Shown: piece by piece, positions 1 to 41,545 of the stretch
How positions within the stretch are numbered: the first letter of the stretch is position 1
How the letters are laid out: the number at the start of each line of letters is the position of its first letter
Assembly: GCA_947259645.1 (NCBI GenBank)
Contig: CAMYND010000018.1
Span: 1-41,545 of the forward strand
Origin: Thermodesulfovibrionia bacterium
GTDB lineage: Bacteria > Nitrospirota > Thermodesulfovibrionia > UBA6902
Reading direction: 5' to 3'
Length of the DNA stretch: 41,545 nt
Notes under the pieces: model-generated
Database searches by the model: none
What the model was told of the DNA's origin: nothing
The model's input: only the letters and a program-made list of their open reading frames with translations
Translations under genes and position numbers: made by a program

Positions 1-66
1 TTTGCCCGAAGATAAGCTCTTCAAAACGTACACGTAATAATGCAATGGAAATGTCCCCTAAAAAAA

Positions 67-142
67 TGGTGGAGCTGATCGGGATCGAACCGACGACCTC
101 GTGAATGCCATTCACGCGCTCTCCCAACTGAGCTACAGCCCC
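67..142 (-). tRNA. tRNA-Ala (anticodon GGC)
   Basis: The minus strand folds into a full cloverleaf. The 7-bp acceptor stem (GGGGCTG with CAGCTCC) contains one G-T pair. The D arm contains AGCTCAGTTGGGAGAGC, the anticodon stem is CGTGA/TCACG, and the 7-nt loop ATGGCAT gives anticodon GGC. The T stem pairs GTCGG with CCGAT. The discriminator base is A, and the 3' CCA is encoded (67-69). It reads GCC/GCU alanine codons. A truncated look-alike lies 40 bp upstream in the transcription direction. Confidence 0.97.
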
Positions 143-183
143 AAACTATAAAATGTAAACTAACAAGCTATTATTCAGCCAGA

Positions 184-233
184 GAACCGACGACCTGTCG
201 ATACGACCGCTCTCCCAACTGAGCTACAGCCCC
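184..233 (-). pseudogene. truncated tRNA-Ala-like fragment
   Basis: The minus strand begins with the same 5' acceptor half and D arm as the tRNA-Ala at 67-142. The anticodon arm is then replaced by a short perfect hairpin (GTCG-TAT-CGAC), 6 nt shorter than in the real gene. The variable region and the start of the T arm (AGGTCGTCGGTTC) match again, and similarity ends abruptly. There is no 3' acceptor strand and no CCA, so it cannot make a normal tRNA. It may be a decayed tandem duplicate, a scar of integration or recombination, or an assembly artefact. Confidence 0.75.
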
Positions 234-245
234 TTTAAAGTCATG

Positions 246-287
246 AAAAACTACGCTCTTAAGTTTAAAGAAGAGCGTAGTTTTTTT
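246..287. terminator. bidirectional Rho-independent terminator
   Basis: A perfect 10-bp inverted repeat, CTACGCTCTT (251-260) with AAGAGCGTAG (271-280), has a 10-nt loop. A run of A precedes it and a run of seven T follows it, so it reads as a terminator in both directions. On the minus strand it sits after the methyltransferase gene and before the tRNA-Ala region. Confidence 0.85.
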
Positions 288-331
288 CAAGTTTTACCAT
301 AGGTGTATATTATGCCCATCATAATGTAATG

Positions 332-1066
332 TTATTTCAAAATCCTCTTCATTTCCATGGAATAATTCCCTGTTCTCCCGTAGAGATATAAAGGGGGATC
401 TATTTTAAGCCAAACTCCTGAGCCTTTAACCGCTTCTATCAATACCATTTTTGCCTCCTGCCCCTGTTTGGAATGAACAAAGCGCACTCTTTTCGGCTCA
501 AGTTTTGAGGTTCTCAGGAGACTTATCAGTTCTGCGAGTCTGAAAGGGTGGTAGATCATGTAGAACTTGCCGGTGTGCTTGAGCAGGTATGCTGCTGTTT
601 TTACCAGGGCAGGCAGTGTTATCTCTATTTCATGTCGAGCCACCGCACGCTCTTTATCAAGACTCATTCTGCCGGTCTTAGGCTTTCTGAAGGGGGGGTT
701 GGAAAAGACGAAGTCAAAACTGTTTGTGGCGTAGATGTCCCGCAGTTCCATCATATCTTTTGAAAGGACTTCGATCTGGTTGTCCACTTGATTGAGGTGA
801 ATATTTCGAATTGCCCTTTCAGCCATTTTTTTTTGAATTTCTACGGCGACTATTTTCGGTTTTTTTAACCGCCGGGCAAGGAGAATCGAGATAACTCCTG
901 AACCTGTTCCCAGCTCAACCCCTTTTCTTAAATGAATGGTAGGTATGAAATGCTCCAGGAGAAGGGCGTCGACACTGAAGCGGTACCCGTTTTTTGCCTG
1001 AAACAGCTGAATATCCTTAATGCTGTCGAGAGTTTCATCTGCTTTGGGTTGTCCGGGGATACTCAT
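332..1066 (-). CDS. SAM-dependent methyltransferase, TrmN6/YfiC-like (COG4123)
   Basis: About 244 aa. This is a class I methyltransferase. The SAM-binding motif I is VELGTGSGVISILLARR, an acidic residue follows in VAVEIQ, and the catalytic NPPF motif (FVFSNPPF) is typical of adenine-N6 methyltransferases. Overall it resembles the YfiC/TrmN6 family, which methylates A37 of tRNA-Val in E. coli; the substrate here is inferred only. An in-frame GTG at 1078 could also be the start. The AGGA upstream lies 2 nt from the GTG and about 13 nt from the ATG, so neither spacing is ideal. The gene follows the HAD phosphatase by about 50 bp on the same strand and probably shares its transcript, which would end at the hairpin at 246-287. 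Confidence 0.85.
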   Translation of the reverse strand: MSIPGQPKADETLDSIKDIQLFQAKNGYRFSVDALLLEHFIPTIHLRKGVELGTGSGVISILLARRLKKPKIVAVEIQKKMAERAIRNIHLNQVDNQIEVLSKDMMELRDIYATNSFDFVFSNPPFRKPKTGRMSLDKERAVARHEIEITLPALVKTAAYLLKHTGKFYMIYHPFRLAELISLLRTSKLEPKRVRFVHSKQGQEAKMVLIEAVKGSGVWLKIDPPLYLYGRTGNYSMEMKRILK

Positions 1067-1117
1067 TATTTTGGTCACTTTCCTGATCAGTTCAGAGGGT
1101 TAGCAGTAATGCATTAT

Positions 1118-1801
1118 TTATATTCGGGGAATGACTTTCAGCAGTTCATCAAAGCTGTCAATGATGGCATCAGAACCCTCAAGAAAGTCCCGCGAACGAA
1201 AACCGTATGATGCGCCTATAACCTTTATTCCCGCGGCGTTCCCTGCCTCCACATCAAAGTTACTGTCTCCCACAATTACTGCTTCTTCTTTTGAAAGCCC
1301 AAACCGGTCGAGAAGATCCAGGACCGGGACGGGCGAAGGCTTTTTCTCTCTAACGCTGTCACTTCCCCAGATTGAATCAAAGTATTCTGATATTCCCAGT
1401 TTCTCGATAATTTCCCGTGAATAAGCGGTTCTCTTGTTGGATAATACGGTTTTTGTATATCCTCCGAACTGCACGAGAGTCTCCTTAACATGAGGGTAGA
1501 GGACCGTATTATCAAGAAGATGTGCAGCATAATGCTCAAGAAACCTTTTCAGAACGATTTCTTCTGGTGTGCTGCTGTTTTTCCCCTGCTCTGATGCAGC
1601 TCGAAGATACGCCTCTCTCTGAGAAGGTGTTATGAGAGAAACCAGGAGATTTGATATCCCGGTCCCTACCATCGCCTTTGTCTCTTCAACGGAATAGCTC
1701 TGTGCATTAAACGGCAGCAGGGCGTGGTTAAGGGCATTGGTGATGTCCTGCCCTGTATCAGCAAGGGTTCCGTCCAGATCAAATATGATGAGTTTTACCA
1801 T
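1118..1801 (-). CDS. HAD-family hydrolase, phosphoglycolate phosphatase-like
   Basis: About 227 aa. The N-terminus carries HAD motif I, IFDLDGTLADT, with the nucleophile and acid/base aspartates. Motif II is the TVLSNK segment. Motif III/IV is VIVGDSNFDVEAGNAAGIKVIG. The helical cap lies between residues of about 15 and 85, typical of class C1 (Gph/PpaX type). The likely substrate is phosphoglycolate or another small phosphomonoester, but the sequence does not settle it. ATG 1801 is chosen because MVKLIIFDLDGT is the usual family N-terminus; a GTG at 1813 would add four residues. No Shine-Dalgarno is visible before either. A TATAAT hexamer lies at 1816-1821 on this strand without a clear -35. 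Confidence 0.85.
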   Translation of the reverse strand: MVKLIIFDLDGTLADTGQDITNALNHALLPFNAQSYSVEETKAMVGTGISNLLVSLITPSQREAYLRAASEQGKNSSTPEEIVLKRFLEHYAAHLLDNTVLYPHVKETLVQFGGYTKTVLSNKRTAYSREIIEKLGISEYFDSIWGSDSVREKKPSPVPVLDLLDRFGLSKEEAVIVGDSNFDVEAGNAAGIKVIGASYGFRSRDFLEGSDAIIDSFDELLKVIPRI

Positions 1802-1876
1802 AATAAGCAGCACACATTATAACAAATTAAAGAGAAAGCTGGATATGAGACACAGCGGCACAGAGAATAAGAAATA

Positions 1877-1913
1877 ATAAAAAAAGCACGATACTGTTTA
1901 TTGGTATCGTGCT
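1877..1913 (-). terminator. Rho-independent terminator of the atp operon
   Basis: On the minus strand a perfect 10-bp stem, AGCACGATAC with GTATCGTGCT (arms at 1885-1894 and 1904-1913), encloses a 9-nt loop. It is followed by a T-rich run (1874-1884). It lies about 25 bp after the atpC stop codon. Confidence 0.92.
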
Positions 1914-1936
1914 TCCGGGTTGTTCATAAAAGAAGG

Positions 1937-2347
1937 TTATTTTATCTGGTGCTTCTCACCCACCTGTACTCTCGTCAGAGCACGGTCCAGCGCTGAAGTG
2001 GCACGAATTTCATCGATTTTTTCAGCCTTTTTCAGGCGTTCTTCCGCACGCTTTATTGCTTCCTGAGCCCTTTCAATATCAATCTCCTCAGACTTCTCAG
2101 CGCTGTCTGCGAGGATCGTGACCTTGTCGGGACCGACTTCAGCATATCCCCAGTTTACAAAGAAATGCCCTGTTTCAGAACCTTTTCTATAGGTCAGCAT
2201 TCCGATATTCAGTGTGGTTAAAAACTGGATATGGTTTGGCAAGACACCAAACTCTCCCTCGCTTCCTGAAGCGATCACCTCATCAACCTCATCGGTAAAT
2301 ACATGCCCATAGGGTGTGACAATATCTAATGTTAATTTGTCCGCCAT
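1937..2347 (-). CDS. atpC: F1Fo ATP synthase epsilon subunit
   Basis: 136 aa, the usual length. The N-terminal beta-sandwich begins LTLDIVTPYGHVF and contains the family signature GSEGEFGVLPNH near residue 30. The C-terminal part (about 88-136) is the charged two-helix hairpin that regulates rotation and ATP hydrolysis. It is the last gene of the atp operon, 91 bp after atpD and directly before a terminator. The start has AAGGAAAA as ribosome binding site. The protein forms part of the central stalk with gamma on the cytoplasmic side. Confidence 0.97.
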   Translation of the reverse strand: MADKLTLDIVTPYGHVFTDEVDEVIASGSEGEFGVLPNHIQFLTTLNIGMLTYRKGSETGHFFVNWGYAEVGPDKVTILADSAEKSEEIDIERAQEAIKRAEERLKKAEKIDEIRATSALDRALTRVQVGEKHQIK

Positions 2348-2438
2348 AGATTTTCCTTTTGGCCACTGATTTTCAGTGACTCAGACAATCCCTGTAATAG
2401 TCTTACATATTGTCTGTGTCAGTCAGTGGCAGAATTTA

Positions 2439-3968
<1,530 letters not shown>

Positions 3969-4838
3969 TTATCCCTTCAATGCTTCCACACCACCAACAA
4001 TGTCCATAAGCTCAGCAGTAATCGACGCCTGTCTGGCCTTATTGTACTGAAGAGTAAGTCTGTTGATCATATCATTGGCGCTCTGTGTGGCATTCTCCAT
4101 AGCTGTCATCCTGGCAGCCTCTTCAGATGCCTGTGACTCCAGCAGGGCCCTGAAAATCTGCACTTCTACATTCTTCGGCAACAGCTGGCTCATAATCTCC
4201 TGCTGGGATGGCTCATAGATGAATGACATAGGCTCGTCTTCTGATTCATCGGACTGCTGCGGCGGCTCCATGGGCATCAGTTTCGAAACTATCACTTCCT
4301 GGTTCATTACAGTCTTAAATGTGTTGTAGATGACATATACTTCATCCATTGCTCCGGCTGTATAATTTTCTATGAGGTCATTTGATATGTTCCGGACATC
4401 CGAGTATACGAGTTTGCCGGACAGTCCGGTCCAGGAATTGCGCAGTTCAATATTTCGCCTCTTTAAGTATTCAGCGGCCTTTTTCCCGACTGCGCTGATT
4501 TTGATGCTGTAATTTTCGCCTTTTCTTTCAGCAATAAATTTTTCCGCGACCTTCATGATATTGGTATTAAAGGCGCTGCATAATCCCCTGTCGCTCGTCA
4601 GTACCAGAATTTCCACATTCTGCTGCGGACGCTGGACAAGCAATGGGTGCAGCTCCCCTCCGCTTCCGGCAAGACTGCTGAGAACAGCTTTCATCTTGTC
4701 AGAATAAGGCCTCATTTCAAGCATTCTTGTCTGGGCTTTTCTGAGCTTGGATGCAGCCACCATTTTCATGGCCTTGGTGATCTGCATTGTACTTTTAACT
4801 GCTGTAATTCGTCTCTGTATATCTCTTAAAGTAGCCAT
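3969..4838 (-). CDS. atpG: F1Fo ATP synthase gamma subunit
   Basis: 289 aa. The N-terminal helix MATLRDIQRRITAVKSTMQI and the C-terminal helix containing NRLTLQYNKARQASITAEL are the two halves of the coiled-coil rotor shaft. The middle is the globular domain that contacts epsilon and the c-ring; ILVLTSDRGLCSAFN is the typical family segment. It lies between atpA and atpD in the standard order. The 90-bp spacer to atpA contains a different short-repeat family (see 4839-4928). Confidence 0.98.
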   Translation of the reverse strand: MATLRDIQRRITAVKSTMQITKAMKMVAASKLRKAQTRMLEMRPYSDKMKAVLSSLAGSGGELHPLLVQRPQQNVEILVLTSDRGLCSAFNTNIMKVAEKFIAERKGENYSIKISAVGKKAAEYLKRRNIELRNSWTGLSGKLVYSDVRNISNDLIENYTAGAMDEVYVIYNTFKTVMNQEVIVSKLMPMEPPQQSDESEDEPMSFIYEPSQQEIMSQLLPKNVEVQIFRALLESQASEEAARMTAMENATQSANDMINRLTLQYNKARQASITAELMDIVGGVEALKG

Positions 4839-4928
4839 TGGTTAGCCCTTAGTTTTCAGCGCTCAGCTATCAGTTTATTAAGCAAATTTCTTTGCTGAAC
4901 ACTGACGGCTGACAGCTTGTTGCTGTAA
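4839..4928. repeat. degenerate CAGCT/GACAGC-type repeats between atpA and atpG
   Basis: On the minus strand the spacer reads as imperfect copies of an AGCTG-TCAGC-like unit: AGCTGTCAGCCGTCAGTG, then TGATAGCTGAGCGCTGAAAA. The pattern resembles the short tandem repetitive sequences seen in intergenic regions of some bacterial genomes. The atpG ribosome binding site (AAGGG) lies at its edge. Confidence 0.55.
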
Positions 4929-6446
4929 TTACGCCTGAAATCCTTTCTTGAATTCTTCTATCGCTGACTTAATTTTTTCTTTTAAGGTGTCATCAATCGC
5001 TTTTTTATCAGCGAGTTCTGTCCGCAGATCGTCCTTTGTGTTTCTGAAATATGTTAGTAACTCTACTTCAAATTTGCTAATCGCCTCAACAGGGACATCG
5101 TCCAGATAACCATTGGCACCAGCAAAAAGGCCGATAACCTGGTCTTCCATTGTGAGAGGGACATACTGGTTCTGCTTCAGGAGTTCAACCATTCTCTTCC
5201 CGCGCTCAATCTGGGCAAGTGTCGTTTTATCAAGATCAGAGCCAAACTGGGCGAATGCGGCCATTTCCCTGTACTGGGCAAGGTCGAGTCTGAGTGTGCC
5301 CGCAACCTGCTTCATAGCTTTTGTCTGGGCAGCGCCGCCAACACGGCTGACTGACAGTCCAACGTTCACAGCAGGCCGAATGCCGGCATAAAAGAGCTCC
5401 GGCTCAAGGTATATCTGACCGTCAGTAATTGAGATAACATTTGTTGGTATATATCCGGAAACGTCACCGGCCTGGGTTTCAATAATCGGCAGCGCGGTAA
5501 GTGAGCCGCCTCCCAGTTCATCTGAAAGTTTAGCAGCTCTTTCAAGGAGTCTCGAATGGAGATAGAAAACATCTCCGGGAAATGCCTCACGACCAGGGGG
5601 ACGTCTTAACAAAAGAGACAGCTGCCTGTATGCTGTCGCCTGTTTACTCAGGTCATCATATACTATTAACGCGTGCTTACCATTGTCTCTGAAATATTCA
5701 CCGAGGGCACATCCTGTATAGGGTGCAATGTACTGAAGCGGAGCGGGCTCACTTGCTGAGGCGGTAACGATAATTGTATGTTCTAACGCGCCCTCTTCTT
5801 CGAGTTTTTTAGCAACACGGACAACGTTTGACCTCTTTTGCCCGATCGCGACGTAAATACAGACAACACCGCTTCCCTTCTGGTTGATAATTGCGTCAAT
5901 ACCGATAGCTGTTTTGCCTGTCTGGCGGTCTCCGATGATAAGTTCACGCTGCCCCCTTCCTACGGGGATCATCGCGTCCACGGCTTTCAGACCGGTCTGC
6001 AAAGGCTCTCCAACGGGCTGCCTGTCAATAATGCCCGGTGCCACAACGTCAACGATCCTGGTTTCCTTCGCGTTGAGCGGCCCCTTGCCGTCTATGGGCT
6101 GACCAATAGCGTTTACTACTCTGCCCAGCAGTTCTTCACCAGCTGGCACTGACATGATTTTGCCGGTACGTTTTACAATGTCACCTTCTTTGATCAGCGT
6201 GTCTTCGCCAAAGAGAACAGCACCGACAGAGTCCTCTTCAAGGTTAAGGGCCATGCCAAAAACCTCATTCGGGAACTCCAGCAGTTCTGACGCCATACAG
6301 TTGTCAAGGCCGTATATCCTGGCAATACCATCACCGACCTTCACCACGGTTCCGACTTCGCTGACATCAACACGTTTCTCAAAATCGGTAATCTGTTTCT
6401 TTATAAGCTCACTTATTTCATCAGCTTTCAGTTCTGATACGTCCAT
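4929..6446 (-). CDS. atpA: F1Fo ATP synthase alpha subunit
   Basis: 505 aa, full length. The Walker A motif [15 protein letters not shown] is near residue 170. Other typical stretches are [13 protein letters not shown], the arginine-finger region ([12 protein letters not shown]) and the [12 protein letters not shown] segment. This non-catalytic nucleotide-binding subunit forms the alpha3beta3 hexamer with AtpD. GGGGGTG serves as ribosome binding site before ATG. It follows atpH by 57 bp. No anomaly is visible. Confidence 0.99.
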
Positions 6447-6503
6447 CTATTCACCCCCGATATATCTGGTAGAGGCGCAGCATGCCACGCCCGTACAATC
6501 TGG

Positions 6504-7040
6504 TTATCTCGTTAATTCTGCCCGCAGCAGGCGGAGTTGGCCTTTAATGCTGCTGTCATAAATTGTGCTGCCCACCTTGACAATAAAGCCGCCGAGCAGA
6601 GAAGGATCAACTTCACTCTTGATATCTATCTCTCGTTCTGTCAGATCTTTCAATGCGGCCTTAAGCCTTTCTGTATGGCTGTCATCAAGTATGACCGGAG
6701 CGATTACATAGGCGGTTTCTTTCTTTTGGTTATCATTATAGGCTGTTACGGCTGCCGCGATTATCTCTTTTAACGCGGAGAGGTGCCCCTCTATGATAAT
6801 GATTTTCAGAAGCTTTTCAGTTTTCGCTGAAAACTTTAATAGCGGCAGCAAAGAACTGAATGCCTTGCTTTTTTCCTCTTCTGAAAAGATCTGTCCGGCG
6901 AAGAGGCGTTTCAGCTGCCTGTTTGATTCAAGAAGCTGTGAGAAGGCCTTAAACTCCTCTACGACAGCGGGGACTTCTGAAATTTCCGCGCTGCTCATCA
7001 GTGCTCTGCTGTACTTCTTTCCGGTCTGATTTTTATTCAA
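6504..7040 (-). CDS. atpH: F1Fo ATP synthase delta subunit
   Basis: 178 aa, the usual length for the OSCP/delta family. KKYSRALMSSA is the usual N-terminal motif, and the C-terminus has the conserved IDPSLLGG-like stretch (VDPSLLGGFIVKVGSTIYDSS). It joins the peripheral stalk (b/b') to the top of alpha3beta3. The start codon is TTG overlapping the atpF stop (TTGA), preceded by GAGGAAAA, so translation is probably coupled. Confidence 0.96.
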   Translation of the reverse strand: MNKNQTGKKYSRALMSSAEISEVPAVVEEFKAFSQLLESNRQLKRLFAGQIFSEEEKSKAFSSLLPLLKFSAKTEKLLKIIIIEGHLSALKEIIAAAVTAYNDNQKKETAYVIAPVILDDSHTERLKAALKDLTEREIDIKSEVDPSLLGGFIVKVGSTIYDSSIKGQLRLLRAELTR

Positions 7041-7654
7041 TTCTTTTCCTCGAGCCGTTTGATATAGTCATTAATAAGGGTTTCCTGCTCTTTCTGCCCA
7101 AGCTGGTCCTGGATCTGTTTTTCTGCCAGGTCAAGCGCCATGAGGGCCGCGTCTGATTTAATCGTTTCTTTGGCTTTCTGCAGTTCAAAGTCGATATTTG
7201 CCTTTGCCTGCTCCAGGATCTTTTCCTTTATGCGTTCACCCTCAGCGATGATCGCGTCTTTTTCCTTTTGCCCTGATTTTCTCGCGGCATCCAGGATATG
7301 CTCAATTTCCGTGTCAGTGTTGCTGAGTTTTGCCTGGACCTCATTTAATGTCTTCTGGGCAATTTCTTTGGCCTCTTGAGCCTCCCTGAGTGCCTTCTCG
7401 ATCGTCTCTGTGCGGGCTTTGAAAAAGTCCTTGATCGGCTTCCGCCCGAATTTAACCAGTACAACGAATAGAATTAAAAAGTTAATGACCGGCCAGAGCC
7501 AGTCTTTCCAGGTAAAGTGGTGTTCACCTCCTCCTCCGCCAATAGCGTGGGCAGAAGATGTGACGATCAGATTAATTCCTGCAATTATAAGAAAGGCGAG
7601 GATGGGTGACGTGAAAGTTGATATTTGAAATTTGAAGTTATGAATTGATCTCAT
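7037..7654 (-). CDS. atpF: F1Fo ATP synthase b subunit with N-terminal signal-like extension
   Basis: 205 aa, longer than the usual b subunit of about 160 aa. Residues 1-37 look like a signal peptide ending SSAHA. A short glycine/histidine stretch follows, then the true b membrane helix (about 50-68, WLWPVINFLILFVVLVKF) and a long charged coiled coil to the C-terminus, which dimerises with b'. The ATG overlaps the stop of the b' gene (ATGA), which fixes the start. A cleavable leader on subunit b is known in some deltaproteobacterial-type operons. The first codons (NFKFQIS) come from a short AT-rich repeat-like sequence. Confidence 0.94.
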   Translation of the reverse strand: MRSIHNFKFQISTFTSPILAFLIIAGINLIVTSSAHAIGGGGGEHHFTWKDWLWPVINFLILFVVLVKFGRKPIKDFFKARTETIEKALREAQEAKEIAQKTLNEVQAKLSNTDTEIEHILDAARKSGQKEKDAIIAEGERIKEKILEQAKANIDFELQKAKETIKSDAALMALDLAEKQIQDQLGQKEQETLINDYIKRLEEKN

Positions 7655-8073
7655 GCCCCTACCAACTTATCCACTATCTGTTTTGAAAAAGACTCAATAT
7701 TGGATTTCAGTTCTGCTCTGGCTTTTTCAGTAGCAGTATTGAGCTCTTCTTTTGCTTTCCTGTTTATCTCTATCGCGTCGTTCTGGGCTGACTCAAGAGA
7801 GACTCTTTGTGCTTCCGTGCCCTCTTTTGCCTGCTCTTCGAAGATTTTCTTGGCCTTTATTCTGCCATCAGCCATTTTCCCCTCTATACGGGCGATAACA
7901 TCATCTTTTTCCTTGCCCAGTTTTTTTGCCATTTCAAGCGCGCCTGTTGTGTTTTCTTCCCTTTTCTTAAACAGTGCCAGGAGAGGTTTAAATAAAACGA
8001 TATTTAAAAAAACAATGAGAAACAAAAAATTAATCAGCTGGACAATAAACCATTTTAATTCAAGTTCAAGCAT
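7651..8073 (-). CDS. atpF': F1Fo ATP synthase b' subunit
   Basis: 140 aa. One N-terminal membrane helix (about 8-30, WFIVQLINFLFLIVFLNIVLF) is followed by a charged coiled coil rich in Lys, Glu and Ala. It has the b-family features but is shorter and has no leader, as expected for the b' partner of a split peripheral stalk. It is the first gene of the operon. A GAGGAGC ribosome binding site and a good sigma70 promoter lie upstream. Subunits a, c and AtpI are not in the window. Confidence 0.93.
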   Translation of the reverse strand: MLELELKWFIVQLINFLFLIVFLNIVLFKPLLALFKKREENTTGALEMAKKLGKEKDDVIARIEGKMADGRIKAKKIFEEQAKEGTEAQRVSLESAQNDAIEINRKAKEELNTATEKARAELKSNIESFSKQIVDKLVGA

Positions 8074-8136
8074 ATGTGCTCCTCATCAGCGTAAGAAAAT
8101 TCGGATTGATAGCATCAAGCAAGATAAAGTCCTGAA

Positions 8137-8165
8137 AAATTACCACAGCAAATAGGTTTTGTCAA
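8137..8165 (-). promoter_or_regulatory. sigma70-type promoter of the atp operon
   Basis: On the minus strand TTGACA (8160-8165) is followed after exactly 17 bp by TAATTT (8137-8142). The predicted start lies near 8130, giving a leader of about 57 nt before atpF' with its GAGGAGC site. It is divergent from the tol promoter. Confidence 0.75.
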
Positions 8166-8270
8166 TGAATCAATAAGGATATTTGTGAATTTTATAAAAC
8201 GCTGAAATACCGCTTCTATCGTTGATCGTTCAGTAAGAATCAGCAATGCTGACAGTCTCTTTAACCACTT

Positions 8271-8299
8271 TTGACTTTTTAACCACTTTCCATTAAACT
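8271..8299 (+). promoter_or_regulatory. sigma70-type promoter of tolQ, very close to the start codon
   Basis: TTGACT (8271-8276), a 17-bp spacer and TAAACT (8294-8299) predict a start near 8306, only about 4 nt before the tolQ ATG. A direct repeat, TTAACCACTTT (8261-8271 and 8279-8289), straddles the -35 element and could be an operator. There is no Shine-Dalgarno before the ATG, consistent with a leaderless or near-leaderless mRNA. Confidence 0.6.
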
Positions 8300-8309
8300 T
8301 CTCATAATT

Positions 8310-8960
8310 ATGGGCGGTGAAACAGTATTAACACTCATTCTCAAGGCAGGACTGGTAGTTAAATTTGTCCTCCTGATATTACTCTTTTTTTCAGTAGTTT
8401 CATGGGCGATAATCGTCTTTAAATTGAGGTTGTTCTCCAAGGTTGAAAAAGAGTCTGCCAATTTCCACAATATGTTTTTAAAGAGCAAAGAGTGGGAATC
8501 ACTGTACAAGTCTACAAAACGGTATACAATCAGTCCCCTTGCCAACCTGTTCAGGGCAGCCTATGCGGTTGAGGACGCAGGCAGGGATGAAATTAGAAGA
8601 ACGTTGAAGAGGGTTGAAGCCACTGAGGCCGCCCGCCTTGAGCGACACCTTACTTTTCTGGCAACGACCGGTTCAACAGCACCCTTTATTGGTCTTTTCG
8701 GAACAGTCTGGGGGATTATGAACTCATTTCTGAGTATCACGCGGGTTGGTGCCGGCACACTCGGCGCTGTTGCCCCGGGCATAGCAGAGGCCCTCATTGC
8801 AACGGCTGCGGGTCTGGTTGCCGCGATTCCGGCTGTTGTGGCATATAACTATAATCTCAGCAGAGCGCGGCGCAACATTATCATGATGGAAGACTTTTCC
8901 CAGGAACTGCTGGATTTTTGTGCGAGGAAACATGGAGAAACGGAGACAGGCTCTTTCTGA
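8310..8960 (+). CDS. tolQ: TolQ proton-channel protein (MotA/TolQ/ExbB family)
   Basis: 216 aa. TM1 is at about 12-34 (LVVKFVLLILLFFSVVSWAIIVF). The cytoplasmic loop ends at LATTGSTAPFIGLFGTVWGIMN, the family signature that enters TM2. TM3 is at about 170-192 (GLVAAIPAVVAYNY). It forms the inner-membrane channel with TolR that energises TolA. No other in-frame start is possible: a TAA lies 30 nt upstream. The gene heads the tol-pal operon and overlaps tolR by 29 nt. Confidence 0.96.
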   Translation: MGGETVLTLILKAGLVVKFVLLILLFFSVVSWAIIVFKLRLFSKVEKESANFHNMFLKSKEWESLYKSTKRYTISPLANLFRAAYAVEDAGRDEIRRTLKRVEATEAARLERHLTFLATTGSTAPFIGLFGTVWGIMNSFLSITRVGAGTLGAVAPGIAEALIATAAGLVAAIPAVVAYNYNLSRARRNIIMMEDFSQELLDFCARKHGETETGSF

Positions 8961-9321
8961 GATAAATGTAACCCCCTTTGTTGACGTGATGCTCGTCCTT
9001 CTTATCATTTTCATGGTAACAGCACCTCTCCTTCAGCAGGGAATCGATATTAATCTGCCGCAGGCTAAGAGCAAAGAGATGGAGCCTGCCGAAAGAATAG
9101 TTGTAACTATAAGGAAAGACGGCAAAATATATCTTAATAAGTCATCTGTGACAGAAAAGGAATTATCAGCACGGCTTTCAAAAAAGAAAAACAAGGAAGT
9201 ATACCTTAAGGCCGATAAAGACGTTCCCTATGGCGTTGTCGTACGAGTAATGGGCGAGTTAAGGGAAATCGGCATAGAAAAACTGGGGATGATTACTGAG
9301 CCGATAGCACGTGTTAAATGA
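8932..9321 (+). CDS. tolR: TolR (ExbD/TolR family)
   Basis: 129 aa. One N-terminal membrane helix contains the essential aspartate (NVTPFVDVMLVLLIIFMV), followed by a periplasmic domain with the VYLKADKDVPYG family motif. The ATG at 8932 is preferred to an upstream GTG (8920) because GAGGAAA sits just before it. It overlaps the end of tolQ by 29 nt and shares ATGA with the next gene. Its role is the stator of the TolQ/R motor. Confidence 0.96.
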   Translation: MEKRRQALSEINVTPFVDVMLVLLIIFMVTAPLLQQGIDINLPQAKSKEMEPAERIVVTIRKDGKIYLNKSSVTEKELSARLSKKKNKEVYLKADKDVPYGVVVRVMGELREIGIEKLGMITEPIARVK

Positions 9322-10133
9322 GGCGGTCCCTGAACATCGGCAAGGAGCCAAATCTCCAGAAAATTGTCCTTGCGTCCGCTCTCATGCATGTTCTTTTCAT
9401 CGCACTGATTACTGTTCCCCTGAAGACCAAAGAGCGTGAGTATAAAACCTACTTCGTAAATATTGTGTCCCCTACTGAGGTGCAGAGGCCGTCAAAGTCA
9501 CCGGTGACCAGGAAAAAGACCGTCACGAAAAAGACTGTCACGAAAAAGAGTAGTGTTGAAAAAAAGCCCGCTCCCCGCAGGAAGGTTAAGCCAAAGGAGG
9601 CGGTAAAGGAAAAGACGGTGCCGAAAAAAGTTGCCCCCAAAAAGGGCGTAATGCTGGAGCCGGACAAGACTGAAGTGGTATCAAAAGAGATTGAGCGGCT
9701 TCGCGCAATCAGCGCGCTGGGAAAAAAGAAGAGGGCCCGGGAGGAAGAGATGGCTGCAGAAAAGGAAGCTGAAGAAGCGGTTGCACAGGCGATCGCCGGG
9801 ATAAAAAACAGAAAGACCATCAGCATTTCTAAAGGCGCAGGAATTCCGGGAATCCAGTCATCTGTTGAGCCTGAGTCATACTATGCGCTAATATATGAAA
9901 AAATATGGAGCGAGTGGACCTATCTTGGTATTGATATACCTGATAACTCATCCGGACTTGAAATAATCATGTCAATTAGTATTGACCGTGACGGAAACAT
10001 TGTTTCCCATGTAATTGAGAAGTCTTCTGGTGACGATGATTTTGATGAATCAGCTGAAAGAGCCATAAAAAAAGCAAGTCCGCTTCCCTCGCCGCCGGTT
10101 GAGATGGAAGTCGGGCTGAGGTTCCGTTTATGA
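9318..10133 (+). CDS. tolA: TolA/TonB-type energy-transducer protein
   Basis: 271 aa. A single N-terminal membrane anchor (about 14-36) is followed by a Lys/Pro-rich periplasmic linker with KKTVTKK repeats, an Ala/Glu helix (about 135-160) and a TonB-like C-terminal domain (about 185-271, with the GNIVSHVIEKSSGDDDFDESAERAIKK pattern in shortened form). The position between tolR and tolB argues for the TolA role, linking the inner-membrane motor to TolB and Pal. The C-terminal fold is closer to TonB than to E. coli TolA. Start and stop overlap the neighbours by ATGA. Confidence 0.88.
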   Translation: MRRSLNIGKEPNLQKIVLASALMHVLFIALITVPLKTKEREYKTYFVNIVSPTEVQRPSKSPVTRKKTVTKKTVTKKSSVEKKPAPRRKVKPKEAVKEKTVPKKVAPKKGVMLEPDKTEVVSKEIERLRAISALGKKKRAREEEMAAEKEAEEAVAQAIAGIKNRKTISISKGAGIPGIQSSVEPESYYALIYEKIWSEWTYLGIDIPDNSSGLEIIMSISIDRDGNIVSHVIEKSSGDDDFDESAERAIKKASPLPSPPVEMEVGLRFRL

Positions 10134-11377
10134 GGGCGATGACAAAAATAATATATGTGCCGATAAAATTCCTTTTTCTTTTTATTGCGATGCTGGCGGT
10201 AAGCCTTCTCTTGCCAGATTCGATTCAGTCTAAAGTATACCTTGATATTACATCCCCCGGGGTGAGACAGCTGCCCGTCTCAATTCATGTCAAAGGCCCG
10301 GCCCGGGCAAAAGAAATAGAATGGATTGTCAAAAATGACCTTGACACGACGGGACTCTTTGAATTTGTTGATCCTGATGTGCCCGGAGCTGAGATCAGGG
10401 CAGAACTGGATGTCGAAATTGCTTCTGAAATCAAGGTGATTCTGGCAATCAATGATCTGGTTGAAGGCAGACAGGTGCTGAGGAAACGGCTTTCAGCTTC
10501 GCCAAAAACCAGTATCCGGGCCATGGCCCACAGCATATCAAATGACATATACAAGGTTGCTACTGGCAAGAAAGGAATATTCAGAACAAAACTCTCCTAC
10601 CTGGTGAGCCCTAGGTCAGGTCAAAAAGATCTTCGTATCATGGACTGGGACGGCTTTAATTCTGTGCGGATTACCTCGAGGGGCCTGACATCAAGCCACA
10701 GCTGGTCGCAGGATGGTAACTATCTTCTCTACTCGGCAGAGAGAAAGAGAATGTGGAAGATATACATCAGGGACCGGAGGCAGGGGAAGGAATCGGTTCT
10801 CTATTCAGCAAAAGGCCTGAATATGGTCGGAGGGACATCTCAGGACGATATTGTGGCATTTTCCTCCTCAAAAGAAGGAAGTTCCGAGATCTATACCATG
10901 AATATATATGGGCAGAAGCTCAAGAAACTTACCAGATCCAGAGGGATTGATGTATCTCCGGTATTCGCTCCTGATGGTAATAAAATTGCCTTTGTTTCAG
11001 ACCGGGGAGGTTCACCGCAGATATATGTCATGAGTTCAAAGGGACGGGGGCACAGGAGGCTCACATTTGAGGGGACATACAATACATCGCCCTCATGGTC
11101 TCCCGATGGAAAATGGATCGCCTATGTAGGAAGAAAAAATGGCAAAAATCAGGTATTCATGGTAAAATCTGACGGTAAAGATTTACGGCAGCTCACATTT
11201 ACCGGCAACAATGAGAGTCCGACATTTTCGCCGGACGGATTTTTTATAGCCTTTGACTCTGACAGGGATGGAAAGAGCGGGGTTTACATAATGCGTACAA
11301 GGGGGGATGGGCAGAAACGGATATCACCCGATCATTTAAATGCAAAGTCGCCAAAGTGGTCACCATATTTTAAATAA
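10130..11377 (+). CDS. tolB: TolB periplasmic beta-propeller
   Basis: 415 aa. The N-terminal hydrophobic leader (about 10-32) is a signal peptide. The TolB N-terminal domain (about 36-145) carries the TGLFEFV motif. A run of PD40/WD40-like blades follows, each with an SPDG-type signature: FAPDGNKIAFVSDRGG, WSPDGKWIAYVG and FSPDGFFIAFDSDRDG. It binds Pal and the TolA C-terminus in the periplasm. The start overlaps the tolA stop (ATGA); a second ATG lies three codons downstream. Confidence 0.97.
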   Translation: MRAMTKIIYVPIKFLFLFIAMLAVSLLLPDSIQSKVYLDITSPGVRQLPVSIHVKGPARAKEIEWIVKNDLDTTGLFEFVDPDVPGAEIRAELDVEIASEIKVILAINDLVEGRQVLRKRLSASPKTSIRAMAHSISNDIYKVATGKKGIFRTKLSYLVSPRSGQKDLRIMDWDGFNSVRITSRGLTSSHSWSQDGNYLLYSAERKRMWKIYIRDRRQGKESVLYSAKGLNMVGGTSQDDIVAFSSSKEGSSEIYTMNIYGQKLKKLTRSRGIDVSPVFAPDGNKIAFVSDRGGSPQIYVMSSKGRGHRRLTFEGTYNTSPSWSPDGKWIAYVGRKNGKNQVFMVKSDGKDLRQLTFTGNNESPTFSPDGFFIAFDSDRDGKSGVYIMRTRGDGQKRISPDHLNAKSPKWSPYFK

Positions 11378-11401
11378 ATCAGTTTTTTTAAGGAGGGTTC
11401 T

Positions 11402-11953
11402 ATGAAAAAAATATTAATCGTGCTTTTATTGGTAGTTGCAGTAGGCTGCACCAAGAAATATACCAAGACTCCCGGAAGTGAAGATATGCCGTATCTGCAG
11501 GTAAAAGAACAGATGATGAAAGATAAAATGGCTGAACCGGAAGAGATTGTTGAAGAAATGGTTGTGGCACAAGAGGAGAGGATTTACGAGCAGGAACTCT
11601 CTGCGGAAGAAAAGGCCAGATCCATATTCAGAGACATCTTATTTGACTATGACAAATACAATATCCGGCCTGAAGCCAGGCCGGCCCTCGACTCTGTAGC
11701 CGCATTCCTGAAAGAGGAATCACGGGTCAATATAGTCATTGAAGGTCACTGCGATGAACGTGGCACAAATGAATATAACCTCGCCCTTGGCGAAAAGCGG
11801 GCAAAGGCTGCCAGAGATTATCTTGCAGCCAGGGGTGTGTCGTCGGCCAGAATGCTCATACTGACCTATGGTGAAGAGAAACCTCTTTGCATGGACCATA
11901 ATGAGTCATGCTGGCAGAACAACAGAAGAGCGCACTTTGTCCTGACCCGTTAA
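11402..11953 (+). CDS. pal: peptidoglycan-associated lipoprotein Pal
   Basis: 183 aa. The lipoprotein leader ends VVAVGC with the lipidated Cys at 16. An acidic linker reaches to about residue 70. The OmpA-like domain (about 75-183) shows FDYDKYNIRPEA and the peptidoglycan-binding motif IEGHCDERGTNEYN. An AGGAGG lies 5 nt before ATG. It anchors the outer membrane to the cell wall and is moved by the Tol motor. Confidence 0.98.
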   Translation: MKKILIVLLLVVAVGCTKKYTKTPGSEDMPYLQVKEQMMKDKMAEPEEIVEEMVVAQEERIYEQELSAEEKARSIFRDILFDYDKYNIRPEARPALDSVAAFLKEESRVNIVIEGHCDERGTNEYNLALGEKRAKAARDYLAARGVSSARMLILTYGEEKPLCMDHNESCWQNNRRAHFVLTR

Positions 11954-12010
11954 GTTGACTGGTTTTCTTGTCGATATGATACGGGCCTGTTTAATGTAAA
12001 AGGGGTTTGA

Positions 12011-12958
12011 ATGTTTCTATCTAAAAGAATGAAAAATTGTTGTTCTTTATGGGTTGGTTTCGTTTTTCTCGTTTCTCTGAGTATTTTTACCGGATGCGCA
12101 TCAACTGATGATATCGGCAGGATGCAGTGGGACATTAATCAGTTAAGGTCGGACATCAATAAAATCAGGAAAAATTCCCAATCAACAACGCGCATGGAGG
12201 CTGTGAACAAACAGCTCGATGCAATCGAAGAGTCCCAGAAAACAAACAGCACAACAATATCGGACCTGATGATTCAGGTGCAGTCATTGACATCTGAGTT
12301 CCAGGTTTTAACAGGCCGTTTTGAAGAATCAAAATATTTTTCTGAAAAGAGCGCTACTGAACTGCTGGAAGATAAAAATACCTTGTCTGAAAAGATCAGG
12401 GAGCTGGAGCTTGCAATGGCAGAGCTCGAAAAAAAGACTGATAAGGCCCTGATTCCTCCTCCTCCCCCCCCTCAGCCGGTACCGCTGAAGAAAGAAACAA
12501 CAAAGACCGTAGTGACCGCACCCGGCCAGAAGATGAACGCTGTTAATGGTTCAAAGAGTCAGAAGGATACAGTGAAAGATCTGTATATGTCTGCCTATGA
12601 ATCATACAATAAGGGCAACCTGGATGAGGCGAGACAGTCATTTGGCGATCTGATAAAGAACTATCCTGAAAATGATTATTCCGACAATGCGCGCTTCTGG
12701 ATGGGAGAAGTGTATTACAAGGAAGGCAAGTTTGAGGATGCCATACTCTCTTACCAGGAGCTCTTTGATAAAAACCCGAAGAGCGACAAAGTTCCCGGCG
12801 CCATGCTTAAACAGGGTCTGGCATTTTATGCTTTGAAGGACGAAAAAACAGGATCAATAATTCTCGAAAAACTGATCGAAAAATATCCGTTCACAGAACA
12901 GGCAAAGCTTGCAAAGAGAAAACTCAGCAAGCGCGCTGTACCGTCGAAAACTAATTAA
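12011..12958 (+). CDS. cpoB: Tol-Pal accessory protein CpoB (YbgF), lipoprotein form
   Basis: 315 aa. The leader ends in a lipobox-like IFTGC (Cys29), so this copy is probably a lipoprotein, unlike soluble E. coli CpoB. Residues of about 33-140 form a coiled coil, followed by a six-proline stretch. The C-terminal half carries TPR motifs (DLYMSAYESYNKGNLDEA and ARFWMGEVYYKEGKFEDA). An AAGGGG ribosome binding site precedes ATG. It ends the tol-pal operon. Family role: coordination of peptidoglycan synthesis with outer-membrane constriction. Confidence 0.93.
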   Translation: MFLSKRMKNCCSLWVGFVFLVSLSIFTGCASTDDIGRMQWDINQLRSDINKIRKNSQSTTRMEAVNKQLDAIEESQKTNSTTISDLMIQVQSLTSEFQVLTGRFEESKYFSEKSATELLEDKNTLSEKIRELELAMAELEKKTDKALIPPPPPPQPVPLKKETTKTVVTAPGQKMNAVNGSKSQKDTVKDLYMSAYESYNKGNLDEARQSFGDLIKNYPENDYSDNARFWMGEVYYKEGKFEDAILSYQELFDKNPKSDKVPGAMLKQGLAFYALKDEKTGSIILEKLIEKYPFTEQAKLAKRKLSKRAVPSKTN

Positions 12959-13235
12959 GCCAGCCTGCTGACCATACCTCAGTCTCGTGCCTTTCTTGAT
13001 AAAAATCAGTGAATGATATCCGCTGTAGCCTGCCGGAAAAACCGCTCTCTCAACGACTGAATTGACACTTTGACCTCAATTTTCATGCAGGCGGATCCCA
13101 TCTTCAGGGACTGGAATTAATTAGATCGCCTAATACGTTAATTAGCATTATTAAATGGACAGCGTACCCGTTACGTGATATTCATAACGTAGAGAACTAT
13201 TTATTAACAATGCTTTCATATTGGAGGATGAGAAT
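12959..13235. other. intergenic region with an FNR/CRP-like box upstream of the cytochrome gene
   Basis: There is no ORF here. At 12996-13009 the sequence TTGAT-AAAA-ATCAG matches the FNR palindrome (TTGAT-N4-ATCAA) at nine of ten positions. It lies about 230 bp before the cytochrome start. Further down are AT-rich TTAATTAG repeats (about 13117-13147) and an imperfect inverted repeat, CGTTA...TAACG, near 13169-13190. I see no clear -10/-35 pair at the distance expected for FNR activation, so the assignment is weak. Confidence 0.3.
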
Positions 13236-14009
13236 ATGCTGACATGTATAAAAAATAACGCATATCCGGTCAGGATAATGATACTGGCACTGTTTTGTCT
13301 GAGTTTATTTTGCTCATATGCATTTGCAGTTGATACATGTATCGACTGTCACCAGGACGATAAATTCAGAGTACAGAATAAGCGGTTATTTGATTATTAC
13401 AATGACTGGAAAGATTCAGTTCATAACCTTGCAGGGGTAAGCTGCAGTGATTGTCACGGCGGGAATCCCTTGAAATCAGACAAAATCGCTGCGCATAAGG
13501 ATAATTTCTCGTCATTAAGTCATATGGATAGTACTGTATACAGGAAAATTCCTGATATGTGCGGGAAATGCCATGAATCAGAGTTGAGTAATTTCAGGCA
13601 GAGCAAACATTATAAATCCCTCTTTGATAAGGGGACCGGGCCTCACTGTGTTACCTGTCACGGATCGATGAATGTGGAAGTTTACTATACATCTGTTATC
13701 GTGAGGACCTGTCAAAGCTGCCATAATGAGTATACAGAGAATATGCCCGAAGTTGCCGGAGAAGCGGACAAGGTGCTCCATCGCATCAATGTTTCCCGAG
13801 CCTTTAAAAACTGGAGCTCTTTGCATTATTCTGAGAAAGAGCCTGAGAAGGTTCGTGAAATAAATGATCTCTACCAGGATGTTGCCGAGTCGTGGCATAC
13901 ATTTAACTTTGAGCAGTTAGATGAAAAGTCTATGAATTTGCTCAACATGTCTAAAACCCTGGTAAACAGGGGTTTGGCTGAAAAGAGGGAGAGCAGAGAG
14001 AACAAGTAA
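13236..14009 (+). CDS. exported pentaheme c-type cytochrome
   Basis: 257 aa. A signal peptide (about 1-31, ending SYAFA) is followed by five CxxCH heme-binding motifs: CIDCH, CSDCH, CGKCH, CVTCH and CQSCH. Several extra histidines (SKHYKS, SVHNLA, SLHYSE) could be distal ligands. The C-terminal 80 residues have no heme motif and look helical. The ATG at 13236 is chosen because GGAGG lies 10 nt upstream; the in-frame TTG at 13221 overlaps that site. It probably carries electrons in the periplasm. The partner is unknown, since no quinol oxidase or terminal reductase adjoins it. Confidence 0.92.
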   Translation: MLTCIKNNAYPVRIMILALFCLSLFCSYAFAVDTCIDCHQDDKFRVQNKRLFDYYNDWKDSVHNLAGVSCSDCHGGNPLKSDKIAAHKDNFSSLSHMDSTVYRKIPDMCGKCHESELSNFRQSKHYKSLFDKGTGPHCVTCHGSMNVEVYYTSVIVRTCQSCHNEYTENMPEVAGEADKVLHRINVSRAFKNWSSLHYSEKEPEKVREINDLYQDVAESWHTFNFEQLDEKSMNLLNMSKTLVNRGLAEKRESRENK

Positions 14010-14354
14010 CCGGGTTAATTTAAGAGATTGAAGAGGAACGGTGATTACCAAAGGTGAAGCACAGCGACTCACTCACGGTATGTCATCAACAGATAGGCAA
14101 ATATATTTCAGGAAACCGGATTACGGTAACGAATTAAACTGTTTTAATAGTTGTGCGTGAAGATGCCAGGCAAACAACTGATCCCATTCCGCTGGTTTAA
14201 CCTGTCCCTGCAATAAATCAGTTCCCAGAAGCATTCAAGAAAATATAAAAATTATTTATTGGACAATTTAGTTGCGCAGTATTTAAAGTTTATGAGGTGT
14301 TTGAACAACCGGGTTCCTGTATTAATACATTTTCATCGGGCAGATCTCATTCAT
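14010..14354. other. intergenic region, nothing clear
   Basis: There is no convincing gene, terminator hairpin or promoter. An AT-rich stretch with TATAAA near 14244 could contribute a -10 element for the kinase gene but lacks a good -35. An in-frame TTG at 14259 could extend the kinase by 32 residues. Confidence 0.4.
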
Positions 14355-15491
14355 ATGAAAGATGAAGACAAATCAAAAAAACAGCTTATTGATGAGCTGA
14401 AAGAGCTGAGAGAGTTCAAATCAATATTTGAAAACCTTCCTATCGGAATCGCCTTTCTTGATGCGGACTTCAGATTTATTGCCGCAAACAGGTTTGTGAC
14501 TGAATTTACCGGGTTAAGCGAGCAGGAGCTCGTGGGCAAACTCTGTTATGACAAGGTTGGAGAGTATGCAGATGACCCCTCAAAAGAGGGTACAGAGAAA
14601 GTCTGCAGTTTCTGTAAAAAAGATGAGTGCTTCAGCAGCAGAAGGCCGACAATCACAGAAAGGCCTCTTGGTGATTCTATTCTCAGGGTGACAACAATCC
14701 CGAAGCTCGATGAAAAGGGGGATATTTCACGTTTTCTCGAGATAATAGAAGATATTACAGAGAGCCGGAAAGCTGAAGCTGAGACGATACGGGTGAGTCA
14801 GCTGGCAGCCCTGGGCGAGTTGGCAGCAGGCGTAGCCCATGAAATAAACAATCCGATTAACGGAATTATAAACTACGCTGAGCTGCTTTCAGGGAAAACC
14901 GGGCAGGAAGACAAGAGGCAGGAGATCACCCGGAGAATCATTAAGGAAGGCGACAGAATCGCGGGCATTGTGAAAAACCTCCTATCCTTTTCTGCGGTGA
15001 GCAGGCACGAGCCTGTGGTTGTTTCCGTTAATGAAATTATGTCGGACAGCCTTGCCTTAACAGAAACACAAATAAGAAAGGACGGCATTCACCTTACCGT
15101 GAACATTCCTGAAGATTTGCCTCAGATTACTGCCCAGTCCCAGCAGATTGAACAGGTCTTTCTCAATGTTATCAGTAACGCCCGGTATGCCTTAAACCAG
15201 AAATATCCTGAGACCCATGACAATAAAATCCTCGAAATCTATGCTGAGCAGATGAGCGTTGATGACAAACCATATGTGCAGGTAACATTTCATGACAGAG
15301 GAACCGGAATACCCGATAAAATCCTCGACAAGATAAAAAACCCTTTCTTCTCCACCAAACCAAATGGTGTTGGAACAGGGTTGGGCCTGAGTATCAGCCA
15401 CAGCATTGTAAGTAATCATGGGGGCAGATTATTAATCGACAGTGCGGAAGGTGAGTACACAAAGATTCTCATACAGCTTCCCTCCTTGTAA
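14355..15491 (+). CDS. cytoplasmic PAS-domain sensor histidine kinase
   Basis: 378 aa with no membrane segment. A short coiled coil (about 1-20) leads to a PAS domain (about 21-135) with a cysteine group, LCYDK...[10 protein letters not shown], that may bind a metal or act as a redox switch. HisKA follows, with the phospho-accepting His in [17 protein letters not shown]. The HATPase domain has N box [11 protein letters not shown]1 DRGTGIPDK and G2 [14 protein letters not shown] 14355 is a conservative start; TTG 14259 would add 32 residues. No response regulator lies nearby, so it is an orphan kinase. It sits after the multiheme cytochrome, which could suggest redox sensing. Confidence 0.88.
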
Positions 15492-15722
15492 GTGATCAGC
15501 CGGAAGCAAGATCCTCAACCCCGCGCTGCCCCTTCACCGGCCCTGTTTTCCTGTAATTTTGCAGAAACCTGCGCTCTGCTTCCTTCGAGCCGGAACCGTT
15601 AACCTCCTGAAATAATAATTAAATACTGGTTCAGGTAGACAAGGCCTCTTTTTTATAGTAATTAAAGAGTATGCAGTATTGTGATAAAGATCAGGGTTCC
15701 TTTCCGCAAAGGAGGGAGAATA

Positions 15723-16367
15723 ATGTTGAAAAAAAACTGCTGGGAATTTAATAAGTGCTGCAGGAATGTAAATGGCGGTGCAGACAGCAGGAGGTTGCCG
15801 TGCCCTTCCTCTAATATGGTTTCATTGTCCGGGCTGAATGGAGGCAAGAATGCGGGACGAATATGCTGGAATATTGCCGGTTCATTTTCAGGCCATGGCA
15901 TCCGGAAAATAGCGCTCAACAACAGGCCTTCCTGTGTCCGATGTGATTTCTTCAAACTCGTTGAGGAAGAAGAAGCGGATAATTTTAAATTTCTTACTCC
16001 GGACTCTCTTCATGGATATGAGCAGTATTCGTACGGAAAAAGGAAAACAGCGAGGTTTGACAGCCATCTTGACCTGGAATTAATGCTGCCGGAGGGCAGG
16101 GCAGACTATATCGTTGGTGTGACAGGAAATATTTCCCGGGGGGGACTCAGCTTTGTCTCTGAAAATATAAATGCGAAAACAGGAGAAACACTTCAGTTCA
16201 GAATACAGGATCGTCAAAGAGAACAGACTGTCCCGGCACGGGGAGAGATCATCTGGAAGCACCAGGTACGAGACAGGTGCCTGGCCGGAATTAAGATAAC
16301 AGGCATTGATGAGCAGAGAAAGACGGAGATAGTGCACAATGCCTATGAAAAATATCTTGGGAAGTAG
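15723..16367 (+). CDS. two-CW domain / PilZ domain protein
   Basis: 214 aa. The N-terminal 85 residues form a cysteine-rich module: NCWEFNKC near the start, then ICWNIAG and CVRCDFFKLV. This matches the two-CW pattern seen fused to signalling domains in Nitrospirota and deltaproteobacteria. The C-terminal part (about 100-214) resembles PilZ, with GNISRGGLSFVSE and a preceding basic stretch (YGKRKTARFD) that could bind c-di-GMP, although the canonical RxxxR is imperfect. GGAGGGAG before ATG 15723 fixes the start; a GTG at 15681 is less likely. A small hairpin (CCTTT-CCGC-AAAGG) overlaps the ribosome binding site. Confidence 0.8.
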   Translation: MLKKNCWEFNKCCRNVNGGADSRRLPCPSSNMVSLSGLNGGKNAGRICWNIAGSFSGHGIRKIALNNRPSCVRCDFFKLVEEEEADNFKFLTPDSLHGYEQYSYGKRKTARFDSHLDLELMLPEGRADYIVGVTGNISRGGLSFVSENINAKTGETLQFRIQDRQREQTVPARGEIIWKHQVRDRCLAGIKITGIDEQRKTEIVHNAYEKYLGK

Positions 16368-16394
16368 CAGAAATGAAATTCTGAGAGCAGGACC

Positions 16395-19088
16395 CTACGT
16401 TTTTTCAACCTTAACAGCACAGGATTTATATTCCGGTGTTCCCGCAATCGGGTCCCTGTGTTCTGAAGTGAGGAAATTGGACAGTGCTTCAGGAAAGTGA
16501 AAGGTCATAAACACATTTCCTGTCTGCATACGCTTTGTAATGCGAGCCTTCACGCTTACTCTTCCCCTCCGCGATGAGACACTGAGGAGATCATTTTCCT
16601 TGATCTGTAAATGTGTTGCATCATCAGGATTAATTTCAATATGCTCTTCAGGAATCAGTTCCATAATCCCCGATACCCTTCTGGACATTGAACCGTTATT
16701 ATAATGCTCCCGGATTCTGCCTGTGATAAGCACGAAGGGATACTCCTTATCAGGCATTTCACCTGAACCTTTATGGTCGAGAACCATGAACTTGGCCAAT
16801 CCTCCGGGTCTGGAAAACAGGTCTGTATACAGCGTTTTAGTTCCGGGATGGTCTTTGGTCGGGCAGGGCCACTGCAGGGTCTGCCTCTCGAGACGCTCAT
16901 AACTGATACCACCATACGGCGGGGTAAGGCTTGCGATTTCATCCATAATTTCAGATGGATGAGAATACTCAGCAGGATATCCCATCAGGGTGGAAAGCTT
17001 GCAGATGACCTGCCAGTCTGCCATTCCCGCGAGCGGCGCTATCGCTTTCCGCACCCTCTGAACCCGGCGCTCTCCGTTCGTAAATGTCCCGTCTTTTTCA
17101 GCAAAGCTTGAGCCGGGAAGAATGACATGAGCGTACTTCGTGGTCTCAGTCTGAAAAATATCCTGAACCACCAAAAAATCAAGGGACTTTAAGGCCTTTC
17201 GTACTTGATTAGAGTTCGGGTCAGTCTGGGCAGGGTCTTCGCCCAGAATAAAGAGGCCCTTGAATGAGCGTCCGCAGGCCTGATCAAGCATCTCAACTGA
17301 TTTCAGTCCTGCTTTCGGTGAAATAGGAACTCCCCAGGCTTTTTCAAACTTTTCCCGTACCTCCGGGTTGGCAACCGGCTGATAGCCCGGCAGAATGTTT
17401 GGCGATGGTCCGAGATCTGATGCTCCCTGCACATTGTTCTGACCTCGTAATGCCATAATACCTGTTGACGGCCTGCCGATATGACCGCAGACAAGGGCGA
17501 GGTTTGCAATTGCCATGGCGTTTTCCGTGCCTGTGCGGTGTTCTGTTACACCAAGGCCATAAACGATCATTGCCTTATCAGCATGGGAATACAGTCTGGC
17601 AGCTTCAACCAGTTTCTCTTTTGAAACCCCTGTAATTTTTTCTACGGTCTTGGGGTCATATTTTTTCACATGCTTTTTAATTTCATCAAAACTCTCAGTC
17701 CTCTTTGCGATGAACTCCCTGTTCTCCCACCCATTCTTTAAAATAATGTGAACGAGGCCGTTCATTATCGCGATGTTTGTGCCCGGATGCAGGTTGAGCC
17801 AGACATCGGCACGTTTCGCCATCCATGTCTGTCTCGGATCACCCACGACAAGTTTAGCCCCTTTTCTCAAGGCCTTTTTCAGGTAAATGGAAACAATTGG
17901 GTGGGCCTCTGTCGGGTTTGAACCAAAGAGGAAGAGCATGTCGATATCCGGCATCTGGGCCAAGGAATTCGTGGCAGCACCTGCTCCCAGGCTGGTGGCC
18001 AGACCGGCCACAGTAGGGGCGTGTCAGACACGGGCGCAGTTGTCCACATTGTTTGTCTTAAAGACCGTTCGTACAAACTTGGCAAGAAGGAAGTTCTCTT
18101 CATTGGTACACCGTGATGATGAAAAGGCGCCGCAGGAATCAGGTCCGTGCTTCTTCAGAATTTCACTAAACTTTTTAGCAACCAGGCCAAGGGCTTCATC
18201 CCAGGATGCTTCCACAAACTTTTTTCCTTTTTTGATGAGGGGTTTTGTTATCCTGTCAGGACTGTGGATGAAATCATATCCGTATCGTCCCTTGATACAC
18301 AGGTTCCCATGGTTCACAGGGCCGTTATAGTCTGAGGTTACTTTTACAACCTTGTTATCTTTTACATTCAAGAAGAAGTTGCAGCCTGTTCCGCAGTAGC
18401 CGCAGGTGGTCCTGACTTTTTTGAAGTCTTTTGCACGGCCCTTGCCTCTTCCCTTTTTATCGGTCAGTGCCCCTGTCGGACAGGTGGACACACACTGGCC
18501 GCAAAATTCACAGTTTGACAGTGTGCGCGCTGTTCTGAAGGCGGTATCAGGCACTGTGTTAAATCCTCTGCCCGTAAAATCAATGGTTCCTGCCATTACT
18601 ACTTCATTGCATATCCTGACGCACCTTCCGCAGACAATACATTTATTGGGTTCGTAGGTAATGAAGGGGTTGGCCTGCCGAATGGGGAGGTCCCATCGCT
18701 CGCCTCCGTACTCGCTGCCATCAACATTGTATTCATAGGCGAGGTCCTGCAGTGAACAGTCTCCGTCAGCTTCACATCTCATGCAGTCGTTGGGATGATT
18801 GGACAACATGAGGGAAACGAGTCGTGTCCTGATCCTCTGCACGGTTTCGCTGTCAGTGGATATATCCATATTATCTGCAGCAGGAGTAGTGCAGGCGGGA
18901 AGGAGCCGTGCCATTCCCTTTATCTCAACACTGCAAAACCGGCAGGAGCCGTAGGGTTCCAGCCGGTAATCATGGCAGAGCGTGGGGATTTTAATTCCTG
19001 CCCTGTTCGCGGCATTCAGAATCGTATCTCCCTCACTGCAGGAGATTTTTTTTCCGTTTATCTTAATTTTAATTTTGCCTTTTGACAA
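16395..19088 (-). CDS. fdhA: NAD-linked formate dehydrogenase alpha subunit, selenoprotein
   Basis: 897 aa read through an in-frame TGA (18024-18026) as selenocysteine 355, in the family context DNCARV-U-HAPTVAG. N-terminal [2Fe-2S] cysteines are 38, 49, 52 and 66. H98/C102/C105/C111 form a His-Cys3 cluster. Two [4Fe-4S] sites are at 150-160 and 193-203. The MGD-domain cluster is C229/C232/C236/C264. The rest is the molybdopterin (Mo/W-bisMGD) domain, ending with the dinucleotide-binding domain. TTG 19088 follows AGGAGG by 5 nt. With the NuoF- and NuoE-like genes it forms a soluble formate:NAD(P) oxidoreductase, possibly bifurcating with ferredoxin. A conceptual translation without Sec splits it into two ORFs. 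Confidence 0.96.
17995..18011 (-). promoter_or_regulatory. bacterial SECIS hairpin in fdhA
   Basis: Twelve nt after the UGA the mRNA holds a perfect 6-bp stem, GTGGCC with GGCCAC, closing a 5-nt loop GGTCT. Position and loop resemble the apical SelB-binding stem of the E. coli fdhF SECIS (loop with GGUC). It supports recoding of the UGA. Confidence 0.88.
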
Positions 19089-19109
19089 AATGACCTCCTG
19101 AGAAGCTTC

Positions 19110-20906
19110 TTATAGTATTGCGTGAAACGGGCATACTTCATAACAGTTGCCGCACTTAACACATTTATCCCTGTCAATGAATGCCGGCTGCTTTCTCTTC
19201 CATGTTATCGCGCCTGACGGACACTCCTTGAAACATTTCCCGCACATCTTGCAGATTTCAGCGTTCACTATATATTTGCGAAATGCTTCACATACTCCGG
19301 CAGGACAGCGGTGTTCCCGTATGTGTGCGTCATACTCATCCCTGAAATATTTTATAGTAGAAAGCACCGGATTCGGCGATGTCTGGCCGAGACCGCAGAG
19401 GGACGATATTTTTATGTCTTCAGCAAGGGACAGGAGAAATTCAATATCACCTTCCCGGCCTTTGCCTTCGGTGATGTCCTTCAGTCTCTCATAAAGCCTT
19501 TTGTTTCCCACCCTGCAGGGCAGGCATTTACCGCATGACTCATTTTGGGCAAAATCAAGAAAGAACCGAGCCATGTCAACCATGCAGGTTGTGTCATCCA
19601 TAACAACCATTCCGCCTGAGCCCATCATGGACCCTATTTCCTGTAATGATTCATAGTCAACTGGCATGTCAATATGAGAGGCTGGAATACAGCCGCCTGA
19701 AGGCCCGCCGGTCTGAACAGCCTTAAACTTTCTGTTCCCGGGGCATCCGCCTCCAATATCATAAATAATTTCTTTCAGAGTTATGCCCATGGGTACTTCG
19801 ATTAGCCCCGTGTTCTTTATTTTCCCTGTCAGGGCAAATACCTTTGTCCCTTTACTCGTCTTTGTCCCGATTGAGGAGAACCATTTGGGCCCTTTGAAGA
19901 CAATCAGGGGGACCGTAGCGAGCGTCTCTACATTGTTCACTACTGTTGGTTTGCCCCAGAGCCCCTGATAAACAGGGAACGGGGGCTTTGAGCGGGGCAT
20001 TCCGCGCGCTCCCTCAATTGAGGCGATGAGGGCGGTCTCTTCACCGCAGACAAAGGCTCCGGCGCCTTCCTTGATGCGGATGTCAAAATCAAATTTACTT
20101 TTTCCGATATTGTTCCCCAGGAACCCTTTTTTCTCTGCCTCTTTGATGGCAAGCTTTAACCGTGTAATGGCAACGGGGTACTCGGCACGAATATAGACGT
20201 ATCCCCGGGACGCGCCAAAGGCATATGCCCCTATGATCATCCCTTCGAGAACAGAATGAGGGTTTCCTTCAATAATGGACCTGTCCATAAATGCGCCCGG
20301 ATCGCCTTCGTCGGCATTGCAGATAATATATTTTGGACTTCCTTCTGCGTTGCTGCACAGTTCCCATTTCTGTCCTGTGGGAAATCCGGCGCCTCCCCTC
20401 CCGCGAAGACCTGATTTTTTGATAAGGTCTATAACCTGTTCAGGTTTCATCTTGAGGGCTTTCTTTGTCGCCTTGTATCCGCCTGTTTCTATATATGACT
20501 CAATATCTTCAGGGTCTATTTCCCCGCATTGCTTCAGGAGGACTTTTGTCCCCTTACTGTGAAATGCCTCATATTCCGGACCGGCAAGCCACTCTTTTAC
20601 CGGAGTTCCTCCAATAATGTGTTCCTTGATTATCCTGCTGACCTTATCCGTGTCTACAAACTGATAGGTAGATTTTTTCCCGTTCCGGATAACATCTACC
20701 AGGACATCCTTTGCGCAGAATCCTCTGCAGCCGGTCCTTTGTGTGCATTTCTTGGTAATTTCAGCCTTGATACCACCGGACTTGAGCTGTCTGCTGAATT
20801 TATCGAGCACTGCCTGGCTGCCGGCGGCAAGCCCGCCGGTACCAACACATACCTTAATCAATAATTTTTTTAATTCTGTTTTTGGACGAGTTTTTGTAAC
20901 TGCCAA
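19110..20906 (-). CDS. NuoF-like NADH-binding flavoprotein subunit (HndC/HylB type)
   Basis: 598 aa. The N-terminal thioredoxin-like [2Fe-2S] domain (about 12-95) has Cys20, 54, 60 and 64. The NuoF core has the FMN/NADH-binding GLRGRGGAGFPTGQKW and the ICNADEGDPGAFMDR stretch, then an SLBB segment and the [4Fe-4S] motif ESCGKCLPCRVG. Two C-terminal ferredoxin clusters follow (CKMCGKCFKECPSG and CVKCGNCYEVCPF). This architecture is shared with NADP-reducing and bifurcating hydrogenase and formate dehydrogenase subunits. It lies 1 nt after the NuoE-like gene and 21 nt before fdhA. Confidence 0.94.
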   Translation of the reverse strand: MAVTKTRPKTELKKLLIKVCVGTGGLAAGSQAVLDKFSRQLKSGGIKAEITKKCTQRTGCRGFCAKDVLVDVIRNGKKSTYQFVDTDKVSRIIKEHIIGGTPVKEWLAGPEYEAFHSKGTKVLLKQCGEIDPEDIESYIETGGYKATKKALKMKPEQVIDLIKKSGLRGRGGAGFPTGQKWELCSNAEGSPKYIICNADEGDPGAFMDRSIIEGNPHSVLEGMIIGAYAFGASRGYVYIRAEYPVAITRLKLAIKEAEKKGFLGNNIGKSKFDFDIRIKEGAGAFVCGEETALIASIEGARGMPRSKPPFPVYQGLWGKPTVVNNVETLATVPLIVFKGPKWFSSIGTKTSKGTKVFALTGKIKNTGLIEVPMGITLKEIIYDIGGGCPGNRKFKAVQTGGPSGGCIPASHIDMPVDYESLQEIGSMMGSGGMVVMDDTTCMVDMARFFLDFAQNESCGKCLPCRVGNKRLYERLKDITEGKGREGDIEFLLSLAEDIKISSLCGLGQTSPNPVLSTIKYFRDEYDAHIREHRCPAGVCEAFRKYIVNAEICKMCGKCFKECPSGAITWKRKQPAFIDRDKCVKCGNCYEVCPFHAIL

Positions 20907-20907
20907 T

Positions 20908-21375
20908 TTACGTGCCTTTCTCGTTGCTGAATGTGTCTATAAGTTCAGTTGCCCTGTCTGGAGTAACACTCCCATAAATTCGTTTATCTATTTTTACGAC
21001 AGGCGCCATACTGCAGGCTCCAATACATGCCACACTTTCCAGGGTGAAATGCATGTCCGGTGTGGTATTCTCTCCCTCAGCAAGGGCCAGGTCACCCTTC
21101 ATGCGGTGCATAACCGGATCAGCGCCCTTTACATGGCAGGCTGTCCCGCAGCAGGCAGTTATGATATGACGCCCCCGGGGCTTCAGGTGAAACTGGGAGT
21201 AAAAGGTTGCGACACCGAAAAAATTACTGGCCGGAATATTCAATTCACTGGCAACCCAGTAGACTGCATCATCAGGGATATAGCCAAACTCATTCTGCAT
21301 GTCCTGAAGAATGGATATAACATTTCCTTCATCCCGGTAATATTTTTTCAGAATTTTCTGGCATTTTTCTTCCAT
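20908..21375 (-). CDS. NuoE-like [2Fe-2S] subunit (HndA/HylA type)
   Basis: 155 aa. It has a helical N-terminal part and a thioredoxin-like C-terminal part with the four [2Fe-2S] cysteines in ACCGTACHV and CIGACSMAP. The GVATFYSQFHLKPRG segment is typical of the NuoE family. It passes electrons between the NuoF-like flavoprotein and other clusters of the complex. It is the first gene of the fdh operon, divergent from nfnA across a 362-bp spacer. The stretch before ATG has no strong ribosome binding site (GGAGATAAATGA is the nearest purine-rich stretch). Confidence 0.94.
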   Translation of the reverse strand: MEEKCQKILKKYYRDEGNVISILQDMQNEFGYIPDDAVYWVASELNIPASNFFGVATFYSQFHLKPRGRHIITACCGTACHVKGADPVMHRMKGDLALAEGENTTPDMHFTLESVACIGACSMAPVVKIDKRIYGSVTPDRATELIDTFSNEKGT

Positions 21376-21737
21376 TCATTTATCTCCACATTGGTTTGAT
21401 GCAAAGTAGTCCAGGGTCAACATGATGATGGGTGTATAAACAGCGGTGGAACTGATTCAGGTTAATCTTGATCACGTTTATCATGGATGACTTCCGCTTC
21501 ATTTCTCAACAGTCCTCAGGACAAAACTCTTACGATATTCGTTAAGCACTCATTGAAATAAAACCTGACCTGATCCTATTTTCCTTTATAACAGAGCAAA
21601 ATGCAAGTGAATTTATGGAAATATTTTCTTTTTTTATTGTTCCATGAGGCGGAATGATTTTCAAATACTATATCTGCTATAATATGCTTTCTTGAATTTC
21701 TGAGATCAACGTAGCGAGATATTTCTGAAAACGTTCA
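21376..21737. promoter_or_regulatory. divergent regulatory region between fdh and nfn operons
   Basis: There is no ORF. Toward nfnA a TATAAT lies near 21676-21681 with only a weak -35 upstream, and no clear Shine-Dalgarno precedes the nfnA ATG. Toward fdh no convincing promoter pair is visible. An inverted repeat, TGAT-N7-ATCA, in TTGATCACGTTTATCA (21466-21481) could bind a regulator, but the spacing does not fit FNR. Confidence 0.4.
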
Positions 21738-22580
21738 ATGTACAAAATACTTCACAAGCAAAACGTAGCGCCTCAGGTTGACGCGGTCATTGTTGATGCC
21801 CCCTATATAGCAACAAATGCTCAGGCAGGCAACTTTGTTGTGCTCAGGCTTCATGACAGAGGCGAAAGAATACCTCTGACAATAGCTGATTCGGACAGGC
21901 AAAAGGGCACTATTACCCTTCTCTTCCAGAAGATAGGGAAGACCACCGAAGAAATGGGGCGACTGAAAGCCGGCGATACCATAAAAGATGTAGCAGGACC
22001 CCTCGGACATCCAACACCGATGAAACGGTACGGGCATTGTGTTCTTGTGGGAGGCGGAATCGGATCTGCCACACTCTTTCCCATTTTAAAGGGATTAAAG
22101 GAGAAACGAAACAAGGTCACGGTGATCCTCGGCGCGCGTACTGAAGAACTGCTTGTCTGGAAAGACCGGTTCAAAGAGTACGCAAATGATCTGGTATTGA
22201 CCACTGATGACGGAAGCGCCGGGAGAAAAGGGCTGGTTACGGAGGCCCTGAAGGACCTGATCGAAAGTTCCAATCTCAAGATTGCGCTGGCTGTAGGGCC
22301 TATCAGGATGATGCAGGCGGTTTCTGAGGTGACGAAGCCCTATGGGCTGAAAACCCTGGTAAGCCTGAACCCTGTAATGGTAGAAGGCACGGGAATGTGC
22401 GGAGCATGCAGGGTGAATATCGCGGGAAAGACAAAGTTTGCCTGCATTGAAGGCCCTGAGTTTGATGCTCATGAAGTGGACTTTCAGGAACTGGCCAACA
22501 GGCTCGGATTTTACCGGGATGAAGAAGAACAGGCAATGAAAAAGTATAAGAAAAGGTGTAACGGACGCTGCAAAAAATAA
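21738..22580 (+). CDS. nfnA: NfnA, small subunit of NADH-dependent ferredoxin:NADP oxidoreductase
   Basis: 280 aa. The ferredoxin reductase-like FAD domain (about 1-95) holds the segment HDRGERIPLTIAD. The NAD-binding domain follows (VLVGGGIGSATLFPILKGL), and the C-terminal [2Fe-2S] motif is GMCGACRVNIAGKTKFACIEGPEFD. The family is also called sulfide dehydrogenase beta/DHOD-K-like. With NfnB it couples NADH, NADPH and ferredoxin by flavin-based bifurcation. It starts the operon divergent from fdh. Confidence 0.92.
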   Translation: MYKILHKQNVAPQVDAVIVDAPYIATNAQAGNFVVLRLHDRGERIPLTIADSDRQKGTITLLFQKIGKTTEEMGRLKAGDTIKDVAGPLGHPTPMKRYGHCVLVGGGIGSATLFPILKGLKEKRNKVTVILGARTEELLVWKDRFKEYANDLVLTTDDGSAGRKGLVTEALKDLIESSNLKIALAVGPIRMMQAVSEVTKPYGLKTLVSLNPVMVEGTGMCGACRVNIAGKTKFACIEGPEFDAHEVDFQELANRLGFYRDEEEQAMKKYKKRCNGRCKK

Positions 22581-22589
22581 AAAACCGTA

Positions 22590-22611
22590 GGGGCACGGCA
22601 TGCCGTGCCCC
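22590..22611. repeat. REP-like perfect palindrome between nfnA and nfnB
   Basis: Two 11-nt arms, GGGGCACGGCA and TGCCGTGCCCC, form a perfect 22-bp palindrome flanked by GTA and ACA. There is no T tract, so it is not a standard terminator. The sequence resembles dispersed intergenic palindromes in other bacterial genomes. It takes up most of the nfnA-nfnB spacer and could form an mRNA hairpin. Confidence 0.7.
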
Positions 22612-22629
22612 ACAACATATAACAAAACA

Positions 22630-24033
22630 ATGAGAGTACGGGACCCAAAAAAAAGAGCAAAGGATTTCAAGGAAGTAGCCCTCGGCCTGACCGCAAAGCA
22701 GGCCATTAAAGAGGCGCAGCGCTGTTTGCAGTGCAAAAAGCCAAAATGCGTTGAAGGCTGCCCTGTTGAAATTGATATCCCGCGATTCATCTCTTCTATC
22801 AGGGATAATAATTTTCTTGCCGGGCTGAAGACGATCAGGGAATACAACCTGCTGCCTGCTATTTGCGGGAGAGTCTGTCCCCAGGAAAACCAGTGCCAGG
22901 GAGCCTGCATTCTGGGCCGAAAAAAGACCCCCATTTCCATAGGCGCCCTTGAGCGGTTTGCAGCTGATTACGAAGCGGCAATCAACGAAACAGAAACCGT
23001 GGAGATTGCCAAACCGAATGGGCATAAGGTCGCTGTTATCGGCTCCGGCCCCGCAGGCCTTACGGTGGCGGCTGACCTTGCGAAACTCGGATATGACATA
23101 ACGATCTTTGAGGCGCTTCACGAGCCCGGAGGTGTTCTCGTATACGGTATCCCTGAGTTCCGCCTCCCCAAAAAGATTATTCAGCGAGAGATTGAGTATT
23201 TAAAAAGCCTCGGAGTAAAGATCAAGGTCAACTGGGTAGTGGGCAAGACACAGACTGTTGATCAACTTTTTGAAGAAGGGTATAAGGCGGCTTTTGTCGG
23301 GGTGGGAGCGGGCTCACCGCGGTACATGAACATCCCCGGCGAGAACCTGAACAACGTATATTTTGCATCTGAATTTCTTACACGGGTAAATCTGATGAAG
23401 GCTGAACAGTTCCCGAAATATGATACCCCCGTTAAGAGAGCGGAAAAGGTAGCGGTAGTCGGAGCAGGCAACGTAGCCATGGATGCTGCCAGGACAGCGC
23501 AGCGGCTTGGCGCCAAGGAAGTATATATTGTGTATAGAAGAACGGAACATGAGATGCCCTCGAGGGCAGAAGAAGTAGAGCATGCTGAGGAAGAAGGAAT
23601 AAAATTTGAGTTTCTCTCAAATCCAAAAGAGATTATCGGGGATGAAAAGGGCTACGTAAAAGCGATAAAGTGCGATAAGATGGTGCTCTGCGAACCTGAC
23701 GCGTCAGGAAGAAGACGGCCGGACTGCTCGGGCGAGGAGTTTACTCTCGATGTTGACCAGGTAATAATGGCAATTGGCCAGACATCAAATCCAATTCTGA
23801 CGAAGTCAATAAAGGGACTCAAGCTGTGGGGTGCCGGATATATAGAGATCGATGAAAACGGAAAGACAAACAAACCCGGTATCTTTGCAGGGGGAGATAT
23901 TGCAACCGGTGCTGCCACAGTTATCAGTGCAATGGGTGCAGGGAAACGGGCGGCACGATCAATAAATGAATATGTCATGACTCTTGCAAAGGCTCCCCGC
24001 CAGAGAAAAAAGAGTTCAAAAACCGCCAAGTAA
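22630..24033 (+). CDS. nfnB: NfnB, large subunit (GltD-like glutamate synthase small-chain family)
   Basis: 467 aa from ATG 22630. The N-terminal [4Fe-4S] cysteines lie in CLQCKKPKCVEGCPV and CGRVCPQENQCQGAC. FAD binding is in VAVIGSGPAGLTVAADLAKLG. The second Rossmann motif is VAVVGAGNVAMDAARTAQRLG (split here as VAVVGAGNVAMD and ARTAQRLG), and FAGGDIATGAATV is the terminal FAD motif. An upstream in-frame ATG (22600) lies inside the palindrome and is unlikely. No good ribosome binding site is visible. Standing next to nfnA, it is better read as NfnB than as a glutamate synthase. Confidence 0.92.
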   Translation: MRVRDPKKRAKDFKEVALGLTAKQAIKEAQRCLQCKKPKCVEGCPVEIDIPRFISSIRDNNFLAGLKTIREYNLLPAICGRVCPQENQCQGACILGRKKTPISIGALERFAADYEAAINETETVEIAKPNGHKVAVIGSGPAGLTVAADLAKLGYDITIFEALHEPGGVLVYGIPEFRLPKKIIQREIEYLKSLGVKIKVNWVVGKTQTVDQLFEEGYKAAFVGVGAGSPRYMNIPGENLNNVYFASEFLTRVNLMKAEQFPKYDTPVKRAEKVAVVGAGNVAMDAARTAQRLGAKEVYIVYRRTEHEMPSRAEEVEHAEEEGIKFEFLSNPKEIIGDEKGYVKAIKCDKMVLCEPDASGRRRPDCSGEEFTLDVDQVIMAIGQTSNPILTKSIKGLKLWGAGYIEIDENGKTNKPGIFAGGDIATGAATVISAMGAGKRAARSINEYVMTLAKAPRQRKKSSKTAK

Positions 24034-24220
24034 TCTTCTCACACTTTTTCAATTCAGCCAGACCCCAAAAATTCCTATCACCTGCTGGGCTTACGAGATG
24101 TCATTATCCTAACGTTTTTATTCTTCCTGTCAGAGCATCAACAGGTCACATGTTGCGATTAAAACTGAAATAGTGCAATTTATCAGATAGTTATAGCAAT
24201 CCTGAGAACTCCCCTTTTTC

Positions 24221-24236
24221 TGGCACAACGCTTGCT
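24221..24236 (+). promoter_or_regulatory. sigma54 (RpoN) promoter, consensus match
   Basis: TGGCACAACGCTTGCT matches the sigma54 consensus TGGCAC-R-N4-TTGCW at every defined position, with the -24 GG and -12 GC elements correctly spaced. The predicted start lies near 24248, about 40 nt before the GTG of the NlpC/P60-like gene. Upstream at about 24153-24178 an inverted TTGC...GCAA pair could be an enhancer-binding site. Confidence 0.85.
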
Positions 24237-24287
24237 TAAGATAGTACAGACAATTTTTCAGATCACATTTGCAGGGAGGAGGATACA

Positions 24288-25571
24288 GTGTCAGTTCATG
24301 GTATTACAAAAGGTACAGGAACGGAAATCATTACATCAGACCGCCAGAAAACTGATCCCGAGGGGTTTTCCAGGGCGTTGAAAGGCTCAATTTCCGAGTC
24401 AGGAAATACCGGCCGGGAGCTAACAGGAAAAACGCGGTTAATTGAACTCGGTCAGATCAGCAAGGAGAACCCGACAGTGTCCCATCTTCTCAAGAGCAAT
24501 CCTGAGTATGCTGATAAATGCTGGAATATCATATTTGCTGCTGAGAACCGGGGTAAAGAATATGGAAAGATGCAGGAAGGAACCGTGGTGGCCCTGAAAA
24601 CCGGGAGCAAGGAACTGCTCTGGGGGAAAGAGCTGCAAATAGCCGCTCGTGCTGCAGATGCACCTTCTGAAGAAAAATCTGTCACTGTCCATAAAAATGA
24701 AAAAGAGGACAGTTCGATTGTTGTCGGCAAAATAAGCAGCAACAATCCTACCGTCTCCCATCTCTTTCAGGCCAACGCTCAATTTTCAAACGATTATTGG
24801 GATATTATCCATGCCGGAGTGAATAGTAGTAAGAAGTTTACTGCTTTGAGGCCGGGAACTCTTGTGTCGCTGAATACCAATACCATGGAGCTTTCATTTG
24901 CGGACCCCTCAAAGAGACCCTCCCCCTCAACAGTTGTGAATTTAGATAATAATGATAAATTTGAGATGATAACAAAGAATAATCACAATTCCCTTGCGGA
25001 CGCGGTCAAACCATATATAGGTAGACCCTACAAGGAAATAGACTGCTATGGTCTCATTGTACGGGGATTGTCAAATCAGGGTTTTCAATACACGGGGCGC
25101 GGTGGCATCAGGGAGCAGCTCGAGACGCTGGCTGTCCGAAACGGACTGCCCCGAAACGCCTACTTCAGCGGAGAAGGTCTTGTTGAAAAGGCCGGAACTA
25201 AAGTATTTTCAAAAGCGATTCACAAGATCTCCAATACGCGCAAAACAACAGATGAGATATATTCAGAGATAGCTCCGCACCTCAAGGAAGGGCTCATATT
25301 ATCTTTTTCAACCCCTACACGGGGTCACACCGGGATCGTTTCACGGGAAGGAAATGACTGGACCTATATAAATTCGGGACTTATCGACAACCAGGTTTCT
25401 CCCGGCAGGGTCACAAAAAGAGTGGGAGAGGAATATCTCAAGGCTGAAATTGAAAACTGGTGCGCCCTTGCAGCAGGCGGCAAAGAATCCCTTGTGGTCA
25501 CCATGGGGCATGTTAATGATTACAATCTGAGCGCCTCAACTGGACCGTCATCATCTGTCGGTATATTTTAG
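24288..25571 (+). CDS. NlpC/P60-like cysteine peptidase with two internal repeats, sigma54-controlled
   Basis: 427 aa. There is no signal peptide. The N-terminus (MSVHGITKGTGTEI) is polar and Ser/Thr/Gly-rich, like substrates of the flagellar exporter. Two repeats of about 60 residues (52-113 and 145-205) share the pattern I-x-NPTVSHL...W-II...GT-V-L and vaguely resemble LysM. The C-terminal domain (about 232-400) has NlpC/P60 features: Cys253 in DCYGLIV, His347 in RGHTGIV and Asn362 in YINSG. The predicted role is cell-wall hydrolysis. GTG start follows GGAGGAGG. The strong sigma54 promoter and flagellar-like genes in the window suggest, but do not prove, a motility link. Confidence 0.72.
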   Translation: MSVHGITKGTGTEIITSDRQKTDPEGFSRALKGSISESGNTGRELTGKTRLIELGQISKENPTVSHLLKSNPEYADKCWNIIFAAENRGKEYGKMQEGTVVALKTGSKELLWGKELQIAARAADAPSEEKSVTVHKNEKEDSSIVVGKISSNNPTVSHLFQANAQFSNDYWDIIHAGVNSSKKFTALRPGTLVSLNTNTMELSFADPSKRPSPSTVVNLDNNDKFEMITKNNHNSLADAVKPYIGRPYKEIDCYGLIVRGLSNQGFQYTGRGGIREQLETLAVRNGLPRNAYFSGEGLVEKAGTKVFSKAIHKISNTRKTTDEIYSEIAPHLKEGLILSFSTPTRGHTGIVSREGNDWTYINSGLIDNQVSPGRVTKRVGEEYLKAEIENWCALAAGGKESLVVTMGHVNDYNLSASTGPSSSVGIF

Positions 25572-25680
25572 GTCAACATGTCTGATCTGGCCACTGCCTC
25601 AGGTTTCATGTATAATATCGTCAGGCAGACATTAAAAGTTTGCCGCGTATTTGACGGGATAATAAGGAGGTTTTCAAAAA

Positions 25681-26803
25681 ATGATATCATTCGAAGAATT
25701 AAAAGATAAATTAAGTGAAATTAACGGGAGGATTCAAGCCCTCCGGAGGTTTCTTTGATGTACCCGGGCATGAGGTGCATCTTAAGGAAATCGAAAAAAA
25801 GCTTGTAGCTGAAGATTTATGGAATGATCCTGCCAGGGCCCAGGTGATCCTGAAAAAAAAGTCCGGAATTGAAAATATCCTCCAGCCGTTCTATGAGATA
25901 GAGAAACAATATGATGATCTGAACGTCCTTCTTGAACTCTCTGAAGAGGAAGGGGGGGAAGGTATGCTCGATGATGCGGAAGAGAGTGTCAAAAGTCTCA
26001 CCGTGGACCTCGATAATGTTGAGCTGAGAAGCACCCTTTCATCAGAGGGCGACCGCAACAACGCGATCGTTACCATAAACCCCGGAGCAGGGGGTACAGA
26101 GAGCCAGGACTGGGCTCAGATCCTCTTCAGAATGTACACCCGGTGGGCAGAGAAGAGCGGTTACAAAGTAGAAATAGTGGACCTGCTGCCCGGTGAGGAA
26201 GCCGGTATAAAAAGTGTGACCATGACTGTCACCGGCGAGTACGCATACGGATATCTGAAGGGGGAGGCAGGGGTTCACCGTCTGGTCAGAATATCTCCTT
26301 TTGACGCAAACAAGAGGCGCCATACATCATTTGCTGCCATACTCGTCTATCCAGAATTAAGCGAGGACATTGATGTTGAAATTAATGATGACGATTTAAG
26401 GATAGACACCTTCAGGGCTTCAGGAGCGGGCGGGCAGCATGTAAATAAAACAGATTCTGCTGTCAGGATTACCCACTTGCCTACCGGTATTGTTGTGAGC
26501 TGTCAGAATGAACGGTCCCAGCAAAAAAACAGGGCAACCGCAATGAAAATTCTCAAAGCGCGCATCTATGCCATAAAGAAAAAAGAGCAGGATGAGAAAC
26601 TTGATGAGATTATTGGTGAAAAAAAGGACATAGCCTGGGGCAGCCAGATCAGGTCATACACATTGCAGCCCTATCAGTTGATCAAGGACCACCGGACTAA
26701 CCATGAAGCAGGAAATGTCAACGCGGTCCTTGACGGAGACCTGGACGGATTTATTCAGGCCTATCTACTCTTGAGAAAGGAATCAAAGGGAGTTTCCGCT
26801 TAA
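25681..26803 (+). CDS. prfB: peptide chain release factor 2, programmed +1 frameshift
   Basis: About 373 aa after frameshifting. The zero frame starts at ATG 25681 (AAGGAGG upstream) and reaches a TGA at codon 26 (25756-25758) in the context CTT-TGA, with an internal Shine-Dalgarno GGAGG just before. Skipping one T continues in the +1 frame at GAT 25757. The mature domain contains the RF2 anticodon-like motif SPF (VRISPFDANKRRH) and the catalytic GGQ (ASGAGGQHVNKTDSAVR). RF2 releases at UGA and UAA; low RF2 levels favour the frameshift, so it is autoregulated. Confidence 0.97.
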
Positions 26804-26854
26804 ACGAATTGCTGGTAACGCTGTTTATGATTTTTGCATTGAACTCCATGGAAC

Positions 26855-27367
26855 ATGATCAATATGGACATTTTTGAACTCATCCGGACAAGGCGGAGCA
26901 TAAGGAAATTTACCGGCGAAGCAGTGCCTGACGACACTATCAATACGATAATAGAGGCAGGCATGTGGGCGCCTTCGGGACTGAATAATCAGCCATGGAG
27001 ATTTGCTGTTGTCAGGGACGATCGACTGAAAAAAGAGCTCTCCTCATTAACCCATTATGCAAGAATAGTTTCAGAAGCTCACGCGCTGATCGCTGTCTTC
27101 CTGGACAATGAAGCGAGTTATGACAGAACCAAAGATGCTCAGGCTGTCGGGGCCTGCATCCAGAACATGCTTCTCTATATACACGCTATTGACCTTGGTG
27201 CGGTGTGGCTTGGTGAGATCCTGAAAAAAAAGGACAAGGTCCGGGAACTGGTTGAAGGTCCGGAGGATTATGAACTTATGGCGGTAATAGCCCTGGGACA
27301 TCCTGCAGAGAAAAAAGGCAACGGCAGCCGGAAAAAACTCGATGAGACTCTTTTTTTCAGGTTATAA
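26855..27367 (+). CDS. nitroreductase-family flavoprotein
   Basis: 170 aa. The N-terminal signature RTRRSIRKFTGEAVP and the WAPSGLNNQPWRF stretch contact FMN, and the C-terminal VIALGHPAEKK is typical. It most resembles short NADH/NADPH-dependent nitroreductase family members; the substrate is unknown. ATG 26864 (MDIFELI) is an alternative start nine nt downstream. It stands alone between prfB and coaD (convergent). A second, distinct family member is at 29811-30380. Confidence 0.88.
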   Translation: MINMDIFELIRTRRSIRKFTGEAVPDDTINTIIEAGMWAPSGLNNQPWRFAVVRDDRLKKELSSLTHYARIVSEAHALIAVFLDNEASYDRTKDAQAVGACIQNMLLYIHAIDLGAVWLGEILKKKDKVRELVEGPEDYELMAVIALGHPAEKKGNGSRKKLDETLFFRL

Positions 27368-27398
27368 TCGGTAATAAAGGACACAGTGTACCGCTCCC

Positions 27399-27896
27399 CT
27401 ACTTCTGAAATTTATCTTTAAGGGCCTTAGCCACAGCTTGAGGGACCAGCCCTTTTACCGGCCCTCCAAAGGAAGCTACTTCTTTCACAAGGGTCGAAGA
27501 AATGAAGGTATGTTCTTCACTGGGCATCATGAACACTGTTTCAATAGTAGCATCAAGTCGCCTGTTCATCAATGCCATCTGCATCTCATACTCAAAGTCT
27601 GAAATCGCTCTCAGTCCCCGTACAATTGCTATACTGTTTGTTTCTATCGCGTAATCAACAAGCAGCTTTTCAAATGCTTCAGTCCTGGCTCTCGCGAGAT
27701 TCCTTGTTGCGTTCTCGATCAGCACGATCCTCTCCTGGATAGTGAAGAGCGCCCCCTTACTCTTGCTTGGAGCCACAGCGACAATAACTTCATCAAAAAT
27801 TTTAAGGGTCCTTTGCAGTACATCGATATGCCCGTTTGTAACAGGATCAAAAGTCCCCGGATAGATCGCGATTCTCTTCTTTCTTTTCCTTTCCAT
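27399..27896 (-). CDS. coaD: phosphopantetheine adenylyltransferase
   Basis: 165 aa, full length. It shows the nucleotidyltransferase HxGH-type motif in YPGTFDPVTNGHIDVL, RGLRAISDFEYEMQMALMNR for pantetheine binding, and ISSTLVKEVASFGG near the end. It makes dephospho-CoA from 4'-phosphopantetheine and ATP. It lies downstream of rsmD on the same strand, the usual pairing, but a 163-bp pyrimidine-rich spacer separates them here. Confidence 0.97.
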   Translation of the reverse strand: MERKRKKRIAIYPGTFDPVTNGHIDVLQRTLKIFDEVIVAVAPSKSKGALFTIQERIVLIENATRNLARARTEAFEKLLVDYAIETNSIAIVRGLRAISDFEYEMQMALMNRRLDATIETVFMMPSEEHTFISSTLVKEVASFGGPVKGLVPQAVAKALKDKFQK

Positions 27897-27939
27897 GCAT
27901 TCAATTATAGCGAATTAAAAAAGAATATACAGATTATTT

Positions 27940-28059
27940 TCTCATCACTCAACAGTTATACAATTCCCCCCGCCTCAATGCCTTTACCCCTTTGTGACTC
28001 TGTGCCTTTGCCCCTTTGCCCCTTTCCTCTTTCCCTCCTTACCTCTTTTCCCCCTTACC
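27940..28059. repeat. pyrimidine-rich degenerate short repeats between rsmD and coaD
   Basis: On the plus strand the spacer holds repeated CCTTTGCCCC/CCCTTTGC-type units (for example TGCCTTTGCCCCTTTGCCCC) grading into TTCCCTCCTTACC. It looks like slipped or tandem short-unit repeat DNA. No gene is seen in it. Confidence 0.6.
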
Positions 28060-28566
28060 CTATCGGTAAAAACTAAGTATCGAGTCCCCATACGGGTAAT
28101 CTTTTATTTTATGTAACCGGTCAAATTTTTCGGGTAGAGCTCTTTTTGAAAAATGCTCGGCTATTACAGTCCCGTTCTGATCCAGTATATTTGATCTGCC
28201 TATTGCTTTCAGTGCATAGTTGATCTCTTCAGTATGGTAGGGAGGATCGAGAAATATTATATCAATGGTAACCCCCTCAAGCTCAGCCCACTCAATAAAG
28301 GTCAGGACTTTCTTATTGATAACCTCAGTCCTGCCCGGCAGATGAAGTTTATTGATGACATTGCTTATGTTTGCGCACTGCCGACGGCTCTCTTCAACAA
28401 AAATAACCTCTGCAGCCCCTTCCTTCAGGGCGTCAAGGCCCACTGCTCCGGTGCCCGCGTAGAGGTCCAGAAAACGAGTGCCTTCAATATTTCCTCGCAG
28501 TATATCAAAGATCGCTTCTCTGACCCTGTTGCTCGTAGGCCTGAGGTTATTCTGTTTTCTCTTCAT
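28060..28566 (-). CDS. rsmD: 16S rRNA (guanine966-N2)-methyltransferase RsmD
   Basis: 168 aa. The N-terminal RPTSNRVREAIFDIL is the family signature, motif I is FLDLYAGTGAVGLDAL, and catalytic motif IV is IIFLDPPYH. It methylates G966 of 16S rRNA. It is slightly shorter than E. coli RsmD. It is the first gene of the rsmD-coaD pair. Confidence 0.94.
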   Translation of the reverse strand: MKRKQNNLRPTSNRVREAIFDILRGNIEGTRFLDLYAGTGAVGLDALKEGAAEVIFVEESRRQCANISNVINKLHLPGRTEVINKKVLTFIEWAELEGVTIDIIFLDPPYHTEEINYALKAIGRSNILDQNGTVIAEHFSKRALPEKFDRLHKIKDYPYGDSILSFYR

Positions 28567-28763
28567 AAATAGAGAAGTTATCGCTCCTGGTATTTTTATT
28601 CATGCTGACTGTTATCAAAACAGGGTGTGCAAAATACGTGAAAACAGCCTAGTTTATATTATAGTACGAGTGCCACTCTGATAGCATCAGCAGGCATCTT
28701 TTCCGAGACAGAAAAAAGAGGAACTCAAAGAGAGAACTGGTATACTGAATAAACAGATGACTG

Positions 28764-29753
28764 ATGATGAAAAAACCTTCGAGAATTTTCAGGGTGACAG
28801 CGCTATCACTTGTTGTGCTGTTATTCCTCTCTGCCGCTCCTGACCATAATTATGGGGCGCAAAGTGCACGGGACATGAAAAGAGATATTCAGAACCACCT
28901 GAAAAGCACTGTTGGTTTTCTTGCCGGAAAGACAGGCTCGAGGGGATATATGCAGCTTGATAATCTTCAGAGTGCCGCTGACTTCATTAAAGCCGAATTA
29001 GCAGGATATGGCTACGATGTTTCTGTTCAGAGATATACAGCTAAGGGGAATTCATATGAGAATATCTCTGTTATAAAAAGGGGCGAAAAGACCCCGGAGA
29101 AAATAATCGTGGTGGGTGCCCATTATGATACTGTCCTGGGAACGCCCGGAGCTGATGACAATGCAAGCGGTGTTGCAGGGCTTCTCGAGCTTGCGCGGCT
29201 GTTTTCTGATACATCCCCTGCTAAAACGCTAAACCTGGTCGCATTCACTCTTGAAGAGCCCCCCTTTTTCAGAAGCGGTTTAATGGGAAGCCATATGTAT
29301 GCAGAGCAGCTAAAGAATGAGAACAGCGACGTTGAAGGCATGATATGTCTTGAAATGATCGGGTATTTTTCAGACGAGCCTGACAGCCAGACCTTTCCCC
29401 TGCCTTTTTTCAGCTTGATCTATCCAGACAGGGGAAATTTTATTACCCTTGTCAGCAATATTCAGTCAAAGGGTTTTTTAAACCGGATTAAGGGGGGTTT
29501 TAAAAAAGGAACGGATCTGCCTGTGGAGTCTCTTTCCTCTTTTTCGATTATCCCGGGAGTAGACTTCTCTGACCACCGGTCGTTCTGGAAATTCGGTTTT
29601 GATGCCATCATGGTGACTGACACGGCCTTCTACAGAAACCCCCACTATCACGGTCCCGGGGATATACCGTCAACGCTCGACTATGAACGGATGGCAGACG
29701 TTGTCATCGGACTGAACGCTGCCCTGAAAGAACTCCTGACTACTGCCTACTAA
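28764..29753 (+). CDS. exported M28-family metallopeptidase
   Basis: 329 aa. A signal peptide (about 1-32) is followed by a PA-less M28 catalytic domain. Zinc ligands by family pattern: His120 (VGAHYDT), bridging Asp131 (GADDNASG), Glu165 next to catalytic Glu164 (FTLEEP), Glu197 (ICLEMIG) and His296 (NPHYHGPGD). The family consists of aminopeptidases and carboxypeptidases of the periplasm or exterior; this substrate is unknown. It is divergent from rsmD and converges with the nitroreductase at 29811. Confidence 0.9.
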   Translation: MMKKPSRIFRVTALSLVVLLFLSAAPDHNYGAQSARDMKRDIQNHLKSTVGFLAGKTGSRGYMQLDNLQSAADFIKAELAGYGYDVSVQRYTAKGNSYENISVIKRGEKTPEKIIVVGAHYDTVLGTPGADDNASGVAGLLELARLFSDTSPAKTLNLVAFTLEEPPFFRSGLMGSHMYAEQLKNENSDVEGMICLEMIGYFSDEPDSQTFPLPFFSLIYPDRGNFITLVSNIQSKGFLNRIKGGFKKGTDLPVESLSSFSIIPGVDFSDHRSFWKFGFDAIMVTDTAFYRNPHYHGPGDIPSTLDYERMADVVIGLNAALKELLTTAY

Positions 29754-29810
29754 CTACCACCTACTGTCTCTTACCCCTTGCCCCCTGACTTCTCGACTTC
29801 CGCCTCTCAT

Positions 29811-30380
29811 CTATATCCACTTTACCTCAGGAGGTCTTTTCTCCGGCGGCTCTGTTGCTCCTTCCGGGTAGCCGATAATTATCGGACCGAAAATATCTTC
29901 ATCATCACCCAGTTCAAGGGCCTGTCTGATTTCATCATTATCTGTGACCATTGCGCCAAAGGCCACCCAGCAGCTTCCCAGACCGAGTGAATGTGCGGCA
30001 AGCATCATATTCTGACATGCAAGCGGACAGGAGAGCGCCGCGTACTTGCCTTTACCGACTACAAAGATGACGGCCGGGGCTGAATAATAAACAGGGTCAT
30101 CGAGGTCTTTGTAGCGCTTCATGATAAGCTCATACCGCTCAGGATCAGATTCTTTCAGCGGTTCGAGCAGTTTTTTCGCATTTGGGATGGCTGTGTCAAC
30201 TAACTTTTTCCGGAGTGTGTCGTCTTCAACAATGACAAAACGCCATGGCTGACTGTTCATCCCGGAGGGTGCATTATTTGCAGCATCAATAATAATGTTC
30301 AGGAGATCCTTTGGTACGCTTTTTGATTTATATGCCCTTACTGACCGTCTCTCCTTTAATGCCTTCAATATCTCGCTCAT
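29811..30380 (-). CDS. nitroreductase-family protein
   Basis: 189 aa from ATG 30380, chosen because GGGAGG lies 5 nt upstream; a longer frame to 30509 has no family sequence. ERRSVRAYKSKSVP and NAPSGMNSQPWRFV are the FMN-binding signatures; the C-terminus has IIIGYPEGATEPPEKR. It is probably a FMN-dependent NAD(P)H oxidoreductase of unknown substrate. It is located just downstream of the FlhB-like gene on the same strand, with a gap of about 100 bp. Confidence 0.88.
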   Translation of the reverse strand: MSEILKALKERRSVRAYKSKSVPKDLLNIIIDAANNAPSGMNSQPWRFVIVEDDTLRKKLVDTAIPNAKKLLEPLKESDPERYELIMKRYKDLDDPVYYSAPAVIFVVGKGKYAALSCPLACQNMMLAAHSLGLGSCWVAFGAMVTDNDEIRQALELGDDEDIFGPIIIGYPEGATEPPEKRPPEVKWI

Positions 30381-30480
30381 CAGAGCCTCCCTTGTTTGTG
30401 TGATTGTCAGAACAGCTATCACCAGTTTAACCGGTAAGGGTCTGATCGTCAATAACAGTTCGAATGCCCGCAGAGTTATT

Positions 30481-30768
30481 TTAATCGGATGGATTCTGCT
30501 GATTGTCAACCCGGGTGTTCAGCGCGTATACAAAGACAAGGATTTCAGCGACAGCCTTATACAGTTCAGGAGGAATTTCCTGGTACAGGTCAATGACTGA
30601 AAGAAACTCAACAAGGTCGGGGTCTTCTTTTACGGCTATCCCGTGGGCCTTTGCCAGCTCGATAATCTTTTCTGCAAGTTTACCGCTGCCCTTGGCCACA
30701 AGTTTCGGGGCTTTATCTATTCCATGTTCGTATTTAAGGGCCGCAGCTTTTTCCAGTTTTTTCTTCAT
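30481..30768 (-). CDS. stand-alone FlhB C-terminal-domain protein (FlhX/EscU family)
   Basis: 95 aa. It matches only the cytoplasmic C-terminal domain of FlhB, beginning just after where the NPTH autocleavage site would be: ALKYEHGIDKAPKLVAKGSG, then IAVKEDPDL and IPPELYKAVAEILVFVYAL. There is no membrane domain and no cleavage motif. Such paralogs can replace or modulate the cleaved C-terminal part of FlhB in substrate switching. It starts 2 nt after the FliK-like stop, so the two are surely cotranscribed. Confidence 0.88.
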   Translation of the reverse strand: MKKKLEKAAALKYEHGIDKAPKLVAKGSGKLAEKIIELAKAHGIAVKEDPDLVEFLSVIDLYQEIPPELYKAVAEILVFVYALNTRVDNQQNPSD

Positions 30769-30770
30769 GG

Positions 30771-32489
30771 TTATATTTTTACGCTGACCCCCGGAAGCTG
30801 AGACTCTCCAAAGACTATAGTATTTTTCTGGTCTATGTTGACAGCCTTCAGAGATAACCCCTGAGACGCAAATCCATTCTGCAGGAGGTGTTTCTGTGAT
30901 TCAATCAGGTGCGCTACATCAGCCCGCTCAGAATGAAAGGTAACATAGAACTCCCGGTTTGATACGGTTACGGATATGGACAGCCTGCCCATTCGTTCCA
31001 GGTCAAGGTTTATCCCACAGGAATAGGATGTTTTTCTCTTGTTTCTGTCTTTTCGAAACAGAAGCTCTCCGTCCCTTAAGTCCTCCCAGAGGGCAGGGAG
31101 GAAGGTATAAAAGATATCGTTTATTTTTGAACTGAACTGGAAGAATTCAATATTTCTGATAAAACCCTCGATTCTCTCGGTCAGTTCTTTCATTTTATAC
31201 CCGCTGCGTTTCAGTGTGTTGACGACATCCCGGTCTTTCAGTAATTTTTGCAGACTGAGTAGAAGCAGTTTAATATCACCTTCTGCACGGAGCGCCGTAA
31301 GGTTCTGCAGCAGAGAGCCCGAGGTGTTTGTTATAGCTATTTTCATCCGCGTCTCCAGAGCCACCCCTGATGATTCAACAAAGGCCTTGAGGACTTTGCC
31401 GTCGAGCTGGGTTATGTCAGGTATGAGTTTTTCCAGGTTCCGGAACTCTGGTATCGCGGTCTTGACACTTTGGGGGAGTGATCGCAGGAGGCTTAAGATA
31501 AATTTAAATTCACTGCTGTTGAGTTTTGCTTCAGAGAGCTGTGCAAACATATTAAGAAGTTTTACTGGCATGACCTGCGGGGAAGCTTCAGGGACCTTTC
31601 GGAATCCGCTGACCAGGCGCATCACTATTTCACTATTTTTGCCTCCATACTCAGGAGGCAGAGGCTTTCCTGGTGTGGGCTGCACGCCTGTTTCTGCCCG
31701 TACCGGTTCTCCTGGTCTGTCCGGGGCTTTGCCTGCTTTTGTATTGCTTTCAAGAACCTCAAGATATATCTGCTGCCCCTTTATAACGGGAGCGGACATT
31801 CGTACCGTTATTGTCATTCCCTGAACTGTTTTGCTGATGCTGTCTGATGATATCAGTCGGAGCTGGGCATCCCCTTTATTGTTTATCTGAATGACCTCAG
31901 CCTTTACTACGGTACCGGCCCTGGATGGAACGTTATTTTCAGGCGCAGCTTTGACAGTCAATACATGGCGGGCGATGGTTGCTATCTGATGCTGACTGTC
32001 AGGTTTCCCCGGGTTTTGAACGAGATTTTCGAGAGTTAATAACTCCGGGAACGCCTTTTTCGTATTGACCGGAAGGGACTTAAGAATCTGTAACATTAAT
32101 TTTAATTCAGGTCGTGTCAGCTTTGATCCGGAAAGGTGTGTCAGCAGGTCAATAAGCTGTGGCGGATTTTTTTTATCATGAGACGTTACAGGATTCGATG
32201 GCGTCCTGATCAGTTTCAGCTCAAGATTCTCTTTCCCTCCAAGAACTTCAAGGTATACTGTCTGCCCTTTTGCCAGCGGTGCTTCTGATCTTACCTTTAT
32301 TACAGCATCCTGCGGTGTGCTTTTGGCAGTGCCCGCTGAAAGGAAACGTAAAAGGGCTTCTCCGGTGTCTGAGATCTCAATTACTGTTGCTTTAAGAACT
32401 GCTCCGGCTGGCGATGAACCGGGCAACCTGCTCTGGCCAATGAGATTTAACAGGGTACGGGCCAGATCAATGGGCAGATTATTAATCAT
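30771..32489 (-). CDS. FliK-like flagellar hook-length control protein with internal duplication
   Basis: 572 aa from ATG 32489, which overlaps the stop of the diheme cytochrome gene by 8 nt; an open frame to 32564 lies inside that gene. The region contains two copies of a unit: a VLKATVIEI...AKGQTVYLEVLGG block plus an LTHLSGSKL...LKSLPVNTKKAFPE block, repeated as VVKAEVIQI...IKGQQIYLEVLE plus FAQLSEAKL...LRSLPQSVKTAIPE. The C-terminal domain (about 460-560) resembles Flg_hook/FliK. FliK sets hook length and triggers the switch through FlhB. The pairing with the FlhB-like gene supports this role. Confidence 0.78.
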   Translation of the reverse strand: MINNLPIDLARTLLNLIGQSRLPGSSPAGAVLKATVIEISDTGEALLRFLSAGTAKSTPQDAVIKVRSEAPLAKGQTVYLEVLGGKENLELKLIRTPSNPVTSHDKKNPPQLIDLLTHLSGSKLTRPELKLMLQILKSLPVNTKKAFPELLTLENLVQNPGKPDSQHQIATIARHVLTVKAAPENNVPSRAGTVVKAEVIQINNKGDAQLRLISSDSISKTVQGMTITVRMSAPVIKGQQIYLEVLESNTKAGKAPDRPGEPVRAETGVQPTPGKPLPPEYGGKNSEIVMRLVSGFRKVPEASPQVMPVKLLNMFAQLSEAKLNSSEFKFILSLLRSLPQSVKTAIPEFRNLEKLIPDITQLDGKVLKAFVESSGVALETRMKIAITNTSGSLLQNLTALRAEGDIKLLLLSLQKLLKDRDVVNTLKRSGYKMKELTERIEGFIRNIEFFQFSSKINDIFYTFLPALWEDLRDGELLFRKDRNKRKTSYSCGINLDLERMGRLSISVTVSNREFYVTFHSERADVAHLIESQKHLLQNGFASQGLSLKAVNIDQKNTIVFGESQLPGVSVKI

Positions 32490-32709
32490 TCTCTTGTTGA
32501 TGACATTTAAAGCATAAGTCCTTCGGGGGGTGGGTTTCTTTTCGGGCATGCTCTTTGCCTTCACCGTGGCACGGGGAACACTGTATCTCTTCAGTAAGGT
32601 TCATATGGCTTTCATCAGAGGGGATCGGGATTACAACCTCCAGGGAAAGAATGTACAGTATAGCCGGAACAACACAGATGAGCGCTAAATAGAGGATATT
32701 TTTTTTCAT
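32482..32709 (-). CDS. small membrane-anchored diheme cytochrome c
   Basis: 75 aa. One N-terminal hydrophobic helix (about 5-28) serves as uncleaved anchor or signal. Two heme motifs follow, CSPCH and CFKCH, with extra histidines (ARKETH). AGGA lies 5 nt before ATG. The stop overlaps the FliK-like start. It is divergent from argG. It is probably an electron carrier on the periplasmic face; its link to flagellar-type neighbours is unexplained. Confidence 0.82.
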   Translation of the reverse strand: MKKNILYLALICVVPAILYILSLEVVIPIPSDESHMNLTEEIQCSPCHGEGKEHARKETHPPKDLCFKCHQQEND

Positions 32710-32922
32710 TATTCCTGGTTTCTTAATCTCATCGAAAACAAAGAGTAATTATTTATTTAATCTCTTTTTATATTTTTACATACAACATCTTCTCTTGTAA
32801 ACTTGGTGTATTATACATGCAGTATTCATTCACCGGTTATGCCTGTGTTGAGAAGAAAGTTTAAAGGTTTTACATTTTTTAATAAGGTGTGATATTTTTA
32901 TTAACTCAATGGAGAGAGAGAA

Positions 32923-34110
32923 ATGAAGATAAAAAAAGTGGTGCTTGCCTATTCCGGCGGCCTTGATACGTCGGTTATAATGACCTGGTTGCGAGAAACC
33001 TACGGGTGCGAAGTCATTGCATTTTGTGCTGATCTTGGCCAGGAAGAGGACCTCAGCGGAATTAAGAAAAAGGCGCTGAAGACAGGAGCATCGAAGGCAT
33101 ATGTGCTGGATATCAGGGAGGAGTTTGTCAAAGACTTTGTGTATCCGATGCTCAGGGCAAACGCTCTGTATGAAGGAACCTATCTCCTGGGAACTTCAAT
33201 AGCCAGGCCCCTGATAGCGAAAAAACAGATAGAGATTGCGAAGAAGGAGAAAGCGGATGCTGTGTCCCATGGTTCGACAGGAAAGGGCAATGACCAGGTG
33301 AGGTTTGAGCTGACCTACTATGCGTTAAACCCCAAGATAAAAGTTATAGCCCCGTGGCGTGAGTGGGAATTCAATTCCCGTGAGTCACTTATCAATTACG
33401 CAAAAAAACATAAAATTCCTGTGCCGGTGACGAAAAAGAAGCCCTACAGCATGGACATGAATCTCTTTCATATCAGCTATGAAGGCGGCATTCTGGAAGA
33501 TCCCTGGGCAGAACCCCCGGAAGATATGTTTAGATTAACGGTGTCTCCTGAAAAAGCACCGGCTAAGGCTCAATATATTGAACTCGGGTATAAGAACGGC
33601 GACCCTGAATCCATAAATGGAAAGAAACGTTCTCCTGCCGGGCTTCTGAAGAAGCTGAATGGCATTGCCGGGAAGCATGGTATCGGGAGGCTTGATATTG
33701 TTGAGAACCGATTTGTAGGCATGAAATCCAGGGGTGTATATGAAACACCGGGTGGAACGATTCTTCAGATTGCCCACAGGGCGGTTGAATCGCTCACCAT
33801 GGACAGGGAACTCATGCACCTGAGGGATTCCCTTATCCCGAAATATGCTCAACTGATCTATAACGGATTCTGGTATTCTCCTGAGCGGCGTGCTCTCCAG
33901 ACGCTTATTGATCAGTCACAAAAAGGTGTTACCGGTACAGTCAGGCTGAAGCTGTATAAAGGTAACTGTATAGTTGTGGGCAGAAAGGCTCCCAGGTCTC
34001 TCTACAAGGCCGACCTTGCGACCTTTGAAGCTGATGACGTCTACAACCAGAAGGATGCGGAAGGTTTTATCAAACTGAATGCGCTCAGACTGAAGTTGCA
34101 GCAACAGTAA
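32923..34110 (+). CDS. argG: argininosuccinate synthase
   Basis: 395 aa, full length. The N-terminal P-loop is [13 protein letters not shown]; other conserved stretches are [16 protein letters not shown] and APWREW. It joins citrulline and aspartate with ATP in arginine synthesis. A GGAGAGAGAG ribosome binding site lies just before ATG. No other arg gene is adjacent. Confidence 0.99.
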
Positions 34111-34158
34111 AGAAGAAGCTGTTTCTGATTGAAGAAATATGTTTAGGGGATAATAGTT

Positions 34159-35259
34159 ATGTCTGATCTTGATTATTTGCTTGCCCTCAACTCCCTTTCA
34201 GATGTTGGGCCTGTACTGGCGAGGAGGCTGCTGTCCGCCTTTGGAAACGCAGAAAGAATATTTCAGGCCGGGATACAGGAACTCAAAGGGGTGGAGGGAA
34301 TTGGTGAAAGCAGGGCGAGAAGCATAGCCCGATTTAATCAGTGGGACCGGGTGGAGCGGGAAATCGAGAGGGCTGAGGAATGTGGTGTCAGGCTGATCAC
34401 GATTAAAGACAGGGGATATCCGGAATCATTGAGGCGTGCCCATGGAGCACCGGTTGTGCTGTATCTGAAGGGCAGACTCGCTGATACTGATAAATATGCT
34501 GTTGCAATAGTGGGATCGAGAAAGGCGTCTGCTTACGGGATCCATGTGGCTGAGAAGATAAGTAACAGGCTCGCTGCATTCGGGGTAACTGTCGTAAGTG
34601 GAATGGCCAGGGGTATAGATACTGCTGCCCACGAAGGGGCCCTGAGGGCAGGCGGCAGAACAATAGCGATCCTCGGTTCAGGGGTGGATGTTCCCTATCC
34701 GTCTTCGAACAGGGGCCTCATGAAGAGGATAATATTACAAGGGGCTGTGCTCAGTGAGTTTCCTCTCGGAATGGAGCCGAAGAGAGAGAATTTTCCGGCC
34801 AGAAACAGGATTATCAGCGCACTTTCCCTCGGTATTATTGTGATTGAGGCAGCCCTTGACAGTGGTTCTCTGATTACAGTAGGATATGCGCTTGAACAGG
34901 GGAAAGAGGTGTTTGCTGTCCCCGGAAACATTACATCAGCTAATTCCAGCGGGACGAACAGCCTGATAAAAAAGGGTGCCCAGCTTGTTGAAAGTGCCGA
35001 AGAAGTGATAGATGAGCTCAGTCCGCAGCTCAGGGGAATTCTCAGTGAAGAACAGAGGAAACCCGCAGAAGTCCCGGAGCTAAGTAATGATGAAAGAATG
35101 CTTTTTGGCCATCTTACAACTGAACCAAAGCATATAGATGCCATTATCAGAGAAACAGACATTGCAACCGGTAAGGCAATGTCTATATTATTAAACCTGG
35201 AACTCAAAGGAGTTGTCATTCAGAGTGAGGGAAAGCATTATTGCCTCAACGAGAGATAA
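34159..35259 (+). CDS. dprA: DNA-processing protein DprA (Smf)
   Basis: 366 aa. A helix-hairpin-helix-like N-terminus (about 10-60, VLARRLLSAFGNAERIF and GVEGIGESRA) leads to the Rossmann-like domain with IVGSRKASAYG, VSGMARGIDTAAHEGAL and TIAILGSGVDVPYPSSN. A C-terminal winged-helix domain (about 300-366) follows. It loads RecA on incoming single-stranded DNA during transformation. It precedes topA, a common arrangement. AGGGG lies 10 nt before ATG. Confidence 0.97.
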   Translation: MSDLDYLLALNSLSDVGPVLARRLLSAFGNAERIFQAGIQELKGVEGIGESRARSIARFNQWDRVEREIERAEECGVRLITIKDRGYPESLRRAHGAPVVLYLKGRLADTDKYAVAIVGSRKASAYGIHVAEKISNRLAAFGVTVVSGMARGIDTAAHEGALRAGGRTIAILGSGVDVPYPSSNRGLMKRIILQGAVLSEFPLGMEPKRENFPARNRIISALSLGIIVIEAALDSGSLITVGYALEQGKEVFAVPGNITSANSSGTNSLIKKGAQLVESAEEVIDELSPQLRGILSEEQRKPAEVPELSNDERMLFGHLTTEPKHIDAIIRETDIATGKAMSILLNLELKGVVIQSEGKHYCLNER

Positions 35260-35404
35260 AGGTTCTCCTGCAATGACCGATAACTAATTTACTGTGCCTG
35301 CCCCGCAGTGTGTCTCTGAGGCGCGCAGCAGTGGTATCATGAATAGACGAGAAGATTGAAGAGAACTGTTTTACTGTTTTTATAATAATGAGGAGCACCA
35401 GAGA

Positions 35405-37780
35405 ATGAAGTCTTTATTAATTGTCGAGTCACCGACCAAGGTCAAGACGCTCAGTAAATTTCTTGGAAAAGATTTTACCATAAAAGCCTCTGTCGGCCAT
35501 GTGAAGGACCTTCCCAAAAAGGAGCTTGGCGTTGATGTCAAAGATAACCTTACCCCTACCTATGTTGTGATTGAAGGCAAAGAAAAAATCCTGCGCGATC
35601 TCAAGAAAGCAGCTAAAAAAGTGGACAGAATATATTTGGCTCCTGACCCTGACAGAGAAGGGGAGGCTATCGCATGGCATATTGCCGAGGAGCTGAACGG
35701 TGACCCCGATAAAGTTTTCAGAGTTGAGTTTAATGAGATCACCGAGAAGGCGGTTACAGAGGCAATTCAGCATCCGAGAAAACTGAACATGCATCTCTTT
35801 GACGCACAACAGGCCCGTCGGATTCTGGACAGACTGGTTGGATACAAGTTGTCACCGCTGCTGTGGCGGAAGGTACGGAGGGGCCTCAGCGCCGGACGGG
35901 TTCAGTCTGTTGCGGTAAGGCTCGTTGTAGACAGGGAAAGGGAGATCGAAGCATTCAAGACCGATGAGTACTGGAGCATTACAGCTAATTTCGAGGGAAA
36001 ACAGCCGCCTCCCTTTGATGCAAAACTGTTCCGTATAGAAGACAAAAAGGCAGAGATCAAAAATGAAGAACAGGCCCGGAGCATTCTGAAAGACCTTGAA
36101 GATAAAACCTTTACCATTGAAAAGATTGAAAAGAAAAAAAGAAAGCGCTCTCCGGCCGCGCCGTTTATCACGAGTACCCTGCAGCAGGATGCCGCGAGAA
36201 AGCTCAGGTTTACAGCAAAGAAAACTATGGTTATAGCCCAGCAGCTCTACGAAGGTGTTGAAATTGGCTCTGAAGGGTCTGTTGGTCTCATAACGTATAT
36301 GAGGACTGATTCAGTAAAAGTAGCTGATGAGGCGCAGCAGGAAGCGCGGGCTTTGATCAGGGGGGAGTTTGGCAAGGACTACATGCCTTCAAAGCCGCCA
36401 GTGTACAAGAACAAGAAATCGGCCCAGGAGGCCCATGAGGCGATACGGCCGACATCGGTAATCAGGGTACCCGAAAGCATAAAAAGTTACCTGTCCCGTG
36501 ATCAGCACAGACTTTACAATATAATATGGAACCGTTTTGTCGCGAGCCAGATGAGCCCCGCACTGATGGACCAGACATCTGTTGATATAACTGCCTCTGC
36601 CTATACATTCAGGGCAACCGGTACGGTGATCAAATTCCCCGGATTTATGAAATTGTATATTGAAAGCAATGATGAGGGGAGTTCTGATGAAGAAGGCCTC
36701 CTTCCGGCCATGGCTGAAGGAGATATCTTAAAGGCCCTGAACATTCTTCCGAAGCAGCATTTTACACAGCCGCCTCCGCGCTTTTCAGAGGCTTCCCTTG
36801 TACGGGAACTGGAAGCAAAGGGAATCGGAAGGCCAAGCACATATGCCACGATTCTCTCAACTATCCAGGACAGAAAATATACGGAGAAGCTTGAAGGGCG
36901 GTTTAGGCCGAGTGAACTGGGAATGCTGGTTAGTGATTTGCTGGTCGAACGGTTTGCCGATGTAATGGACTACAACTTTACGGCAAACATGGAAAATAAT
37001 CTCGACAAAATCGAAGAGGGCGGACTGAAGTGGGTTGATATTGTGATGGATTTTTACACGCCCTTTGAAAAAGATATAGAAGAGGCCGCGAAAGACACCC
37101 CCACTGACGAAATCTGTGAAGAATGCGGGAAACCTATGGTGATAAAATGGGGTCGGAGGGGCAAATTTATAGCATGCACAGGATATCCCAAATGCAAAAG
37201 CACAAAACCGCTTGAAGGCGAGAATAATCAGGACATTCCAACTGAAGAGGTATGCGAAAAGTGCAATAAACCGATGGTGATAAAGCGGGGGATGCATGGT
37301 AAGTTTATCGCCTGTACAGGATACCCGGACTGCAAAAATACGAGGCCTCTTGAAAGCGAGGGCAATGGAAGCGCAAGCCAGCCAGAGGTTCAGGTCACCG
37401 ACGAGAAATGCAAAAAATGCGGGGCCCCTATGGTTTTAAAGGCCGGGAAGTTCGGGAGATTTCTTGCCTGCAGTAAATATCCTGAATGTAAAACAACAAA
37501 GGCGATCAGTATCGGCATCAACTGCCCTGATGACGGCGGTGATCTCGTTGAACGCAGAACAAAAAAGGGTAAACTTTTTTTCAGCTGCGATAATTATCCG
37601 AAATGTAAGTTTGCCACCTGGTATAAGCCGGTCAATAAAAAGTGTCCGGACTGCGGAGCTGAATTCCTGGTTGAAAAAAAGACCAAAAAAGAAGAAGTAA
37701 TTATGTGCCTGAAAAAAGAATGTAAATATAAAGAAGAAATTCAGGAAGGGGACACTGAAAAAACCGCTGTGCAAGCCTGA
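35405..37780 (+). CDS. topA: DNA topoisomerase I with extended zinc-ribbon tail
   Basis: 791 aa. The TOPRIM domain starts LLIVESPTKVKTL and holds the DxDxxGE acidic motif (APDPDREGEAIAWHI). The catalytic tyrosine is in VGLITYMRTDSV. The tail from about 570 carries a series of zinc-ribbon modules: CEECGKP...CTGYPKC, CEKCNKP...CTGYPDC, CKKCGAP...CSKYPEC, a degenerate fourth (CPDDGG...CDNYPKC) and a fifth (CPDCGAEF...CLKKECKY). It relaxes negative supercoils. The tail binds single-stranded DNA. Confidence 0.98.
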   Translation: MKSLLIVESPTKVKTLSKFLGKDFTIKASVGHVKDLPKKELGVDVKDNLTPTYVVIEGKEKILRDLKKAAKKVDRIYLAPDPDREGEAIAWHIAEELNGDPDKVFRVEFNEITEKAVTEAIQHPRKLNMHLFDAQQARRILDRLVGYKLSPLLWRKVRRGLSAGRVQSVAVRLVVDREREIEAFKTDEYWSITANFEGKQPPPFDAKLFRIEDKKAEIKNEEQARSILKDLEDKTFTIEKIEKKKRKRSPAAPFITSTLQQDAARKLRFTAKKTMVIAQQLYEGVEIGSEGSVGLITYMRTDSVKVADEAQQEARALIRGEFGKDYMPSKPPVYKNKKSAQEAHEAIRPTSVIRVPESIKSYLSRDQHRLYNIIWNRFVASQMSPALMDQTSVDITASAYTFRATGTVIKFPGFMKLYIESNDEGSSDEEGLLPAMAEGDILKALNILPKQHFTQPPPRFSEASLVRELEAKGIGRPSTYATILSTIQDRKYTEKLEGRFRPSELGMLVSDLLVERFADVMDYNFTANMENNLDKIEEGGLKWVDIVMDFYTPFEKDIEEAAKDTPTDEICEECGKPMVIKWGRRGKFIACTGYPKCKSTKPLEGENNQDIPTEEVCEKCNKPMVIKRGMHGKFIACTGYPDCKNTRPLESEGNGSASQPEVQVTDEKCKKCGAPMVLKAGKFGRFLACSKYPECKTTKAISIGINCPDDGGDLVERRTKKGKLFFSCDNYPKCKFATWYKPVNKKCPDCGAEFLVEKKTKKEEVIMCLKKECKYKEEIQEGDTEKTAVQA

Positions 37781-37851
37781 GTCATTTCTGATGGTGTTAC
37801 ACCCTGCCTCACATCCTCCCTCCTAAGCTTGAGGCTCCTCTCCAGGGCACG

Positions 37852-38067
37852 TTAAAAGAAATGTAATGGTTTGTGCTCCAGTCCCAGTGAGAGTAATTTT
37901 GAAAATAAATGGACCAGTCCGGCACCGGCAATAGCAGAGAATATAAAATATATTAATATTACCGGCTTTTTAAACAATAAAAAAAGAAGGAATAATGACC
38001 CGCCTAATGCGACTCCTGGATATGACAGAAACACTGTCACCTTGCTGTGCAATGCAGAAAAATCCAT
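37852..38067 (-). CDS. small two-helix membrane protein
   Basis: 71 aa. Two hydrophobic segments (about 18-33 GVALGGSLFLLFLLF and 34-57 VILIYFIFSAIAGAGLVH) make a likely hairpin in the inner membrane. GGAGGG 5 nt before the ATG strongly supports translation. I do not recognise the family. It follows the RluD-family gene by 91 bp on the same strand, so may share its transcript. Confidence 0.65.
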   Translation of the reverse strand: MDFSALHSKVTVFLSYPGVALGGSLFLLFLLFKKPVILIYFIFSAIAGAGLVHLFSKLLSLGLEHKPLHFF

Positions 38068-38158
38068 TCTGCCCTCCGTTAGTTACATTTAAGTACAGAA
38101 GGGCTTTTAATTCCGTAATCTGAATCACAATAGGTGGTAATTATTTACACTAAAATAA

Positions 38159-39085
38159 TCAACTACCTAATTCCAGCATAACTTTTTCCATGTCTTCCGG
38201 CACCGGAGCAATGAATTCCATGGGTTCATTATGAACGGGATGGCTGAGTTTCAGGCTTTGGGCATGAAGCATTTGCCTGCTGAATTTGATTGTTTTACTC
38301 CCTGACTGCAAAGATGTTTTCTTCCCGTATACCCTGTCACCGAGCACAGGATTGCCAATCGAAGAAAAATGGACTCTTATCTGATGTGTTCTCCCGGTAA
38401 TGATGCGAACTTCTGCCAGGGAAGCGGACCCATAGGCTTGGATAACCCTGTAACGGGTGACCGCTTTTTTCCCTGATCGTGTGCGCGTAGACATCTTTTT
38501 CCTGTCTGAGAGAGATCTGCCGATCGGTGCTGTTATTTCTCCGTTCTCTTTTTTCAGTGAACCATATAAAAGGGCGAGGTACGTTTTCTCAATGGTCCTG
38601 TCTTTAAACTGTTCTGCAAGGTTGTAGTAGGAGGTGTCAGTCTTTGCAATGACTATGACACCTGATGTATCTTTATCAAGGCGATGGACAACCCCGGGGC
38701 GCAGGGGTGCGCCGGCCGAGGCAAGGAGTCGGCACCGTGAAAGCAGTCCATTCATGAGCGTGTGACTTCTGTTTCCCGCAGCAGGATAGACAACCATGTC
38801 CGGCGGCTTATTAATCACGATGATATGCTCGTCTTCCCATATAACATTCAACGGTATATTCTCCGGAAGAAGAGTGTGTTCAGGCTGCTCAGGAATGCAT
38901 ACCTCAACAGTGTCGCCGATTTGTACCTTGTGGCTGTTCTTTTCTCTGGATGAATTTACTAAAACCAGACCTTCCCTGATAAGCTTCTGAATATAGGATC
39001 GTGTAAGGTTGCTTTGAGAGGATATAAATGCGTCAAGTCGTTTTGCTCTTGATCCGGGAGTGACCTCATAGATTATTTTTCTCAT
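38159..39085 (-). CDS. rluD: RluD-family 23S rRNA pseudouridine synthase
   Basis: 308 aa. The N-terminal S4 RNA-binding domain (about 14-75) is followed by the catalytic domain with VVHRLDKDTSGVIVIAKTD, where Asp is the nucleophile, and the RTHQIRVHFSSIGNPVLGD signature. The family includes RluC and RluD; the exact target uridines are unknown. It overlaps the end of the ArsR gene by 20 nt, so both are cotranscribed. Confidence 0.93.
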   Translation of the reverse strand: MRKIIYEVTPGSRAKRLDAFISSQSNLTRSYIQKLIREGLVLVNSSREKNSHKVQIGDTVEVCIPEQPEHTLLPENIPLNVIWEDEHIIVINKPPDMVVYPAAGNRSHTLMNGLLSRCRLLASAGAPLRPGVVHRLDKDTSGVIVIAKTDTSYYNLAEQFKDRTIEKTYLALLYGSLKKENGEITAPIGRSLSDRKKMSTRTRSGKKAVTRYRVIQAYGSASLAEVRIITGRTHQIRVHFSSIGNPVLGDRVYGKKTSLQSGSKTIKFSRQMLHAQSLKLSHPVHNEPMEFIAPVPEDMEKVMLELGS

Positions 39086-39464
39086 GTCTTTTCATGAACT
39101 CCTTCAGTGTTTCCATATCACATCTTCCAACTTTTTTCTGATATTCATTGCATTCTTTCAGGGTAGCGAGGTCATCTTTGTATCTCTTGTTTGATTTTAA
39201 AAGACCGCGAAGCAGCGCAAGTACGGCTGTCAGCTCTTTTGAAATGTCGTCCCTGATACGGTAGAATCTCAGTTTTCCGTCCCTTCGTTCCGCAAGAAAT
39301 CCTCCTTTATAGAGGAGAGACAGGTTTCTTGAAACAAGGGGTTGTGATATTCCAAGAATGCCCATAAGCTGGCAGACACTGAGCTCTTTTTTATCGACCA
39401 TCATCAGTATCCTGACTCTGTGATCATCAGTTAACAATTTGAAAAGATCGGTTATCTCTCTCAT
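39066..39464 (-). CDS. ArsR-family winged-helix transcriptional regulator
   Basis: 132 aa from ATG 39464. The winged helix is at about 5-75: HRVRILMMV, the recognition helix GISQPLVSRNLSLLYKGGFL, and the wing ERRDGKLRFYRI. Cys31 (ELSVCQLMG) sits at the position often used for sensing in ArsR proteins; Cys105 and Cys115 in the C-terminal helix could pair with it, as in sulfide-sensing members. No Shine-Dalgarno lies before the ATG. It is divergent from the rhodanese gene and may regulate it. Confidence 0.85.
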   Translation of the reverse strand: MREITDLFKLLTDDHRVRILMMVDKKELSVCQLMGILGISQPLVSRNLSLLYKGGFLAERRDGKLRFYRIRDDISKELTAVLALLRGLLKSNKRYKDDLATLKECNEYQKKVGRCDMETLKEFMKRHEKNNL

Positions 39465-39471
39465 ATAATCA

Positions 39472-39500
39472 CATAAACATAAATTAATATGAGTTGTCAA
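39472..39500 (-). promoter_or_regulatory. sigma70-type promoter of the ArsR gene, adjacent to its start
   Basis: On the minus strand TTGACA (39495-39500) is separated by 17 bp from TTTATG (39472-39477). The predicted start is about 39465, at or next to the ATG, which suggests a leaderless mRNA. The AT-rich, imperfectly palindromic sequence here could also be the autoregulatory operator. Confidence 0.5.
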
Positions 39501-39653
39501 TACCGGACAGGATCTGAGGGTCCTTTGCCAACCCAGTAAAAACAGGTATGATTTCAGTATGTTACCCTGGTGATCAGATCAAAGAAAAGTATGCTATACG
39601 CATTCATAGTTTTTTCACAGTTACTTATTAATATAGTTATAGATATTAAAAAC

Positions 39654-39684
39654 TTGACAGAAATAATCAGAGAATTATTATAAT
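39654..39684 (+). promoter_or_regulatory. sigma70-type promoter of the rhodanese operon
   Basis: TTGACA (39654-39659) is followed by overlapping -10 candidates TATTAT (16-bp spacer) and TATAAT (39679-39684, 19-bp spacer). The predicted leader is about 70 nt and ends with AAGGAGG before ATG 39762. Confidence 0.6.
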
Positions 39685-39761
39685 ATGTAGTCAGAAATCG
39701 GAAAGAAACAGTCTAACCCATTTAAAATATTTTCAACAAGAGTCAACAAAAAGGAGGAATA

Positions 39762-40700
39762 ATGCGTTTACGGAGAAAAGTATCATTTATTGCGGTCTCA
39801 ATTCTGTTTGCCCTGTCTCTGATGGCCGGAGCTCAGAACACCTATGCAAACGGTGTCAGTCCAATTGTCGAAACCAATTGGCTTGAAGACAACCTGAAAA
39901 ATCCGAAGGTTAAGGTAATATTCGTAGATAACTGGCCTTCCGACAAAGAAAAGTTTGAGCAGAAACACATTAAGGGCTCTTATTATATGGGTATTGGGGC
40001 ATTAATGGGTGCTCTCAGTCCGAATCCGCCAGATCAGGAGCAGTATGAAGGAATGATGAACAGGCTTGGCCTGAATAATGGCGACCACGTTGTATTATAC
40101 GGTGCAGCTGCTGACAGTGTTTTTACTCTCAGTGCTTTCTGGTTAATGGACTATTTCGGCCATACGAACGTAAGCTATCTGAACGGTGGACTCGCGAAAT
40201 GGAACAAGGAAAATCGTCCGGGTGAAAGCGGAATGAAGGCAGCGGCGCCTGGAAACTATAAGGCCGGACCCCGCAATGAGGCTATCAGAATAGTCAAGGA
40301 AGACATTGTAAAGAACCTTGATAATTCCAGTATTGTACTCGTAGATGCACGCGGTACCGGTGAGTATATGGGGGAAGTAAATAACGACAAAAATCCAAGA
40401 GTAGGGCATATCCCCGGGGCTCTCGATATCGACTCGCAGAGCAATTTCAGCGCAAATCCCGGTAGTATGAAGCCGCTTGCTGAATTAAAGGCAATGTATG
40501 AGGCAAAAGGCGTCACCAAGGATAAACAAGTCGTTGCATACTGTCAGGCTGGCATCAAAGCCTCTAATGCGTATTTTACGCTCAAGCATATACTCGGTTA
40601 TGAAAAGGTTAAAGTGTATGTTGGTTCATGGGGAGACTGGAGCAGGGCTGATGCTGCTCAGTATCCGATTAAAGGTACGGTCGTAGAAGTTAAGAAATAG
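39762..40700 (+). CDS. exported tandem-rhodanese sulfurtransferase
   Basis: 312 aa. A signal peptide (about 1-30) is followed by two rhodanese domains. The first (about 38-150) lacks the active cysteine: the loop is LYGAAADS. The second (about 170-300) has the persulfide-forming Cys in AYCQAGIKAS. This tandem form with a C-terminal active site is typical of thiosulfate or mercaptopyruvate sulfurtransferases. Periplasmic location is inferred. It is followed by DsrE/DsrH-like genes and diverges from an ArsR gene, which suggests sulfur handling or signalling. Confidence 0.92.
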   Translation: MRLRRKVSFIAVSILFALSLMAGAQNTYANGVSPIVETNWLEDNLKNPKVKVIFVDNWPSDKEKFEQKHIKGSYYMGIGALMGALSPNPPDQEQYEGMMNRLGLNNGDHVVLYGAAADSVFTLSAFWLMDYFGHTNVSYLNGGLAKWNKENRPGESGMKAAAPGNYKAGPRNEAIRIVKEDIVKNLDNSSIVLVDARGTGEYMGEVNNDKNPRVGHIPGALDIDSQSNFSANPGSMKPLAELKAMYEAKGVTKDKQVVAYCQAGIKASNAYFTLKHILGYEKVKVYVGSWGDWSRADAAQYPIKGTVVEVKK

Positions 40701-40712
40701 TACACAAGCAAG

Positions 40713-40738
40713 GCCCGGGTAAAAATATTTGCCCGGGC
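40713..40738 (+). terminator. GC-rich hairpin after the rhodanese gene
   Basis: GCCCGGG (40713-40719) pairs with CCCGGGC (40732-40738) around a 12-nt AT-rich loop, starting 12 nt after the stop codon. The 3' side is ATAATCC, not a T tract, so it may be a weak terminator, an attenuator or a 3'-end stabiliser that lowers expression of the next genes. Confidence 0.45.
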
Positions 40739-40798
40739 ATAATCCTAAAGTTTATTTCCCGAATCTATCTGGAAAAATAGAAAGAATAAGTAAAGCTA

Positions 40799-41101
40799 TT
40801 GAAACTTGGTATTCTTGTAAACACAGACAGGCATGCTGATGACCTGACGGGTATTGCAAAGGCAGCTCTTGCAAAAGGCCATAACGTCGTAATGTTTTTC
40901 ATGGATGACGGCGTGCGCCTTTTGACAAATCCTGAGATAAGTGAACTTGCTGGAAAGCCACAGATATCGATAAGTTATTGTGACTACACTGTGCAGAGTA
41001 CTGATGTGTCAATTGACGGCATACATGAAAACATAGATTGCGGAAGTCAGTATAACAACTCACTGATGAACCACGATGCTGACAGAGTAATTATTCTTTA
41101 G
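40799..41101 (+). CDS. DsrE-family sulfur-relay protein
   Basis: 100 aa. It begins KLGILVNTDRHADDLTGIA and continues KGHNVVMFFMDDGVRLL, the DsrE/TusD-like fold. One Cys (ISYCDY) lies where the family carries its persulfide. The start is TTG 40799; the nearest upstream in-frame stop is 12 nt away, so no longer form is possible. No strong ribosome binding site is visible. It is followed 11 nt later by the DsrH-like gene. Confidence 0.78.
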   Translation: MKLGILVNTDRHADDLTGIAKAALAKGHNVVMFFMDDGVRLLTNPEISELAGKPQISISYCDYTVQSTDVSIDGIHENIDCGSQYNNSLMNHDADRVIIL

Positions 41102-41112
41102 GGAAAAACGCA

Positions 41113-41283
41113 ATGAAAATTCTCCATATACTGAACGACGGTGCTTCAGGTTTATCTGAACAGATCATAGAGATACAGTCCAGGGACCATGAGGTTAGGG
41201 TTGTAGACCTTCAGAAGAAAGAGATCTCCTATGAGACGATTGTTGATGATATTTTCTTGTCTGATAGGGTGATTTCCTGGTAA
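41113..41283 (+). CDS. short DsrH/TusB-like protein
   Basis: 56 aa, starting MKILHILNDGAS and ending DRVISW, the C-terminal VISW being typical of DsrH/TusB. It is shorter than usual (about 75-95 aa), with the middle section reduced. It stands directly after the DsrE-like gene, matching the DsrE-DsrH order (no DsrF is seen). Family role: binding partner in sulfur transfer. Confidence 0.6.
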   Translation: MKILHILNDGASGLSEQIIEIQSRDHEVRVVDLQKKEISYETIVDDIFLSDRVISW

Positions 41284-41329
41284 AGAACATCTGCAGTATT
41301 CATTAATAGCCTTCCCAAAAACTTTAAAT

Positions 41330-41545
41330 AATTTAATTTATTTTATTGGAAATGGGGTTTCGGCCCCAAACGACCAGTTCATTCTTTTTTTCGCCAAAAA
41401 GAACGAACCAAGAAAAGGCGCCCCGCGTGATTGCTTAGTTTCCGAGATATTCCGGCCTGGTCGCTAAATTAAAAAAACTCGGTCGTTTCGACCTCAAACA
41501 GTTTTTAATTTTTAACGCGTCCAGTCCTCCATATCCCGGAAGCAA
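41330..41545. repeat. intergenic repeat-like element at the right edge
   Basis: No gene is visible. The stretch contains several inverted motifs: GGGGTTTCGGCCCC, TTCTTTTTTTCGCC against AAAAAGAACGAACC, and GGTCGTTTCGACC. The GAACCAAGAAAAGGCGCC segment resembles multicopy intergenic elements seen in deltaproteobacterial and Nitrospirota genomes. It may continue beyond the window. Confidence 0.45.

What the first reader, a model, noticed from the sequence alone, without database searches (positions are those of the whole stretch)
24221..25571. Consensus sigma54 promoter driving a repeat-containing NlpC/P60-like protein without a signal peptide
The promoter matches the RpoN consensus exactly. The protein has two copies of an NPTVSHL...W-II...GT-V-L repeat, which I do not recognise as a named domain, followed by an NlpC/P60-type Cys/His/Asn site. 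The lack of a signal peptide and a Ser/Thr/Gly N-terminus like flagellar export substrates suggest delivery by the flagellar exporter, perhaps to open peptidoglycan for the rod or a flagellar sheath. This is the best candidate for an undescribed function in the window.
Basis: partly seen in the sequence, partly recalled or inferred. Interest (0 to 1): 0.72.

Follow-up and report, generated by a model that had tools for sequence, protein, structure and literature searches.

The report
Flagellum-linked cell-wall-cutting enzyme candidate
This gene encodes an undescribed enzyme that appears almost only in swimming bacteria of two phyla, is switched on with the flagellar genes and starts with what looks like a flagellar export tag, so it may be sent out through the growing flagellum to cut the cell wall.

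Summary
A full sigma54 -24/-12 box (24221-24236) lies 67 nt upstream of a 427-aa ORF (24288-25571, GTG start). The ORF has no signal peptide, two ~64-aa NPTVSHL repeats, and a C-terminal domain with invariant Cys/His/Asn. Relatives form a family with no Pfam or NCBIfam model, found in one Nitrospirota family and scattered Desulfobacterota. Three features tie the family to flagella. (1) A sigma54-like box lies upstream of 32 of 36 members, although the gene sits among different neighbours. (2) Every one of 36 N-termini, otherwise unalignable, keeps F-x-x-x-hydrophobic at residues 25-35. The same motif is in all nine rod/hook-type export substrates of this genome and in none of three late ones. 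(3) Intact members occur almost only in genomes with FlhA. The catalytic domain is predicted to be papain-like (NlpC/P60-like; membership not proven). One genus carries it behind a Sec-type signal and a SPOR domain, which points to peptidoglycan as target. FlgJ lacks its hydrolase domain here. Best reading: an early flagellar type III substrate that opens peptidoglycan, replacing or assisting FlgJ's missing enzyme. Export and enzymatic activity are untested.

The parts
24221..24236 (+). sigma54 (-24/-12) promoter TGGCACAACGCTTGCT; GG and GC doublets invariant among relatives' boxes; predicted transcription start near 24247
   Evidence: the whole genome holds 47 TGGCAYN5TTGCW sites against 3 for the reversed control
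24288..25571 (+). complete gene, 427 aa, GTG start; orphan gene with no conserved neighbours in relatives
   Evidence: synteny test
24288..24431 (+). disordered polar N-terminus (residues 1-48): hydrophobic residues near position 3-6, then F27-S-R-A-L31 (24366-24380), a candidate gate-recognition motif for flagellar export
   Evidence: AF2 gives pLDDT about 30-43 here, with a short helix at residues 28-32
24435..24626 (+). repeat 1 (residues 50-113), beta-alpha-alpha-beta-beta, undescribed
   Evidence: (AF2 pLDDT 95), no Pfam or PDB match
24711..24902 (+). repeat 2 (residues 142-205), 39% identical to repeat 1
24987..25568 (+). papain-like catalytic domain (residues 234-427): Cys253, His347, Asn362 invariant; also Glu296, Asp367 and Glu382 conserved

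Best explanation
The protein is a flagellum-specific peptidoglycan hydrolase delivered by the flagellar type III exporter. Steps: (1) sigma54, with the flagellar NtrC-type activator, turns the gene on together with rod/hook-stage genes [box shown; the activator is inferred]. (2) The unfolded N-terminus docks at FlhB through F27xxxL31, with the hydrophobic residues near position 3-6 as the second export signal, as for FliE, FlgD and FliK [motif shown; docking inferred]. (3) The protein passes the exporter into the periplasm at the tip of the nascent rod [inferred]. (4) The two repeats hold it on the cell wall or on the rod/FlgJ [inferred]. (5) The papain-like Cys253/His347/Asn362 domain cuts a peptide or amide bond in peptidoglycan, making the gap that a FlgJ without hydrolase domain cannot make [fold and residues shown; substrate inferred].
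For: Promoter: 32 of 36 members have a sigma54-like box (score >=13) and 25 of 36 score >=14, which shuffled upstream regions reach 0.33% of the time; GG and GC are invariant. In this genome the box also precedes fliK, flgF, a motA-like gene, nif and other genes. Export tag: FxxxPhi at residues 25-35 in 36 of 36 (shuffles 12% for residues 20-45), and F27/L31 are among the few invariant N-terminal positions. In this genome FlgB, FlgC, FliE, FlgD, FlgE, FlgF, FlgG, FlgJ and FliK all have FxxxPhi at residues 31-46, FlgM, FlgK and FlgL do not, and 27 of 118 background proteins do. Such a two-part signal is described for Salmonella rod/hook subunits (PMC8983047). Co-occurrence: all 13 carriers in family f1 have FlhA or, in one 70%-complete genome, FlgJ; 0 of 7 unflagellated genomes carry it (Fisher p 0.03). 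In the Desulfobacterota order, 21 of 22 clear carriers have FlhA against 173 of 243 overall (p 0.004). Target: the same domain sits behind a Sec-type signal and a SPOR (peptidoglycan-binding) domain in genus g13, grouping with the Nitrospirota members in the tree. FlgJ is single-domain in the family. Fold: papain-like, matches including two NlpC/P60 endopeptidases.
Against: Many flagellated relatives lack the gene (17 of 30 in f1, about 152 of 173 in the Desulfobacterota order), including ones with the same short FlgJ, so it is not essential for flagella and is not the only solution. The best structural match is AvrPphB, a cysteine protease that acts on proteins, and NLPC_P60 scores are sub-threshold. 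The motif begins at residue 25-35, slightly nearer the N-terminus than the >=30 residues (26-residue gap) reported for Salmonella. FxxxPhi is a loose motif. The gene is not in flagellar operons. The co-occurrence p-values ignore phylogeny. One Nitrospirota genome without FlhA (G044, 82% complete) has a contig-edge fragment.
Confidence: 0.55

Rival explanations
1. A flagellum-exported protein that is not a cell-wall enzyme: a papain-like cysteine protease released outside or into the periplasm to process proteins (flagellar, surface or those of other organisms).
For: Best fold match is the C58 protease AvrPphB (E 2.4e-4, prob 1.00) and several other matches are Josephin-type ubiquitin proteases. 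Non-flagellar proteins can leave through the flagellar exporter in Campylobacter (PMC2764114, abstract). Same promoter and N-terminal evidence as the best explanation.
Against: The same catalytic domain occurs fused to SPOR with a Sec-type signal, which points to peptidoglycan. NlpC/P60 endopeptidases 2hbw and 2evr are also among the matches. Several hosts are groundwater or subsurface metagenome bins by their record titles.
Confidence: 0.2
2. A cytoplasmic protein that uses FxxxPhi to bind the FlhB gate and regulates or processes export components, and never leaves the cell.
For: No Sec signal; co-regulated with flagella; FxxxPhi is a docking motif and docking alone does not prove transit.
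Against: The Sec-type SPOR relatives put the same domain in the periplasm. A repeat-like stretch (E 2.7e-6) occurs in a lipoprotein secretin, an exported protein.
Confidence: 0.12
3. A sigma54-controlled envelope enzyme with no mechanistic tie to flagella; co-occurrence reflects shared ancestry and shared sigma54 use.
For: Sporadic distribution, no synteny with flagellar genes; sigma54 here also drives nif and other genes; co-occurrence p-values are modest.
Against: No Sec-type N-terminus is seen in the 36 members of this type, and FxxxPhi is kept in 36 of 36. A truncated remnant of the catalytic domain is found in a genome without FlhA (G446).
Confidence: 0.13

Closest known systems
FlgJ of Salmonella and Escherichia coli (rod cap plus glucosaminidase domain)
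   Same: A peptidoglycan-cutting domain brought to the rod tip by the flagellar type III exporter (PMC9307174; PMC8517470)
   Different: FlgJ's enzyme is a glucosaminidase fused to the rod cap. Here the rod cap is a separate 117-aa FlgJ, and the candidate enzyme is a papain-like Cys/His/Asn domain with its own export-tag-like N-terminus
SltF of Rhodobacter sphaeroides and BB0259 of Borrelia (stand-alone flagellar lytic transglycosylases)
   Same: A separate wall-cutting protein paired with a single-domain FlgJ (PMC7277832; PMC8517470)
   Different: Those are lytic transglycosylases exported by Sec. This protein has no Sec signal and a different fold
NlpC/P60 endopeptidases (Pfam PF00877; 2hbw, 2evr)
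   Same: Order Cys, then His, then a polar third residue; DCYGL / RGHTG / WTYINSG resemble the family's motifs; Foldseek matches (prob 0.80 and 0.47)
   Different: Pfam score below threshold; 94 residues between Cys and His, more than I recall for typical members
Peptidase family C58 (AvrPphB)
   Same: Best fold match, E 2.4e-4
   Different: 13% identity; third residue here is Asn362; no sequence match in the PDB search
LysM domain
   Same: Repeat has the order beta-alpha-alpha-beta and a 'PGT.V.L' end reminiscent of LysM
   Different: Not supported: no Pfam LysM hit, no PDB fold match, profile comparison probability 2%

Membership tests
sigma54-dependent promoter | GG at -24 and GC at -12 with fixed spacing, TGGCACN5TTGCW | tested here: met
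   exact at 24221-24236; box in 32 of 36 relatives
sigma54-dependent promoter | RpoN and an enhancer-binding activator in the genome | tested here: inconclusive
   an NtrC-type activator lies next to flgBC; rpoN itself was not searched; 47 sites against 3 in the control imply an active sigma54
Early flagellar type III export substrate | no Sec signal peptide | tested here: met
Early flagellar type III export substrate | FxxxPhi gate-recognition motif downstream of hydrophobic residues near the N-terminus | tested here: met
   36 of 36; the gap is slightly shorter than the Salmonella rule
Early flagellar type III export substrate | FlhA/FlhB-dependent secretion | not testable with these tools
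   needs a secretion assay
NlpC/P60 (PF00877) | Pfam score above gathering threshold | tested here: not met
   no hit for the window protein; best sub-threshold E 0.047 in 2 of 12 relatives
NlpC/P60 (PF00877) | papain-like fold with Cys, His and a polar third residue in that order | tested here: met
   distances between the three residues in the model were not measured
Peptidase C58 | Cys-His-Asp triad and C58 sequence match | tested here: inconclusive
   best fold match but no sequence match, and Asn at the third position
FlgJ-type flagellar peptidoglycan hydrolase | rod-binding domain plus glucosaminidase domain | tested here: not met
   neither Pfam domain is in the protein; FlgJ is a separate gene
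LysM repeat | PF01476 match or LysM fold match | tested here: not met

The most novel reading that the evidence does not exclude
A new family of cysteine-type peptidoglycan hydrolases that leave the cell through the flagellar type III exporter rather than Sec, with a new cell-wall- or rod-binding repeat, supplying the wall-cutting step in bacteria whose FlgJ has no enzyme domain.
Probability: 0.45. Interest if true: 0.75.

Novelty: new variant of a known kind. Interest (0 to 1): 0.66.

Why it matters
How the flagellar rod gets through the cell wall in bacteria whose FlgJ has no enzyme domain is worked out for only a few species, and the answers found here in the literature are Sec-exported lytic transglycosylases. 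A separate cysteine-type enzyme with its own flagellar export signal would be a further solution, would deliver the cutting activity only where a rod is growing, and would define an undescribed enzyme family and repeat domain. The evidence names specific residues (F27, L31, C253) that make it directly testable.

Tried and rejected
LysM identity of the repeats: no Pfam hit, hhalign probability 2% against a small LysM alignment (3 sequences) from the same genome, no PDB fold match. Phage or plasmid origin: no phage match, only noise in plasmids, none in viral contigs; the viral fold library gave nothing below E 0.001. Sequence matches to solved structures: none meaningful for whole protein, catalytic domain or repeats. 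Pfam DUF7071 and AstE_AspA_hybrid hits in some members are weak and seen in few members; treated as chance. Idea that FlgJ is short only where this gene is present: rejected, FlgJ is single-domain in the whole family whether or not the gene is present. Conserved operon: rejected, neighbours differ between genomes. Flagellar sheath role: nothing found. The first scan of named genomes with the single protein found nothing; the alignment was needed.

Full report
What is there. The window comes from a 3.41-Mb, 99.6% complete genome; the relatives found by name are Nitrospirota, class Thermodesulfovibrionia. The box TGGCACAACGCTTGCT at 24221-24236 precedes a GTG-started ORF, 24288-25571, 427 aa. 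By pattern search alone the box is no better than chance when one mismatch is allowed (2 found, 1.6 expected). Its reality comes from conservation: all nine Nitrospirota orthologs with upstream sequence carry it 59-74 nt before the start, and across 36 relatives in two phyla 32 score at least 13 of 16 and 25 at least 14, which shuffled upstream regions reach 0.33% of the time. GG and GC are invariant among the boxes. The gene has no conserved neighbours, so the promoter travels with the gene, not with an operon.

The sigma54 regulon. The genome has 47 TGGCAYN5TTGCW sites against 3 for the reversed control. Downstream genes include two nif regions and flagellar genes: fliK, flgF and a motA-like gene. 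The main flagellar cluster (contig C4) runs from an NtrC-type activator and flgBC-fliE to flgL (Pfam confirms FlgD, FlgF, FlgJ and the activator; other names there are read from the sequences by eye).

Family and distribution. No Pfam or NCBIfam model describes it. In the class, 13 of 230 genomes have the catalytic domain, all but one in the window's own family. In a sample of the phylum outside that family none was found. No phage, plasmid or viral-contig relatives were found. Alignment-based searches brought in relatives from Desulfobacterota. The tree puts the Nitrospirota members in one clade (98/96) nested among Desulfobacterota members (drawn with a midpoint root). Copies have one to four repeats.

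Link with flagella. In the window's family all 13 carriers have FlhA or, in one 70%-complete genome, FlgJ, and none of 7 genomes without flagellar genes carries it (p 0.03). In the Desulfobacterota order 21 of 22 clear carriers have FlhA against 173 of 243 overall (p 0.004). These tests ignore phylogeny. Two exceptions are fragments (G044, G467), and one truncated remnant lies in a genome without FlhA (G446). Many flagellated relatives lack the gene, so it is an accessory, not a core part.

N-terminus. There is no Sec signal. Residues 1-47 are predicted disordered apart from a short helix at 28-32. In 36 of 36 members an F-x-x-x-hydrophobic motif starts at residue 25-35; shuffles have one at 20-45 in 12%. 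In this genome all nine rod/hook-type export substrates have FxxxPhi at 31-46, the three late substrates do not, and 27 of 118 background proteins do. A hydrophobic N-terminal signal plus a gate recognition motif that binds FlhB is the described export signal of Salmonella early subunits (PMC8983047); the FxxxPhi form of that motif is from my own knowledge. The gap here is a little shorter than the 26 residues given there. This is a strong hint, not proof of export.

Catalytic domain. AlphaFold2 gives pLDDT mostly above 80 for residues 230-410. Foldseek matches are papain-like: AvrPphB (E 2.4e-4), Josephin-type proteases, and the NlpC/P60 endopeptidases 2hbw and 2evr with weaker scores. Cys253 (36/36), His347 (38/38) and Asn362 (38/38) are invariant, apart from one four-repeat member that has lost the site (L169, not in that tree). 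Formal NlpC/P60 membership fails the Pfam cut-off. The substrate is inferred: genus g13 carries the same domain behind a hydrophobic Sec-type N-terminus and a SPOR domain, without a sigma54 box, and this version groups with the Nitrospirota members.

Repeats. The 64-residue repeat is predicted with high confidence (pLDDT 95) but matches no PDB fold (best E 2.5) and no Pfam family. LysM was tested and not supported. What it binds is unknown.

FlgJ. FlgJ is a single-domain rod protein throughout the family, with or without this gene. Other bacteria with such a FlgJ use Sec-exported lytic transglycosylases (SltF, BB0259). The best explanation is that this protein provides the cutting step from inside the export path, as Salmonella FlgJ does with a different enzyme. 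I put that complete story at 0.55. My estimates for the parts are: sigma54 control about 0.97, functional link with flagella about 0.85, export by the flagellar exporter about 0.7, peptidoglycan as substrate about 0.7.

Noticed in passing
window 25681-25758: prfB (RF2) carries the classic programmed frameshift: ATG at 25681, in-frame TGA at 25756-25758 after CTCCGGAGGTTTCTT, so the real start is upstream of the 25715 GTG given by the ORF list.
   Followed up: partly
L028, L029, L030 (also L112-L114): In one genus the catalytic domain is fused to a Sec-type, possibly lipoprotein, signal and a SPOR domain and has no sigma54 box and no repeats.
   Followed up: yes
L169 (genome G242): A member with four repeats in which the catalytic Cys and His are replaced (VDNYKL, DQSG), so the repeats may have a non-enzymatic role.
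   Followed up: partly
L170 (genome G446): A 76-aa remnant of the catalytic domain in a genome where FlhA was not found; looks like decay after loss of flagella.
   Followed up: partly
L185 (genome G828): A lipoprotein secretin has an N-terminal stretch resembling the repeat (E 2.7e-6); the repeat may occur in other envelope machines.
   Followed up: no
L096 and L097 (G000 contigs 69 and 72): Two similar nif regions, each with nifH-like, nifA-like and nifE/N-like genes behind sigma54 boxes.
   Followed up: no
L071:10014-10367: FlgJ is a single-domain rod protein in every flagellated genome of this family examined; how the flagellated relatives lacking the window gene open the wall is not known.
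   Followed up: partly
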